From NCBI GenBank assembly GCA_018457135.1, contig JAGGDU010000220.1, positions 1-64,000 of the forward strand: DNA of 64,000 bases. The letters run 5' to 3'. Both the position numbers and the translations under genes were made by a program. The notes beneath the pieces were generated by a model. That model was not told the DNA's origin, searched no databases, and saw only the letters and a program-made list of their open reading frames with translations. The stretch comes from Trichodesmium erythraeum GBRTRLIN201. Its GTDB lineage: Bacteria > Cyanobacteriota > Cyanobacteriia > Cyanobacteriales > Microcoleaceae. Below are positions 1-64,000 of the stretch, one piece after another (within the stretch, counting starts at the first letter, position 1; the number at the start of each line of letters is the position of its first letter).

Positions 1-221
1 GTCGCTTCTGGAGAAATAGATACATTATATTAATTACTGAATCGCCAAAATTGCTTTAAGTAAAATGAAAATATCCTTTCCCACATCCGACTTTTTCTCA
101 TCTCAAAAATTCTGAGCAGAGTCAATTTAATTTTGTCACTTCTGGAGTTAAAGGTAATGCATATTATGTAAATTATCACTAAAAACAGAGAACTAAAAAC
201 TGATAACTTATCCGGCTTTTT

Positions 222-1775
222 CTAATGTAAAAAGTGACGAATTCCGGTGAGTATCATTATCAAACCTAATTCATTTGCTGCAGCAATAGAATCTTTATCT
301 TTCAGACTACCACCTGGTTGAATAATTGCAGTTACTCCTGCTGCTGCTGCTGTTTTTACGGAATCATCAAAAGGGAAAAAAGCGTCACTAGCTAATACAC
401 CTCCAATAGCTTTTTCCCCTGCTTGTTCCAAAGCTATTTTTACTGCCCCGACTCTATTCATTTGACCCGCACCAATACCAACAGTAGCTCGATTTTTTGT
501 CACAACAATTGCATTAGACTTAACGTGCTTCACCACCTTCCAAGCAAACATTAATTCTTCTATTTGTTCAGTAGTTGGTTGTTTTTCTGTAACGATTTTC
601 CAATCACTATAATTATCTATCGTATCATCAGTATCTTGTACTAAAAAACCCCCAGAAATTACTTTTATAGTTTCCGGTTCACTCTGTTTGAAATATGGTG
701 AAATTAAGACTCTTAATTTAGATTTAGATTTAAAAATTTTCTCCGCTTCAGGTTCACATCCAGGAGCAACTACACATTCCAAAAAGGTCTTAGTCATTGC
801 CTTAGCAGTTGCTGCATCAATAGATTTATTTAAAGCAACAATTCCTCCAAAAGCTGAAACTGAATCTCCGGCAAAAGCTCTTTCATAAGCTGCCAAAATA
901 GTTTCATCAACTGCAACTCCACAAGGATTTGTATGTTTAAGAATTGCTACAGTCGGAGCATCAGAAAATTCTATAATAATCCGTCTTGCTGCTTCTAAAT
1001 CTACTAAATTATTATAGCTTAATTCTTTACCTTGAATAATTTTACTTGCACCCCAACCACTAGCATTAATTCCTCTTTGATACCAAGTTGCATATTGATG
1101 AGGGTTTTCTCCATAACGCAAAGTTTTAATTTTTTTGCCAGAGAGAAAAAATATTTCTTTTTCTGATTTTTCCGACTCAGAAGTTGTTTGTTGCTCCTGT
1201 AAATAAGTAGCGATCGCCTGGTCGTAAGTTGCGGTATGTTTAAATCCTGCTAATGCACATTTTTGACGAAATTCTAAGGATACTTCCCCGGCATTTTTTC
1301 TTAACTCTTCTAAATAAGAATTGTATTGAAAATGGTTGCATAAAACTGTCAGATGAGCAAAATTTTTAGCTGATGCTCTTAACATTGCAGGTCCGCCAAT
1401 ATCAATTTTTTCAATTGCTTCTGCCAGAGTAACTTCTGGTTTAGAAATTGTTTCTTCAAAGGGGTATAAATTAACAACAACTAAGTCAATAGGTCGAATA
1501 TTATTAGCATTTAGTTCTTCAACATCTTGAGGCAAATCTTTTCTTGCTAAAATACCCCCATGAATGCGAGGATGTAATGTTTTAACTCTACCTCCTAAAA
1601 TTTCTGGAAATCCCGTATAGTCAGATACCTTAGTAACATAAATTCCAGCATCTTTGAGAGTTTTAGCAGTACCGCCACTACTAATTATTTCATAGTCAAA
1701 TTCTGTAACTAGACTTTTTGCTAAATCAATCAGACCTGTTTTATCAGATGTACTAAGTAATGCTAAACGTTTCAT
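222..1775 (-). CDS. purH: Bifunctional AICAR formyltransferase / IMP cyclohydrolase
   Basis: Catalyses the last two steps of de novo IMP synthesis: formyl transfer to AICAR and ring closure. At 517 residues it matches the usual 510-530. The N-terminal MGS-like cyclohydrolase half shows SSGGTAKTL (32-40) and GGRVKTLHPRIHGG (61-74). A Ser/Glu-rich linker near 195-208 leads to the transformylase half, with LRYGENPHQ (219-227) and the catalytic Lys-His pair in KHTNPCG (280-286). The ATG start agrees with the family N-terminus. It stands alone in the window, with a 311-base spacer upstream and no partner gene. A HIP1 palindrome lies inside near 1208. Identification is by direct motif recognition and is secure. 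Confidence 0.97.
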   Translation of the reverse strand: MKRLALLSTSDKTGLIDLAKSLVTEFDYEIISSGGTAKTLKDAGIYVTKVSDYTGFPEILGGRVKTLHPRIHGGILARKDLPQDVEELNANNIRPIDLVVVNLYPFEETISKPEVTLAEAIEKIDIGGPAMLRASAKNFAHLTVLCNHFQYNSYLEELRKNAGEVSLEFRQKCALAGFKHTATYDQAIATYLQEQQTTSESEKSEKEIFFLSGKKIKTLRYGENPHQYATWYQRGINASGWGASKIIQGKELSYNNLVDLEAARRIIIEFSDAPTVAILKHTNPCGVAVDETILAAYERAFAGDSVSAFGGIVALNKSIDAATAKAMTKTFLECVVAPGCEPEAEKIFKSKSKLRVLISPYFKQSEPETIKVISGGFLVQDTDDTIDNYSDWKIVTEKQPTTEQIEELMFAWKVVKHVKSNAIVVTKNRATVGIGAGQMNRVGAVKIALEQAGEKAIGGVLASDAFFPFDDSVKTAAAAGVTAIIQPGGSLKDKDSIAAANELGLIMILTGIRHFLH

Positions 1776-2086
1776 TAGTTTTAAATCCTAACTTCGAGAA
1801 CTGATAGTCTATATTTTAATAATTGAAAATTAAGATATTGAAACTATGCAGATTCTTTTAATATTTTTGTCAGATAGTAACCATTCAGATGTCAGGTTTC
1901 AGCTTCCTAATAATTACTTAGTATGTTATTAGAGCGTAGTATTGATATACTAGGATAAACTCGAAAATTTTCTAATTTCATGATACTAATTCCTTATATA
2001 TTATGTTGTTTGAAGTATGTACAATTCTATTTGAATTTAATCAGCCTAATAGTCAATTATCTATGTTTCAGTCTTTAATTTCTAAG
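1776..2086. other. Spacer between purH and the coiled-coil gene
   Basis: AT-rich spacer holding the purH promoter region and the 3' end of the minus-strand cluster. I see no gene, RNA motif or clear terminator in it. Confidence 0.5.
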
Positions 2087-3685
2087 TTATTTAAAACTCC
2101 GCTTTTCCATTAGACGTAGCTCAAGAGACTCTGTTACTTTTCTGAGCTCCCCAATAACTTTTATATCATCATCATATTTAAACTTTTCCATCTGTTTTAC
2201 CGTATCTTTTAGTTGTTTTACTAATGATTCTAATTTGTCAATATTAAAATTATTTTGATGTTCGTAGATTAGTTTTATTGCTTCTAGTCTAATTGTGAAA
2301 GATTCTTTAGTATCCTTAATCCTAGCAAGTAGTTTCTTTAAATTCTTATAATCAAGACAGTTTAGTTTTCTCAAAATTCTTTTTCTATATAAGTGGTAAC
2401 CTATAGTAATCACAACTGCTACAATTACTACTAAGATAGCAGACCATTGGATAGTAGATATAAAACGCCGTTTTTCTATACTTTTGTTCAAGTATTCAAA
2501 CCTCTCCTGGGTATTTTTAACTGATAACCGAGTTTCTCCTAACTTCTGAAATATTGACTTTTGCAGAGACTTATAACTATCAAGTTCATTCTGTATTTTT
2601 TCTTTCAAAGAAGGAAGTTCATTAACCCTGAAATTATTAACATTTTCTACCCTTCTTTGAAGATTAGGTTTTTGACTTAATGCCCCCTGAGTAAATCTTG
2701 GAGCTTTCAGAAGATCGCGACCTTCAAAATATAAGTTATTAAGGGGTGTGATTCTATCCTCTATTTTATCAGATTCCTTTCTTAAATTATCAACTAAAAT
2801 TTTAGTCTTTTTTTCAGCTTGAGAAATTTGATCAAATAAATCATTTATGAGGAATAAATTATTTTCTGTACCACTAATAATTTCCTTATTTAATGTCAAA
2901 CTTTTCACGTTTTCATATTCACTAATCTGAAGCTCAAAATTGTCAGATTCTTTTTCTATAGTTTTAATCTTACGAATAAGCTCTGATTTTTCTTGTGGAA
3001 TTGTTTGTATAACACTGTCTATATTATCAATTGTTTGATCAACAAAATCCAACTCACGATTCGCACATTCTATCCAATTATCTATCTGTTCTCTAGTAAT
3101 TAATCTAGTATCTACAACCTTTTTTTGTGCAGCTAGCCAATTATTCCAAGAAGGAAGAAATCTTTTGGCATCTGAAACATTTTCTTCAATCCTTATTAAA
3201 TTATTACTAAAAATTTTAAAGTTATTTGAGCTTGAATTTGTAGACTCTTTTAGTGGCAAATAAATATCTCTTAATTTATTACAATACTCATTCTTTTTAG
3301 CTAAATATTTTTCATCGCCAACTTCTTGATTATTATTGGCTAAACTGCATATATTTTCTAGCTCAGATATCAAACTATCAAGGTCTTCACCAATAGACCT
3401 AATACTACCTTTTATTTTCTCTAAATTCCCTTGTGCTTGATCTACATATTTTTCTTGATACTTAACTTCATTCTTAAATTTCCAATAAATATTATTAATT
3501 CTATCAATTTTTGATTGAGAGGCTCTACCAGGGGGTGGCTGTCTGTAAAGTTCTTGATAATTTTCTGAATTTCTCACCTTATTTGATAGGCTTAACTCCT
3601 CTGCCAATGAAATTTCTAAACTCTCTATCTTTTCAGAAACAGTTTGATTTAATTTAGTTTCCAATTGCGTTACTTTTTCTTTCAC
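2087..3685 (-). CDS. Coiled-coil membrane protein of the NACHT cluster
   Basis: Unrecognised 532-residue protein. Residues 1-410 are rich in Glu, Lys, Asn and Leu and look like long coiled-coil helices. One membrane span follows at about 412-433 (WSAILVVIVAVVITIGYHLY), then a basic stop-transfer stretch (RKRILRK) and about 95 helical residues. It is the last gene of a minus-strand cluster headed by the NACHT NTPase. The called start is GTG. Read upstream in the same frame, eight further codons (FSLSELEL) continue the heptad pattern back to the TAA of the preceding small membrane gene, so the two may once have been one reading frame. No enzymatic motif is visible. A structural or signalling partner of the NTPase is inferred from position only. 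Confidence 0.75.
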   Translation of the reverse strand: MKEKVTQLETKLNQTVSEKIESLEISLAEELSLSNKVRNSENYQELYRQPPPGRASQSKIDRINNIYWKFKNEVKYQEKYVDQAQGNLEKIKGSIRSIGEDLDSLISELENICSLANNNQEVGDEKYLAKKNEYCNKLRDIYLPLKESTNSSSNNFKIFSNNLIRIEENVSDAKRFLPSWNNWLAAQKKVVDTRLITREQIDNWIECANRELDFVDQTIDNIDSVIQTIPQEKSELIRKIKTIEKESDNFELQISEYENVKSLTLNKEIISGTENNLFLINDLFDQISQAEKKTKILVDNLRKESDKIEDRITPLNNLYFEGRDLLKAPRFTQGALSQKPNLQRRVENVNNFRVNELPSLKEKIQNELDSYKSLQKSIFQKLGETRLSVKNTQERFEYLNKSIEKRRFISTIQWSAILVVIVAVVITIGYHLYRKRILRKLNCLDYKNLKKLLARIKDTKESFTIRLEAIKLIYEHQNNFNIDKLESLVKQLKDTVKQMEKFKYDDDIKVIGELRKVTESLELRLMEKRSFK

Positions 3686-3709
3686 TAATTCAAGCTCTGA
3701 TAAACTAAA

Positions 3710-4069
3710 TTATGGAGGTTGATACAGTTGACGGACAGCAAGTATACAAAATACTAATAATATAATAATAATTGGATTTTTCCAGCAAAATTTAGCAACA
3801 TAATAATGCCATCCAACTATAATTGACTTAGGAATAGCTATTCCCGATCTGAAATAAGCAAATATTGAATAGGCTAAAGCAAAAATACAATAGACAAACG
3901 GTAAAAGCATAACAATTCTACTTTGGCTTTCCTGAAAAAGAAACCATAATAGCCAAAGATATACTAGGGCAATAAAAGTAGTTAAAGTATATCCAAAAGC
4001 TAAAGGTAAAGTTATACAAAAAAACCAATTCCAAAAAGAATTTTTAGTGAGCGATCGCTGATTATACAT
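3710..4069 (-). CDS. Small polytopic membrane protein of the NACHT cluster
   Basis: Unrecognised protein of 119 residues from the ATG at 4069, or 121 from a TTG at 4075. The TTG has an AGAGG five bases upstream; the ATG has only an abutting GGAG, so the start is undecided. Three to four hydrophobic segments are visible: FWNWFFCITLPLAFGY, FIALVYLWLLWFLF, IVMLLPFVYCIFALAYSIFA and IIIILLVFCILAV near the C-terminus. The 5' end overlaps the 3' end of the upstream ORF by 8-14 bases, which indicates translational coupling. It ends with TAA 24 bases before the GTG of the coiled-coil gene, in the same frame. A HIP1 palindrome lies near its 5' end. Function unknown; the context suggests one operon with the NACHT NTPase. 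Confidence 0.65.
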   Translation of the reverse strand: MYNQRSLTKNSFWNWFFCITLPLAFGYTLTTFIALVYLWLLWFLFQESQSRIVMLLPFVYCIFALAYSIFAYFRSGIAIPKSIIVGWHYYVAKFCWKNPIIIILLVFCILAVRQLYQPP

Positions 4070-4652
4070 CTCCAATTAAACCTCTATAAATTGCTGTAGA
4101 AAAACCGTTATAAACTTTTAGATATAATTCAAAACGAACAGAATTTCTTAACAAATATTGCAGCATAATTATCCAAATATTAATGTTAAATTTAGTTCTA
4201 GATGCGTAGGTAAGAAGAGTAATAGCTGCTGCATCTGCAATACTTGTATCCCTGCGTTGAAGAAGCATTTTAAACAAACCAAGAGGGAGAAAAAAGAAGC
4301 TACTATAGCCATTTGAAGATAACCTACTCAGGAATTTTAAAACTCTTAAGGGACTACAAGGATCATATTCTTTATGGGATAAATCAAAATTTTTCCGCTT
4401 GAGGAGTTGTGCCACAAAACTTTGAATAAACCCACTCAGGAGCTTTTTGTCATCAGCTCTGACAAATGAAAGGCCATTTACAACTGCTGTCGCTAATACA
4501 GGGTCTCTAGATGCAACTTTAGGGTCTAATATCTTATGAAGTTCCTTAGAAATACCAATTGAAATTGCTATTGTTCTGAATAACCAAAAATTAATTTCTC
4601 CTTTCTGGAGTATTTCCTTCAAGCCATTTTCAACAAGATAGCGAGCTGCCAA
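4062..4652 (-). CDS. C-terminal helical part of the NACHT protein, split off by an in-frame stop
   Basis: 196 codons from a TTG that has no convincing ribosome site. The frame is the same as the NACHT gene upstream. After that gene's TAA (4668-4670) the frame reads RAADYLAARYLVENG, very like the F-x-H-R-x-x-x-EYLAARYL signature found after the NTPase module of NACHT/STAND proteins. The rest is Leu-rich and helical (PVLATAVVNGLSFVRADDKK, HEAT-like in feel) and ends at the overlap with the next gene. I read it as the sensor or scaffold part of one original protein of about 758 residues. Separate translation from TTG, stop-codon readthrough, or a dead fragment are all possible. Confidence 0.6.
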   Translation of the reverse strand: MAARYLVENGLKEILQKGEINFWLFRTIAISIGISKELHKILDPKVASRDPVLATAVVNGLSFVRADDKKLLSGFIQSFVAQLLKRKNFDLSHKEYDPCSPLRVLKFLSRLSSNGYSSFFFLPLGLFKMLLQRRDTSIADAAAITLLTYASRTKFNINIWIIMLQYLLRNSVRFELYLKVYNGFSTAIYRGLIGDV

Positions 4653-4667
4653 ATAGTCAGCAGCTCT

Positions 4668-6338
4668 TTAATTAAAAAATCTAGAAAAATAATCATTATT
4701 GGCATCTAATTCTATTAGGCGATATTGTTCTGCCAGATCCATAATACTAGGAATTACAATAAAAAAATCAAATTTATTTTGACTTCTCAAACCTAAATTT
4801 TGCCACTGCAACTGAGAGGTATTTAAGATTTTCAGTATTCTTATAAACTGTCTATCACTTTCAATAATTTTGAGTTCTTGGATTTTATCTACTGATAGTT
4901 CATAAGATTGATATTGAGCTAACCTTTGGCTTATTTTTTTGTCAAAATTGACTATATCATTTTTCAAATATTTGTATTTTTCATATAGTGAATTAACAAT
5001 ACTATCATTGGAAATACTTACACCGTAATGAGAAGTTTGTTGAATTTTTAAAGATATCCTCATAAGATGAAAGCTCAAAACTGATAATACTTCCAAAAGG
5101 TATTTAAATAGGACTGGTTCTATTTTTTCAAAACGGTTTTGTGGATTTATATCCATACCTTTTAATATCTCCCGTTTTAACTCTAGATCGTGCAAACTGC
5201 TGATAGATGGGATGCGATTTTTTGTATCAGCAAAATCTGATTTATCAGAAGAGAATGAAACTTGATATAGCCATAACGATAAATAGTAAGGGTTCCTTAA
5301 AAAGGATTCCTGTTCTGCATTAGTATTTATGATTGTCAAAATAGTTTTTCTAATTTGATTCTGGGCTAAAGTATCGTGTTGCAAACTTGTTAATCGCTTA
5401 TTTAAAAGTTCTTTAATTTGCAGTACACTCATGGGTTTTATTCTGATATTTGCTACTTGCAAAGTATTAGCATACGCTTTATATTCTTCTTCTCTACATG
5501 ATAAAATCCATCTAGTTTTATTACCGCTATTTTTCATTAAAATTGATAAATAATCAAAGAGAGTTTCCCGTTTACTTTTGTCTATAAACTCATCTAAAGC
5601 ATCAATAATAATCACAAAATTGAGAGATAGTTTCTTATTCCATAAAACTATAAAATCTTTAAACTCAGGCTTTGATAACTTACCATTAAGTTCATATACA
5701 TTTGTAATAAATGCCAGAATTTTTGTTATATTTTTACCATGCTTGTTTAACACTTTTTCAACATCATTAGCATGAATAAAAATGGGAATAAAATCTCCTA
5801 TGCTTTCGGAAAATTCTTTGGTATAGTTTGCAAGTGCTTTATATAAAGTTGTAGACTTTCCACTTCCTGGAGGACCGTATATAAATACCCTAGATTTGTT
5901 TGGAGATAACAAGTATTTATCAAGATTTGCTATGTTAGTTCGCTGACTACCTCCTTTTTCTTCATAAGCTTGTTGAGACATCAGACCATTTGGATTTCCT
6001 GGCTCTCCGGATAAACTTACATAATTACTTTTTAGATCAAATCCAAGTTCAAATTCTACTTCCTGGTTTACAGCAGTCAGATAATTGTCAATGACTTTTT
6101 TATCTCTTACTGTTAATAAACGCCTAAATGTATTTCTAGTCTTGTAATACTTTATAAACCCAGAAAATAACAAGTAAATTACTAGGATACCCCAAATGAA
6201 TAGGACAATATAAGACAGGTATTTCAATAATTTATTGTCACTGGATAAATAATTTAATGCAATTGGAAGTGAAATACTTATTACAGTTAAAAATATTCTC
6301 CATAATACTTTTTGTTCTTTTTCAGCTATGCTTAACAT
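4668..6338 (-). CDS. Membrane-anchored NACHT-type P-loop NTPase
   Basis: 556 residues. The N-terminus has two membrane spans (about 13-30 and 40-62). The NTPase core has Walker A GPPGSGKST (155-163), a NACHT-style Walker B FVIIIDALDEF (241-251) and a sensor strand WILSCREEEY (277-286). A winged-helix-like helical region follows and then the TAA stop. NACHT/STAND proteins are ATP-driven switches; many bacterial members act in phage defence, coupling a C-terminal sensor to an N-terminal effector. Here the N-terminus is a membrane hairpin, not an enzyme, which would fit a membrane-acting effector (inference). The start ATG is preceded by AAAGGAT. A 105-base MITE lies 78 bases upstream. The stop falls inside a conserved motif, so the gene is probably interrupted. 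Confidence 0.85.
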   Translation of the reverse strand: MLSIAEKEQKVLWRIFLTVISISLPIALNYLSSDNKLLKYLSYIVLFIWGILVIYLLFSGFIKYYKTRNTFRRLLTVRDKKVIDNYLTAVNQEVEFELGFDLKSNYVSLSGEPGNPNGLMSQQAYEEKGGSQRTNIANLDKYLLSPNKSRVFIYGPPGSGKSTTLYKALANYTKEFSESIGDFIPIFIHANDVEKVLNKHGKNITKILAFITNVYELNGKLSKPEFKDFIVLWNKKLSLNFVIIIDALDEFIDKSKRETLFDYLSILMKNSGNKTRWILSCREEEYKAYANTLQVANIRIKPMSVLQIKELLNKRLTSLQHDTLAQNQIRKTILTIINTNAEQESFLRNPYYLSLWLYQVSFSSDKSDFADTKNRIPSISSLHDLELKREILKGMDINPQNRFEKIEPVLFKYLLEVLSVLSFHLMRISLKIQQTSHYGVSISNDSIVNSLYEKYKYLKNDIVNFDKKISQRLAQYQSYELSVDKIQELKIIESDRQFIRILKILNTSQLQWQNLGLRSQNKFDFFIVIPSIMDLAEQYRLIELDANNDYFSRFFN

Positions 6339-6415
6339 ATCCTTTATTTGCTATTTCCTAAAGTCATAAAAATTTGTACCTAATTATGCCTGAAAAGCTA
6401 GTGTAATATTTATCA

Positions 6416-6520
6416 TATAGCAGTCGAAGTATAGCACTACTGGTAACTAAGAATTCAGAAGTAATCTCTGAGATAATTTTAGCATTTAGTAATGTCCTAA
6501 ACTTTGCTTCGACTGCTATA
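6416..6520. repeat. MITE with 14-base perfect terminal inverted repeats
   Basis: The ends TATAGCAGTCGAAG (6416-6429) and CTTCGACTGCTATA (6507-6520) are exact reverse complements, and the 105-base element has TA at each boundary, as expected for IS630/Tc1-type transposition. It carries no ORF. The same end sequence occurs at 31938, at the head of an IS630 transposase relic, and at 48306. It lies in the probable promoter region of the NACHT gene. Confidence 0.8.
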
Positions 6521-6840
6521 ATATTTGGAAGCGATCGCCTCTAAGAAAAAATTACCATAACTATAAAAATCTAGTTATACTCAGAGAAGCGATCGCTAAT
6601 TCCTAAACAATAAATTTTTACCTAAATAACACATTGTCAGATTTTTTTTCACAATAAAAGCAAGAGCATTTTACCCCTGCACTAAACATTTTTTTTTAAA
6701 GTATGTCTCATTATTTTCAATATAAATTCCCATTAAAAATGATTAGAAAAAAAACTATTATAGAGCCTGAGACTATAAAAACAAGGAATTTATTGTTGAA
6801 TAATTAAATAGCATAAATACTGAAAACACTGTTTAATTAG
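6521..6840. other. Spacer
   Basis: AT-rich stretch with two HIP1 palindromes near 6532 and 6589. No gene or structured element recognised. Confidence 0.4.
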
Positions 6841-7168
6841 TTAAATATTTACAATAGCAAAAGCCAGAAAAAAATTAGCAATATTTGGGGACTGTGCAAC
6901 TTATCATAACCCTCAAGAATCTCAAGAATATTTAATGTTAATCAATCAAGATTTACCAGAAGAAGAATCGTTGATAAATTGTACAAATTTTTCTCCAAAT
7001 GCTCCTCAAAAAAACCTGTTGAAGATAATTGCCTGCAAGACAAAAAAAATAATCAAAAAATTTGATAATCTTTGCAGTTATTTTAAACTATTTAAGTTAA
7101 TAATTAATTGTCTAAAACTTTTTCAGGATGAAATTTTGCTACAACCTATGCGAGGATTGCTATATTAA
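6841..7168 (+). pseudogene. ORF remnant without a start codon
   Basis: An open frame of about 108 codons follows a TAA. The upstream part (KARKKLAIFGDCATYHNPQ) has no ATG, GTG or TTG ahead of it; the first ATG at 6935 would give only 77 residues. The amino acid pattern (LAIFGDCATYHNPQESQEYL) looks coding, but I cannot name a family. It could be the tail of a decayed gene or a chance frame. Confidence 0.25.
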
Positions 7169-7340
7169 TAATTATATTTACCAACCACAAGAATTACTTT
7201 TATAAAACTATTCATAAATTAATTCCTTATAGCTTAAGAAAAAAAACTTAATCGTAACTTTGAAAACAGATAAATAATGAATACTTTTTCCCCATTTATC
7301 ATTCCTAATTCCCTTTTAATACATCTAATTTTTGATACAT

Positions 7341-7721
7341 TTAATCTTCAATTTTTTGCCCATTAACTTCCACAGCAGAAACATCAATTGTACCAGGAGG
7401 AGTCAATCTATTAAAATGACCTCCTTCAACCTTAAGAGGTTCTCCACAACTAGGACATTGACATTGAGTCTGATTTAAAGCAGTAAATTCATGACTGCAA
7501 ATAGGACATTTATCCGTAATTACATTGCGATTTAACCACCAACGTAGACCAATAAATGCAACTATAGGTGTAATTACAATAAAACCAAATAATATTAAAA
7601 TCGAATTAATTAACCATCCCAACCCTACAGAACCCAGAAACCAAATAACAGCTAAAAAAACTAGCCAATTACGAATATTAGATATAGTTAATTGAAATAT
7701 TTTTGAGTTCCCTTGATTCAC
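7341..7721 (-). CDS. Zinc-ribbon membrane protein
   Basis: 126 residues. Two hydrophobic segments (about 14-33 and 35-58) are followed by a CPIC...CPSC pair that forms a zinc ribbon, then a short hydrophilic tail. It probably sits in the plasma or thylakoid membrane with the ribbon in the cytosol. The combination is seen in conserved cyanobacterial proteins of unknown function; no reaction can be assigned. It is flanked by spacers of about 170 and 240 bases, so it is probably transcribed alone. Confidence 0.75.
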   Translation of the reverse strand: MNQGNSKIFQLTISNIRNWLVFLAVIWFLGSVGLGWLINSILILFGFIVITPIVAFIGLRWWLNRNVITDKCPICSHEFTALNQTQCQCPSCGEPLKVEGGHFNRLTPPGTIDVSAVEVNGQKIED

Positions 7722-7956
7722 TTAATTATCTCCTTTAATAAACTCTCTTCGTAAGCATTTAGCCGTTAACTATCAGCTACCAGTTATAAATTATTAACCC
7801 ATTATCACACCGAAGAAAGAATTAGTCTCCCAGGATAATTAAAACTTATGAACAAAAAAGTCACATTTAGCTAACTTTAGTAACTTATTACCTTTAAAAG
7901 CTGAAAAAAGCTGAAAGCTGAATACTTAACCTCCTTCTCTATCCTAATCACAAATT

Positions 7957-9099
7957 TCATAGTTGTCTTACTCTCTCAGTAAAAGCTACCCTACCAAAAA
8001 CCTTTAAACTTTCCTCTCGCAACCATTGACCATCAGACCTTTTATCCTCTCCCTTCAGCATCTCTATACAAGCATTAGCTACTGCTTCTGGACTTCGGTG
8101 AGGTACCCGCCATCCTAACCTTCCATCTTGTAAAGGTTCCGCCGAACCATCAGCATCTCCAGACAAAACAGGCACTCCACAGGCCATTGCCTCTAAATAA
8201 ACAATACCAAAGCCTTCAAAAGAAGGCATCACATAAGCATCAGCTACCTGATAATGTTTAACCAAATTCTCTGTGGGCACAAAACCTGCAAATACCACTT
8301 TTTCACCTATTCCTAAATCTTGAGCTAACTTAGCCAAGCGAGGTTGGTCATCTCCCCGTCCAATTACTAAATACTTGACTTCTGGAAAAAATTGCAGTAT
8401 AATTGGCAGAGATTTAATGGTAACATCAACGCCTTTATAGGGGTCTCCCGACCAAAGTCTAGCTACAGTCATTAATACCTTTGCTCCCTGAAGATTGTAA
8501 GCCTTAATCAAATCTACCGGTGATGGTCCAGGAATAAACTTATCTCCATCCACCATACAAGGCAACAAATGAAACTTTTCCGGATTGAGATGGTTACTTT
8601 CACAACAGCGATCGCGACTGTAACGACTAATAGTTAGAATTTTAGTAGCTTGTTTTAATGCCTGTTGATATTTATCTGGTAGTGGCTCCCATACTTCCTT
8701 ACCATAAGTTAAAACTGTATAGGGAATACCCAGAGGTACACACAAAGCTTTAACCAATGGAGCCAAATTAATATGACCACAAAAAACTTGTAATGGTTGT
8801 TTTTTAATTAAAAACCATAGTAATGTTGTAGCTAACTTTAATCTTCCTAACCAAACAAACTTAGTTTTAAAATAATAGAAATTTAGGGTCTTCGACTGAT
8901 AGGGATTTTCACAATATTGACCATCCCTTAGTAAGAAAATATCTGATTCTTGAAAGGTGTCATTAGGTTTTACATTATTTTTTAAGTCTATGTAAGCTTG
9001 AAAAATATCTCTTACATAAGATTGAATGCCACCTTCAGAAGAAAAAATTTCCAAAAAAACAAATATATTTCTTTTTTTTTTCTCAACTTGTTTATTCAA
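7957..9099 (-). CDS. GT4-family glycosyltransferase (GT-B fold)
   Basis: Transfers a sugar from a nucleotide or lipid donor to an unknown acceptor; a role in cell-surface polysaccharide or glycolipid synthesis is inferred. The C-terminal half shows the GT4 landmarks: VLMTVARL, YLVIGRGDDQPRL, VVFAGFV, then EGFGIVYLE with the EX7E acid pair, and MACGVPVL. The N-terminal half carries a GGIQSYVRDI acceptor loop. I chose the TTG at 9099 (380 residues) because GGAG lies six bases upstream; an in-frame TTG at 9117 would put that GGAG inside the coding region. No other glycan gene is adjacent, so the pathway cannot be inferred from neighbours. Confidence 0.85.
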   Translation of the reverse strand: MNKQVEKKKRNIFVFLEIFSSEGGIQSYVRDIFQAYIDLKNNVKPNDTFQESDIFLLRDGQYCENPYQSKTLNFYYFKTKFVWLGRLKLATTLLWFLIKKQPLQVFCGHINLAPLVKALCVPLGIPYTVLTYGKEVWEPLPDKYQQALKQATKILTISRYSRDRCCESNHLNPEKFHLLPCMVDGDKFIPGPSPVDLIKAYNLQGAKVLMTVARLWSGDPYKGVDVTIKSLPIILQFFPEVKYLVIGRGDDQPRLAKLAQDLGIGEKVVFAGFVPTENLVKHYQVADAYVMPSFEGFGIVYLEAMACGVPVLSGDADGSAEPLQDGRLGWRVPHRSPEAVANACIEMLKGEDKRSDGQWLREESLKVFGRVAFTERVRQL

Positions 9100-9134
9100 T
9101 TTTATCTCCAAATTCAATTTATAAAATGATTAGG

Positions 9135-9172
9135 TCTAAAACTTCTCCTCAGATCTAAAACTTCTCCTCAGA
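9135..9172. repeat. Two perfect 19-base tandem copies
   Basis: TCTAAAACTTCTCCTCAGA occurs twice head to tail, 36 to 73 bases upstream of the glycosyltransferase start. It may be a local duplication in the leader or promoter; no function can be assigned. Confidence 0.7.
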
Positions 9173-9337
9173 ACGGATAACTTTCTCTAGTTTTTTTCAA
9201 TCATAAATTGTTTTTTTTACAGAATAAATTTTATGGTATAGTACTAAGTATTTTATTTAGTACATAGACAATTTTGGTTATAAGGGAATAGGTTTAGAAA
9301 CATCAGAGCCCATGATATATTTGCGTAGAAATACAAA

Positions 9338-9530
9338 CTATTAGTTAGATATTCTTATCATAGTCATATTAAAGCCCATGATCAATCACGATAAAGCAGT
9401 GAGTAGATAGACTTGAGTAGTAGAATTGGCAAACATCCAGGTTTAAGAACTGAGGTAACAAAAATATGCAAAAATCAGAAGCACAAATGCATATTTTGTA
9501 GACTAACCTTGAGAGCAACTGACCCGAAAA
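9338..9530 (+). pseudogene. Group II intron maturase C-terminal (HNH) relic
   Basis: One frame reads LVRYSYHSHIKAHDQS, one stop, SSE, a second stop, then IDLSSRIGKHPGLRTEVTKI and KNQKHKCIFC. This matches the linker and HNH entry of group II intron-encoded reverse transcriptases, whose consensus runs roughly RHIKVKG.ASPYDG.L.YWSSRMGKHP and then a CxxC. The RT and maturase domains, the DHI part of the HNH and intron domains V/VI are not recognisable, so this is a short decayed fragment. Confidence 0.6.
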
Positions 9531-10046
9531 ATGAGTCTGAAACTTCCCCCTTTTAAGGCAACTTTTTATTAGTGAAAAAAGTAATAAGGCTGTTATTATA
9601 TTATTAGTTTAGATAACAATTATAAAAGCCAGATTTAAGTATTTTATTTGTCCAATACCAGAAAAAATATCAGAGTAGAAAGTTATGTGTTTTTGTCATA
9701 TTTTTGGGAATGATAGTCTAGCTTACTGCTGTCTAAAAATTAGAAACTATGCTTAAATCAACCCACTAATTCTGAGCTACAAAAACTCTTTCTTACTCAA
9801 GTTAAAAAGATGGAAACTAAAAAATCACTATCAAAAGTTTCAGTTTGAGAATAGAAAGCAATCATAGAATGATTTGAATTCTAGATATCCTCACAGAACT
9901 TACTCTTTTAAGTATACAAAAAGCCATAGAAAAGACAAAAGTATAAATCTTCCAAAGTTCAGGCTCTAGAAAATTATGCGCAAACTGCTAGATTTATCTT
10001 GAGAATCCTAAAATTATAATAGAATCAAGGATAACTTTACGAAATG
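9531..10046. other. Spacer downstream of petD
   Basis: AT-rich DNA without a recognisable gene. It may be further decayed intron or coding sequence, but nothing reads through. Confidence 0.4.
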
Positions 10047-10078
10047 AAAATCCCCTGGCCAAAAGGCGAGGGGATTAA
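10047..10078 (-). terminator. Terminator hairpin of the petB-petD operon
   Basis: On the minus strand AATCCCCT...AGGGGATT forms a strong stem with a GCC/GGC extension and a short loop, followed by TTTTCATTT. It lies about 100 bases past the petD stop and has the shape of a rho-independent terminator. Confidence 0.7.
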
Positions 10079-10176
10079 TATCAACCCCTAGTCAATAATC
10101 TCTACAAACACAAATGTAGTTATTGTAGTTATGATTGAAAATCCACAAAGGGGGAAAAATTTTATAAATCCAAGTC

Positions 10177-10659
10177 TTAGAATAGACCAAAAGTCAAGGA
10201 TTTATCAATTGGTAAAGTAGCACCAATACCTAACCATAGAGTAACTGCAGTACCAAATAGAAATACAGCAGTAGCTACAGGGCGACGAAAAGGATTTTGG
10301 AACTTATTGACACTTTCAATGAAAGGAACCAACATTAATCCTAAAGGAATAGAAGCCATGGCCACAATACCTAACAGTTTATTAGGTACAACACGTAGAA
10401 TTTGAAAAACTGGCCAGAAATACCACTCAGGCAAAATTTCTAGAGGAGTAGCAAATGGATCTGCTGGCTCACCAATCATAGCAGGATCTAGTACAGCTAA
10501 ACCTACGCATAAAGCAATTGTACCTACAATTACTACTGGGAATATATAGAGCAAATCGTTAGGCCAAGCAGGTTCACCATAGTAGTTGTGACCCATACCT
10601 TTAGCTAACTTAGCTCTTAATTGAGGATCGCTGAGATCTGGCTTTTTTAAAGTAGACAT
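10177..10659 (-). CDS. petD: Cytochrome b6f complex subunit IV
   Basis: Subunit IV of the cytochrome b6f complex in the thylakoid (and plasma) membrane. With cytochrome b6 it forms the quinol-oxidising core between photosystems II and I. At 160 residues it has the family length. It carries the conserved [13 protein letters not shown] Qo-site motif (PEWY at 77-80) and three membrane spans. It follows petB on the same strand after a 57-base gap, the normal cyanobacterial petBD operon, and is followed by a strong hairpin terminator. Identification secure. Confidence 0.98.
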
Positions 10660-10716
10660 AATCTTTTTTTTCTCCGTAACAACTGAAAGCTAGTATTTAA
10701 TTATTGATAGCTTAAC

Positions 10717-11385
10717 TTACAAAGGTCCTGAAATACCTTGCTTACGAATCATTAAGAAATGCAGTAGCATAAACACTGCAATAAACCAGGGTAGTACAAA
10801 AGTATGAAGACTGTAGAAACGAGTTAGGGTTGCTTGACCAACACTTGTACTACCACGCATCAGTTCTACGATGAATGGACCAACAAATGGAATTGCATCA
10901 GGTACACCAGACACAATTTTTACCGCCCAATAACCAATTTGGTCCCAAGGCAAGGAATAACCAGTTACTCCAAAGCTAACAGTAATTACAGCCATAACTA
11001 CCCCTGTTACCCAGGTTAATTCGCGAGGCTTTTTGAAGCCACCTGTGAGGTAAACCCGGAAAGTATGAAGAATCATCATCAACACCATCATACTGGCAGA
11101 CCAACGGTGGATGGAACGAATGAGCCAACCAAAGTTAACTTCAGTCATAATGTATTGGACTGATGCTAATGCTTCTGTTACTGTTGGCTTGTAGTAGAAA
11201 GTCATAGCAAATCCAGTAGCAAACTGGATCAAAAAGCAAACCAGAGTAATTCCACCTAAGCAGTAAAAAATATTTACATGGGGTGGAACATATTTGCTAG
11301 AAATGTCGTCTGCGAGCGCTTGAACTTCTAAGCGTTCGTCAAACCACTTATAAGCGGGTGAATCAGTTACCTGTTTTGAGAACAT
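10717..11385 (-). CDS. petB: Cytochrome b6
   Basis: Haem-binding core of the cytochrome b6f complex. At 222 residues it has the standard cyanobacterial length. The two bis-histidine haem pairs are visible as His93 and His107 (SIHRW, ILHTF) and His194 and His209 (SLHTF, LLHFL). Cys42 in FYCLGG is the covalent attachment site of haem c-n. Four membrane spans. First gene of petBD. It diverges from ctpA across about 350 bases, an arrangement common in cyanobacteria. No sequence oddities. Confidence 0.98.
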
Positions 11386-11733
11386 GAAGCCAAAAATCCT
11401 AGATGAATATTGCTGGAATATTAATAAATTCAGTTTATGGGTAGCTAGGAAAAGATACTCACATCAACCTTTGAATCAGCTATACAAATATGATACCAAC
11501 TGACAAAGGAATCAAGCAGCAAGTTAATTTCTTAACAAAACAAAATAAATATTTATCTTTGCTTACCCTCTAGTAAGAAAATTTAACATAATTTGTAGAT
11601 ATATTTCAGATAAGATGACAATTTTTGTAGAGTTTGATATTCTCTATAATTTTTGTTTACCCTAGAAATTTAATCAAACGATTTAACTATATTGGCCAAT
11701 TATCAAGGATTAATCATTCTATACTTTTGTTTC

Positions 11734-12972
11734 ATGAAAAAAAGATTTTTGCAAATTCCACTTCTATTAATACTACCAATTCTTCTGAGTTGGGGACTTT
11801 GGATATCTTCTGCAACAGCATTAACTGAAGAACAGGGCTTATTGGGAGAAGCTTGGCGTATAGTCAATTTGGCTTATGTTGATGATTCTTTCAATCATCA
11901 AAACTGGTGGTTTGTGCGTCAAAATTTGATGAAGAAACCCCTGACAACTAGAGAAGAAACCTATAGCACTATTCAAGAAATGTTAGCTAGCCTAGAAGAC
12001 CCATTCACGCGACTTCTAAAACCACAGCAGTATCGTAATTTACAGGTTGATACTTCTGGAGAATTAACAGGAGTGGGTTTACAAATTGCCCTGGACTCTC
12101 AAACAGGAGAACTAATAGTTATTTCTCCCTTAGAAGGTTCTCCTGCTGAAACTGCTGGTATCCAGGCAGGCGATCGCGTCGTCAAGATTGATGGCCATCC
12201 AACCACAGAGTTTTCATTAGACGAAGCTGCAAATAGAATGCGGGGCACTGTTGGCTCTCCTGTGATACTAACAATTTTGAAAGAAAGTAGGGACCAACCC
12301 CAAGACATAACCATAATTCGGGATCAAATAGAGATTAATCCAGTTTACGCCAAGTTAAAGTCTAACTCTCAAGCTGGACCTATCGGTTATATTCGTCTGA
12401 GTCAATTTAATGCTAACGCTACGGCAGAAATTAGCCAAGTAATAGAGAGTTTTGAGCAGAAGGGAGCTATTGGCTATATACTTGATTTACGAAATAATCC
12501 AGGTGGACTATTACAAGCTGGTGTAGGAATTGCTCGTCTGTGGTTAGACGACGGTACAATTGTTTACACGGTTAATAGACAAAGAGTTCTTGGTAGTTTT
12601 GAGGCTGTTGGTATTGCTATAACCAATGCCCCATTAGTTGTATTAACTAATAAGGGAACTGCGAGTGCTAGTGAAATTCTAGCTGGCGCACTCCAGGATA
12701 ATGGTCGTGCAATGCTTGTAGGAGAAAAAACTTTTGGCAAGGGTTTAATTCAATCTTTATTTGATCTATCTGATGGATCGGGATTAGCAGTTACCGTTGC
12801 CAAGTATGAAACGCCAAACCATATAGATATTAATAAGCAGGGGATTATCCCTGATGTTGTGATTAAACAAGACCCGATTTTGCCTAACCAAATTACCACA
12901 GAAGCTGACAAACAATATCAAGCCGCACTAGAACTTATAACATCTCAATTTGTATTAACAAATGCAGCTTAA
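11734..12972 (+). CDS. ctpA: Carboxyl-terminal processing protease (D1 processing type)
   Basis: Serine protease of the tail-specific family that removes the C-terminal extension of pre-D1, needed to assemble the photosystem II oxygen-evolving cluster; it acts on the lumenal side. I start at the ATG at 11734 (412 residues), which gives a clean signal peptide (KKR, then a hydrophobic stretch ending SSATA); an upstream TTG would bury it. A PDZ domain occupies about 105-190. The catalytic dyad is Ser311 (TASASEI) and Lys336 (EKTFGKG), 25 residues apart as in plant D1 protease. Divergent from petBD. The genome may hold paralogues, so the D1 role rests on similarity. Confidence 0.93.
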   Translation: MKKRFLQIPLLLILPILLSWGLWISSATALTEEQGLLGEAWRIVNLAYVDDSFNHQNWWFVRQNLMKKPLTTREETYSTIQEMLASLEDPFTRLLKPQQYRNLQVDTSGELTGVGLQIALDSQTGELIVISPLEGSPAETAGIQAGDRVVKIDGHPTTEFSLDEAANRMRGTVGSPVILTILKESRDQPQDITIIRDQIEINPVYAKLKSNSQAGPIGYIRLSQFNANATAEISQVIESFEQKGAIGYILDLRNNPGGLLQAGVGIARLWLDDGTIVYTVNRQRVLGSFEAVGIAITNAPLVVLTNKGTASASEILAGALQDNGRAMLVGEKTFGKGLIQSLFDLSDGSGLAVTVAKYETPNHIDINKQGIIPDVVIKQDPILPNQITTEADKQYQAALELITSQFVLTNAA

Positions 12973-13913
12973 TTGACTCAGGCGGTGGTATACTCTTTCC
13001 CTGACCTATACCATAATAAAACTAACTTCCAATTAGCCGTTTCACTTTATTAAGTTAGGTTAGGGTCATATGCACTCCCCCGGGTAAAGTTAATAATCTC
13101 TGTGATTTAGAGTAACCCACCGAAAGCTTAAGTTTGATATGATATTAATATTTATTTTATTTTATACATAACTTTTAAAGTATCCGGCCCGCCGATCATA
13201 AAAAGCAGAGCATAAAAAGTTGTATTTTGAAATTAGATTTTGTGGAGTGTCTGTTTGTCCTTTTCTCTGCATCTTTATGTGGTTGAAGTAAAGTTCTGCT
13301 TCATCTCTAGATTTGATTACTGGAGTAGTATATAGATACTTACCATTTTAGGCAAACTTTATGCTATAATAAAATAAACTCCATTTTATTTCGTATCTCT
13401 AAAAATAATCGACTAACTAATTGTAGCGTTTACATCTATTAAACTACATTTATAGGGTTAACTTCACCTAATACTTTTATTCAGAACAGCTCTCAGCAAT
13501 AAGTCCCAGAAAATTAAATTTTTTTAAGGTTTAAACTGTACCAGAGGAAAGACAAGAACAGGATATTGAAATAGAGCAAACCCTTAGAGAAAAAATAATT
13601 CGATTGATTTGATTCCCTGACCACAATTTAATTTAAGTGGACTTGTTAAACATTGAATTCTGGTTTCTCGATCTGTTCTGTGCATTTATCCCGGAGAGTA
13701 TGTCAAGTGCCTTTATTTATTCAGTAGCCAAGCAGCACTTAAATTGGATTTAATCTTTATGTCAACTAACCACCATGATTCTTCTTCAATCATTGGTTTG
13801 GTAGGACTACTATTTTAGAAATACAATTTTTTCGATTACTTCCCCACACATATACTTAATATTTAATTAATATTTATTCATTCAGATTAATTTAACTCCC
13901 AAGTCCTAAATAA
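12973..13913. other. Long spacer with one start-less ORF
   Basis: About 940 bases, AT-rich, with no known gene. A minus-strand open frame at 13162-13345 is listed separately. Elsewhere short coding-like fragments appear (for example around 13550-13800 on the plus strand) but none is long enough to assign. Confidence 0.4.
13162..13345 (-). pseudogene. Unassigned coding-like remnant
   Basis: About 61 codons are open on the minus strand. They read KYLYTTPVIKSRDEAELYF then NHIKMQRKGQTDTP and end SAFYDRRAGYFKSYV at a TAA. There is no ATG, GTG or TTG at the head; an in-frame TAA lies just upstream. The residue pattern looks like real protein. I do not recognise it; it may be the 3' end of a frameshifted gene. 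Confidence 0.3.
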
Positions 13914-14333
13914 CTATAGAGAAGAATTAGATTGTGGGCTTTGTTTAATACCATTATCTTCCAACCAAATTATCGGTATTTGATGAGACTCTACTTGGTT
14001 ACTTTGCTCCTGCATAATAGTCTGAACTTGACCCGGATCAAAATAACGGCTAAATTTTTCCTGATCATTCTGCAGTCTCTCTGTTGTCACCTCAATTTCA
14101 GATTCTATAACCTGTAGTTTTTCTTGAATTGATAGGTAATGAGGTAACAATTTTAATAGAGCTGAAGTTACACAGATAGAAAGCAAGACATTAGTTAATA
14201 ATTTGGCGATACTTTCAATTGTTATTTCTACTGTATAAGTTGACTTTTGTCGTTTAGAGAAAACTCTTTGTTGGACTGGAATAGGCTGACTCTGAGAATG
14301 GAGTGAAAATTGAACAGGTTTAGTAGCATGCAT
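13914..14333 (-). CDS. Single-span membrane protein with a coiled coil
   Basis: 139 residues. A basic N-terminal cytosolic part of about 40 residues leads to one membrane span (about 45-65), a heptad-rich helix (LSIQEKLQVIESEIEVTTERL), then FDPGQVQTIMQEQSNQ and a Ser/Gln-rich tail. The topology resembles FtsL/FtsB-like bitopic proteins, but there is no specific signature and no division gene beside it. It looks like a conserved cyanobacterial hypothetical protein. The ATG start sits within CATGCAT; spacing to neighbours is large on both sides. Confidence 0.65.
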   Translation of the reverse strand: MHATKPVQFSLHSQSQPIPVQQRVFSKRQKSTYTVEITIESIAKLLTNVLLSICVTSALLKLLPHYLSIQEKLQVIESEIEVTTERLQNDQEKFSRYFDPGQVQTIMQEQSNQVESHQIPIIWLEDNGIKQSPQSNSSL

Positions 14334-15487
14334 ACTTTTGTCCAGGATAAGTTAATTAATTATAATACTTTTCCCAATTGTAGATTAATCTATCCAGGGC
14401 TGGCTAATTAAATATAAAACTATATATACAGATAAAGGCTTTAGCGTTTTTTATCGTTTTAAAAAGTGCCTAGTTGTGCTTAGGATATTAATCCTAGTAT
14501 AGATATGGTTAAGCCCAAATTCGGCGATTAAACTTTCTGGGGGTACTATCTTTTATAAGAAACTTCTAAAAATCTTGTAGGGAAAATCTAAGACGTTTTC
14601 ACTCTCCACCCCACCCATTTTAGGTTAAAGATCGAGAAGCATTTTATAATAAGTGATTAGGCTATTTTTTTCTAATATTAGATATTTTCAGAGCAAAAAA
14701 TATATAAAGGTGCCTTTAATTTCTATATTTAGGCGATCGCTTTCTTGGAAAGAGAAAACACCTTACTCCTGATATAGAGTATAAAAAAATGTTAGACAGG
14801 AAATTTTACTTGTAGAATACTTAGAGTTGATTTTTGACGATTCTCAATCATATCTATTAGAAACCGGGTGTATCCCTAAAGTTTATAATAATGGGAAAAG
14901 TTAAATCTTCCCCAAGTTTAGCTTAAACTTTGTTGACATCCAACAAGCCTAAAAATATGGGGAAAAACCTATCCATATCCCAAAATTTATTTGACATTTC
15001 ACAGGATGCCGCTATCTTATTGGTAATCTTAGGCTTGCCTTCAGGTCTATTTAAAGTCTCGGAATACCCGAGGGCGACTTACCAAAAATTATTGTGGGTC
15101 TTTGTTTGTGTCCTCAAGGCACTAACCTTTCCGAAGCCTAAAAGCTCTTCTTATTCTACTCTCAAGTGAATGAGTGTCGACCTAATATTCGTTTCTACAG
15201 TATTTGTGATAAAAGGTCGGTATTTGAACGTTAATTAAACCTGCTTATTATAATTTGAATTTTCGCCCAATGGGTGGGCGAGGCTTTAAACCAAATTTTT
15301 CGGTAAGTAAGGATCTATCTGACTGAGGCCATTCTTATTATATTTGTGATTATACTACCAACCAGAATGTGGCAGTAGCCCAAATGTTTAAATAAAGAAG
15401 GTTAAGTACTGTCAGGCAGACACCGAAAAAAGATCATAGAGTATGAATTATATTGGGCTAGAAGTTGATACTCCTGTTAGGATATTC
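14334..15487. other. Long spacer, possibly with a structured transcript
   Basis: About 1.15 kb without a recognised gene. Positions 14930-15180 are less AT-rich and contain self-complementary segments: CAAGCCTAA (14944-14952) with TTAGGCTTG (15029-15037), a small hairpin CTCGG-AATAC-CCGAG (15058-15072), and another, CGCCCA-ATGGG-TGGGCG (15264-15280). An open frame at 14930-15169 starts with TTG and has no family likeness; I do not call it. Confidence 0.4.
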
Positions 15488-15518
15488 CTGTGAAGTGAAA
15501 ATACCAAACCATTCACAG
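15488..15518 (-). terminator. Stem-loop just after psaM
   Basis: CTGTGAA and TTCACAG form a 7-base stem, beginning 12 bases after the psaM stop on the minus strand. It has no clear T-run, so it may be an mRNA 3'-end stabiliser or a weak terminator. Confidence 0.35.
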
Positions 15519-15529
15519 CAGTGAGTATG

Positions 15530-15625
15530 TCATTTGTAAAGTTCAGTCGAAAGCCGGAATGCTAAGATTCCTGGTATTAGAGCAATTACTAGAGCAACTA
15601 ATACTTGGGTATCAGATAAAGGCAT
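15530..15625 (-). CDS. psaM: Photosystem I reaction centre subunit XII
   Basis: A 31-codon gene on the minus strand. The protein begins [19 protein letters not shown] and ends [12 protein letters not shown]. This is the PsaM signature: family members are about 31 residues, begin M-x-L-x-D-T-Q-V and end [10 protein letters not shown]. It is a single-span subunit of photosystem I in the thylakoid that contributes to trimer contacts and chlorophyll/carotene binding. It has its own ATG and TGA and lies 221 bases downstream of ndk on the same strand. A short stem-loop follows. Easily missed because of its size. Confidence 0.95.
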
Positions 15626-15846
15626 AGTTTAAAACTCCTAATATTTGTAGTTTACTTTGCAGTTAACTTTCAATATTTTACCTGTAATTTACAAATTACA
15701 AATTCATAGACTGTTATTGTTACAAATTTAAATAAACATTAAACTTTTTCCTTTTTTTCTATTCTCTACTTCCCAGAAAGATAGTTAGCCCTTTAAATTA
15801 GGGAGCTAACTAATAGATATTTCAAGTCAGAACAATTTTAACTATT

Positions 15847-16296
15847 TTATTCTACAATCCAGGAAGTTAAAGTAGGTTTCCATGATACTAACTCTTCTTC
15901 TTTAAACCAAAGATTAATTTCGGTCTGAGCTGTCTCAATAGCATCAGAACCATGTATTAGATTACGGCCAAGACTAATTCCATAGTCACCGCGAATTGTA
16001 CCAGGTTCAGCGGTCAAAGGATTAGTTGCCCCAATAATTTTTCTCGCAGACGCTACAACTCCTTCACCTTCCCAAACCATTGCTACTAAAGGACCAGATT
16101 TAATAAATTCTATTAAACTTGAAAAAAATGGTCTTTCTTTGTGAACATCATAGTGTTTTTCAGCAAGTTCCTTAGTTACCGTCATGATTTTAAGACCTAC
16201 TAGGGTAAAACCTTTTGTTTCAAAGCGACTGATAATCTGGCCTACAAGTCCTCTTTGGACACCATCCGGTTTAATCGCTATAAAGGTGCGTTCCAA
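15847..16296 (-). CDS. ndk: Nucleoside diphosphate kinase
   Basis: Transfers the gamma phosphate between nucleoside triphosphates and diphosphates through a phosphohistidine, keeping NTP and dNTP pools balanced in the cytosol. I start at the TTG at 16296 because AGGAG lies six bases upstream; this gives [15 protein letters not shown] as the N-terminus and exactly 149 residues, the family length. A TTG at 16311 would put the ribosome site inside the gene. The active-site His115 is in RNLIHGSD. psaM lies downstream on the same strand. An imperfect stem near 15786-15813 may end the transcript, but it lacks a T-run. Confidence 0.96.
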
Positions 16297-16454
16297 ACTG
16301 ATACTCCTCAAAAATTTATTCTACAGTAGTACTCTACAATACAAAGTAAATTATAGTTTAGGCTACAGTATTATAATTTTTTTGATAACTTTTATAGCTA
16401 TACTTATTAAGTTAAAATTATTTCAAATTTAGTCTATTAAAATTAAAATATAAA

Positions 16455-18536
16455 ATGGATTTACACTCAACTATAAATGAAAATTCTTCTCAGATTTCAA
16501 ACAATACATTACTAACTAATATTTCTCAAACAGATCAAACAGAAATTAATGATATCAAGTCTGAACAAAAAAAATTATGGAGAATTGAAGATAGTGAGAA
16601 GCTATATAAAATACTTGGTTGGGGCCATCCTTATTTTTCCATTAATTCTGTTGGTCATGTAACAGTTTCTCCAAAGGGTGATTTAGGAGGTTCTTTAGAC
16701 TTATATGAACTTGTTGAGTCTATTAAACAAAGAAATATAGGGCTGCCATTAATTATTAGATTTTCAGATATTCTTGAAGATAGAATTGAAAGGTTAAATG
16801 CTTGTTTTTCTAAAGCGATCGCTCGTTATAAGTATAAGAATATATATCGAGGTGTATTTCCTGTAAAGTGTAATCAAAATAGTCATTTAGTAGAGGAAGT
16901 AGTTAAATTTGGCAAACCTCATAAATTTGGTCTAGAAGCAGGTTCAAAACCAGAATTATTAATTGCTATAGCTACTTTGAATACAACGGACGGACTAATA
17001 ATTTGTAATGGCTATAAAGACAGAGAATATATTGAGACAGCAATACTAGCTCAAAGATTAGGAAAAATACCAATAATTGTTATTGAACAAGTAGAAGAAG
17101 TACAGTTAGTGATAGAAGCTAGTCGAAAACTAAATATTAAACCTGTAGTAGGAATTCGGGTAAAACTAAGTACTAAAGGTATGGGTCGTTGGGCAGGAAC
17201 TACAGGCGATCGCGCAAAATTCGGATTGAATATTCCTGAAATAATTAAAGTTGTGAATCAGTTAAAAAGTACGGGTATTTTAGATTCTTTACAACTCTTA
17301 CATTTTCATATTGGCTCTCAAATTTCTTCAATTAGTGTAATTAAAGATGCTATTAGAGAAGCAAGTCAAATTTATGTAGAATTAGCTCAACTAGGAGCGA
17401 ATATGAAATATTTAGATGTAGGGGGTGGTTTAGCAGTTGATTATGATGGTTCTAAAAGCAATTTTTATGCTTCTAAAAATTATGATATGCAGAACTATGC
17501 TAATGATATTGTGGCAGAAGTTAAAGAAGCTTGTGAAGAGAAAAATATATTACCTCCAATATTAATTAGTGAAAGTGGTAGAGCAGTCGCATCCCATCAA
17601 TCAGTTCTAGTTTTTGATGTATTAGGAGTTAGTCAAATTCCGAAAGAAGAACCACCAGTTATTGGCAAAGGCGAACATTTAATTTTGCAAAACCTTTATG
17701 AAACGTATCAATCTATTAACAAAGATAATTATCAGGAAGCATATCATGACGCAATTCAATTCAAAGAAGAATCTATTAGTATATTTAATTTTGGATATCT
17801 TAGTATTAGTGAACGAGCAAAAGTAGAGCAACTATATTGGGGATGTTTGAGAAAAATTCAAGAAATACTAAAAAGCTCTGAATATATTCCAAATGATCTG
17901 GAAGAACTAGAGAAAGTCATGGCATCTATTTACTATATTAATCTTTCTGTTTTTCAATCTGCTCCTGATAGTTGGGCAATTAATCAATTATTTCCAATTA
18001 TGCCTATACATAGATTAGATGAAGAACCTACTGAAAGAGTTATATTAGCCGACCTTACCTGCGATAGTGATGGAAAAATTGATCGATTTATTGATTTGCG
18101 AGATATAAAATCATTACTAGAATTACACCCTCTTCAAGTTAGTAATAAATCTTCCCAATATTCTCCTATTCAAAAACTAGAAAATTCTACTACAGAAATT
18201 ATTTCTGTTTTTGAACCTTACTATTTGGCAATGTTTCTTGGAGGTGCATACCAAGAAATAATGGGTAATCTCCATAATTTGTTTGGTGATGTCAATGTTG
18301 TACATATTAAATTAAATCCTTCTGGCTACAAAATTGAACACGTTGTTAAAGGTGACACAATGACAGAAGTATTGAATTATGTTCAGTATAATTCTGATGA
18401 TCTAGTGGAAAATATTCGCTGTCAAACTGAGCAAGCTTTACAAGAAGAAAAAATTACCCTTAAAGAATCACGAATGCTGCTACAAAATTATGAGAGTAGT
18501 CTCAGTAGTTACACTTATTTAAGTTTAAGTAACTAA
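16455..18536 (+). CDS. speA: Biosynthetic arginine decarboxylase
   Basis: PLP enzyme converting arginine to agmatine, the first step toward putrescine and spermidine. 693 residues, slightly longer than the usual 630-660; the excess is a polar Ser/Asn/Thr-rich N-terminal extension of about 40 residues before the conserved WRIEDSEKLYKI. The alanine-racemase-like barrel carries the PLP lysine in FPVKCNQN (Lys138) and later HFHIGSQI, LDVGGGLAVDYDG and ISESGRAV. The downstream sheet domain ends with the usual helical tail. It stands alone, with 475 bases of empty DNA after it. HIP1 sites lie within. Confidence 0.96.
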   Translation: MDLHSTINENSSQISNNTLLTNISQTDQTEINDIKSEQKKLWRIEDSEKLYKILGWGHPYFSINSVGHVTVSPKGDLGGSLDLYELVESIKQRNIGLPLIIRFSDILEDRIERLNACFSKAIARYKYKNIYRGVFPVKCNQNSHLVEEVVKFGKPHKFGLEAGSKPELLIAIATLNTTDGLIICNGYKDREYIETAILAQRLGKIPIIVIEQVEEVQLVIEASRKLNIKPVVGIRVKLSTKGMGRWAGTTGDRAKFGLNIPEIIKVVNQLKSTGILDSLQLLHFHIGSQISSISVIKDAIREASQIYVELAQLGANMKYLDVGGGLAVDYDGSKSNFYASKNYDMQNYANDIVAEVKEACEEKNILPPILISESGRAVASHQSVLVFDVLGVSQIPKEEPPVIGKGEHLILQNLYETYQSINKDNYQEAYHDAIQFKEESISIFNFGYLSISERAKVEQLYWGCLRKIQEILKSSEYIPNDLEELEKVMASIYYINLSVFQSAPDSWAINQLFPIMPIHRLDEEPTERVILADLTCDSDGKIDRFIDLRDIKSLLELHPLQVSNKSSQYSPIQKLENSTTEIISVFEPYYLAMFLGGAYQEIMGNLHNLFGDVNVVHIKLNPSGYKIEHVVKGDTMTEVLNYVQYNSDDLVENIRCQTEQALQEEKITLKESRMLLQNYESSLSSYTYLSLSN

Positions 18537-19011
18537 CAAAAAATTCAGTAGCTATAAATGATATTAAAGCTATTTATAATGGCTATTGACTAATACCTAA
18601 TTCAATGATTTTAGAGTTAATTAGCAAACCCTAATTAAACCCACCTACTTATAATAACTATAGAACTTAAACACCCATAGAAATAGGATACTATCTGTAA
18701 CGTTTAACAGCAGTTTGTTCGGAATTATAAAGAACAACACCTCTACTAAATATGGTGCTTTTGGTTAAGTGCTGAACTATTAGAAAAAACCTAAATATTT
18801 GTGGCAAAAATCTAAAAATTTGGTATCGGTAGCTGTATGTAAAGTATACAAATAATTAGAGGGAAAAAAAGCTTAGGCTACAAAAGTTTTATTATTCAAA
18901 CGTTGTAAATATAATTAATTTCCAATCCGATGTTGTAATGCTATACTCCTTGCTACCTTCTTAGCCCTTGTTCATCCACATCTATTATTAAGGGAGCAGG
19001 ACTAGCAAAAA
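18537..19011. other. Spacer between convergent genes
   Basis: 475 bases between the convergent 3' ends of speA and the nucleotidyltransferase gene. Only a weak AT stem just after speA is visible; no gene seen. Confidence 0.4.
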
Positions 19012-20178
19012 CTAACCCCCATTTTCCTGCAAAATATCCTTAATTGTTTCATGTTCTGCAGGAGGAGGAGAAGGAAAAGGATGACGAGTATCAGTAATTA
19101 GCCAATCAAGGGAAGCCGCTTGAACATCAATAGATGATCCAGTCTTATCCACACAATAACGACCAAAAACCAACTTATCAACTAAGCGAACTCCTGGACC
19201 TAAACGAGAATACTCAAAAATAACACTACTATCAACAGTTGCACCACTGCAAATCCAGCAATTAGGACCAATCATACTTGGCCCAACAATTTTGGCTCCA
19301 TCTTCAATCCTGGTCATACCCCCAATATAAACAGGTCTCTTAATATCTATCTTATCCCAGTTAACGGCTACATTCAAACCAGTATAAATTCCTGGAGATA
19401 CTTCCTTTCCAGGAATAGAAACATTTTTCACTTTTCCTATGAGCACATCTCTAATTGCTTGCCAGTAGTCCGGCACCTTACCAATATCCACCCATTCAAA
19501 ATCCATTGCTACACCATAAAAAGGTGCCCCTATCTCTACCAACTTAGGGAATAACTGACTACCAATATCAAATTCCACACCAGATGGAATACAATCAAGC
19601 ACCTCTGGTTCAAAAATATAAATACCAGTATTAATATTGGTACTAAGAGCTTCTTCAACTTTTGGCTTCTCCTGAAAAGACTGAATTCGTCCTGTTTCAT
19701 CTGTGACTACAACACCATAGCTAGAAACCTGTTCCCGAGGAATAGACTTCATAATTACAGTAGCCATAGCTCCTTTTTCTTTGTGCCGCTGGAGTGCTTT
19801 AGTCAAATCCAAATCTATCAAAGCGTCACCACAAAGAACTATAAAAGTATCATCAAAGTAAGGATAAAAGTCTTGAATTCTCCTCATACCACCAGCAGAA
19901 CCTAGTGCCTCCCCAATCAAGTTTCCATCCTCAATTCGCCCCTCAAAAGAATAAGCAATGTTGACCCCAAATCTTTGCCCGTCGCGAAAATAGTTCTCTA
20001 TTTCTTTTGCTAAATGACTAACGTTAACCATAATTTGGTCAAAACCATGTTTACGAAGCAACTCTACAAGGAATTCCATTACTGGTTTTTGCAGAATAGG
20101 AATCATCGGTTTAGGAATGCGATAAGTAATTGGACGAATACGAGTTCCTTTACCGGCAGCCAGAATCATGGCTTTCAT
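19012..20178 (-). CDS. Sugar-1-phosphate nucleotidyltransferase (mannose-1-P guanylyltransferase-like)
   Basis: Makes a nucleotide sugar from an NTP and a sugar-1-phosphate. The N-terminal Rossmann-like domain has the pyrophosphorylase signature LAAGKGTRIRPIT and the substrate lysine in PKPMIP. It then shows VLCGDALID (metal site), NTGIYIFEPE and FEWVDIGKVPDYW. From about 255 onward, hexapeptide-like repeats form a left-handed beta helix. At 388 residues it is the short form, lacking the phosphomannomutase-like extension of the roughly 840-residue cyanobacterial paralogues. Substrate (mannose versus glucose) cannot be read from sequence alone. Likely supplies polysaccharide or glycan synthesis. 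Confidence 0.85.
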   Translation of the reverse strand: MKAMILAAGKGTRIRPITYRIPKPMIPILQKPVMEFLVELLRKHGFDQIMVNVSHLAKEIENYFRDGQRFGVNIAYSFEGRIEDGNLIGEALGSAGGMRRIQDFYPYFDDTFIVLCGDALIDLDLTKALQRHKEKGAMATVIMKSIPREQVSSYGVVVTDETGRIQSFQEKPKVEEALSTNINTGIYIFEPEVLDCIPSGVEFDIGSQLFPKLVEIGAPFYGVAMDFEWVDIGKVPDYWQAIRDVLIGKVKNVSIPGKEVSPGIYTGLNVAVNWDKIDIKRPVYIGGMTRIEDGAKIVGPSMIGPNCWICSGATVDSSVIFEYSRLGPGVRLVDKLVFGRYCVDKTGSSIDVQAASLDWLITDTRHPFPSPPPAEHETIKDILQENGG

Positions 20179-20528
20179 TTTATTTCCTCCACCTTAAAAA
20201 TGCCAAAAAGACTAAAATACTTATTATTCTGTTCTAAGCTCATACTTATTCTATTAAAACCTTACTTCAACAGGTAGAAAAGCAGAGTGATAGTTTTTCA
20301 CTTTCCTAATTAAAAAGTAAATCCCTCAATTTTTATCTAACAAAATTTGTTGATATTAATAGTACACAATTCTATTGTTGGACATAATCTTTCCAGTTCA
20401 TCAAAATGTTAATTGTTTCCCCGCGCTCTGCTATAAGGAAGCTAGGGCATGAAAACCAATCAATATTGTAGTTTCAAACATAATCTATGAAAATATAATA
20501 AAAGTGTAAATGTTCAGGAATTAAGCTT
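20179..20528. other. Spacer upstream of the tnpB relic
   Basis: 350 AT-rich bases holding the nucleotidyltransferase promoter region and presumably the left end of the IS200/IS605 relic. No tnpA-like ORF is visible. Confidence 0.4.
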
Positions 20529-21660
20529 ATGATGGTTGAAAAAGCTGAAAAATTTATGTTTTATCCTACTTCTTAGCAACAAGTCTTATTGCACAGAACT
20601 TCAGTTTGTGTAAGCCTTTTCTAAAATAAACTTTTAACAGCAAGAATTAATACATACCATGAGAATGAAGAACAAATAAGCTATCAACAAATCTCAACTA
20701 TGCTTAATTCTAAAGAAAAGCAAAAAGATTTAATTTTGATCACAGAAGTTAGTTGTATACCATTACAACAAAGTGTGAGATATTTACAAACTGCTGTTAC
20801 TAACTTTTTCAGTGGACATACCACATATCCTAACTTCAAAAAAAAAAAAGAAATAGTGGTAGTGTAGAATTAATAAAATCTGATTTTAAGTGGGAAAATA
20901 GTCAAGTTTATCTAGCCAAATGTTCTGAGCCACGACTTATAAAATGGAGCAGAAAATTACTGATTGGTTGTATTCCAACCAAAATAAAAGTAAAGCTTAC
21001 CTCCAAAAGCAGGTGGTTTGTATCTCTGAGAGTTAATAATACTAGAGATTTGATTCTCAAGCCATTAACCAAACAGTAGGTATTGATATAGGAATTAATC
21101 ACCTTTTAACTACCAGTTATCGAAAAAACCTAGAAAACCCAAGAAATTTTCAGAAGTTACACAAAAAAAATCAGATATATTCAAAAGTCTCTAGCTAAAA
21201 AAACGATTTTGAGTCTAATAACTATAACAAAGCGCGACTTAAAGTAAGTAAGATACACTCTAAAATTAAAGATTTAAGACTTGAGAATACCTATAAACTA
21301 ACTACTCAAATAATTACAGAAAATCAAACTTTAGTCGTTGAGGACTTACTTACTTACTTAGCAGTAAAAACGTGGTTAAAAGCCATAACCCACCCCGAGC
21401 AAGAGGGGTGGGCAGTGATGCTAATTGGGGAGAGTTAGTCACTCAACTAGATTATTAGGCTGAATGGTATGGACAAGAGTTAATCAAAATTGATAGATAT
21501 TTTACTAGTTCCAAGGGTTACTCTCATTATTGAAGCTAGCCTAACCTACCCCCAAGATGGGTCGTTGTAGTAGACTGTAAAAAGTCAACCTGTATCAGAG
21601 ATGTGGCTCGGTCACTCGTGCCTAAAGCTAGGGAAGAATCTCAAATGAGATATCAAACCA
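20529..21660 (+). pseudogene. Decayed IS200/IS605 TnpB gene
   Basis: From an ATG at 20529 the frames read, in pieces, MMVEKAEKFMFYPTS, VSCIPLQQSVRYLQTAVTNF, FFSGHTTYPNFKKKK, QTVGIDIGINHLLTTS, YNKARLKVSKIHSKIKDLR, NQTLVVEDL and SDANWGELVTQLDY. These are the helical N-terminus and RuvC-like motifs (GIDIG, VVEDL) of TnpB, the RNA-guided nuclease of this family. At least four frameshifts or stops break it and the zinc-finger end is unreadable. The right end near 21625-21655 (CCTAAAGCTAGGG, then GAATCTCAA) resembles an IS605 right end. No tnpA partner is present. Confidence 0.8.
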
Positions 21661-21903
21661 TCCGTTGGTTATTTATTAACAGTGAAAAGTTGGGCTAACC
21701 TTTTTAACTGTTACTTTTGTCTCCATAGCTTTTGCCTATAAAGCGACCAATTTTTTTTACGCAACTCATCTGTGCCTAAATATTTTCTGTCTTTTTGCTT
21801 CCTATTATCACCCATAAGACTCCTAGCAGTAAGTCTTAATTAGAAGAGGTAAATAATTTTGGTTATCCATTCACTATAGTACTATACCATTGTCTTTAAG
21901 GGA

Positions 21904-22758
21904 TTAAATCTTATCATCTAAAACCTTTTGCTCTTGCGAATGTGATGAAATAGTATGGATTTTGATTTCTTGGTAAAATTCTTCTTGAGATAACTCTATT
22001 TTAGACTGAGCAGACAGTAGGAGTAATGCCCAAAATGCACCTACTCGATCAGACTTTACTTGGACATTTATCTGTTCATTTTGTTGTTTTTCAGCTTTTA
22101 AATCTAATCTTAAAGACCACAATTCTAAAAGATTTTCAAATTCTAAATAACCTTCACTTATCTGTGGCCATTTTTCCAGAAGAAACTCTTCTAGATCTTT
22201 TGCTGTTTCAACTAAATTTTCTTGGTGAGCTAATTCTGCAATTACTTTTGCCGTTTGTGCTCGTGCTTTTGAAGTAGTTTTGCGAGTACGAGGAAGTGCT
22301 TTTCTATTTTCTATAGCAGCTCCAATAAGCTGTAACTGCTCAATTAATTCTTGAAGGGTAACTCTACGTTTTCTAGGGGAAGGAGCTACAGCGCGACGAC
22401 GCAATTGTTGCTCAAGTTTTGGTGTGATTTTTGGTGTTTCAAAATTTTCTGCTTCTGGAATTTGTACTATTTCAGATATTTCCGAATTATTTTCAGATGA
22501 TTCTGAATTAGCCAGGTGATCTGCTTTGAGCCATACTAATATAGATGCGTACAAAAATGCTTGGCCTGACTGATATAAGTTATCAAAATCGTCACTTCCA
22601 GAAATATTTGATTCAGGAGTAAGTTTACTTAAGTAGCGATCAATTACTTCAATTACTTGGACATCCCAAGGATTAATTTCTCCTTTTTCCGCTAGGTTTG
22701 TTAATAGGGCTATTCCTTCTGAAAGAGTTTCTGAAACTTGGGGGACTCCAATTATCAT
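21904..22758 (-). CDS. scpA: Segregation and condensation protein A
   Basis: Kleisin subunit of the bacterial SMC-ScpAB condensin, which bridges the SMC heads and organises the chromosome. 284 residues. The N-terminal SMC-neck-binding part reads EGIALLTNLAEKGEINPWDVQVIEVIDRYL, a clear ScpA signature. A Glu-rich linker and an Arg-rich patch (LRRRAVAPSPRKRRVTLQEL) follow, and the C-terminal winged helix ends in VGAFWALLLLSAQSKIELSQ. ATG start within TATCATAG. scpB is not in the window. Neighbouring genes give no operon evidence. Confidence 0.92.
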   Translation of the reverse strand: MIIGVPQVSETLSEGIALLTNLAEKGEINPWDVQVIEVIDRYLSKLTPESNISGSDDFDNLYQSGQAFLYASILVWLKADHLANSESSENNSEISEIVQIPEAENFETPKITPKLEQQLRRRAVAPSPRKRRVTLQELIEQLQLIGAAIENRKALPRTRKTTSKARAQTAKVIAELAHQENLVETAKDLEEFLLEKWPQISEGYLEFENLLELWSLRLDLKAEKQQNEQINVQVKSDRVGAFWALLLLSAQSKIELSQEEFYQEIKIHTISSHSQEQKVLDDKI

Positions 22759-23146
22759 AGCCGTAGTTTTTTTTCTCTACTTTACTGTTGCTTGATCAGG
22801 CTTAAAAACATAGACTATACTAGATAAATATCTACTCTCTTAATATCTATGTTTTCATGCTATTAATTTTTATTATTAGTATACGTCTGCTAATACTAAA
22901 GGATTTTAGCAACGATTATGAAGTGTTTTACATTTAACTTTTAATATTATCTATATTTTGAATATAGTAGACTTTGAAATATCAATAATTATCAGACTAT
23001 CCTGAAAATTTATTTACCTTCAATCCCACACTTTCTGATCAGCATAGGATTATTTTAAGTGAAAATATTAAGGATAGTCAAAGATAGTATAATACAAATA
23101 CAAGTAACTAATGAAATCAAAAGTCATAACTAAACTAATTATACTT
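22759..23146. other. Spacer with one 9-base inverted repeat
   Basis: 388 bases upstream of scpA. AAAACATAG (22805-22813) and CTATGTTTT (22847-22855) are perfect inverted repeats 33 bases apart. Otherwise empty. Confidence 0.4.
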
Positions 23147-23521
23147 TTATTTAGGAGCTTCTGCTTCAGTAGATTTTACTAGATCAGACAAAGTTTCTGC
23201 TACAGGCAAACTAGCTCTTTGTTTGAGTTCCTCTTCATACCTTTCTACATCTTCTTGTAATTCTTGAATACGCTTATTTCTGCTACTAATTTCTCGCATC
23301 TGTCTAAAACTTTCTATAGTATATTGTATTCTTGACCATAAATTGAATAGCCATGCCAGAACTGCTCCTAATCCTATGGCAATCAAAAGTTCTACAGATA
23401 ATGGAGCTTCTAACTCAATACCTTCAATAAGCTTAACAGTAGTTAGTTGGGTATTTTGTAATGTGAATATAACTAATGCTAAACAAACTAAAAAAATCAG
23501 CAAAAAGTTTATCTGTTTCAT
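23147..23521 (-). CDS. LapA-type (DUF1049-like) membrane protein
   Basis: 124 residues: a first membrane span at about 5-23, a short loop containing NTQLTTVKLIEG, a second span at about 42-62, then a Glu/Arg-rich helical tail (IQELQEDVERYEEELKQR). The pattern FTLQNTQ...VKL between two spans is typical of the LapA/DUF1049 family, small inner-membrane proteins; in enterobacteria LapA acts with LapB in lipopolysaccharide control. Cyanobacterial members have no established role. It is monocistronic by spacing. Confidence 0.75.
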   Translation of the reverse strand: MKQINFLLIFLVCLALVIFTLQNTQLTTVKLIEGIELEAPLSVELLIAIGLGAVLAWLFNLWSRIQYTIESFRQMREISSRNKRIQELQEDVERYEEELKQRASLPVAETLSDLVKSTEAEAPK

Positions 23522-23668
23522 TGTTTTTATCTCAACTTATGCTTGCAATAGTAAATAATAACTTAGGTAATATATGAAAGATGTAAATTGGCAACATATT
23601 TTGTTATGCTAATCATAATATTAACAGTTATGATATATTTATATCATGACTATCTTAGGACTAACTAT

Positions 23669-24415
23669 TTAATTTTTACTTATTCCTAAAGTAGGTAATA
23701 TTTTATATTTTAAAGCTATACCTATACAAATAAATAAACTGATTAAAATTGCACCAATTCCTATGGGGCTAGGAATCCAAAATACTACATCCAATGAATT
23801 GATTTCTCCAGGGTTAAGTTTCCAGACAATTTCCCGATTATTTTGATAGTTAATTGTATTATTTTCACTTGATTGGATATTGCTAAAACCCCAAGGTGTA
23901 ATTAACTTAAAATCCATATCTAAGAACTCATCTGGATTAATTTTAACTTTACTATCAGATTGAGATAATCGCAAATCTAATTTCATACTCAATTTATTCC
24001 GTAATGCTACAAAAAAATTATTCTGGCTCACATTAACGTGAGATGATAATTTGGGTAAATTTGCTGCCATCCCTGTAGAAGAATTTTGATATTCTACTGA
24101 ATCCTGATTTTGAAAAAAACTATTGAACTTTTCTTCCAACTCAGTACCATTATAAAAAGGTATTGTAACTACAACTTCCTCCTTAGATATTCTTTGAGTT
24201 TTTCCTTGCAATTGATAAGCTCTAGTTTCTAAACTTTTAAACCAGTCAGAAACTATCTCACTACTAAAATTTCGTAACTTATTTGCTAGTTTAATATGTT
24301 GAACAATCTCACCGTGACTTTGACTTTGAAAATTTATTCCTACTTCATATTGAACACATCCACTCAGTAGTAAAACTGCTAAAAAACTAATAACAATCAC
24401 TTTCATTATTTTCAT
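23669..24415 (-). CDS. DUF3153-type lipoprotein
   Basis: 248 residues. The N-terminus is a lipoprotein signal with lipobox LLLSGC, so the mature protein would be lipid-anchored at the cysteine. The body is beta-rich (YEVGINFQSQSHGEIVQHIKL) and the C-terminus has one membrane span (GAILISLFICIGIALKYKIL) and a short basic tail. This architecture matches the DUF3153 family, conserved in cyanobacteria and of unknown function. It starts 2 bases after the stop of the small upstream ORF, so the two are probably cotranscribed. Confidence 0.7.
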   Translation of the reverse strand: MKIMKVIVISFLAVLLLSGCVQYEVGINFQSQSHGEIVQHIKLANKLRNFSSEIVSDWFKSLETRAYQLQGKTQRISKEEVVVTIPFYNGTELEEKFNSFFQNQDSVEYQNSSTGMAANLPKLSSHVNVSQNNFFVALRNKLSMKLDLRLSQSDSKVKINPDEFLDMDFKLITPWGFSNIQSSENNTINYQNNREIVWKLNPGEINSLDVVFWIPSPIGIGAILISLFICIGIALKYKILPTLGISKN

Positions 24416-24417
24416 AT

Positions 24418-24657
24418 CTAAGCCTGCCTTGTTACCACACCTAAATTTTTGAATAAGATAGATAGTAAATAGTAACTACCACTAACTAACTCTGGAAAAT
24501 TGTCAATATCTACTGAATTTTGAAATGCTTGAAAAATATTATTTACTACCATTATACTTTTAAATATGTCTTTTATTTTACCGTTTTCTGCATAAAAATT
24601 GGATGCACAGTCTCTCGCACCCATCAGGCTATTTTTTAGTTGTTTTTGTGAATTCAT
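24418..24657 (-). CDS. Small hypothetical protein upstream of the lipoprotein gene
   Basis: 79 residues from an ATG, with no recognisable motif (NSLMGARDCASNFYAENGK at the start). No membrane span. Its only context is the 2-base gap to the DUF3153-type lipoprotein gene, which suggests coupling. It could also be the shortened end of a longer gene, since the DNA just upstream holds transposase relics. Confidence 0.4.
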   Translation of the reverse strand: MNSQKQLKNSLMGARDCASNFYAENGKIKDIFKSIMVVNNIFQAFQNSVDIDNFPELVSGSYYLLSILFKNLGVVTRQA

Positions 24658-24769
24658 ATCTTAGGACCTGTTGGAAAAGTTCAAAAAATAACTACCCATA
24701 ATAATATTTATAAAGTGTTGATAAAAGAAATATTAAACCCAAGGATAGGGTGGGTAAGACAACAATACT

Positions 24770-25070
24770 TAAATATCGGAACCAAAATTAAACTATCCGC
24801 CGTAACCGACCAATCTTAAACACTATAGCTGCATTAATATCAGCTCTTACATTCAGTGTAATACGTGCTGGTAGATTAAAATGATTAGGGGAAGCAGATT
24901 AAAAGTGGATCAATATTTTTAACCCTTCCTGTTTGAATATACAGTATCAACTAAATCCTCAATTTTAGTGAAAATATTTTCAAATAACACAACCCAGTTT
25001 ACTTTGGTCAATTAATATCAGATCCACTCCTTCTTTCTTTAGCTTGAATTTGTAGAGATTTTAAACAATT
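24770..25070 (-). pseudogene. Second TnpB relic, C-terminal part
   Basis: On the minus strand the pieces IQAKERRSG and SDIN resemble the LKYKAEEEGVDLILTDES region of TnpB. About 200 bases further on, LPARITLNVRADINAAIVFK resembles the end of the RuvC domain (RADINAAxN). Stops and frameshifts separate them. Orientation and sequence differ from the relic at 20.5 kb, so this is a separate insertion. Confidence 0.5.
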
Positions 25071-25220
25071 ATTAAATAATTATTATCAAATTTTGAGGAG
25101 TTATCCTTAATTGATAAATAGTAAATTTCTACAGCTTCAGCTTTTTGAATGTTATATGCTAGGTCGATAATTTACTCTAAAGTTAATTCACTCACAATAA
25201 TTTTTATTTAATTTTCTTTC

Positions 25221-25580
25221 CTAGAATTCATTATAGCTTGCTAAAGCAGCCTGCTCACTATCACGTTTAGAACCTAGTAACTCTAGTTGGTATACTCTAA
25301 TTACTGGCTTGGAACGATTGGCCCCTGTATTACGGTCTTGCCAATAATCAAACTTCAAGGAGCCTTTGACTCCTATCAAGCTACCTTTACGAACATAGTC
25401 AGCAGCAACTTCTGCATTTCTATCCCACATTTCTAAATCAAACCAGTCTGGTTGGTCAGTCTTTTTAGATCGACGATTTACAGCTAAAGCAAAACTACAA
25501 ACCACACTACCTGACTCAAAATATTTAACTTCTGGGTCTCTACCTGCCCTACCAACCAAAGTTACGACATTTAAACTCAT
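25221..25580 (-). CDS. ssb: Single-stranded DNA-binding protein
   Basis: Binds single-stranded DNA in replication, recombination and repair. 119 residues forming one OB fold: NVVTLVGRAGRDPEVKYFESG, VCSFALAVNRRSKK, PDWFDLEMWDRNAEVAADYVRKGSLIGVKGSLK, then a short tail ending SYNEF. The E. coli-type acidic DDDIPF tail is missing, as in other short cyanobacterial SSB proteins I know, so partner recruitment must differ. It diverges from mreB across 607 bases, a neighbourhood also seen in other cyanobacteria. ATG start. Confidence 0.93.
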   Translation of the reverse strand: MSLNVVTLVGRAGRDPEVKYFESGSVVCSFALAVNRRSKKTDQPDWFDLEMWDRNAEVAADYVRKGSLIGVKGSLKFDYWQDRNTGANRSKPVIRVYQLELLGSKRDSEQAALASYNEF

Positions 25581-26187
25581 ATACTATATATTATTTATTA
25601 ATTAATGAACTTCTAATTTGACCAAAAAACTAGGTTAAAAACTTTGGCCTACAATAGCAGCTTCCTATTATAATATAGATAAGCGAAAAGATAATCAACT
25701 ACTGTAAAACCTAACTATCTGTTCTCTAGACACACCAAACAACGAACTTAGTCAAGTTTCTTCAGCAAGTGAACTCTACCTTAAGGGTTATGGAAATAGG
25801 CTTTGGAAATAGAACAATAGCCTAGAATAGAGAGCTATCATATGGGGATATTGTATTGCCGGTATTGAATTTAATTGGTTTGAATGAACTAAAAATTCTA
25901 GATTCTCAAGATAATTTTTATGTCTTGAGGTCAGAAACTAGATTAAATCTACGAAAATACTCTGAGAGGACTAATTGCTCAAGCTACTCCCAATCTCATA
26001 CTTCCTCCGGATTTGGTCCCCATTGTGTCGCACTAAGAAATCAAGGAAAGTTAAACATACTTATATCATTTTTGATACAGTCCAACTATACTGAGGAATA
26101 AAAAACAATATAAAATTTACCTCAGATATATGTATTTATAAATTATTACATCAAGAATTAAGATTTGATATTGGGGGTCAAAATCTA
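25581..26187. other. Divergent promoter region of ssb and mreB
   Basis: 607 AT-rich bases. An open frame at 25856-26101 has only a TTG start and no family likeness, so it is not called. Confidence 0.4.
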
Positions 26188-27225
26188 GTGGGTCTGATAA
26201 ATCGCTTTTCCTTGTCTCGGGACATGGGAATTGACTTAGGTACTGCGAACACACTTGTATATGTATCTGGCAAAGGTATTGTTCTTCAGGAGCCATCTGT
26301 GGTAGCTATTGATCAGGAACAAAAAACTTCTATTGCAGTTGGGGAAGAAGCTAAAAGGATGTTAGGGCGAACTCCATCTAATGTAATTGCAATGAGACCT
26401 CTAAGGGATGGGGTCATAGCTGATTTTGATACAGCAGAATTAATGCTGAAACATTTTATCAGGCGAGTCCATGAAGGAAGAGCCTTAGTATCTCCAAGAA
26501 TTGTTATTGGTATTCCTAGCGGAGTAACTGGTGTAGAAAGACGAGCTGTAATGGAAGCCGCTGCTCAAGCTGGTGCTAGGGATGTACGGTTAATTGATGA
26601 ACCTGTTGCTGCTGCTATTGGGGCGGGGTTGCCTGTGGCCGAACCTACTGGCAATATGATTGTGGATATTGGTGGAGGAACTACAGAAGTTGCTGTTCTT
26701 AGTTTACAAGGTACAGTTCTAAGTGAGTCTGTGCGTGTAGCTGGGGATGAATTGAATGATGCTGTTACTCAGTATATGAAAAAAGTTCATAACTTGGTCA
26801 TAGGTGAGCGAACTGCAGAAGATATTAAGATTCAATTGGGTTCAGCTTATCCCTCTCAGGATGATAATGAGGCAACGATGGAAGTTAGGGGTCTACATTT
26901 ATTATCAGGTTTGCCTAGAATTGTTACAGTCAAAGCTGCTGAAATTCGAGAAAGTCTAATTGAACCTTTATCTATAGTTGTAGACGCAGTTAAGCGAACT
27001 TTGGAACGTACTCCTCCTGAACTAGCCGCAGATATTATAGATAGGGGTATTATGTTAGCTGGTGGTGGTGCTTTGTTAAAGGGGATAGATACTTTAATTA
27101 GCCATGAAACTGGTATTGTCACTCATATTGCTGCAGACCCTCTTTGTTGTGTAGTGTTGGGCACTGGCCGTGTTTTAGAGAATTTTAAACAGCTTGAAAG
27201 GTTTTTCAGTGGGCCAGTTCGCTAA
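26188..27225 (+). CDS. mreB: Rod shape-determining protein MreB
   Basis: Bacterial actin homologue that forms membrane-associated filaments directing lateral cell-wall synthesis. 345 residues from a GTG start with GGGGG about 10 bases upstream. The actin-fold ATP-binding motifs are present: GIDLGTANTLVY (phosphate 1), IVDIGGGTTEVAVL (phosphate 2) and GIMLAGGGALLKGID (adenosine). It precedes mreC and mreD on the same strand, but the gap to mreC is 715 bases and contains a MITE-like element, so it may be transcribed separately from mreCD. Confidence 0.97.
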   Translation: MGLINRFSLSRDMGIDLGTANTLVYVSGKGIVLQEPSVVAIDQEQKTSIAVGEEAKRMLGRTPSNVIAMRPLRDGVIADFDTAELMLKHFIRRVHEGRALVSPRIVIGIPSGVTGVERRAVMEAAAQAGARDVRLIDEPVAAAIGAGLPVAEPTGNMIVDIGGGTTEVAVLSLQGTVLSESVRVAGDELNDAVTQYMKKVHNLVIGERTAEDIKIQLGSAYPSQDDNEATMEVRGLHLLSGLPRIVTVKAAEIRESLIEPLSIVVDAVKRTLERTPPELAADIIDRGIMLAGGGALLKGIDTLISHETGIVTHIAADPLCCVVLGTGRVLENFKQLERFFSGPVR

Positions 27226-27940
27226 AGTCAATATATGTTATTTAAGTATCGACGAGGAGGCAATTCTTGTCTAGTTTCTTTGATGAGAACTAAAGATTAT
27301 TATTAGTTAGGATTTACGCACTTCAAAGAAAATGGGTTTATTGTTCTGATTATTGTTTTAAGGAACGTAAATAAATTTCGTCGACCAACTCCGTTGCATA
27401 CATAAGTCGTAGTTATGTTAAGCCTAGCTTAATATATGTAGAGTTCAGCAATACTATTAATTACTAATATAAAGTTGATAAGTTATGGTAAGGTATAGCA
27501 TTACGCAAATACCTTAGGACATTCATCTATTTCCTGTTACCTTATAACCTAAATTTCCCAGTCCTAAACAAAAGACGTAGTGCTATACTTATATTTATTT
27601 ATTTACTGTTAGAGTGTCTCCTATAGAAGTGTTTCCTAGTTCTCTTAAAGGTAAAATTTTGTACTTCACTCCTTGTAAAAATTACTAATACCTGATGGTT
27701 AATTGTATTTTTCGTAAATTAGTAGTTAAACAAAATAAATTTCACAAATTAAGAAGCTTAAATCCAGTTCTTGTGTAAACTCCTGTTTTGTAAATAGCTA
27801 TGTGTTTAAATGTAAGTTATTAAGATATTAGCACATATATTTATTGGGGAAAAATATTTAATTATAGAAGTTCCTGCTTTTAACTTCAACCAACAGTAAA
27901 AAAATATATAAAGTAGTAGGAATTCTCAAAGGTTTTACTA
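27226..27940. other. Long spacer between mreB and mreC
   Basis: 715 bases without a gene. It contains the inverted-repeat element at 27493-27588 and an unpaired GGATTTACGCA near 27317 that resembles the end of the IS relic at 53.9 kb. Confidence 0.5.
27493..27588. repeat. MITE-like element in the mreB-mreC gap
   Basis: GTATAGCATTACG at the left and its imperfect complement CGTAGTGCTATAC at the right bound 96 bases. The complementarity extends inward to CCTTAGGAC / GTCCTAAA. No ORF inside. A related GTAATGCTATAC sits alone near 18938. Confidence 0.55.
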
Positions 27941-28696
27941 ATGCAAACATTACGTCGTCGAGGCTTAAAACTGATGCGAAAAGCTGCATTGTTAGTTTTA
28001 GCAGTTAGTGCAGCTTTTTGGGTAAGACAAAATAAAGGTAGTTTATTTTTTGAAATTTACAATTGGCTCAGTCTACCATTTCAACCTAGTTCTGTTCAAC
28101 AAGAAGTATTAGATAATGCTTATATTAAAGAACTAGAAATTAAATTACAAGAATTAGAGCAACAAAATAATAATCTCACCCAACTTTTGAACTATACAAA
28201 AACTAAAAATTTGAAAGGAGTATTAGCTCCTGTTATAGGTAGAAGTGCAGATTATTGGTGGGAAAAAGTAACTTTGGGGAGAGGTAGTAAAGATAGTATT
28301 CAAGAGGGTTTTATTGTGATGGGAACTGGTGGTTTAGTAGGTAGAATAACTAGCGTTACAGCTCATACAAGCCAGGTATTATTAGTTAGTGATCCAACTA
28401 GTAAAGTTGGTGTGGGAATTATTCGCAGTCGTCAGATGGGTTTTATGAAGGGTCAGGGTAATGATACGGCTGTAATGGAGTTTTTTGATAATTCTCCTAA
28501 TATTAAAGTTGGTGATGTTGTATCTACTTCTGCTTATAGTCAATTGTTTCCAGCGGGTTTGCCTGTAGGAACAGTTGAATCAATTAATTTAACTAATAAT
28601 CCTGCTCCAGAAGCTATTATTAAGTTATCAGCTCCACTTAATATTTTGGAATGGGTAAATGTTTATCCAAACAAACCGAATCAAACGAAAAATTAA
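27941..28696 (+). CDS. mreC: Rod shape-determining protein MreC
   Basis: Bitopic membrane protein that links MreB filaments to the periplasmic wall-synthesis machinery. 251 residues: short basic N-terminus (RRRGLKLMRK), one span at about 13-27, a coiled coil (IKELEIKLQELEQQNNNLTQ), then the beta-barrel-like domain with VIGRSADYWWEKVTLGRGS and GTGGLVGRI. It precedes mreD by 126 bases. The ATG start places the basic residues inside the cell, as expected. Confidence 0.93.
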   Translation: MQTLRRRGLKLMRKAALLVLAVSAAFWVRQNKGSLFFEIYNWLSLPFQPSSVQQEVLDNAYIKELEIKLQELEQQNNNLTQLLNYTKTKNLKGVLAPVIGRSADYWWEKVTLGRGSKDSIQEGFIVMGTGGLVGRITSVTAHTSQVLLVSDPTSKVGVGIIRSRQMGFMKGQGNDTAVMEFFDNSPNIKVGDVVSTSAYSQLFPAGLPVGTVESINLTNNPAPEAIIKLSAPLNILEWVNVYPNKPNQTKN

Positions 28697-28822
28697 TTAA
28701 TAATGTAACAATTAAACCTAAGTTGAGATAACAATTCAATTACCTTTTTCCTGAAAACGTTGTTATGCTCAAAAATCTAACTATTAACTTATTTATAACT
28801 ATTAAAGGTACTTTCTAGTCAG

Positions 28823-29419
28823 ATGTCTAATCTATCTCAGCAAAAAATTTTTAAATTACTAATTATATTTACTTCTGTACTGTTTTTTTCATTGCTGTTG
28901 CTTACTCGTATTCCTGGAATGGAAATTTTAGGAATTGGACCTAACTGGTTATTAATTTGGTTAGTGACTTGGAGTAGTCATAGCTCCATTATAGGAGGTT
29001 TAGTAGCTGGCTTAATTTTAGGATTAATTCAAGATGCAATGACAGCTCCCTATCCTACTCATATTATTTCTTTAGTTTTTGTTGGATTTTTTACAGCTTT
29101 TTTACAAAAAAAACGCTACATACAGGAAGATTTTATTTCTATAGCCTTAGTGACATTTATTATGGCTATTATTACTGAAACTTTCATCGCAATTCAGTTT
29201 GGGTTAATGGGTAATCAAAGCTTTGCAGAAGTTTGGATTCACTATAAGCAAGTTGCCTTGGGTTCTGCTGTTATTAGTAGTCTTTGGGCTCCGGTTTTGT
29301 ATTTTCCTTTTAGTCAATTTTGGAAGGTAAAAAAAAATAACTACTATAATTTCAGTTCTCACTTAGGAGTACATCCAGCTTTAGCTTATAGCCAGAAAAT
29401 CCTTGAATTTTTGGGTTAA
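28823..29419 (+). CDS. mreD: Rod shape-determining protein MreD
   Basis: Polytopic membrane partner of MreC in the elongasome. 198 residues with five or six spans. The conserved region around the third and fourth spans reads GLVAGLILGLIQDAMTAPYP, like the family's G-x-x-x-G-L-x-x-D motif. It follows mreC on the same strand. The C-terminus carries a short soluble tail (HLGVHPALAYSQKILEFLG). Assignment rests on order in mreBCD plus topology. Confidence 0.9.
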   Translation: MSNLSQQKIFKLLIIFTSVLFFSLLLLTRIPGMEILGIGPNWLLIWLVTWSSHSSIIGGLVAGLILGLIQDAMTAPYPTHIISLVFVGFFTAFLQKKRYIQEDFISIALVTFIMAIITETFIAIQFGLMGNQSFAEVWIHYKQVALGSAVISSLWAPVLYFPFSQFWKVKKNNYYNFSSHLGVHPALAYSQKILEFLG

Positions 29420-29684
29420 AGAAATATAAGGATTAAAATTAACTAATATTGCGGTTTTCACAGTAGCGTGTTAATTTAAATATTATAACTTACCTAATAG
29501 TGTATGAGGTATCTGTTGGATTAGTGACTAGCTCGTTCTGGAATGTGTTTTTATTAGAGCAAAAGGATAGAAGGGCGTTAAAGGCAGGTGCACGAGAACA
29601 TAAAAATCGGGTATCATCCAGGTGAGTAAATTCCACGTTTTGCACTAGTGGGTATCCTGAGAATATTTTAAATACCAACTATAT

Positions 29685-30563
29685 ATGCTAAAAAGTACAG
29701 ACTTGAAAAATGAGTCAGAAATGAGCCGAGTCAAAGTGTTAAGTGAAGCACTACCTTACATTCAAAAATTTACTGGTCGTAAGATAGTTGTGAAATATGG
29801 TGGTGCGGCTATGAGGGATAGTAATGTAAAAGATCAAGTAATGAGAGATATTGTATTATTGTCTTGTGTCGGTATACGTCCCATTGTTGTTCACGGTGGC
29901 GGTCCAGAAATTAACTCTTGGTTGGGTAAATTAGGAATTGAACCCCAGTTTAAGGATGGTTTGCGGGTTACTGATGCCTCTACAATGGAAGTAGTTGAGA
30001 TGGTATTAGTGGGAAAAGTTAATAAAGAAATTGTTTCTTTAATTAATCAAGCAGGAGGATGTGCGGTAGGTTTATGTGGTAAAGATGCCAGCTTAATTCA
30101 AGCACGTCCAGAAGGTATAGAAGGAATTGGTTTTGTTGGGGAAGTCAGCAATGTTAAGATAGATATTTTACAATCTCTAGTTGATAATGGCTATATTCCA
30201 GTAGTATCTAGTGTAGCAACTGACGAACAAGGACAAGCTTACAATCTTAATGCTGATACAGTGGCGGGTGAAATTGCTGCTGCTATGGAAGCAGAAAAGC
30301 TGATTCTACTTACAGATACAGCCGGAATTTTAGAAGATTATCATAATCCAGATAGTTTAATTGTTAAGTTGGATATCCAAGAAGCAAGAGAGTTGATTGA
30401 AAAAGGAATTGTATCCGGTGGTATGATTCCTAAAGTAAATTGTTGTGTCAGGAGTTTAGCTCAAGGAGTTCGAGCAGCTCATATTCTTGATGGTCGAGTT
30501 CCCCATGTACTTTTGCAGGAAATCTTGACAGATACTGGGGTTGGTTCAATGATAGTAGCTTAG
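29685..30563 (+). CDS. argB: Acetylglutamate kinase
   Basis: Phosphorylates N-acetyl-L-glutamate in the second step of arginine synthesis; in cyanobacteria it is the target of PII protein control. 292 residues. The amino acid kinase fold shows VKYGGAAM (36-43), VHGGGPEIN (69-77), [15 protein letters not shown] and the ATP-site loop LLTDTAGIL. The N-terminal helix [14 protein letters not shown] is the type that builds the arginine-sensitive hexamer. ATG at 29685; a second ATG 12 codons in (MSRVKVL) is an equally plausible start. Monocistronic by spacing. Confidence 0.96.
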
Positions 30564-30731
30564 GATGATTTTGAGATCTAGGTCTTGGCATAGGTCAAAA
30601 GTAGAAGTTTAAAAGTCTAAAATAATATTCGACTAAATTTGTTGGCATAAATATTCAGCACACAAAATTCACTAATGTCATGCCTCAAGATATTACTATT
30701 TATATAGTATTTATATATTGTCTGAGTTAAC

Positions 30732-31265
30732 TTATTTTCTATCAGTCTTTTGTTTTGTTGAGGACTCTGAATTTAGATTAGAGTCTTTAGTTTCCGAGAT
30801 AGGAGTAATATCTTTGCTGAGAAAATTATTCTGACTATTATTTTTGTCAGAATATGGTGAAAGATGCTTTAACTGCTTCCTCGTATTTTTTTTTCCTTGT
30901 TGTTGACAACTAAAAGTTTTCCAAGCTACTTTAATACCAGTAAAAATACTATTTGTGGTAGTTTTAACTTGCTTAGTTTGTTTACGAACATGACTGATTT
31001 TTTGATCGACTTGTTTGACTATTTCTCCTGCAGTTTGAACACTATCATTTATATCATCAGTTAGCTCACTAATTTCTATACCAGTAAGACGAATTGCTTC
31101 TAGGGTTGATGGTAGTTCACGAGCCAGGATATCAGCTAGTTTTTCTATACTACGAGCTGCCCTTGCTAATGCCAACATTGCAGGTAAAGTAACAATTAAT
31201 ACAGTTGTCAGGCTAAATGCCACTAAGAATAAGGACAGTCCTAACCAAAATAGAGAATTATTCAC
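30732..31265 (-). CDS. DUF948-like single-span membrane protein
   Basis: 177 residues. One membrane span at about 5-32, then a long amphipathic helix (ARAARSIEKLADILARELPS, then RLTGIEISELTDDINDSVQ) and a low-complexity polar, Lys- and Ser-rich tail. The helix pattern matches the DUF948 family of cyanobacteria and Firmicutes, whose role is unknown. With the two small genes that follow on the same strand it forms a loose group of small membrane proteins. The tail is probably disordered. Confidence 0.65.
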   Translation of the reverse strand: MNNSLFWLGLSLFLVAFSLTTVLIVTLPAMLALARAARSIEKLADILARELPSTLEAIRLTGIEISELTDDINDSVQTAGEIVKQVDQKISHVRKQTKQVKTTTNSIFTGIKVAWKTFSCQQQGKKNTRKQLKHLSPYSDKNNSQNNFLSKDITPISETKDSNLNSESSTKQKTDRK

Positions 31266-31494
31266 AAATATTTCGCGCTATGCAGGAGAATGATTATTTC
31301 CTATACCTGGATTATCTTAACAAGAATGAGTGCTTTTGAAACTCCAATAATCTTGAGAAAAATTTTATGCTTTTGACCAGTCTTCTCTATTACTACTAGA
31401 ACTCTGCAAAAGTCAAAAATAAAACAAATTCTTATCTATAAATAATCAATTACTTCTCCCTATTCCCTATTGTATCTTTTCTGGAGAAATATAC

Positions 31495-31818
31495 TCAAAC
31501 TTCAGAGTTTTTGGTTTGTATTTGAGATAGTATTTTTCTCTCTTTTTGACTAGCTTCTAATCCAGCAGCGATAGCTTGTTTAAGTCTTTCTAAGATATCT
31601 TCCCAAGAATTAGTAGCAGAGTCTGAAAAACGGTCTGTTTGAAATTTGATACTTGTAGACAAATCTGTTGCAATTTGTGGAATAGCTGATGCTGATTTTT
31701 TCACCAACTGTCTTGCTTTTTTGCCAGTTCTAGGAGCTATTAATAACCCTGTTGCTGTACCTATGGCTGAACCTAGAAGTAAACCACTGATAAATAAACC
31801 AGATTTCTGATTGGACAT
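31495..31818 (-). CDS. YtxH-like membrane protein
   Basis: 107 residues. A glycine-rich membrane segment, GLFISGLLLGSAIGTATGLLIAP, runs directly into RTGKKARQLVKK. That Gly-rich span followed by AP-x-x-G-x-x-x-R is the YtxH family signature; these small proteins are often stress-induced and otherwise uncharacterised. The rest is helical and polar. The IS630 relic starts 120 bases upstream of its ATG and may have replaced part of the original promoter. Confidence 0.7.
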   Translation of the reverse strand: MSNQKSGLFISGLLLGSAIGTATGLLIAPRTGKKARQLVKKSASAIPQIATDLSTSIKFQTDRFSDSATNSWEDILERLKQAIAAGLEASQKERKILSQIQTKNSEV

Positions 31819-31937
31819 TTTTACAATTTATATATCTCTAAAACGTCTTCCCATATAAACTTATAACAATATTATAGACTTATAATATATAGATATATAT
31901 TAATATTTTAAGCATAGTAATTTTTATTTTCCCATAT

Positions 31938-32430
31938 TATAGCAGCCGAAGTAAAGATTAGGACATAATATAGAAAAAATTATCTAGAAAAGATTATGCC
32001 TGTTCCTTATATATACGACTATTGACAAAAAGCTATTAATACCATTGATCATTGAATGAGTAAAACTCAAGAAGTTTCTATATTTAAAACTAGTCGTAAT
32101 ACTATCAATATTTGGTTACATATAGCAATCCTATCTGAAAATTGAAAGTGATGGGCGCCTAGAAAGTACTTCTGCTAAAAAAAGAAAGAAAAAGGAGCAA
32201 GGGTTGGAGCTATTTTTCTAGAAAACTAGTAATTTTAATGAATGATTTAGGATTGTTATAGAAAAAGATAAACTGGTGATATAAGAGCAAAAATAGGTTA
32301 TCAAAAAGGATATTATCCTAAAATACTAGATTTAGAAAAATGATCGAGAATTTGTTCACATTAATGCTAGTAAAACTCAAAAATAAATGGCACTATTGCT
32401 AGAAGTCTCTTGGTAATAAAGTTCTTGGGC
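31938..32430 (+). pseudogene. IS630-family relic, N-terminal half
   Basis: It opens with TATAGCAGCCGAAG, nearly identical to the MITE ends at 6416 and 48306, then a broken transposase begins with MPVPYIYDY near 31996. Further pieces are KAINTIDH, MSKTQEVSIFKTSRNTINIW and EFVHINASKTQK. This is the helix-turn-helix N-terminus of IS630 transposases (family form roughly SKTQASRIFKISRNTINLWL). The DDE part is gone and no right end is visible, so the element is truncated next to the gene at 32448. Confidence 0.75.
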
Positions 32431-32447
32431 AAGAATATAAATCCAAG

Positions 32448-32759
32448 TTACTTTGAATGCCAAGTTCGACTCCAACGATGCCATAAATTTCTGAGCAACC
32501 AAAACATAGCTATTATTTGTTGAAGTTGTTGAACTTGTCCATCCAGTTGTTGATATAGGTGTCGTATTTGATTTACTTTTTGCTGTCGAAGTTGCAAAAA
32601 TTCAGGTGTTTTGGTGAGTATGTTACTGGTGTAATTATCTATGAGGCTAAGATTGCGTTCTACTTTTAATAATATTTGCCTAAATCTCCAGATTTTCCAA
32701 GCTAGAAAAAAGCCAAAAATTGATATAATTATATTTATTTCTATTACTAACCACAGCAT
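32448..32759 (-). CDS. Small single-span membrane protein
   Basis: 103 residues. An N-terminal membrane anchor (LWLVIEINIIISIFGFFLAW) is followed by a basic, Gln-rich helical region (QLRQQKVNQIRHLYQQLDGQ). No family recognised with certainty. It is on the same strand as the DUF948-like and YtxH-like genes and shares their design of one span plus a helix, so a related cell-envelope role is possible (inference). Separated from them by the IS630 relic. Confidence 0.55.
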   Translation of the reverse strand: MLWLVIEINIIISIFGFFLAWKIWRFRQILLKVERNLSLIDNYTSNILTKTPEFLQLRQQKVNQIRHLYQQLDGQVQQLQQIIAMFWLLRNLWHRWSRTWHSK

Positions 32760-33032
32760 CTTTTACTCCACAAAAAACTAGCGAGAATAACTCTTATAAA
32801 GAGTCTAATTATAGATTGACTATAATTTTCAGTAAGACCATATATTAGACCATTTTGAAAAAAAATTTTATAAATTAGTATCAGAAAATTATTACCTGGT
32901 AAATGTTATTCCTAATTTAGCTATTTTGAAAATTGGTATTAGCTGAAGAACTGGAATTTTTTCTATCTGCTAGATTTTTTTTAGTGACTAAAACAAAAAA
33001 AGTGTCTTAATTAAGAATAGGGCAAAACTAAG

Positions 33033-33149
33033 ATGAAATTTATTAATCTCAAGGTTGATTATGCTTTAAAAAAAAGCTTTGGCTCCAAGGAAAGCAAAGA
33101 AATTTTAATCAGTTTTCTGGATGCAATAACTTATGATGGAGAAAAATAA
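33033..33149 (+). pseudogene. Rpn-type recombination-promoting nuclease, N-terminal fragment
   Basis: 38 codons from an ATG read MKFINLKVDYALKKSFGSKE and then SKEILISFLDAITYDGEK before TAA. This matches the N-terminus of the Rpn/PD-(D/E)XK putative transposase family (MKFINPKIDYAFKKIFGS...ILISFLNAI). Full-length members are roughly 200-300 residues, so only the start is left and the catalytic residues are missing. Confidence 0.7.
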
Positions 33150-33216
33150 TCAAGTTTTCACGGGTTAATTAGTACCTCGAAACTATTTTTAAATAAGTAT
33201 CTATCTTTTTTCAGAT

Positions 33217-33381
33217 TTAGCAAGTTATGGGGCAAGAAGTTTTGAGCATTAGAGGTTCAATATTAGCAAACCTTGCATTTACACGCTTAAAAAAGCCTCC
33301 AGAAATTTCCTGGGCTTGGCCTTCTGGAACTTCAATTTCTACTAAAGTTTCATCATTTAGTTCAATCAGTTGGCTTGCCAT
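33217..33381 (-). CDS. Truncated Trypco1-like small protein
   Basis: 54 residues from the ATG at 33381: MASQLIELNDETLVEIEVPE, then GQAQEISGGFFKRVNARFAN, IEPLMLKTSCPITC. The pattern (two short acidic strands, then a VNARFANIEPLML helix) resembles the trypsin-co-occurring domain 1 (CU044_2847-like) family, which occurs in prokaryotic conflict and signalling gene clusters. Full domains are roughly 100 residues; here the second half is missing and the frame stops at once, so it is probably a remnant. A TTG start seven codons upstream is also open. No trypsin-like gene is adjacent. Confidence 0.45.
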   Translation of the reverse strand: MASQLIELNDETLVEIEVPEGQAQEISGGFFKRVNARFANIEPLMLKTSCPITC

Positions 33382-33513
33382 TACTCTGTTCTTTCCAAAC
33401 AAAACTCTTTATTTAATTAAGGATACCAAAAATTTCAGATATTTAATAGAAGACATTTGAAGTCTTTATCTGGGACTAAATTTTTGAGGTAGGGAGTAGT
33501 CTGTGGACATAAT

Positions 33514-33567
33514 AAATATAGGAAATATAGGAAATATAGGAAATATAGGAAATATAGGAAATATAGG
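33514..33567. repeat. Six perfect tandem copies of a 9-base unit
   Basis: AAATATAGG is repeated six times head to tail, 28 bases before the 3' end of recG. It is a simple microsatellite-like array with no spacers, so it is not a CRISPR. Confidence 0.9.
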
Positions 33568-33595
33568 AAAAAATATACCAATATAACCTATCACC

Positions 33596-36079
33596 CTAAT
33601 TTAAAATTGATCCCCCCATCATCTTCTGATACCGCCATTCCAACTCCTTTCTTAACAGGGGCCAACTATTAAGACTTTCATCCTTTTCCATCACCTGTAA
33701 AGCAGCACCCCGCGCTAACTCCAAAACCTCCTGATCCTCAACCAAACTTGCCAAAGCAAAATCCGGTAACCCCGACTGCTTTGTTCCCAATACCTGACCA
33801 GGACCTCTCAAACGCATATCCATTTCCGCAATAAAAAACCCATCCTGAGACTGCTCCAAAACCTTCAACCGTTCTGTAGCATCCGTCGAACCTGCACCCC
33901 TCATCAACAAGCAATAGGAATGGTGGACACCACGACCTACTCGTCCCCGTAACTGATGTAACTGAGATAAACCAAACCTTTCTGCATTTTCAATTAGCAT
34001 TACTGTGGCATTAGGTACATCTACCCCCACTTCCACCACAGTAGTAGATACTAAAATCTGAGTTTGATTATTCCGAAATGTACTAATAACTTGGTCTTTT
34101 TCTGCACTGCTCATTCTGCCATGCAACAAACCTATCTGAAACTCGGGAAAAATTTTTTCAGCTAATTTTTGATGTTCTTCTATTGCAGATTTCACATCCA
34201 ATTTTTCTGACTCTTCAACTAAGGGTAAAACCACATAAACTTGTCTACCTTGAACTATTTCTCTGCGGATTAAATCATAAGCTTTTTTACGTTGTCTACC
34301 AGTCAAATTTGTTGTTTGAATTGGTTGTCTTCCTGGTGGTAGTTCATCTATTTGACTAACATCTAAATCTCCATGTAATGTCAAAGCTAAAGTTCTGGGA
34401 ATAGGAGTAGCTGTCATTGCTAAAAAGTGGGGAGATTCACCTTTTTGCTGTAATTTTGCTCTTTGGTGAACCCCAAATCTGTGTTGTTCATCTATTACTA
34501 CTAACCCTAATTTATGAAAGTTGACTGTATCTTGAATTAGGGCATGAGTACCGACTAATATTGGTAATTCTCCAGTCTCAAGTTGAGAGTAAATTTCCCG
34601 GCGTTTTGCTATTTTTGTCGAACCTGTTAATAATTCAACTGGCAAATGTAAGAGATTAAACCAAGTAACTAATTTATCATAATGTTGTTCCGCTAATACT
34701 TCTGTTGGTGCCATTAAAGCAGCTTGATAACCAACTTGAACTGCTGCTAATATAGCAACTACTGCTACTACTGTTTTTCCAGCGCCCACATCTCCTTGTA
34801 CTAATCTTTTCATTGGTTCAGGCTTTTGTAGATCCCTGAGAATTTCATTGACTACTCTTTTTTGAGCATTAGTTAATTGAAATGGCAGTAATTTATAAAA
34901 TTTTTTAATAAGTTTTCCTGTTACAGGTAGAGCTACTCCTATCTCTGTTTTTTTTTGCAGTTGCCGACGTTTTAATAAACCTAATTGTAGATAAAAAAAT
35001 TCATCAAAAACTAACCGACGGCGAGCTGCTGCTAAACAATCTCTATCTATAGGAAAATGAATATTTTTAATAGCATTTTTTAAATCTATTAATTGATATT
35101 GATTCAAAAAAATTTCTGGTAATGTTTCTGAAAAATTTTCTGCTTTTGGTAAAATTTTAAATATTGCCCGTCTCACAACATCTGCTTCTACTCCTTCTGT
35201 TAAAGGATAAACTGGTACTAAACGACCAATTTTGATAGACTCAATTTCACTACCTTCACTATCCAAAACTTCTATTTCTGGATTATCTAAATTTTTCCCA
35301 TATTTAGTTTCTTTAACTAAACCGGAAGCAGCAACAGTTGCACCAACTGGATAGAATTTTTTTTGCATCATTTGCCAACCTTTATTACTAAATCTAGGTC
35401 CGGCAAAAAAGCGACTAATTTTGATTTGCCCTGTAGAATCTGTAAGAGTAAGTTCGAGAATAGTTAATTTCTTATTTTTCGGACTAGAAAAACAATTGAA
35501 CCTTTTAATTTTACCGATAATAGTAACAGTTTCTCCTGCTTCTAAGTTACGAATATTTACTTGACGGGCATAGTCAATATGGTCTCTTGGGTAATAATAA
35601 AGTAAATCTCTAACTGTAGATAATCCTAATGTTGATAGGCGATCGCTATTTTTAATTCCGATACTTTTTACATCTTTAAGTAGCTGTTCTAATTCCAGGT
35701 TATTGGTATATTTTTGTGAAAAATTAGAATTATCTTTTTGTATTTTTGCAGTTATTTCCAATGAATGAAATTCTAGTCTATCATTCTCTTTTTCTTTAAC
35801 ACATAAAGACTGCATTTGATTTAAAAAAATCTGAGTTTTTTCTAATAAATATTGCCGTTCTTCTCTAGTCATTTCTGGATACGAGACAAATTTTTTAGAA
35901 AACTTCTCAAATTTATCTTGATAACCTTTTAATATTATTGGTGGTTTACTTAAACTAATACTTAAAAAGTCATTAAATATATATTGTTTACCTTGGATAT
36001 TTTGAAATCCACGTCCTGCTTCCACTAATAAAGCTTTTTTTAGTCTTTCCCAGTCTATCATTTCTTTTTCATTATTCAT
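33596..36079 (-). CDS. recG: ATP-dependent DNA helicase RecG
   Basis: Branch-migration helicase that regresses stalled replication forks and processes Holliday junctions. 827 residues, longer than the E. coli form (693), with about 130 extra N-terminal residues as in cyanobacterial and plant versions. The wedge/OB domain follows (ETVTIIGKIKRFN). The motor has Walker A GDVGAGKT (429-436), MAPTEVLAEQH, the DEQH box (530-533) in VVIDEQHRFG, and the RecG-specific MTATPIPRTLAL. The C-terminus has QLRGRVGRG. ATG start. Monocistronic by spacing. An array of 9-base repeats follows the stop. Confidence 0.97.
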   Translation of the reverse strand: MNNEKEMIDWERLKKALLVEAGRGFQNIQGKQYIFNDFLSISLSKPPIILKGYQDKFEKFSKKFVSYPEMTREERQYLLEKTQIFLNQMQSLCVKEKENDRLEFHSLEITAKIQKDNSNFSQKYTNNLELEQLLKDVKSIGIKNSDRLSTLGLSTVRDLLYYYPRDHIDYARQVNIRNLEAGETVTIIGKIKRFNCFSSPKNKKLTILELTLTDSTGQIKISRFFAGPRFSNKGWQMMQKKFYPVGATVAASGLVKETKYGKNLDNPEIEVLDSEGSEIESIKIGRLVPVYPLTEGVEADVVRRAIFKILPKAENFSETLPEIFLNQYQLIDLKNAIKNIHFPIDRDCLAAARRRLVFDEFFYLQLGLLKRRQLQKKTEIGVALPVTGKLIKKFYKLLPFQLTNAQKRVVNEILRDLQKPEPMKRLVQGDVGAGKTVVAVVAILAAVQVGYQAALMAPTEVLAEQHYDKLVTWFNLLHLPVELLTGSTKIAKRREIYSQLETGELPILVGTHALIQDTVNFHKLGLVVIDEQHRFGVHQRAKLQQKGESPHFLAMTATPIPRTLALTLHGDLDVSQIDELPPGRQPIQTTNLTGRQRKKAYDLIRREIVQGRQVYVVLPLVEESEKLDVKSAIEEHQKLAEKIFPEFQIGLLHGRMSSAEKDQVISTFRNNQTQILVSTTVVEVGVDVPNATVMLIENAERFGLSQLHQLRGRVGRGVHHSYCLLMRGAGSTDATERLKVLEQSQDGFFIAEMDMRLRGPGQVLGTKQSGLPDFALASLVEDQEVLELARGAALQVMEKDESLNSWPLLRKELEWRYQKMMGGSILN

Positions 36080-36829
36080 AGCATTTAATTTAAGAAATTA
36101 TTTATATAATACTTTTTGCATCTATAAAATTTATTTTACTGGGTAGGGAGTAAGAAACAGAATAAATTCGGTAAAAGATATAAATATGATAGGGCATCTA
36201 AATCTAATACTTTCCGCAATTTTTATACTTTATTTACATTAAAAAAATGATAACTCTATAGTAATTTCACATATAATATTTATCTATTTTTAGCCTACTA
36301 ATTAGGGCTTGCTAATCAAATTTAGAATAAATTAAATATAAAAACTTTAGCCTTTGAGTGCGGAAAAAAAATGTGGGCTTTTTGCTTATTTAATCAGAAA
36401 ATGTGAGAGTTTTTAGCAGACCAGAAAAATAAATTATGGGACAATTTTCCGAATATATCCTCCTTCCTTTCATCTAACTCCTGCCCTCATCCATAAGACA
36501 AATTTCAACAAACCCTAACCCTAATTATAAAAAAGCAGTATTATATCAGTATTAAATACTACACTTAATATAACAACGAATTATAGAAGAAAATTATAGC
36601 GGTTTTCACTTTTCTAATACAAAATTTATACCTGACTCATAAATGCATAAGTACCTTTAAGTTCAAATCTCTGTATTTTTGAGTAATGAAAATTGCTATA
36701 CGACTCGGAAAAAAATAAAAAAAACTTTTTAATCTTTTTTATTTGATATGAATTAATTATTTTATCTATTTTACTGTAAATTTCTTATGAAATAATGTTT
36801 TTACCGCTCCCAAATCCCTATTTCCTTCT
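36080..36829. other. Spacer between the coiled-coil gene and recG
   Basis: 750 AT-rich bases with no recognisable gene, RNA or transposon fragment. Confidence 0.4.
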
Positions 36830-37846
36830 TCAATCTTCATACCAACTAGACCGCCATGCTGACTCAGCTTCTATTACAGCTAGTTCTCGTTGCTTTTTAC
36901 TATATTCTCGTTGCAGTTGACTAAGCTTTCCTAAAATATTACGAATTTTATTGCGCCAACCTGCAACATTAATATCAGTAAATTCTATTTCAGATAACCG
37001 TAGATTTATTGCTATAATTCGAGTAACTTTAGTATCATCATCTTCTTCCGAATCTTCTGCTTCTATTAACAAGTTTAATATATTAGGCTGCCCACTTGCA
37101 GTATTACTCCCTGATTCCATTTTTGTCGCAGCTTCTAAAAGTTTTTGTGGTATTTTTTTTTCCAGTATTTCTACTTCATAAAGTATACAGTTTGTCTGAT
37201 AAGAAAGTTTTTTGAGGATTTCAAGTATTTGCTTTTCTATATTTTCTTGCCAATGTATCAATGTGTCAATATTATGCAATTTATCAATAATATTTTCTGT
37301 GGAGATTTTGTTTTTTTCGACTTCAGTTTCATCAGTTTTTTCTTTGACTTCATTTCCTACTTCTTGATCCTGAGAATCTGTTGTAAGTTGGGAGGATATT
37401 TCAGTCATAAATAACTCAGAAGAATCAAGCTCTATAGCTTCTTCTTGTTTTTTTATTTTGAGTACCACTTCTTTTTTTTCTTTCTCTTCTTGATAAAGAA
37501 GACTTATCATTAATTCTGCGGTAGAGGCATCATCCGAATTTTTTTGATTCTCTGGATATTTATTCAATAATTCTTGTAATTCTTGAGTTGCCAACTTAGA
37601 TTTTTCTCGTAGCTCTTGCTGAATTTTTTGTCGCTGAGAAAATGATAACTTCAGAAATGCTTCTGGATATTCCTGAGTACATATATAATAACTTGCAAAA
37701 ACTAACTGTTGGCTCATACCTTGCCCCAAAACTTGTAAATAGCTTTGATATTTACTATAAAGTTCCTTGGCAGTATCAACGATCGCCACTTCAATTCTTT
37801 GCAATTCTTGCCCTATTGCTTTAATATCTCCCACTGTTTCCCACAA
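36830..37846 (-). CDS. Coiled-coil protein of unknown function
   Basis: 338 residues from a TTG start (the only start-like codon after the upstream in-frame TGA). No membrane span. The N-terminal 110 residues are well ordered and resemble a helical domain (QRIEVAIVDTAKELYSKYQS, then SQQLVFASYYICTQEYPEAF); the middle is very acidic and probably disordered; the C-terminal third is helical again and ends with SKKQRELAVIEAESAW. It resembles uncharacterised cyanobacterial proteins, but I cannot name a family. It lies 99 bases downstream of tsf on the same strand and may be read from the rpsB-tsf transcript. Confidence 0.65.
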   Translation of the reverse strand: MWETVGDIKAIGQELQRIEVAIVDTAKELYSKYQSYLQVLGQGMSQQLVFASYYICTQEYPEAFLKLSFSQRQKIQQELREKSKLATQELQELLNKYPENQKNSDDASTAELMISLLYQEEKEKKEVVLKIKKQEEAIELDSSELFMTEISSQLTTDSQDQEVGNEVKEKTDETEVEKNKISTENIIDKLHNIDTLIHWQENIEKQILEILKKLSYQTNCILYEVEILEKKIPQKLLEAATKMESGSNTASGQPNILNLLIEAEDSEEDDDTKVTRIIAINLRLSEIEFTDINVAGWRNKIRNILGKLSQLQREYSKKQRELAVIEAESAWRSSWYED

Positions 37847-37945
37847 TACCCAAATTATATTTATACATCAACGATTAAAAATTAAAAATAAACATAATTA
37901 TCTATTTTTAATTTTTAATTGTTTTTATGAAATTTATTAAATTAA

Positions 37946-38605
37946 TTATTTCTTCCCAGTTTGTGCCGCAACTTCTTCAGCAAAATTACTTTCTTGTTTT
38001 TCCAAACCTTCTCCCAAAACAAACCTAATAAAACGACGTACTTGTACTTTTTCGCCTAATTGTGCACTAGTTTCCTTAATCAACTCTTCTATTGTCTTAT
38101 TTTGGTCTCGGATATAAGGTTGATCCATCAAAGTTAATTCTTTTAACCGCTTTCCTATTCGGCCTTGAACTATCTTTTCCCTAATATTTTCTGGCTTGTT
38201 ACTCAGGTCTTCTCTACCCATTTCTATAGACTTTTCACTTTCTACAAACTCGGTTGGAATATCATCAACTGACACATATTCTACCTGTGGGCAAGCGGCT
38301 ATTTGCATAGCAACATTCTTAACTAATTCTTTAAATGATTCATTCCGGGCAACAAAATCAGTTTGACAGTTTACTTCTACTAAAACACCTATCCTACCAC
38401 CTGTATGAATATAACTCTCAACCAACCCCTCTGTTGCTACTTTACCCTCAAGTTTTCCAGCAGAAGCAATACCTTTTTGTCTAAGCCAATCTGTAGCTTT
38501 ATCAATATTGCCATCAGTTTCTTTCAGAGCTTTTTTACAGTCCATCATACCTGCGCCTGTTTTTTCGCGCAACTCTTTAACCAACTTTGCAGATATTTCC
38601 GCCAT
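37946..38605 (-). CDS. tsf: Elongation factor Ts
   Basis: Guanine nucleotide exchange factor for EF-Tu. 219 residues, the short form usual in cyanobacteria and chloroplasts. The N-terminal UBA-like module is [24 protein letters not shown]; the core has [16 protein letters not shown] with the Asp-Phe pair that inserts into EF-Tu. ATG start with AGGAAAGG upstream. It follows rpsB by 159 bases on the same strand, the classic rpsB-tsf order. Confidence 0.97.
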
Positions 38606-38764
38606 CTTTTTTCCTTTCCTATTTTAGTTTTAATACAATATCATTTTAGGAAACAATCATACTTTAGCTTTATGACTTTAGGTAGGATATTTAGAAATAA
38701 TTTACCCTTTGATTTATTCCTAAAAAATCCACCTAGAGACACTCAAAAATATTGCTTGAGTTGA

Positions 38765-39583
38765 TTATTCTTCTTCATTATTATCTTCCAATGATTCCTC
38801 TTCATTGGCACTATCTAAATCTAAATCTCCTTCCGCACCTTCATAATCATCTTCATATTCTTCGTAATCTTCATAATAATCTTCATAGTCTGCTTCTAGT
38901 TGACCATGACGACCTTCATAGATAGCATCAGCCAATTTACCTACTATAAGTTTTATAGATCGAATAGCATCATCATTTGCTGGAATTGGAATATCTACTT
39001 GAGTAGGGTCACAATTAGTATCTAATAAAGAAACAATGGGAATATTTAACTTCTGACATTCCTGAACTGCATTATACTCTCGTCGCTGATCCACCATAAT
39101 TACTCCATCCGGTAGGCGACGCATATTTTTAATTCCACCCAGATATTTTTGTAGTTTAGCCATCTCACGACGAAGAACCGAGGCTTCTTTTTTTGGCAAT
39201 AAATCTAGTGCCTTACTTTCCTCACGACGCTCAAGATCTTTCAATCTTTCTACACGAGTCTTAATAGTAGTCCAGTTGGTTAGCATTCCACCTAACCAAC
39301 GTTGGTTAATATAATAACCTCCGCATCTAGTAGCTTCTTGAGCGATAATACCAGCAGCTTGACGCTTAGTACCAACAAATAAGAATTTTTTTCCTTGTTC
39401 TGAGGCCGTTCTAATATAATTGTAAGCCTCATCCATTAATTGAGCTGTTTGAACAAGGTCAATGATATGAACCCCATTACGCTCTGTAAAAATATATTGG
39501 GACATCCTTGGGTTCCAACGACGGGTCTGATGTCCAAAGTGAACTCCTGACTCTAGCAATTGAGCCAAACTAACAACTGGCAT
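38765..39583 (-). CDS. rpsB: 30S ribosomal protein S2
   Basis: Small-subunit ribosomal protein needed to load S1. 272 residues. The body matches S2 well ([67 protein letters not shown]). The last 50 or so residues are an acidic, Tyr-rich tail made almost only of Asp, Glu and Tyr (for example [18 protein letters not shown]), so the protein is longer than a tail-less S2 of about 220-240 residues. First gene of the rpsB-tsf pair; ATG start with GGAG about 10 bases upstream. Confidence 0.97.
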
Positions 39584-40132
39584 ATTCTATCTCCTATTCG
39601 GGTTAATCCTCCATCCAGATGTATTCCCACAGATTTTTTATCTCTAGAACACCCGATTACCTAGATGTGCGATTTTAGATAACTTTTGTAGTGTAGCATA
39701 TAAAACCCTTAACCAGAACTATAAAATTAGGTAGGGAGATAGGGTGATTGAGAGATAAGGAAATGGTGAATATGGGAGTATTTTTTTACCTTTTTTCCTA
39801 TTCTATTTCTGAATCTCGACTCCTGGGAGATATCTGGGGTGGTTTAAGTTCTCCTCTATTTATTGTCACCAGAGAAATATACGTCAGTCCTATTAAAGAA
39901 AATAAAGTCTAGAGATTGGGTTTCCCAACCACTACAGTTTTTTCTTACGAATTGGTAATTTTTATTCCATAGGTATTGAAGTTATTATTCTATAGATAAT
40001 CCGTAAGTAAAAAAATGCTAATTTGATGAGGTTTGCAGACCACCTGAATAATTTGTAAATCTATAAAAAAAGGTATAATGGCATAGGCATGAATCTAAAC
40101 CACTTTCTATTTCTGAACTCCGGAAAATTTAT
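39584..40132. other. Promoter region of rpsB and empty spacer
   Basis: 549 bases holding the long leader of rpsB-tsf. I see no structured leader element that I could name, and no gene. Confidence 0.4.
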
Positions 40133-40992
40133 TTATACTTGATTAATAATCTTGTCTAATTCATTTTTGATTGTTCCATCATCCCTTAATTTTTTCATAT
40201 CTAAACTAATTTTTTTAACTATTTTGATGCTGGAAAAACCTTCTAAGTTTTCGCACTGTGATATATGGTGATTGTGATTCTTATCCTTTACACTTAAGTC
40301 TCCATATAATAAATAGTCAGTATCATTATTAATAATATTTTTTAAATTTTCATACTTATTATCTACTATTCCTCTAATTCCCTTTAAATTTGTCCTCGGT
40401 ATGAAACTTATTACATTTGTTATATGACATAATGAACCAAATAATATTGCAGCATAACCACCTGATGATACACCCATAAATATTATTTTTTTATAATCCC
40501 TTTTATTTATTTTATCCTTTAAATATTCTGTTGTTTCATCAATATTATTTGAGATACCTTCTATTCCTTTATGATACTAACATTGTTTTGCATCAATATA
40601 AAACCTTAAATCACATTTATCTGCATAGATAGATAATAAATATCTTAAAAATTTAAATGGAAGAATACCTCCCATTAGTAAACTCATTCCACCAAAGAAT
40701 ACTATTAATAATTTAGATACTTTAGACTTACATAATATTACTTTCTCATTTTCTTTGTAATTTACTAATGTTTTCTTAAATAAAGTAGAATTAGGATTAA
40801 GTTTAACAGCCTTGCTATAAGCTTTTATTGTTCATAATTTTGTTTTTGTTTGATGAGAGATTCACCCAAGTAAAAGTAATGCCAGCTAAATTGAGGATTA
40901 ATTTCTATAGCTTTTTTAAAACAGGCGATCGCTTCTTCCAACCGGCACTCCTTATCAAGTTTTCTACCTTGTATAATATAGTTTATGCTCAT
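40133..40992 (-). pseudogene. Broken TPR plus alpha/beta-hydrolase-like gene
   Basis: From an ATG at 40992 the frame reads a tetratricopeptide repeat (CRLEEAIACFKKAIEINPQF, HYFYLGESLIKQKQNYEQ) and hits TAA. A shift of one base restores a second repeat (IKAYSKAVKLNPNSTLF), then LLIVFFGGMSLLMGG and a TAG inside KQC-stop-YHKGIEG. It continues without a break through KIIFMGVSSGGYAAILFGSL, the G-x-S-x-G nucleophile elbow of an alpha/beta hydrolase, to the end. The last 114 codons from an internal ATG (40477) are still open. I infer one original protein of about 285 residues with one frameshift and one nonsense change. Related TPR-hydrolase proteins occur near glycan genes; the substrate is unknown. 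Confidence 0.7.
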
Positions 40993-41256
40993 AATTTTTT
41001 AGATAGATAATTGTTTTACTTTAGTAGATTATATTAGCTTGAAAACTTTTTATTTATCTATAAATTTGTATGTTTTACTAACTGCTGATAAATACGTTCC
41101 ACCAATCATTTCCAATTTTATCGGCAAGCCATACTAAATATAAACAAAACAATTTAGATATTATTTAATATTACCAAAAGGGATTCGATAAAGGATGCGA
41201 TATGAGCTCTATTGAATAATACAACCTATTCAAGATTACTATCAATTATCCATTAA

Positions 41257-41922
41257 TTAAGGGTGTATTTGGCCTAAAATTATTTTTAAGCGATCATAAT
41301 CATCTCTAAGTAGAACACTCATATTTCTACCTGCTTGAACTAACCAATTACGATCCGCTTTTCTGAGTTGATAAATTTCTCGAATAGTAGCTGCAACCAA
41401 AGCATCAACAGGAGCATTACTTAACTGTAACAATGTCCGTAAAAAATCTAACTGATCACTAAACCTAATTATTTCTTTCGGTTCACATAAATAGACTCCC
41501 TGATGAATTTGAGGTGGACGAGGTGGAATATACTGATAAATCCTACCATTTTCTGTTTGAGAACCATTCAAATTTTCTGGGGAAGAAAAACCGACTATTG
41601 CTGCTCGAAACTCTGTCTTTAACATAGCGAAAATTTGCGGTTGTTGCTCCCTTAATTCAGGTAGAGACATTCCTAAAGCTCTAGCTCTATGTACAGAATC
41701 AACCGGCAAAGTAGTAGCATAATAAACTACCCCATAAATCATATTTTGTGATTGTTCATCTTGAGACTTTACCCAAGTACCAAAAGCAGGCATCATAGGA
41801 AAATCTAATTCTTTTGGTTCTAAACATTGAGCTAAAAACTCTGTAGTTGCCGTTTCTATCACTTCAGCTATGTAATTATTTTGGTGATTTGTATTAGCAA
41901 ACTGGGGTAAAGGAAGACGCAT
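41257..41922 (-). CDS. Conserved cyanobacterial protein of unknown function
   Basis: 221 residues, soluble, no signal or span. The N-terminus LPLPQFANTNHQNNYIAEVIETATTEFLAQC leads to a beta-rich domain (FGTWVKSQDEQSQNMIYGVVYYATTLPVDS, IYQYIPPRPPQIHQGVYLCE), and a helical C-terminus (LVAATIREIYQLRKADRNWLVQAGRNMSVLLRDDYDRL). It feels like a well-conserved cyanobacterial family but I cannot name it; the beta-rich segment could be a HAS-barrel-like fold (weak inference). It has its own ATG. The next gene upstream on the same strand is ndhS, 275 bases away. Confidence 0.6.
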   Translation of the reverse strand: MRLPLPQFANTNHQNNYIAEVIETATTEFLAQCLEPKELDFPMMPAFGTWVKSQDEQSQNMIYGVVYYATTLPVDSVHRARALGMSLPELREQQPQIFAMLKTEFRAAIVGFSSPENLNGSQTENGRIYQYIPPRPPQIHQGVYLCEPKEIIRFSDQLDFLRTLLQLSNAPVDALVAATIREIYQLRKADRNWLVQAGRNMSVLLRDDYDRLKIILGQIHP

Positions 41923-42196
41923 AAGTATTATCAGTAATCAATTATCAGTTATCAGTAAGCTGTTTGGCATATAGTTGGTAGGGACACCTTCAATAAAACC
42001 CAAAGGTTTCATTTAACCACGACAGCTTACCTTCTGCTTAAGTAGGATACTTAAAATTAGGAATTTTCTTTTTTCTCCTCTAAAAAGGAAGAGTTTGAAG
42101 TCTTATTGATTAGTCATTAATTCAGTATAAATTATATTGATAATGAAACAAGATAGAAATAATTCCTAACTTCTGGCTTTGAACTACTAAATATCC

Positions 42197-42391
42197 TTAT
42201 TTTTTCTTGCGGCCTGCCGTTGCATCTACGACCTCTAATTCCGATAATTTAAATGTTACTAATTTATCCCAATTTCCGCCTTCAAATAAAACAGCAGCTT
42301 TACCGTCACTTACTCGTTGAACTTGTCCTTGAAAACCATAGTAAGTATCACCAAGATTTTTAACTTTAACCGCTACACCTGGTAAAATCAT
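42197..42391 (-). CDS. ndhS: NAD(P)H dehydrogenase-like complex subunit S
   Basis: Peripheral subunit of cyanobacterial NDH-1 that helps dock reduced ferredoxin for cyclic electron flow. 64 residues from the ATG at 42391, which has AGGAG eight bases upstream; an in-frame TTG at 42409 would overlap that site. The sequence is typical: [53 protein letters not shown], ending GRKKK. The SH3-like fold is expected. It lies 92 bases after mrp on the same strand. Confidence 0.93.
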
Positions 42392-42483
42392 TGTCTCTAC
42401 TCCTATCAAAAATATTTGCTAAATTTTACAAAAGTGAAAGTTTTTTTTATTGTAGTTATTTATTTAGGTATTTATAAATTTTT

Positions 42484-43554
42484 TTATGCTAAAGCAGCAA
42501 CAGAAACTCTAGCAGCAATGTTTTGAGCGATCGCTTGTAATTTTTGAGCAGATACAGAAGCGGGATCTCCCACTACAATAGGTATACCAGAATCTCCCCC
42601 TTCTCTCACCGGCATTTCCAGAGGAACCCCACCAAGCATTGGCACTCCTAATTCTTGGGCTGTTTTTTCACCACCACCAGAGCCAAAAATATCATACTTT
42701 TTATCTGGCATATCTGGAGGTACAAAATAACTCATATTTTCCACTATTCCCAAAACAGAAACACCTAACTGCTGAAACATTTTCAAACCCTTGCGCGAGT
42801 CAAGTAATGCTACAGTTTGAGGAGTAGTCACAATGACAACTCCAGACATAGGAACAGCTTGAGCTAATGTTAATTGGGCATCACCGGTACCAGGAGGCAA
42901 GTCTACCAATAAATAATCTAATTCACCCCATTGCACTTGGTATAAAAATTGTCGGATAATTCCATTCAACATAGGACCACGCCAAATCACTGGTTGATCC
43001 TTGTCAATTAGAAAAGCCATAGAAACCAACTTGACCCCATGATTAAAGGCCGGTTGTAGCACTTCCCCAGATTCTCCTTGTTGTACCATAACCTGAGCAT
43101 CTTCTAGACCCAACATAGTTGGATCATTAGGGCCATAAATATCAGCATCAATTAAACCCACCTTAGCACCCATTTGAGCTAATGCCACAGCTACATTAAC
43201 TGCCACTGTGCTTTTACCAACCCCACCTTTGCCACTAGAAATAGCAATAATATTTTTGACCCCACCAATACCTTGGCGATCTGGTAAAGTTTTTTGTTGA
43301 GGAGTCTCCGCAGTAACATCTACTATAACTTCCTTAACTCCAGGTAATTCCTTGACAGCTTTTTGGCACTCTTCTACAATAAATTCTCGTAATGGACAAG
43401 CTGGAGTTGTCAAAACCAAAGTAAATTTGACTTGTCCATCTATAATGTTAACATTACGAATCATATTTAGTTCCACCAAACTCTTACGCAGTTCAGGGTC
43501 CTCTACTGGTCGCAATACATCTAAAATTGATTTAATATCAGGTATATTAGACAT
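42484..43554 (-). CDS. mrp: Mrp/ApbC-type iron-sulfur cluster carrier ATPase
   Basis: P-loop ATPase thought to carry Fe-S clusters to target proteins. 356 residues: an N-terminal MIP18-like domain (DPELRKSLVELNMIRNVNI with TPACPLRE), then deviant Walker A ISSGKGGVGKST (105-116), LIDADIYGPNDPTMLG, LVDLPPGTGDAQLT. The CxxC pair that binds the bridging cluster in many homologues, expected after ENMSYF, is replaced by VPPDMPDK; cyanobacterial members I know share this. Start ATG. Divergent from hemF across 396 bases. Confidence 0.93.
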   Translation of the reverse strand: MSNIPDIKSILDVLRPVEDPELRKSLVELNMIRNVNIIDGQVKFTLVLTTPACPLREFIVEECQKAVKELPGVKEVIVDVTAETPQQKTLPDRQGIGGVKNIIAISSGKGGVGKSTVAVNVAVALAQMGAKVGLIDADIYGPNDPTMLGLEDAQVMVQQGESGEVLQPAFNHGVKLVSMAFLIDKDQPVIWRGPMLNGIIRQFLYQVQWGELDYLLVDLPPGTGDAQLTLAQAVPMSGVVIVTTPQTVALLDSRKGLKMFQQLGVSVLGIVENMSYFVPPDMPDKKYDIFGSGGGEKTAQELGVPMLGGVPLEMPVREGGDSGIPIVVGDPASVSAQKLQAIAQNIAARVSVAALA

Positions 43555-43950
43555 TTTTATTATTTTCCTCTAAAATTTTAAGACCTTTCCATAAAAGCAA
43601 GGGATTATTACTAATCATTAATAGCTCTTGATACCTTACTGTATTGCATATAAAAGTGTCAGGATGTAAAAACAAATATATTGTATCGTCCTGCTGAGTG
43701 ACCTAGGCCCGTCCCCAGTTTCTAGAATAAATCGTTGTTTTTAACACTAGATATATATCTGGGAAAAAACAGGGTTTTTGGGAAAACCCGACTTAAGTCT
43801 CGCTCTACACACTGTTTTTTATGTAAGTACAATGTACTCGAAAAAAGCCGATATAATCTGAAAATTGTAACTAGATGATTTAGGACATGGTAAGATAAAA
43901 AGTATGGAAAAGATTTAATTTTTAGCCAACTTCAAATATAGATTATAGTT
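43555..43950. other. Divergent promoter region of mrp and hemF
   Basis: 396 bases. A short stem, CAGGGTTTTTGGGAAAACCCG, lies near 43770, but it sits between divergent genes and has no T-run on either side, so it is not called a terminator. Confidence 0.4.
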
Positions 43951-44982
43951 ATGGTAGTTTCGAGTAAGGACCAAGAAATATCTTTATCTGTACCAGCGAG
44001 TGACACAAAAGAACGAGTCAGTCAATTTATGCAGACTCTACAAGATGAAATTTGCCAAGGACTAGAAGAATTAGATGGAGTTAGTAAGTTCAAGGAAGAC
44101 TCTTGGAAACGTCCAGGTGGCGGCGGAGGAAAGTCTCGTGTAATAAGAGACGGTGGAGTTTTTGAACAAGGGGGAGTTAATTTTTCAGAAGTATGGGGAG
44201 ATAAATTACCTCCAAGTGTACTGAAGCAAAGACCAGAAGCGGCAGGTAATAGTTTCTATGCCACAGGAACCTCTATGGTGCTGCACCCTAAAAATCCTTA
44301 TGTACCAACAGTACATCTTAACTATCGTTATTTTGAAGCTGGATCTGTATGGTGGTTTGGTGGTGGTGTAGATTTAACACCTTACTATCCTTATGCCGAA
44401 GACGCAGCGCACTTTCATCAAACGATTAAGGCAGCCTGTGACAAAAGCCATAAAGAGTATTATCCTATATTTAAAAGATGGTGTGATGAATATTTTTACT
44501 TAAAGCATCGTCAAGAAACGCGGGGTGTAGGAGGTATCTTTTTTGATTATCAAGATGGTCAAGGAGAATTATACAAAGGGCCTGATAATCAAGGACCAGC
44601 AGCAACCTATAGTAAGGATTTAGGAATTCTTGAATCTCGTAGTTGGGAATCTTTATTTACATTTGTACAAAATTGTGGTGTATCATTTTTACCAGCATAC
44701 AAGATAATAGTAGAGAGACGGCAACCCATGAAATATGGTGACCGGGAACGCAACTTTCAGCTATACCGACGTGGCCGTTATGTTGAATTTAATTTAGTAT
44801 ATGATAGGGGTACAATTTTTGGTTTGCAAACCAATGGTCGTACAGAATCAATCTTGATGTCTTTACCACCTTTAGTTCGTTGGGAGTATGGTTACAACCC
44901 AGAACCCAACACACCAGAAGCTGAACTATATGAAGTATTCTTAAAACCTCATGACTGGGCTGACTGGAAACCAAATCATTAG
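43951..44982 (+). CDS. hemF: Oxygen-dependent coproporphyrinogen III oxidase
   Basis: Oxidative decarboxylation of coproporphyrinogen III to protoporphyrinogen IX, in haem and chlorophyll synthesis. 343 residues. Family landmarks: [101 protein letters not shown] start. 68 bases upstream of a STAS-domain gene on the same strand, which may be read from the same transcript. Confidence 0.97.
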
Positions 44983-45050
44983 TTGTTCTGAGTTAAACTA
45001 CATTTAGATGGGCAACCACCACAAGTAATATCATCCTGAGGGAAGGGTCA

Positions 45051-45434
45051 GTGATTCAGATTGAGCAAAAAACCCACACAAATAAGGACGAGGACAAAAC
45101 AGTAATCGTCTTATCACCTAAAGGACGCTTGGATATAACAACAGCTTGGCAGTTTCGCCTTAAGTTGCAAGAATGTATCTCAAAACTAAGTCCTCATGTA
45201 GTGGTCAATTTAGGTGAGGTTAACTTTATTGATAGTTCTGGATTGACATCTCTGGTAGCAGGGATGCGAGATGCTGACAAAGGTAAGGGTAGCTTCCGTA
45301 TTTGTAACGTTCATCCAGAAGCAAAACTGGTATTCGAGGTGACCATGATGGATTCTGTGTTTGAGATTTTTGAGACAGAAGATGAAGCTCTTAATTCTGA
45401 TGATGTCCGTAACCAGGAAGGGAACAGAGCTTAA
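45051..45434 (+). CDS. STAS-domain anti-sigma factor antagonist
   Basis: 127 residues, a single STAS domain: VIVLSPKGRLDITTAWQFRLKLQ, HVVVNLGEVNFIDSSGLTSLVAGM and FRICNVHPEAKLVFEVTMMD. The phosphorylatable serine lies in FIDSSGL. Such proteins release or titrate a partner by serine phosphorylation, as in SpoIIAA/RsbV systems. GTG start with AAGG upstream. No anti-sigma kinase or sigma gene is beside it; hemF is 68 bases upstream, so the partner is elsewhere. The last 20 or so residues are an acidic tail. Confidence 0.88.
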   Translation: MIQIEQKTHTNKDEDKTVIVLSPKGRLDITTAWQFRLKLQECISKLSPHVVVNLGEVNFIDSSGLTSLVAGMRDADKGKGSFRICNVHPEAKLVFEVTMMDSVFEIFETEDEALNSDDVRNQEGNRA

Positions 45435-46053
45435 AAATTCTGAGGCAGAACTAATCAATTTGATGCTCGAAATAATACATTGATAGTTAAAGTAATATCT
45501 AATCAAGAGGTGTTATTTTATTTATATCTATGGTTCTATTCAGAAAATTTATTGATGGAAATCAATGTAACTCTAGTAGCGTAGATTTGTACTTTGGTGA
45601 AATACTTATTTGAGTTGGATGAAGCTTTAAATTATGAATTTAAAGTCCTTTTAAATGGCTACTAACTATAAGGTAGTGACCATTTTTAGCCAATTATAAA
45701 ATTTGTTCTTAACCAAAGCTACAATTTTTGATTAATTTTTATAGCTTTAAGAATTCCCAATAAGGTTACAAGACCTATTGAGGGAATCATAAAACTAGCT
45801 TTAAGCAAGCAGCACCATGAAATATCAAGCCTCCAAAAAGCTACTGTTGCAGTAGAAAGGAATTCCTATTTATGACTCCTTATTATGAGCTATCTCTTTC
45901 TGAGGATCCTTTCTAACCCTAACAGGCAGGAGTTGATGTCAAATAGCAAAACCCACTCTGCTTTTCTAACTACTACTACTATAAACTTCAAAGGTTTTGT
46001 AGTAGATAAGAATATCAATATTCAGAGATGGGATTATAGAATTAGAACACCAG
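45435..46053. other. Spacer upstream of thf1
   Basis: 619 bases, AT-rich. No gene, RNA or transposon fragment recognised. Confidence 0.4.
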
Positions 46054-46773
46054 GTGAATAATACTCGTACTGTTTCAGATACTAAGAAAACCTTTTATCA
46101 CTTTCACACCCGTCCCATTAATTCAATATATAATCGGGTAATTGAAGAGTTGTTAGTGGAAATGCACCTGATTTCCGTTAATGTTGATTATAGCTATAAC
46201 CCATTTTATGCTTTGGGTGTAGTTACAGCTTTTGACCGTTTTATGCAGGGATATTCTCCACAGGAGGATAAAACGTCGATTTTTAATGCTTTGATTCAAG
46301 GGCAAGAAGAGGATCCAAACAAATACCGTAGTGATGCTAAAGGTTTAGAAGATTTAGCTGGAAAAATCTCAGCGTCTGATATACTTTCATGGATTTGTTT
46401 ATCAAAAAATATAGATAATACTCAATATTTGCAAGATGATTTAAGAGCTATTTCTGAGAATTCAAAATTTAGGTATAGTCGCCTATTTGCTATAGGTTTA
46501 TTTACTTTACTGGAAATAGTAGATACAGAATTAATCAAGGAACAAGAGAAGCGTACAGAAGCACTTAAGAAAATTTGCCAATCTTTAAATTTGGTAGAAG
46601 AAAAGTTGTTAAAAGATATAGATTTGTATCTTAGTAACTTGGAAAGAGTAGCTCAAGCTCGTAGTGCTATGGAAGATACCCTCGCAGCCATGAGGAAAAA
46701 ACGAGAAAAACGCAGCTTAGAAAAAGTAAATCTTTCTACTTCTGGGAACAAGACTTCAGAAGATAGTGAGTAA
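46054..46773 (+). CDS. thf1: Thylakoid formation protein Thf1 / Psb29
   Basis: Helical protein needed for photosystem II and thylakoid biogenesis and for FtsH protease control. 239 residues from a GTG with AGG just upstream. Recognised by [58 protein letters not shown] and the long C-terminal coiled coil ([20 protein letters not shown]). Cytosolic or membrane-associated, no span. It stands alone. The last 25 residues are a Lys/Ser-rich tail of lower conservation. Confidence 0.95.
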
Positions 46774-47729
46774 GAAAAACAAAGTGATAATCTACTCAGT
46801 TAATCTTTATTTTTGCTGATTTTTTATATATATTAAATAAATATTATATAATTATATAATTATATAATAGAGACTACATGCATTGTTAATTTATGAAAAA
46901 ATGGAGAAAAGGTAACAAAATTGTTTGATTATTTTGATTTTAAATTATATAGATAAAGTTTAAAACTTGTAGATATTATCTAAGCATTGAGTGGAGCAAA
47001 ATATTGACTATTTATAACTTACTACTGTTAGGGTTAAAGTTATATAAATTTATACTCTTCAAATCATGAGATGGCTTTGATTAGATTGAGCAAGAAAACG
47101 AAAAAAACTTTTTATTAGTTTTATAGCATTTTTCATTATTCAAGAGTGCAGATATTTTTTTTACTTAAAAGCACTTATAAATAAATTTATGATTAGGGGA
47201 TATTTTGATATTTATAAAGTAAAAAATTATATCTATTTAGATTAAAGTGAATTCAATATTTACTTAGTGACTTACTTATTTATTTACTACTACTTGAAAT
47301 TGATTTATAACTTATGTTGATTTTACTTAATATAATTATTTAGTTATTAAAACTAATTTAAAAAGTTAATCTAGGCAGGTTAATATTAAAAATCTACTGT
47401 CTACTTTACTAGAAGACTAACATAAAACTTCACTTACTTAGATGTTTTAATATTTACTTCTTGTTTGTTGTAACTTCAGTCGGCAGTGATACTTTAGTTC
47501 GGCACTAAAGGTTTAGGTAGACTGCATCTGTTATGATTTATTATTTATACTTTTATATCATAAGTTTTCTATAGACAAATCAAGCTTATAGCAAGCAATC
47601 AAAGGTTAAAAGACTTGATAGCATATCCACTACCTAACTGTAGCTTGACCTTGTATTAGAAAATGTAGAAGATTGAAAAAATAATCCTTTGAAGGCTTTT
47701 GTTTCTTGCCTTACCTCTCGCCTCGCATT
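46774..47729. other. Long AT-rich spacer
   Basis: 956 bases, very AT-rich, with three copies of ATTATATA at 46843-46866. No gene or mobile-element fragment recognised. Confidence 0.5.
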
Positions 47730-48269
47730 TTATGAATTAGGAGTTGTATCTTCAAATTCGTTAGCCATAGATTTGAGCAAGCTACTTAGTTGTGAGCTCA
47801 CATCATTAGAAAAACTGCTCAAAACTTTAGAGTGAATTGGTTTTCGAGTAATATTCTGATCGATAGCTTCACTTACCTGTTTAGAAATCAAATGTTGAAG
47901 CTCATCCTTAGCTTTAGACCTTTGAAACTGAGCACCTTCTTCAGTAGTCGCATACAAAGGAGGGAGTCTATTTAAAGCATAAGCTGCAATGTCTCCCACA
48001 TCAAGAGTTTGATCGCTACTCCCTTCATTCTCTGCTACTCGTGCGATCGCCTCAGATAGAACTAACTCTTCCATCACATTAATAAATTGTTTGCGAGGTA
48101 AAACAACTACTTCTCCTGTTAATAAAGCTCCCATTAAACGATCAAGGGACATATACTCCTCAATAGACAATTCAGAAGCTGTATTACAAATTCGTCCTAC
48201 TTCTGCTTCCATAGAAGGAGTTAAATAACCATCTTGTAGAGCTTGTTCAACAATTTTTTCTATACTCAT
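47730..48269 (-). CDS. ComFB-domain regulator
   Basis: 179 residues. The ComFB domain is recognised by the N-terminal AEVGRICNTASELSIEEYMSL, then VEELVLSEAIARVAE and DVGDIAAYALNRLPPLYATT. Cyanobacterial ComFB proteins have been described as cyclic di-nucleotide receptors; whether this one binds c-di-GMP or c-di-AMP cannot be told from sequence. The C-terminal 40 residues are polar and probably flexible. ATG start. A half-copy of the 14-base-TIR MITE family starts 37 bases upstream of the start codon, within the likely promoter or leader. Confidence 0.8.
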   Translation of the reverse strand: MSIEKIVEQALQDGYLTPSMEAEVGRICNTASELSIEEYMSLDRLMGALLTGEVVVLPRKQFINVMEELVLSEAIARVAENEGSSDQTLDVGDIAAYALNRLPPLYATTEEGAQFQRSKAKDELQHLISKQVSEAIDQNITRKPIHSKVLSSFSNDVSSQLSSLLKSMANEFEDTTPNS

Positions 48270-48305
48270 AACTTTTATGTAAGTTTATTTATAATAACTG
48301 TCTAA

Positions 48306-48355
48306 TATAGCAGTCGAATATTTTTCAGCAGACATTACTAAATTCTGAAATTTAG
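48306..48355. repeat. Half of a MITE of the 6416-6520 family
   Basis: TATAGCAGTCGAA followed by GACATTACTAAAT aligns with the reverse complement of the right half of the element at 6416-6520. The other end is missing. It lies just upstream of the ComFB gene. Confidence 0.65.
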
Positions 48356-48727
48356 TCAGGGATGAGTTTTTACTCTTGAATTTTGTATAGCGCCTAAACA
48401 TCTCTAACTTAATAATTTAGAATATGGTAATAAGTCCATCAAAGTCAACAGGAACCACCATATAATTTTTTTTTTAAAGTATAACTAATCAGTTATCAGT
48501 TATAACTATCTCCGGCTCTCGCCATAGACTGGAAATACTAAACTTGATTTTTTCATTTTCTTAAAAGATCAGAGTTGATTTATTATCACCTTGTGAAAAT
48601 TTCTATGCTATGAAAATCCTGTATCTTACTAAAGTTAATAAATATACAGTATGAGGTTACAAATACTCTCTAACCATAACGAGTTATCTCTATCTTAAAA
48701 GTGGAGGTAATGGTGCTGACTTTTTGG
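48356..48727. other. Spacer upstream of the ComFB gene
   Basis: 372 bases to the 3' end of the M23 peptidase gene. No gene seen. Confidence 0.4.
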
Positions 48728-49612
48728 TCATTCAATACCATCATATCGCCAAGGAATCGGATCTACAGCTTGACCATGTACATATAATCCCCAATGAAGA
48801 TGAGGACCTGTAGAAGCACCTGTAGATCCTACAGTACCAATTTTCTGGCCAGCTTTCACTATACTACCTTCTTTCACATTGATACCACTCAAATGGATCA
48901 AAATACTGGTTACTCCCTGACCATGGTCAATACCTACAGTATTACCATGAATTTCAAAACCTTGAGATTCTAATCCCACTAGAGCAATACGACCAGCAGC
49001 AGGGGCAACAACAGGGGAACCATTGTAATCTGCGTAATCAACTCCGCGATGATAATAGTTTTCAGCAAAATTTCCATTATAGTACCTTCGCACTCCGTAG
49101 ACGGTACTAACTGGACCATTGTTAGGGCGAACAAATGGGCCTTTCCAGAGTTTGTCTGGGGTTACAAGTTGTTTAAATGCTCCCACTCTATCAAATTCTA
49201 AGTCTGTTCCTTCAATAGATTCTTTCTCAGGAGGTAGCCAAATAGATTGAGTGGGAAAAGAACGGCTTTGCAAATTCACAGTTAGATTTTGCATACCTGT
49301 ATCAGTAGTTACCTGAATTTGTCGGAGGCCAGATTTATCTAAAGGAGTTGTGGGTAACAATGCCCGGAATTTATTTTGTCCAAGAGGAAATGAGGGGTAA
49401 GTTTTTCCATCTATACTAACTGTGGGAGTTGAGAGCTTTGTATTTGATTGCTGAATCACAACAGATAGAGTATCCCCTAATTTTGGGTTATTGGGAGTTA
49501 TTACTACAGTTTGACTGAGACCAGGTATGACTACTACAAGAATTGCTGTAACACTAGCTAAGATCAAACTATAGAGAAATCGCTTAATTTTAACTGATAA
49601 AAATAAAAACAT
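48728..49612 (-). CDS. M23-family (lysostaphin-like) peptidase
   Basis: Exported zinc endopeptidase expected to cut peptidoglycan cross-bridges. 294 residues. N-terminal signal peptide (about 1-33) ending near GLSQT. The middle is beta-rich (about 35-165). The C-terminal LytM/M23 domain has zinc ligands in HRGVD (His188, Asp192) and HLH (His271-His273), with the conserved His240 in ILIHLS. No SPOR or LysM domain is seen. The ATG is inside a 201-base unit that is duplicated just upstream, so promoter and leader are partly doubled. Confidence 0.9.
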   Translation of the reverse strand: MFLFLSVKIKRFLYSLILASVTAILVVVIPGLSQTVVITPNNPKLGDTLSVVIQQSNTKLSTPTVSIDGKTYPSFPLGQNKFRALLPTTPLDKSGLRQIQVTTDTGMQNLTVNLQSRSFPTQSIWLPPEKESIEGTDLEFDRVGAFKQLVTPDKLWKGPFVRPNNGPVSTVYGVRRYYNGNFAENYYHRGVDYADYNGSPVVAPAAGRIALVGLESQGFEIHGNTVGIDHGQGVTSILIHLSGINVKEGSIVKAGQKIGTVGSTGASTGPHLHWGLYVHGQAVDPIPWRYDGIE

Positions 49613-49991
49613 TAATTATTTGTATTTGAGATTCTTTAGTTCAATTAAATAAAAGTTCAATTTTTTTATTTATACAATTTAGAAATATCCAATAATTCAT
49701 GTGAAACTATTATCGAAAGGTTCTTAAATTTAAATTTGCAGATATTACTTTTAAAGTAGGAATAATAATAGTTCAAGATACAAATTAATTTTAACTAATC
49801 AAAATAAAAATATTAATTATTTGTATTTGAGATTCTTCGGTTCAATTAAATAAAAGTTCAATTTTTTTTCTTTATACAATTAGATATCTCCGATAATTCA
49901 CCTGAAACTATGATTGAAAGGTTGTTAAATTTGAGTTTGCAGATATTACTTTTAAATTAGGACTAATAAGAGTCAAGAGACAAAAGTTAAC
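49584..49991. repeat. Diverged tandem duplication of about 200 bases over the M23 gene start
   Basis: The sequence starting TTAATTTTAACTGATAAAAA (49584) recurs, diverged, at 49785, giving units of 201 and about 207 bases. Unit 1 contains the start codon and first nine codons of the M23 gene; in unit 2 the ATG equivalent is changed. Confidence 0.8.
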
Positions 49992-50440
49992 CAATATAAA
50001 AAAAACTATTGCTTCTGGCCTGACAAGTTTTGGAAGATGATGAACTAAGGTTTATTAAGGATTTTCCCTGGAGATGTTAAACAAGAGTTGGTTATTTACT
50101 AACAATAAAAAGTCTTCTAGTAACTTCTTACTTGTTGCCTTTTGCTGTTGGCCTAAAAGTAGCTAGTTTTTTTAGACTGCTCAAATTAAAATTAATAAAT
50201 AACATAAAATATGTAAAATGTCAAACAAGTATTTAAGCAGGTATATAAAATCAATTACACATTTTTGTCAGCTGCATTCTTCATAATGTATATCTCACAT
50301 AGAATGAGGTGAGGGTTACAATTAAATTTTAAGTGCTTCCAAATTGAATCCGAATCAATATAGAATCCTAATTCTATATCACTGTTGATGGTGCAGGGGT
50401 GTTGATTCTTATAGAGTAAAACAACAGTAAACAGGGGGAA
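49992..50440. other. Spacer
   Basis: About 450 AT-rich bases with no gene recognised. Confidence 0.4.
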
Positions 50441-50615
50441 GTATATGGCTATGATGGTAGTAAAAAAGAAAAATAACCTAATGGTAATATCTTGTCTGAT
50501 AGTTAAAAACTACTACTATGAGTAGGGATACATAGCTATAATAGTGGTAAAAAAAATAAACAGGACCTAATGGTAATATATTATTTGATACTCAATAAAT
50601 ACTACCAGGAGTAGT
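50441..50615. repeat. Two diverged 88-base tandem copies
   Basis: GTATATGGCTATGATGGTAG and ATACATAGCTATAATAGTGG begin two copies, each continuing to a shared CCTAATGGTAATAT and a terminal TAGT-rich part. They lie directly before the IS5-type relic. Confidence 0.6.
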
Positions 50616-50639
50616 GGTAAGTGAGGTAAATATGGAAGA

Positions 50640-50950
50640 ACTCTTAGGGGCTAAAGTTATGGTCATGGAACAGGCTGAAAATATTTCAGAAGGAGGAATT
50701 AGTTTGGGCTGAGTCTGGTTATAGAGGAGCGAAATTTGCTATGGCGATCGCAGGCCTGATTTCAGCAGGAGTGGAAATACTCAAGGGTAATACTCAATAA
50801 TTTGAAGTTTTACCTAGAGAATGGGTAGTAGAGAGAACTTTTGGATGTCGAGTTCAGAAGCGTAGAGTATGAACAACTACCTGAGAGAAGTGAAGCTCTG
50901 ATTTAGACTGCAATGATTAGATTGATGTTTGGAAGGCTTGGTACTAAAAA
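50640..50950 (+). pseudogene. IS5-family transposase relic, C-terminal part
   Basis: Frames in pieces read WAESGYRGAKFAMAIAGLIS, AGVEILKGNTQ, FEVLPREWVVERTFG and YEQLPEKSEALI, TAMIRLMFGRLG. This is the C-terminal DDE region of IS5-type transposases (family form D-S-G-Y-R-G-K...WVVERTF). Several stops and shifts; no N-terminal half or end repeats recognised. Confidence 0.75.
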
Positions 50951-51353
50951 CTCAGGCCGTTTTAAGATTTTTTTGACAAACAGTCTCTTAGCAATAGCTG
51001 GGTATTTTCCTTACTCCTACTAGTAATCATAGGTATTTTTGCTATTGAAAAAAAGTCAAAGTACAGTAAATTCAAAATTTTAATACTGATTATAAAAAAA
51101 GGTATCAATGCTCTTTTTGAAAGGGGATTAAAAAATAAAGTTTATGATTTTAATTTATCTACTGAATTAGAAGATATTGATAAATGATAGGGGTAACTTT
51201 TTTATATCGAAAAATTTTTGATGATCACTTTCTTAAAGTAAGGTTTGTCGTCAGGTATATTTAAGGGTTTTGGAACTGGTCTAACTTGAGTCATTACATC
51301 CAGACTCTAAAAATTGCCCCACAGCTATTAAATTGCGGAAAAATTTGTCCTTG
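50951..51353. other. Spacer with a start-less hydrophobic ORF
   Basis: A frame of 73 codons at 50966-51187 reads WVFSLLLLVIIGIFAIEKKS and ends in ELEDIDK before TGA. It has no start codon and no family I can name; it may be the end of another decayed transposase. Otherwise empty. Confidence 0.35.
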
Positions 51354-51566
51354 TTAGTTTTTTGCTTTGAGATAAACAATAGATTGTCGCCAAATTAAAA
51401 TTGGTGAGTCATACTGACCGAAGAGGCAGATACAATTTGGATCTTGCCAGAAAACTTTTCCTACATAAAGGTCATTAGTAATTAGTTTTATTTCTACTTC
51501 TTTTTTCTCTTGAATGTAGGTTTGAATTTGGCGAGTACTTGGTAAACTTGTATCAAAATCAGACAT
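51354..51566 (-). CDS. hfq: Cyanobacterial Hfq
   Basis: Sm-like fold protein of 70 residues. Recognised by LPSTRQIQTYIQEKKEVEIKL, FWQDPNCICLF and SPILIWRQSIVYLKAK. It lacks the canonical Y-x-x-x-KH of enterobacterial Hfq, as cyanobacterial ones do; in Synechocystis Hfq works with the type IV pilus motor ATPase PilB1 and not as a classic sRNA chaperone. Divergent from dapF across 62 bases, a conserved cyanobacterial arrangement that supports the call. Confidence 0.93.
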   Translation of the reverse strand: MSDFDTSLPSTRQIQTYIQEKKEVEIKLITNDLYVGKVFWQDPNCICLFGQYDSPILIWRQSIVYLKAKN

Positions 51567-51628
51567 AATTACTATTTGATATATTTTCTGTCAGAGTAAA
51601 TTTTTACCTAATTATTTGGAGCATAATA

Positions 51629-52465
51629 ATGACAAAATCATTCACTAAATATCATGGTCTAGGGAACGATTTTATTTTGATTGATAATCGCCACCAATTA
51701 CAGCCTATACTAACACCAGAACAAGCAATAGAATTGTGCGATCGCAATTTTGGTATTGGTGCAGATGGTGTAATTTTTGCTCTACCTGGAGTGAAGCAAA
51801 CTGATTATACCATGCGGATTTTCAATTCTGATGGTTCAGAGCCTGAAATGTGTGGAAATGGGATTAGATGTTTAGCTAAGTTTATAGCAGAACTAGAAAA
51901 CAATAACAAGACTAAATATAATATCCATACCGGTGCCGGTATAATTGTTCCTGAATTGCAAGGTGATGGTCAAGTAACAGTTGATATGGGACAACCCAGA
52001 CTTTTGGCATCGGAAATACCGACAACTTTAGCTAATGCTGATGATAAAGTTGTGGATCAACTCTTAGAAGTAGGTGGAAAGTCTTGGTTTGTTACCTGTG
52101 TGAGTATGGGAAACCCCCACTGCATAACTTTTGTAGAAGATGTTACTGCTATAGATTTAGCTAAAATAGGTCCTAAATTTGAACATAACCCAGTATTTCC
52201 AGAACGTACTAATACAGAATTTATTCAAGTTATTAGTCCAAAATATGTGAAGATGCGAGTATGGGAAAGAGGAGCTGGTGCAACACTTGCTTGTGGTACA
52301 GGAGCATGCGCGTCAGTTGTGGCAGGAGTTTTAACTCAAAATAATGAGCGCTTAGTTACAGTAGAGTTACCTGGAGGTTGTTTGGAAATTGAATGGTCAA
52401 CTATAGACCAAAAAATTTATATGACTGGACCGGCAGAAAAAGTATTTACAGGAATCATAGCATAA
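51629..52465 (+). CDS. dapF: Diaminopimelate epimerase
   Basis: Converts LL- to meso-diaminopimelate for lysine and peptidoglycan synthesis. 278 residues. The two catalytic cysteines are Cys75 in EMCGNGIRC and Cys222 in [23 protein letters not shown] marks the N-terminus. ATG start. Divergent from hfq. The 3' side is a long decayed region, so nothing is cotranscribed downstream. Confidence 0.97.
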
Positions 52466-52749
52466 GTAAGAAGTCAGATAGGGGAGTTGTCAGATTGGTG
52501 AGGTACAAAATTTAAATTTGGAGTATGAACTATATTTGAAAGTGCAATAATATCGTAACTGTCTTGGTGGCTGCTATATTAATGAATCAGTAATAAAATG
52601 ATACTCAGTACTAACTCATAACTCATAGAGGTCTATCAAAGTTGATAACGGCTGAGAGCTAAAGCAGTGTTTAAGAGAGAAAGCTGGTAGCTAGTTAAAT
52701 TAGGATTTGGATTAATTTGAAGTTGTAACTTAATAATAGGGGTATATTC

Positions 52750-53640
52750 ATGGGAATGGAAGGAGGTATTTATTTAATTCAGGACAACGATCAACTTGTA
52801 GAGATGACGGAACAAGCTTATGACTCCGAAGATCAGCTACAAGAATTTTGGGAAACTTATCCTAATCTCTTAGCAGAAGATGATATATACAGAGGTATCC
52901 CTAGATGATGGTTATTAATTTGAAGGTAAATAGCAGCACTAAAATGGGAAGAAATAACTCAGCAATGGGTATTATCTTATTTGTTTCTGGATCAAGAACT
53001 AATTCCGACATTGGTAGACATCAAACAGACTCATAACACTGAAGTCCCCTAAAAATTAGTGAGTCAAATGTTCATTATGCTGCTAATGTCGGTATTTATT
53101 GACCTTTGGAGTCAATTATTGCTAAGTTTTAAGTGAATTGCAAAGAAAATTGTAGAGACCCAGAATAACTATTTGAAAAATTTCTGGGGAAATAAACTAA
53201 TTAGGAAAAGTTTTAACCTTCTGCCAAAACGAATCTACAAGCAGGGAAAATTCGTTTAGTATTTGTGAAAGAGGATATTCTGGCGGAATTAGGAAGGATC
53301 TTAGAATGGCTCTACGAACAGACAGCGCTAGTATAAATTCTAGGATTAGAAATTAAATAGTATATTAGTCAAGAGGGTTTAAGAACTTTAGCTGCTAGAG
53401 TAATTGCTCAAACTACAGAATTACAATTGAAAAAATCAAGCACAACTTGTGAAAGAAGTAGATGAAAGAAATACTTTTTTTCGGGAGTTTAAAATAAGAT
53501 TGGGTGTTGATAAAGCATCAAGAATCATAAAAATGCAGATGTTGGGCCAAAAATCAAGGGTGAAAGATGGGGTACAGGGGATATTTACATTGGTTTTGCA
53601 GCAATTTTAAATTAACAAGGGAGAAAAAATCTAGGGTTAT
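52750..53640 (+). pseudogene. Broken PD-(D/E)XK-nuclease-like gene
   Basis: From an ATG at 52750 the frame reads MGMEGGIYLIQDNDQLVEMT, EQAYDSEDQLQEFWETYPNL, LAEDDIYRGIPR and hits TGA. Later pieces are QWVLSYLFLDQELIPTLVDIKQT, GRILEWLYEQTA, YISQEGLRTLAARVIAQTTE and KERWGTGDIYIGF. These match, in order, a cyanobacterial family of roughly 300-350 residues whose IPTLVEVKR-like segment is a PD-(D/E)XK-type catalytic strand. Many stops and frameshifts; the gene is dead. Function of the family is not known to me. Confidence 0.7.
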
Positions 53641-53670
53641 TCGGTGTTTATCTTTCTGTTCGTCTGGAAA

Positions 53671-53796
53671 TTTAAGTAAATCATTGTTGAAATTAGTTGC
53701 TATGTAACAAAATGTAAATTTACCTCAAATGAATTCTGTAGAGGGGCTTGAAGTCAGTAGACAAATATTAATATAGCTAAGTTTTTTCATGCCTAC
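53671..53796. repeat. Dispersed repeat, copy 1
   Basis: About 126 bases, beginning TTTAAGTAAATC, aligning with 56926-57053; the core ACAAAATGTAAATTTACCTC is identical in both. It lies just after the broken nuclease-like gene. Confidence 0.8.
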
Positions 53797-53850
53797 CTAT
53801 TTAGACAGATGTCAACTATCCTGTAACTTAACAACTGATATAATATTATT

Positions 53851-54977
53851 CAGGACTTACACAAAAACACTATATATAGTGTTTGACTTTAAAGGTTTAT
53901 TTATTTAGTGATATAGCTGCCACCACTATCCTCCGCCAACGCTTGAACAACAAAATATAAAAACTTTAAAAATTTGCTTTAAGACAAATTACTTTGTAGA
54001 CTAAATTAGTATCAAAGTAATTACTTTTCAATGCTTTGAATATGAACTTTAATTATATAAAATATTGTCAATATCTAATAAGTAATCATAAAAATTATAC
54101 TCTCGCAAGTATTGTCGCTTATCTTGAATAAATTAGCCACGATTAATTTGATCGTTATTTAACAAATGTTAATTTATTTAGGGATAGAAATTTGGTGGCA
54201 AAATTTCAGTGAGGAAATTATTGTTTCTGAAGTATGAAAAAAGTAAAATAGAGCATGTAGAATAAATGATAGTTGAGGTGGTAAAAAAGAATAAAATACG
54301 AGTAAAAACAGTATTAATGGAGATTTTTTATACAAATAATGTGACTAATGCCATTAATAGATAATTGAAATAAAGGTTACTATTACCTGTGAAAAATTAG
54401 TCGTTTAGTAGATGATAGTGGGGGGTAAAAAATATCAGAAACTGGAAGAATTAAAATGGAATGAGTTGGAATTAATATTAGGAAATATTATCAAGATTAA
54501 AGGTTTTTCTAAAGATTAAAAATTTAAGTTATTCTGGGGTGGCTGTTTCCACAAATTTTAGCAGAATATATTGCTACTAATGACCTCTGTTATCAAAGTA
54601 CAGACGATGTTGAGTTTGAGATTTAAACGAGGTGGAAAATTGAGGAATTTGACGCCATAGTTAAACAACTAATAGAACTCAAACTTTGCCAATTTTGTAG
54701 GGCAAAAATTATAAAAAATCACGTTGTTTGTGCTATGGAGTGTATGGAATTATTTGAAAATAATAGCAAATTTTTTAGGAAAAACTATTTATCAATTGAA
54801 ACATCAATTGTTATCTAAATATCTAGTATCTAATCTAAAATATCCTACAATTAAAATGATAGTTGTTTAAATTTTTATAGACTGTTTAAAATCAGCAAAA
54901 CTTGGGAATGGCCATAATATTTTAGGTGGTTGCTCTATTTAGCATACGCTATATATAGTGTCTTTGCGTAAGTCTTG
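53851..54977 (+). mobile_element. Decayed IS (IS4/IS701-like DDE transposase) with 32-base terminal repeats
   Basis: The ends (53851-53882 and 54946-54977) are 32-base inverted repeats matching at 28 positions; each begins CA-R-GACTTAC and contains CACTATATATAG. Inside, the plus strand has broken transposase pieces: RVKTVLME, KKYQKLEELKWNELELI, AVSTNFSRIY, ATNDLCYQSTDD, RWKIEEFDAIVKQL and KNHVVCAME. They match a cyanobacterial transposase with KTVLMDTWYA, ATNDLSQDST, RWKIEEFHRELKQLTG and NHIACAM. Many stops. No intact copy in the window. Confidence 0.8.
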
Positions 54978-55199
54978 ATTATTATTATAATCAATTTAAC
55001 TATAAACTTAAATGATTAAACAGAGAGACAAAACGGTTTTTCCCAAAAGGCTAACAAGGCTAACATGGGTGAGCTTGAGCAACCAAAAAGCAGACACTTT
55101 TTTTTGAACCCCAAAAGGCTAAGTGCCAATATTACTCAATATTTTGATAGTTAATTATCCAGCCCTAATTATATTAGAGAGTTATCTAAAATAATAAAT

Positions 55200-55958
55200 A
55201 TGAATCAGCTAAAATTTGTAGGTAAGGTGTATTTAGTAGGAGCAGGACCGGGAGATCCTGGATTAATTACACTAAAAGGTAAAGTGCTATTAAAACAAGC
55301 TGATGTTGTTATCTATGATGCTCTTGTCAGCGCTTCTATCTTAGAAATGATTAACCCAAATGCTGAAAAATTTAATGCAGGTAAACGTCGAGATCGCCAT
55401 TCTCTAGAGCAAACACAAACAACTCAACTACTAATTGAAAAAGCAAAAACTCATGCAGTTGTGGTACGTCTAAAAGGAGGTGACCCTTTTGTATTTGGTC
55501 GTGGTGGAGAGGAGATGGAAGATTTAATGCAAGTAGGAATAGCTGTGGAAGTTATTCCGGGGGTTACTTCCGGTATCGCTGCACCTGCTTATGCTGGTAT
55601 TCCTTTAACTCACAGAAACTATAGTTCCTCGGTTACTTTTGTCACAGGTCACGAAGCAGCAGGCAAATATCGACCAGAGGTTAATTGGGAGGCGGTCGCC
55701 CAGGGTGCAGAAACGATAGTAATTTACATGGGGGTTCATAACTTACAAAATATTATCAAAAAACTAATCGCTGCTGGACGTGACCCAGAAACACCAATTG
55801 CTTTAATTCAGTGGGGAACTTATCCAAAACAAAAAGAATTAATTGGAACTCTTAATAATATTGTGGGACAAATTGAGTCAACTGGTTTTGAAGCACCAGC
55901 TATTACTGTTATTGGTAATGTAGTTAATTTACATCAAATATTAGGAAATAGGGAGTAA
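55200..55958 (+). CDS. cobA: Uroporphyrinogen-III C-methyltransferase
   Basis: SAM-dependent methylation of uroporphyrinogen III at C2 and C7 to precorrin-2, the entry to siroheme and cobalamin. 252 residues. Motifs: VYLVGAGPGDPGLITLKG (SAM loop 1), VVRLKGGDPFVFGRGGEE, GVTSGIAAPAYAGIPLTHR and IVIYMG. ATG start. It is a stand-alone SUMT without the CysG oxidase/ferrochelatase domain. Downstream, 308 bases away on the same strand, is a mobA-like gene; siroheme-dependent nitrite reduction and molybdenum cofactor both serve nitrate assimilation, so the proximity may be meaningful (inference). Shared CCCAAAAGGCTAA words lie upstream near 55047 and 55111. Confidence 0.95.
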   Translation: MNQLKFVGKVYLVGAGPGDPGLITLKGKVLLKQADVVIYDALVSASILEMINPNAEKFNAGKRRDRHSLEQTQTTQLLIEKAKTHAVVVRLKGGDPFVFGRGGEEMEDLMQVGIAVEVIPGVTSGIAAPAYAGIPLTHRNYSSSVTFVTGHEAAGKYRPEVNWEAVAQGAETIVIYMGVHNLQNIIKKLIAAGRDPETPIALIQWGTYPKQKELIGTLNNIVGQIESTGFEAPAITVIGNVVNLHQILGNRE

Positions 55959-56266
55959 TACTATTTATTAAAAGTAATGGTATTTTTTACATCTTATCAA
56001 AATAACTAGAGAAATAACATAGTTTAGTAAACAATGAAATTACGCTAATAAATAGTATTTATAAATATAAGGTTTAAGTCTAATAAAGTGTTTTATAATT
56101 GATATAAGGGAGTTAGACTAGATTTGGATAAAAATAGAGAATTGGTAAAAAGGGAAAAAAAAGAGTAGATATTAAGAGCTATTTATCGTAAAAGTATAAG
56201 TTGGTGTCTCTATTCGATTTATTTGAAAATGCTGTAGAACTCTAATTTTTGATATTTTGAAAGTAT
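55959..56266. other. Spacer between cobA and the mobA-like gene
   Basis: 308 AT-rich bases; no gene or terminator hairpin recognised. Confidence 0.4.
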
Positions 56267-56884
56267 ATGAATAAATCTTCACTCGCCAAAAATTATTTAG
56301 TAGCACTTATTCTGGCAGGTGGAAAAAGTTCCCGTATGGGTCAAGATAAAGCCTTAATTCCTTGGAAAAATATGCCTATGTTAGAAAGGGTTTATCAAGT
56401 AGCAAATAAATGTACAGAAAAAGTTTATGTTATTACTCCATGGCCAGAAAAATATAAATCAATTTTACCAACAAAATGTGAATGGTTAACTGAGTTAAAA
56501 AGTGAAGGTCCTTTAGTTGCTTTAGGTCAGGGATTAACTCAAATTAATAGTAATTGGATTTTATTATTGGGATGTGATTTACCTCTGTTGAACTCAGATA
56601 TTATTGAAACTTGGATAGCTCAATTAAACCAACTTTCTCCAGAAATTTTAGCTTTAGTTCCGAAAAAATATCAAGGGTGGGAGCCTTTATGTGGTTTCTA
56701 TCGGCAACAGATCAAAATAGAATTAGAAAATATTATTGGGCGAGGCGATCGCTCTTTTCAAAGATTACTTGCTCAAATTCCAGTTCAACCATTATCTATT
56801 GATTCTCAGACAGCGAAAATGTTGTTTAACTGCAATACTCCTTTAGATTTAGAGGTGGAAAAGGGAATAGGGAACAAAGCTTAA
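56267..56884 (+). CDS. mobA: Molybdenum cofactor guanylyltransferase (MobA-like)
   Basis: Adds GMP to molybdopterin to form the bis-MGD-type cofactor used by nitrate reductase and similar enzymes. 205 residues. The GTP-binding signature LILAGGKSSRMGQDKALIPW is clear, followed by EGPLVALGQGL and the metal site in LLLGCDLPLL. ATG start. cobA is 308 bases upstream on the same strand. A HIP1 palindrome is inside. Other MobA-like nucleotidyltransferases (for example CTP-using) share the signature, so the substrate is likely but not proven. Confidence 0.88.
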   Translation: MNKSSLAKNYLVALILAGGKSSRMGQDKALIPWKNMPMLERVYQVANKCTEKVYVITPWPEKYKSILPTKCEWLTELKSEGPLVALGQGLTQINSNWILLLGCDLPLLNSDIIETWIAQLNQLSPEILALVPKKYQGWEPLCGFYRQQIKIELENIIGRGDRSFQRLLAQIPVQPLSIDSQTAKMLFNCNTPLDLEVEKGIGNKA

Positions 56885-56925
56885 AAAGAGTTAGCACTTA
56901 GGTTTTTTTTGCTTTACCTTTGTAG

Positions 56926-57053
56926 TTTAAGTAGGTCGGTGTTTAAATTTGTCGCTCTATAACAAAATGTAAATTTACCTCAAATAAACTGGGTGGGAGA
57001 CTTGATATTCAGTCTAGAAATATTAATATGGCTAAGTTTTTTTATGCTTACTT
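56926..57053. repeat. Dispersed repeat, copy 2
   Basis: Aligns with 53671-53796 over its whole length (starting TTTAAGTAGGTC). It lies 42 bases after the mobA-like gene, again at a gene 3' end. Confidence 0.8.
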
Positions 57054-57206
57054 AATTAACTTAAATAAAAACTGCTATAGTGTTTGTAATTTGCGATCAA
57101 AGTTTCAAAAAAAATGTTACGTTATGAATAATAATAATCTGTGGAAGTCTTCAATCAATTTTCTCAATTTTAAGTAGTACAATCATATTCTCGAAGGTGC
57201 GGAGTA
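57054..57206. other. Spacer
   Basis: Short AT-rich stretch; nothing recognised. Confidence 0.4.
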
Positions 57207-57362
57207 CTAGAAGGGTACCATTAAAATCACTGATAATATTTTTGAGAAGCAGAGGGTAAAAAATCTAAAATAAAACTCTATTATCTAGAAGGGTACTATT
57301 AAAATCACTGATAATATTTTTGAGAAGCAGAGGGTAAAAAATCTAAAATAAAACTCTATTAT
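57207..57362. repeat. Two almost identical 78-base tandem copies
   Basis: Units 57207-57284 and 57285-57362 begin CTAGAAGGGTAC and differ at one base as I read them (CCATT versus CTATT after GTA). The near identity suggests a recent duplication. Confidence 0.9.
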
Positions 57363-57904
57363 TCTGTGAGATTAATTGCTTTTTATAGTTAATTTATTGT
57401 TAATAAATTTTATTCTGGAAAGCGTTTAAATATCCATATTAATGTCGGAGTAGTTTTCATTTTTATCCTATTGTTTTTGAATTTTGTATAAGTTATTTTT
57501 CAAATATTTCTTAGTTCTATTTTAAAGAGATTATATACTAACAAATACAGTAATATAAAAAATAATATTGTTTCTCATATTTTAGGATTTTAGATAAAAA
57601 AAACTATTTGCAAATAATTGTGTTTATTTAATAAATACAAAGCCTCTTTAATAAGAAAAGTTAATTTTTATAGTTCCATAAATCCTCTGGTAATTGCATT
57701 TCTGGAGGTGATTAAATATTTATCCCGAAAATAAATTTGTCAAGCACTAAATTTTTTTTTCTCTCTCCGAGACTCTTTGTCGAGCTTCCATTTAATGATG
57801 ATAAACTACAAGCTATTTATCCAAATTTTTTTCCTGATTTATATGAATTATAAGCTCTACAAATATTTTTCAATATAAAGGAATTATAGGGATTTTAACA
57901 AAAA
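57363..57904. other. AT-rich spacer
   Basis: About 540 bases; no gene recognised. Confidence 0.4.
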
Positions 57905-58859
57905 TAGACTACAGCAACAACAGTGAGTAAATTAGTTGCGTAACATTTTAGGAGTGACTAATTTTATCAAAGTAGCGATCGCCAGTTCTAATTGTTGACG
58001 AGTTGTGGCCATTTTTTTTTAATGGGCTTTAAGACTTGACCACCATTTTTCAATAAGGTTAAATTGAGAAGAGTAAGGAGATAGATAAATTAATCTCGTC
58101 CTGATAGTTTTAATAGCTTCAGAGATACCCTTAACCTTATAAGCCGGCAAATTATCTCCAACCACAACTGCTCGGGGGCCATAATTCAGGGACTAGTAGT
58201 TCTTCGATAAAAGTTTTAAATACCCTGCCACTTGTTCGGTGCATTAATGGTCATAGTGTTGAGGACTTGTTTAAAAATGATTGCTCCGATGAGGGTAATC
58301 ATTTGGCCATGAGGATAGGGTGCTACACTATATACTTTATCTCCACATGACCTTCTACCATAAGCAGGTACCATGCCTAGTTGTAATTGGGTTTCATCAA
58401 TAAAGAGAAGATTTGTGACTTCTACTGAAGCAAAGGCTAGCCAATACTCAACTAAACCCTTAACTCTTGTACAGCTTTAGTTTCAGCCTGAGGACTGTGG
58501 TTAGTTTTTTTTGTGAGGAGGGTTTGTGTCCTTGTAAGAAACGACTTATTGTAGGAATGCTCACCTTAATAACTGTATCTGTTGTGAATTTTTGACACAG
58601 TTGTTCTAGGATTAAATCTTTGTTTAGTTCTAAGTATTCTAGAATTTTGTGTTTATATGGTTCAAGTTTTCCTTTTTGAGGACGGCCAATAGGTATTGGT
58701 TCTACAGTATTTTCCTTGCAATTTCGATAAGGTAAAATTACTCTTGTAATTAAGCTTAAATTAACTCGAAAACTCTGGGCGATAAGTTTATAGGAACTTT
58801 CTACCTTCAGTATATGTTCCTAAGATTTTTTCTATCAAGTCCATAGAATAGGGTTTCAT
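57905..58859 (-). pseudogene. IS630-family transposase, decayed full length
   Basis: On the minus strand from an ATG at 58859: MKPYSMDLIEKILGTYTEGR, later SLLMKPNYN / GMVPAYGRRSCGD, APYPHGQMITLIGAI, NTMTINAPNKWQG, PEQLWLE and SPYSSQFNLIEKWWSSLKAH, ending near RN-x-FTHCC. These are the HTH start, the first catalytic Asp region, and the SPYSP-x-x-PIE-x-W end of IS630 transposases. Many stops and frameshifts. End repeats not recognised. Confidence 0.8.
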
Positions 58860-58974
58860 ATGGCCAGGAGTATATGGAGTAATTTTTGAGGCTTTTATAG
58901 TTAAATAAGTAGTTCCATGAATGTGGAAGAGAGCTTGTGTTGTAATGGAAAATGGGAAAATTTATTTCTCCTAA

Positions 58975-59205
58975 ATGGTGAGAGAAGTTGTTGAATAAGT
59001 TGGAGTTAGTCTGTTATTTTTATCTCTTTATTGACCTGAATTTTCTCCAATTGAAAACTTTTGGTGAAAGGTGAAAGCTATTCTAAGAAAAGTTAAAGCA
59101 AGAAATTATAAAGATTTAATTAATATCATTGCCTCAGCTATATTAAAAGTTAGTCAAAAAGATATTCGCAATTGGTTTATCCATTGTTGTTACTGTACCT
59201 CATAG
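58975..59205 (+). pseudogene. IS630-family transposase, C-terminal end only
   Basis: VREVVE, GVSLLFLSLY, PEFSPIENFW, KVKAILRKVKARNYKDLINI, ASAILKVSQKDIRNWFIHCC YCTS then a stop. This is the C-terminal catalytic end (PDFSPIENFWSKVK...RNWFTHCCYCTS). It is in opposite orientation to the previous relic and abuts the IS4 relic. Confidence 0.75.
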
Positions 59206-59985
59206 CTATGGGAATTGCTATAACAGAACAACAAGGAGTAATTTGTCTTATTTTAAGATTATTGAAAAAACATCAACTAATTCTAGTAGGGGATAGGGAT
59301 TTTTATAGTATACATTTATTATTTGGTTTGAAAGATTATTGTCAAAAACATCTATACCTTTGCATTTCAAAAAAATAAATCAAACCTAAATTAAGGGTGT
59401 TAGTAAATATTGTAAGCTAGAGCAATTAAAAGTAAACTTTGGGTCGATTTTTTTTTAATTAAAAATTTGCCAAAATAAAGAAGGTCTTGATTGACAATTT
59501 GTTGATATATAAAAAGCGCTAAATTAACCAAAAAATCTATCATAAATCTGGTATATTATTAGTGATTTATCGTCATCAGATACAATTAATAAAGTATATA
59601 GTCAAAGAATGGTCATTGACGTCATGTTCAAAGATTGTAAGAGTTGAATTTACAATCTTGAAGAAAAAAAAGCAAATGAAGCTAGATTAAATAATTGAAT
59701 TTTACTAATAGCTATTTCTTGCACAATTAGTTCATTTAAATAACAAAAAAAATAAAAATAAAGGCTTCAAAATATATATCAAAAAGGAATAAAAGAGGTA
59801 GGATATAGAGAAGGTATAGTAATTTTTGGATTAGATTATATGGTGTTTCTTAGACATTTTATTATAATTTTATTCAAGAATGGGTAGAGAATTTAATGAT
59901 CCGAAATTTTTATAAGTTACTTTATTATCGAAAAGTAATTAAAGCTATGTCAAAGATTAATACTATTTTTCAAAAATAATGCTAT
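59206..59985 (+). pseudogene. IS4-family transposase relic
   Basis: EQQGVICLILRLLKKHQLIL, VGDRDFYSIHLLFGLKDYCQ form the second-Asp region of IS4 transposases (VVGDREFHS). Further pieces: EEKKANEARLN, LLIAISCTI, NKRGRI, SNFWIRLYG and EWVENLMIRNFYKLLYYRK, the C-terminal part with Y-x-x-R-x-x-I/E-x-x-F nearby. Frames break repeatedly. The N-terminal third is missing. Confidence 0.7.
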
Positions 59986-60129
59986 TAGGTATATGTAAAA
60001 AAATTACTTATTCATATATGCGATCGCTAAAACTACCATTATTGATAACTGGCTTACCCAGCCGGAACAGACTAATTAAAATTATTAATTATACCTACTT
60101 TTTCTAAAGCTTCAATGATGAACTACCAT

Positions 60130-61080
60130 CCTGTTAATTAAGCTAAAAAATCCTGGTTAATATTTAGTAGAATTTCCTTAAATCTTTTCTAAAAAGGTCT
60201 GATAAATATCCCAATATTATCCACTTCAGTTTTTGTTTTATTGCTAACCATAACCTCTCTATCAGGTTAAATTCCGGACAATAACTTGGTTGAAATATGA
60301 GAATAATATTATCGGAATTATTAAGTTTAATGATTGATAATATCCAGAATTATCTACTTGAATTATATGTAAATAATTAGGGTAATTATGGGAAAATATT
60401 TCCCAGCAAAAATCGTTTAAATTACTCAACTTATAGAAAAAATTTTTCCATGAATTTGCTTCGATTTAACCCATATAAACACAAATATTTATACTCCCAT
60501 TGTTTAGTTCCTTTACCCTTGATTCTTTTAAGATTTATTACTTTTCCTGTAATAGTTTTTAATCCCATTCTAGTTTTATAACTACACCAGAACCTAATTT
60601 TTTTCAGGATTTTTCCTGGCATTAAAATTTTTTAATAGCTTTTTATAGGAGTTCTGACATTTTTTTACTATTCAAAATCTGTTGGATGTTGTTGAATACT
60701 CACTGGACTAGGCACTTTAAATTTGGCATTTTAGTGCTCATAAATATATCTATGTACTGTTGAGTATGGTAGATTAATATCACACACTACTTTTAACTAT
60801 TTTTGTATTTCATTATCACTATTAAAACCTTCTAATTATTCTAGTTCAGCTCTAAGTATATTTTTTAATATTGGTGATATTTTTTTCAGTTTACCAACAA
60901 TTTTTTTCTTGTTCAATAAACCTTCTATACTCAATTTTGTTTAGGTAGCAAACTATTGTGATAGAGTTGTACGATGACATCCTAATAACATTAATATATA
61001 TTCAATAGTATCTGCCGGAATAATATTTCTTGGAGTTCTTCAACCGATTCCAGAATATCTATTTTAACAAGACACACCAT
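60130..61080 (-). pseudogene. Second IS630-type transposase, decayed full length
   Basis: On the minus strand from an ATG at 61080: MVCLVKIDILESVEEL, then KKISPILKNI and, near the middle, RFWCSYKTRMGLKTITGKVI, KGTKQWEYKYLCLYGL, and near the end FQPSYCPEFNLIERLWLAIKQKLKW. The family forms are RFWCQDETRIGLKT and PAYSPELNPIERLW. Many stops and shifts. It belongs to another IS630 subgroup than the relic at 57.9 kb. Confidence 0.75.
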
Positions 61081-61245
61081 ATTATTCACTGTTTTTATTT
61101 TTATTTAAGTAAAGTCTTGCTTTTGATAAATAGTATTATACTCTCTACAATTGTTAATTTTTTTATGATTAATTAAAATTAGTAAAAGTGACCTTTTTTC
61201 TAATGTTTTTAGCTATTACAGTTGAACTATTGTTCAATGCAGTGG

Positions 61246-61282
61246 GGGTGTAGTGTAAGTGGAGAGGGCTTACACTACACCC
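61246..61282. repeat. Perfect 14-base inverted repeat, strong hairpin
   Basis: GGGTGTAGTGTAAG (61246-61259) and CTTACACTACACCC (61269-61282) are exact complements around a 9-base TGGAGAGGG loop. It lies between the IS630 relic and the IS1 relic, and there is no T-run right after it. Confidence 0.85.
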
Positions 61283-61384
61283 TATTATTTATATCAATAG
61301 GGATTTTATTTTAATTGAAGTATTATTCAGTCCCTAAAGGCCAATTCTTTTCTACATATGGCTTTCAACTAGCTTGTCACCCCG

Positions 61385-61910
61385 TGAGGTCAAAAATTTC
61401 TTTAACGGCATCAGACTCCGAGCTATTGAAAGAATAACTGGTATTTCTCTGTTGGACAGTGCTTAACTGGGTACGACTTGCTACAGCACAAATTTCTGAA
61501 AAGAACATAGAAATTCCTGAAACTGCTGAAATTTGCTCACGCTTGATGAACTACAAACTTTTATAGGCTAAAAAAAACAAAGTTTGGGTCTGGAGTGTTG
61601 TAAATAATCAAATGCCAGGAATTTTTAAGCTTGTTATTTGTTATTGGCTGCGCTGTTACCTTCACAATATTGTGACAGATGATTCAAAGTTGGACTTATT
61701 TTCTTTCTATTAATGATGACTACAAGGTTTATACTTACTTAATTGAGGATTGCGATCACAAGGTCAATAAAACAGCCATGACCAGAGTAGAAGGAGAAAA
61801 ATGCCGTCGTTGCTACTACTTAACTAGGTTACATCGTAAAACTTTATGCTATTCCAAATCAATTGATATGTTATGCAAGTCAATTGTTTGCTGATCTATT
61901 ATTTGAAACA
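61385..61910 (+). pseudogene. IS1-family transposase relic
   Basis: Pieces: FFNGIRLRAIERITGIS, DELQTFIG, KNKVWVWS, GDRSAVTF-like GDR region is lost, then MTRVEGEKCRRCYYLTRLHR, KTLCYSKSIDMLCKSI before a stop. The form TRVEGEN-x-RLRHYLARLHRKTLCYSKS is the C-terminal signature of IS1 (InsAB). Several stops and frameshifts. End repeats not recognised. Confidence 0.75.
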
Positions 61911-62314
61911 TCGGCACGTTCCTCAATTCTCTTTATCATTCGTAATTGTGCAAAGCTAAATAAAATGTAGAAAAGTTTTTGAGAAATGGTATTAGTTTTT
62001 GATGTTTTAATTTCAGGCCCAAAACAAAAATATAACTAATGCCAACCACTATCAGATTAAAGACTTCAGGCATTTATCTTCATATCAACTTTTCTTTTTG
62101 CAAGATGTAAGTTTCCCTGTTTACCTCCCACATTTTCTTTAATCCCTAAAATATATAAATTATTAATTATTCGGTAATCTAGGTTCCTTCAAGTCACTGA
62201 GTTACAGTTGTTTTTTCTGTTTTCTATTCCCGGCAAATTGCGCCCTTACTACTCCTTACAGCAAAAAATAACTTAAACTAGGAAGAAGTAAATATTCATA
62301 GTAATTCATTTTCT
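61911..62314. other. Spacer upstream of the M16 protease gene
   Basis: 404 AT-rich bases with the promoter region of the M16 gene; nothing else recognised. Confidence 0.4.
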
Positions 62315-64000
62315 ATGCCTTTATTAACAGAAAGAACAATTGAAGTTGGACAAAAACTACAAGGCTTTGAAGTCAAAGCTATTACTGACCTGAAGCAACA
62401 GCGAATGGTGGCATATCAGCTAGAACATATCAAAACAGGTGCAAAACTGTTACACCTATATTCAGAAGATGCTGAAAATCTCTTTTCAATTAGTTTTCCC
62501 ACTCCCCCTCCAAATAGCACAGGAGTATCCCATATCCTAGAACATTCTGTATTAGCAGGTTCAAAAAAATATCCTGTACGCGAACCATTTTTTGAAATGC
62601 TAAAAATGAGTCCAGCAACCTTCATTAATGCCATGACTGGCCCTGACTGCACTTACTATCCAGTTTCCAGTAAAGTTAAACAAGACTTATTCAACTTGGC
62701 AGAAGTATACTTTGACGCTGTATTTCACCCACTGCTAACCGAAAATACGTTTAAACGAGAAGGACACCACTTAGCTCCTACCGACAAGGAAAACCCAACA
62801 GGGGAATTAAAATTTACTGGGGTAGTTTACAATGAAATGAATGGAGCTTTTTCTGACCCTGAACAAAGGTTAGATAGTATTGCTAACCAAAGTCTATTTC
62901 CTGATAACATTTATGGTCTTGAATCTGGAGGGAACCCCCAAAATATTCCTGAACTCACTTACAAAGACTTCCGTGACTTCCATTCCAGCTATTATCATCC
63001 CAGTAATGCTTACTTTGTTTTTTACGGCAATATTTCTACTCCTGAATATCTTGAATTTTTAGCCAAAAAGCTAGAAGCTTTTGAAAGACAGAAACCTAAT
63101 ATCAATATTAATCCTCAATCTCGCTGGAGTGAACCTCGTTTTAAAGAAGATTCCTACCCTATTAGTGCAGCGGATGAAACAACACAAAAAACTTACATAA
63201 TGATCAAATGGTTGGTGGGAGATAGCACTGACTCTGAGGAATGGGTAGCTTTAGATATTCTCAGTCGCATCTTGTTGGGAAATGAAGCGGCACCATTGAA
63301 AAAGGCGATTGTTGAATCCCAAATTGGTCAAGATCTACTCGGCTCTGGAGTAGATTCTGTGGGTAAGGAGGTTACTTTTCATCTGGGTATTCAAGGAAGC
63401 GAACCTAACCAGGGTGAAGCATTCAGTCAGTTAGTAATCAAGACTTTAAAAGAAATTGCTGAAGAGGACATTGAACCTAGTATTGTTGAGGCAGCGTTTC
63501 AACAGGCAATTTACCAACACCAGGAAATAGGTAGTATGTATCCTTTACGGATGTTGTTTCGGGTGATGCAAACCTGGATTTATAGTAATGATCCATTGAA
63601 GTTTTTACATATTAGCGATCGCCTCGCCGAATGCAAACAACGTTACCTGGAAAAACCTAGATATTTTAATAACCTAATTCGTGAAAAATTACTCAATAAC
63701 CCCCACCGTTTGACACTGGTATTAAAACCAGATAAAGAATGGCAATCTAATTATGACAAAGCAGTAGTAGCACAGGTGGAACAAGTACGTTCTCAATTAA
63801 CTTCAGAAGAATTAGAACGCATAGCTACTGAAGCAACAGAATTAGAAATAGAGTCAGGAACTCCTAATTCTCCTGAAGAAATAGCTAAACTGCCCCAACT
63901 ACAAGTGAAGGACTTACCTGACAAACCAGAACATATTCCTACTGATGTCGAAGAACTTGATGGCCAAGTGACACTTTTAAGGAATCATGTGCTAGCAAAT
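62315..64000 (+). CDS. M16C-family metalloprotease, PreP-like (3' end outside the window)
   Basis: Zinc protease of the presequence-protease (Cym1/PreP) branch of M16, which degrades short unfolded peptides inside the cell. 562 codons are present from ATG and the frame is still open at the edge; full-length members are about 970-1000 residues. The inverted zinc motif HxxEH is in VSHILEHSVLAGSKKYPVRE, followed by PATFINAMTGPDCTYYPVSS. The distal ligand Glu lies in GVVYNEMNGAFSDPEQ. No signal peptide. A HIP1 palindrome lies near 63616. In plastids and mitochondria this enzyme removes transit peptides; its cyanobacterial substrate is not known. Confidence 0.93.
   Translation, partial: MPLLTERTIEVGQKLQGFEVKAITDLKQQRMVAYQLEHIKTGAKLLHLYSEDAENLFSISFPTPPPNSTGVSHILEHSVLAGSKKYPVREPFFEMLKMSPATFINAMTGPDCTYYPVSSKVKQDLFNLAEVYFDAVFHPLLTENTFKREGHHLAPTDKENPTGELKFTGVVYNEMNGAFSDPEQRLDSIANQSLFPDNIYGLESGGNPQNIPELTYKDFRDFHSSYYHPSNAYFVFYGNISTPEYLEFLAKKLEAFERQKPNININPQSRWSEPRFKEDSYPISAADETTQKTYIMIKWLVGDSTDSEEWVALDILSRILLGNEAAPLKKAIVESQIGQDLLGSGVDSVGKEVTFHLGIQGSEPNQGEAFSQLVIKTLKEIAEEDIEPSIVEAAFQQAIYQHQEIGSMYPLRMLFRVMQTWIYSNDPLKFLHISDRLAECKQRYLEKPRYFNNLIREKLLNNPHRLTLVLKPDKEWQSNYDKAVVAQVEQVRSQLTSEELERIATEATELEIESGTPNSPEEIAKLPQLQVKDLPDKPEHIPTDVEELDGQVTLLRNHVLAN

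Follow-up and report, generated by a model that had tools for sequence, protein, structure and literature searches.

In Trichodesmium erythraeum, about 40% of the genome is described as noncoding DNA, with long spacers and many pseudogenes that derive in part from inactivated genes (PMC3655545, PMC4649490). The window considered here is a 64,000-nucleotide stretch of one T. erythraeum contig, and a spacer of 1.7 kb within it raises the question of how such remains come into being. On its minus strand, from 40992 to 40133, translation gives TPR repeats followed by an alpha/beta-hydrolase with a GVSSGG elbow, in a reading frame broken by one frameshift (at about 40830) and one TAG (40579-40577). 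A first-pass annotation of this DNA proposed that the gene had died recently, that the breaks were a sequencing artefact, or that the two halves were still in use. Which of these readings, if any, holds depends on what became of the same gene in related species.

Architecture of the broken gene

The features of the locus and of the two intact neighbours that serve as its anchors are collected in Table 1.

Table 1. Coordinates of the TPR-hydrolase remains and neighbouring genes in the window
Feature	Coordinates	Strand	Description	Basis
TPR part	40826..40992	-	ATG at 40992; one full TPR and the beginning of a second; TAA after 55 codons	Translation; TPR_2 E=9.4e-8 and TPR_11 E=1.1e-7 for the 55-aa piece
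Frame break	40815..40850	-	Within TPR2; frame also lost here in both relatives, though by a different length	Alignment and frames
First hydrolase part	40580..40828	-	Open frame of 83 codons that spans the remainder of TPR2, the linker and the beginning of the hydrolase; without 33 bp found in L042	Translation, alignment
In-frame stop	40577..40579	-	TAG between C and YHKG, absent from both relatives	Translation, alignment
Second hydrolase part	40133..40576	-	147 codons, then TAA (40135-40133)	Translation; fold from predicted structure
Nucleophile elbow	40474-40457	-	GVSSGG	Sequence
Candidate catalytic His	40270-40256	-	In HHISQ	Alignment of three sequences
LRDDG	within 40133..40576	-	Close to the hydrolase C-terminus	Sequence
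rpsB	38765..39583	-	ORF that we take from its sequence to be rpsB (30S ribosomal protein S2); intact downstream neighbour, synteny anchor and coding control	dN/dS 0.06 vs G006
221-aa ORF	41257..41922	-	Conserved; intact upstream neighbour, synteny anchor and coding control	dN/dS 0.15 vs G006

The two open runs of the hydrolase frame, of 83 and 147 codons, are not a product of chance: in 500 base shuffles of the same stretch (24% GC), the longest run in three frames had a mean of 43 codons and a maximum of 86. The TPR motifs exceed the Pfam cut-off in the window protein, and TPR_11 is matched at E=1e-9 when both parts are joined with X at the breaks. Translation, Pfam and the fold model described below thereby bear out the initial description of TPR repeats and a hydrolase with a G-V-S-S-G-G elbow, split by one shift and a TAG. 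That the two parts once formed a single fusion, as was also supposed, agrees with the frame, which in the window as in the relative L042 stays open from TPR2 on into the hydrolase; relatives in which the TPR and the hydrolase are unrelated genes were not encountered inside the genus. The claim that only two lesions separate the parts holds insofar as both frame-breaking lesions are real, but the window copy also lacks, relative to L042, 33 bp (11 codons, in frame) between the TPR and the hydrolase, and it thus differs by more than the two lesions that break the frame.

The hydrolase half has no Pfam family at the gathering score (best UPF0227, E=0.006), no family in NCBIfam or PHROGs, and no significant match when the PDB is searched by sequence (best E=0.077); a Pfam match of the window protein to the Asp2 family PF16929 was likewise not found, and an Rfam scan of the entire window returned 0 families. 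The read-through hydrolase was modelled with AlphaFold (pTM 0.75, mean pLDDT 68.5), and comparison of the model with PDB structures retrieved esterases, with 81 matches at E<=0.001, a best E-value of 1.4e-5 and TM-scores of about 0.5. By this predicted structure, the read-through hydrolase is of the alpha/beta-hydrolase (serine esterase) fold. The G-x-S-x-G nucleophile elbow is present, and the histidine of HHISQ is a candidate catalytic residue because H158 (first row of alignment A2) is invariant in three sequences.

The same locus across the genus

The hydrolase is present in 3 of the 7 genomes of the genus, the window's own (G000) included. The other two carriers are Trichodesmium MAG_R02 (G006) and MAG_R03 (G005), which are assigned to T. 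thiebautii and to a T. nobis-like lineage, respectively (Koedooder et al., 2022; PMC9189399). The three copies are orthologous, with the same neighbours in every carrier, being flanked by the 221-aa ORF and, at the opposite end, by rpsB and tsf. Both flanks of the pseudogene lie on a single contig in G006; in G005 they are on two contigs, each with the same inverted, IS-like end.

All three copies are broken. In the alignment, G006 has stops in both TPR1 and the hydrolase as well as a shift; it has also gained some 136 bp by insertion, and its 3′ end is tandemly duplicated. G005 has an early stop, several shifts and a truncation at IS-like sequence; homology of the G005 copy with the window ends at 40345, and nothing 3′ of this point is comparable. 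No lesion is identical in all three copies. At one place in TPR2, nevertheless, all three are out of frame, G005 and G006 by the same length and the window by another, and a founding lesion common to the three species at this break appears likely from the alignment.

The terminal sequence in G005 deserves a separate remark. Positions ~1-120 of L043 and the end of L064 are the same inverted sequence, an IS-like element at the point where the pseudogene stops, and on the rpsB side this sequence is followed by the start of an InsA-like zinc ribbon (a weak Pfam match, E=4e-4, below the cut-off). A simple IS insertion was rejected, as the contig ends leave out about 0.5 kb that the window has between the corresponding points; elements may have inserted twice, or an insertion may have been accompanied by a deletion.

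No intact copy occurs in the 7 genus genomes. Among 61 genomes of the family, the listed matches outside the three carriers cover the TPR part of the query only, and the genome of the window itself yields 1 match at E<=0.01, namely the gene remains, with no second copy of the TPR-hydrolase. The stretch upstream of rpsB (window 39702-41243; counterparts L060, L061, and L063) is variable within the genus: three genomes have the pseudogene there, G003 has a PMT_2-type glycosyltransferase gene, G002 tandem repeats and G004 a short spacer. For G001-G003, conservation upstream of rpsB stops near window position 39701, and for G004 it stops near 39684. In G004, the spacer from the 221-aa ORF to rpsB measures about 230 bp and has no match to the pseudogene. 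This genome was considered as an ancestral empty site, a reading rejected because the combined rpsB and ORF tree makes G004 sister to the carrier G005, so that deletion is simpler. Single-gene trees conflict on the placement of G000, and no claim is consequently made as to which carriers are closest.

Coding constraint and divergence

Substitutions at the first, second, and third codon positions of the pseudogene number 30/21/28 between the window and G006 (271 codons), 25/13/14 between the window and G005 (205 codons), and 15/15/15 between G006 and G005. Third positions hence account for 35% (window-G006) and 27% (window-G005) of the changes, as against 70% in the neighbouring genes rpsB, tsf, the 221-aa ORF and mrp, where 174/248 and 172/247 changes, respectively, fall at position 3 (Fisher P=6e-8 for G006 and 2e-8 for G005). 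Codons with gaps or stops were excluded from the counts, as were the G005 sequence 3′ of window position 40345 and the 3′ tandem duplicate of G006; the Fisher tests exclude the neighbour rows of L060-L063, and the tsf row of L060 (dN/dS 0.4, dN 0.20), probably misaligned or in a broken frame, was set aside. The dN/dS of the pseudogene is 0.67 vs G006 (bootstrap 0.43-1.14) and 0.76 vs G005 (bootstrap 0.38-1.55), point estimates below 1 with intervals that both include 1, compared with 0.06-0.16 in the neighbouring genes. A lack of codon-position bias between species is what the loss of coding constraint would produce, and the sequence seems to have changed under no visible coding constraint from roughly the point at which these species separated.

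Divergence of the pseudogene amounts to 0.104 from G006 (89/854) and 0.089 from G005 (57/643), while alignable intergenic DNA of the same stretch gives 0.147 (442/3003) and 0.151 (283/1870), and fourfold sites 0.20 (206/1033, 88/435). Positions 40133-40992 are, in other words, less diverged from L038 and L039 than intergenic and fourfold sites are, despite the absent codon-position bias. Uniform neutrality since the split therefore does not fully fit the locus; the divergence could have been lowered by introgression of the dead block at a later time or by local differences in rate. In simulation, neutrality over the whole estimated branch predicts 3.8 stops, against the 1 seen in the window copy (P ~0.09); P rises to 0.44 if slightly under half of the branch was neutral.

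How and when the gene was lost

In the window, the frame is disrupted, an orthologue stands at the same locus in other species, the genome holds no functional second copy and coding constraint has been lost. Together, these findings make it probable that the remains are a unitary pseudogene whose constraint disappeared at or near the divergence of the species. A TPR-alpha/beta-hydrolase gene would have stood upstream of rpsB in the ancestor of several Trichodesmium species, would have ceased to be constrained at about the time these lineages parted, and would then have gained different lesions in each of them, the block being absent altogether from the close relative G004. The recent death of the gene originally suggested sits poorly with this record, as two more species are broken in other ways at the same place and no codon-position signal is left between species. 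A variant, in which the gene kept working for most of the time that the species were diverging and was then lost independently, and not long ago, in each of them, finds some backing in the mostly lineage-specific lesions and in dN/dS estimates below 1, and a divergence below the intergenic level together with the few stops of the window copy keeps it in contention as an unlikely course of events. Its difficulty lies in the third positions, which show no excess in any of the three pairs although those of the intact neighbours collected 70% of the changes over the same time, and in the loss of frame that all three copies show at one point of TPR2.

Continued use of the halves, whether as two products, a short TPR protein beside a hydrolase remnant of 114 aa, or as one protein recoded by frameshift and readthrough, is very improbable. 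A 55-aa TPR ORF and a 114-aa ORF from the ATG at 40477 are indeed open in the window, but the 114-aa remnant is without the first strands of the fold, and the matching frame has a TGA in G006 and is cut off in G005. The other species are broken differently and the sequence evolved without a codon-position signal; programmed frameshifting or stop readthrough was rejected, since the form of the breaks varies from copy to copy. An error of sequencing or assembly in one genome is the least credible account of all: the assembly is a draft (7.2 Mb, 241 contigs) and both window lesions are single-site changes, but broken copies occupy the same locus in two other assembled genomes and the neighbouring genes are intact. 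Loss of constraint at or near the divergence of the species remains the preferred reading of the locus.

Relatives of the hydrolase and their partners

Full-length relatives of the hydrolase are rare. In a sample of 386 genomes of the phylum, the window protein as query found them in 3, and a three-sequence profile in 13, 10 of which are weak (E 2.5e-5 to 9e-4); among viral contigs, the window protein gave 4 pattern matches, of which 0 were confirmed. The closest intact hydrolases belong to cyanophages (about 40% identity) and to one cyanobacterium, where the enzyme is fused to an oxygenase. In cyanophage S-H9-2, the hydrolase domain of the hypothetical protein QPB08389.1 is about 40% identical over 95% of the query, and that of the S-RIM32 homologue is 38% identical over 91%; unlike the window gene, neither has a TPR. 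In S-H9-2, the hydrolase gene shares 4 bp with the end of an adjacent gene for a 2OG-Fe(II) oxygenase (PF13759, E=1.5e-20; the two genes at L044 7348-8561), and a homologous oxygenase lies at the same place in S-RIM32 (region L045 7348-8547). The S-RIM32 hydrolase is itself split across two frames and annotated only in part. A further relative, at 42%, lies on the viral contig L067. Its neighbours there encode a GDP-mannose dehydratase, an epimerase, a sulfotransferase and an aminotransferase of the DegT type, and a gene for one more 2OG-Fe(II) oxygenase is found at a distance of about 1.5 kb. In the cyanobacterial genome G152 (L040 1285-2631), the hydrolase follows a 2OG-Fe(II) oxygenase domain within one protein (PF13640, E=3.9e-12 for the N-terminal part alone; no such match at E<=0.1 in one scan of the whole 448-aa protein).

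The first-pass annotation recommended a search for the intact fusion in relatives. No such fusion was found in cyanobacteria. Plasmid proteins of the alphaproteobacterial roseobacters Tritonibacter mobilis and Marinovum algicola (29-31% identity, with the L070 protein as query), like the window gene, hold both domains in one protein, but with the hydrolase first, the opposite order, and set in pseudaminic/sialic-acid loci. They are linked to the window protein through intermediates only, L070 and the window hydrolase standing at 20%. Both roseobacter proteins (L084 5980-7137 and L085 5914-7122) are annotated merely as tetratricopeptide repeat proteins.

A better-known enzyme offers a further comparison. 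Asp2 of the accessory Sec system is described as a GlcNAc O-acetyltransferase of surface glycan, with an acetylesterase/acetyltransferase catalytic domain (PMC5578698). The relative L070 weakly resembles its family PF16929 (E=0.002; 17.7 bits vs a cut-off of 28), but accessory Sec genes were not seen among the neighbours here. From the neighbour genes of the relatives and the weak resemblance of L070 to Asp2, we infer that the living gene encoded either a serine esterase or an O-acyl transferase that worked on a glycan or protein of the surface. The enzyme would most likely have been cytoplasmic, with the TPRs as a docking module, and its substrate may have been a cell-surface glycan or glycoprotein.

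Implications for Trichodesmium

The TPR-hydrolase remains are an ordinary pseudogene, and the presence of a dead gene in a spacer of 1.7 kb is in keeping with what is known of Trichodesmium pseudogenes and of the noncoding fraction. It differs from the known Trichodesmium pseudogenes in being single-copy rather than an in-paralogue, and it adds one more gene relic that has persisted in this noncoding fraction across species boundaries. What is modestly new is the unnamed hydrolase family, together with the partners it has: 2OG-Fe(II) oxygenases in cyanophages and in one cyanobacterium, TPRs and nonulosonic-acid genes in roseobacters. These associations suggest a hypothesis on the surface chemistry of phages and their hosts that can be tested. 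On a more speculative and rather unlikely reading, the family may be pictured as having moved between cyanophages and their hosts and as acylating or deacylating, with a 2OG-Fe(II) oxygenase or TPRs, a surface glycan or protein, the pseudogene being a relic of it. If this were true, Trichodesmium would once have had a phage-like surface-modification enzyme and then discarded it, perhaps in the course of an arms race over surface receptors.
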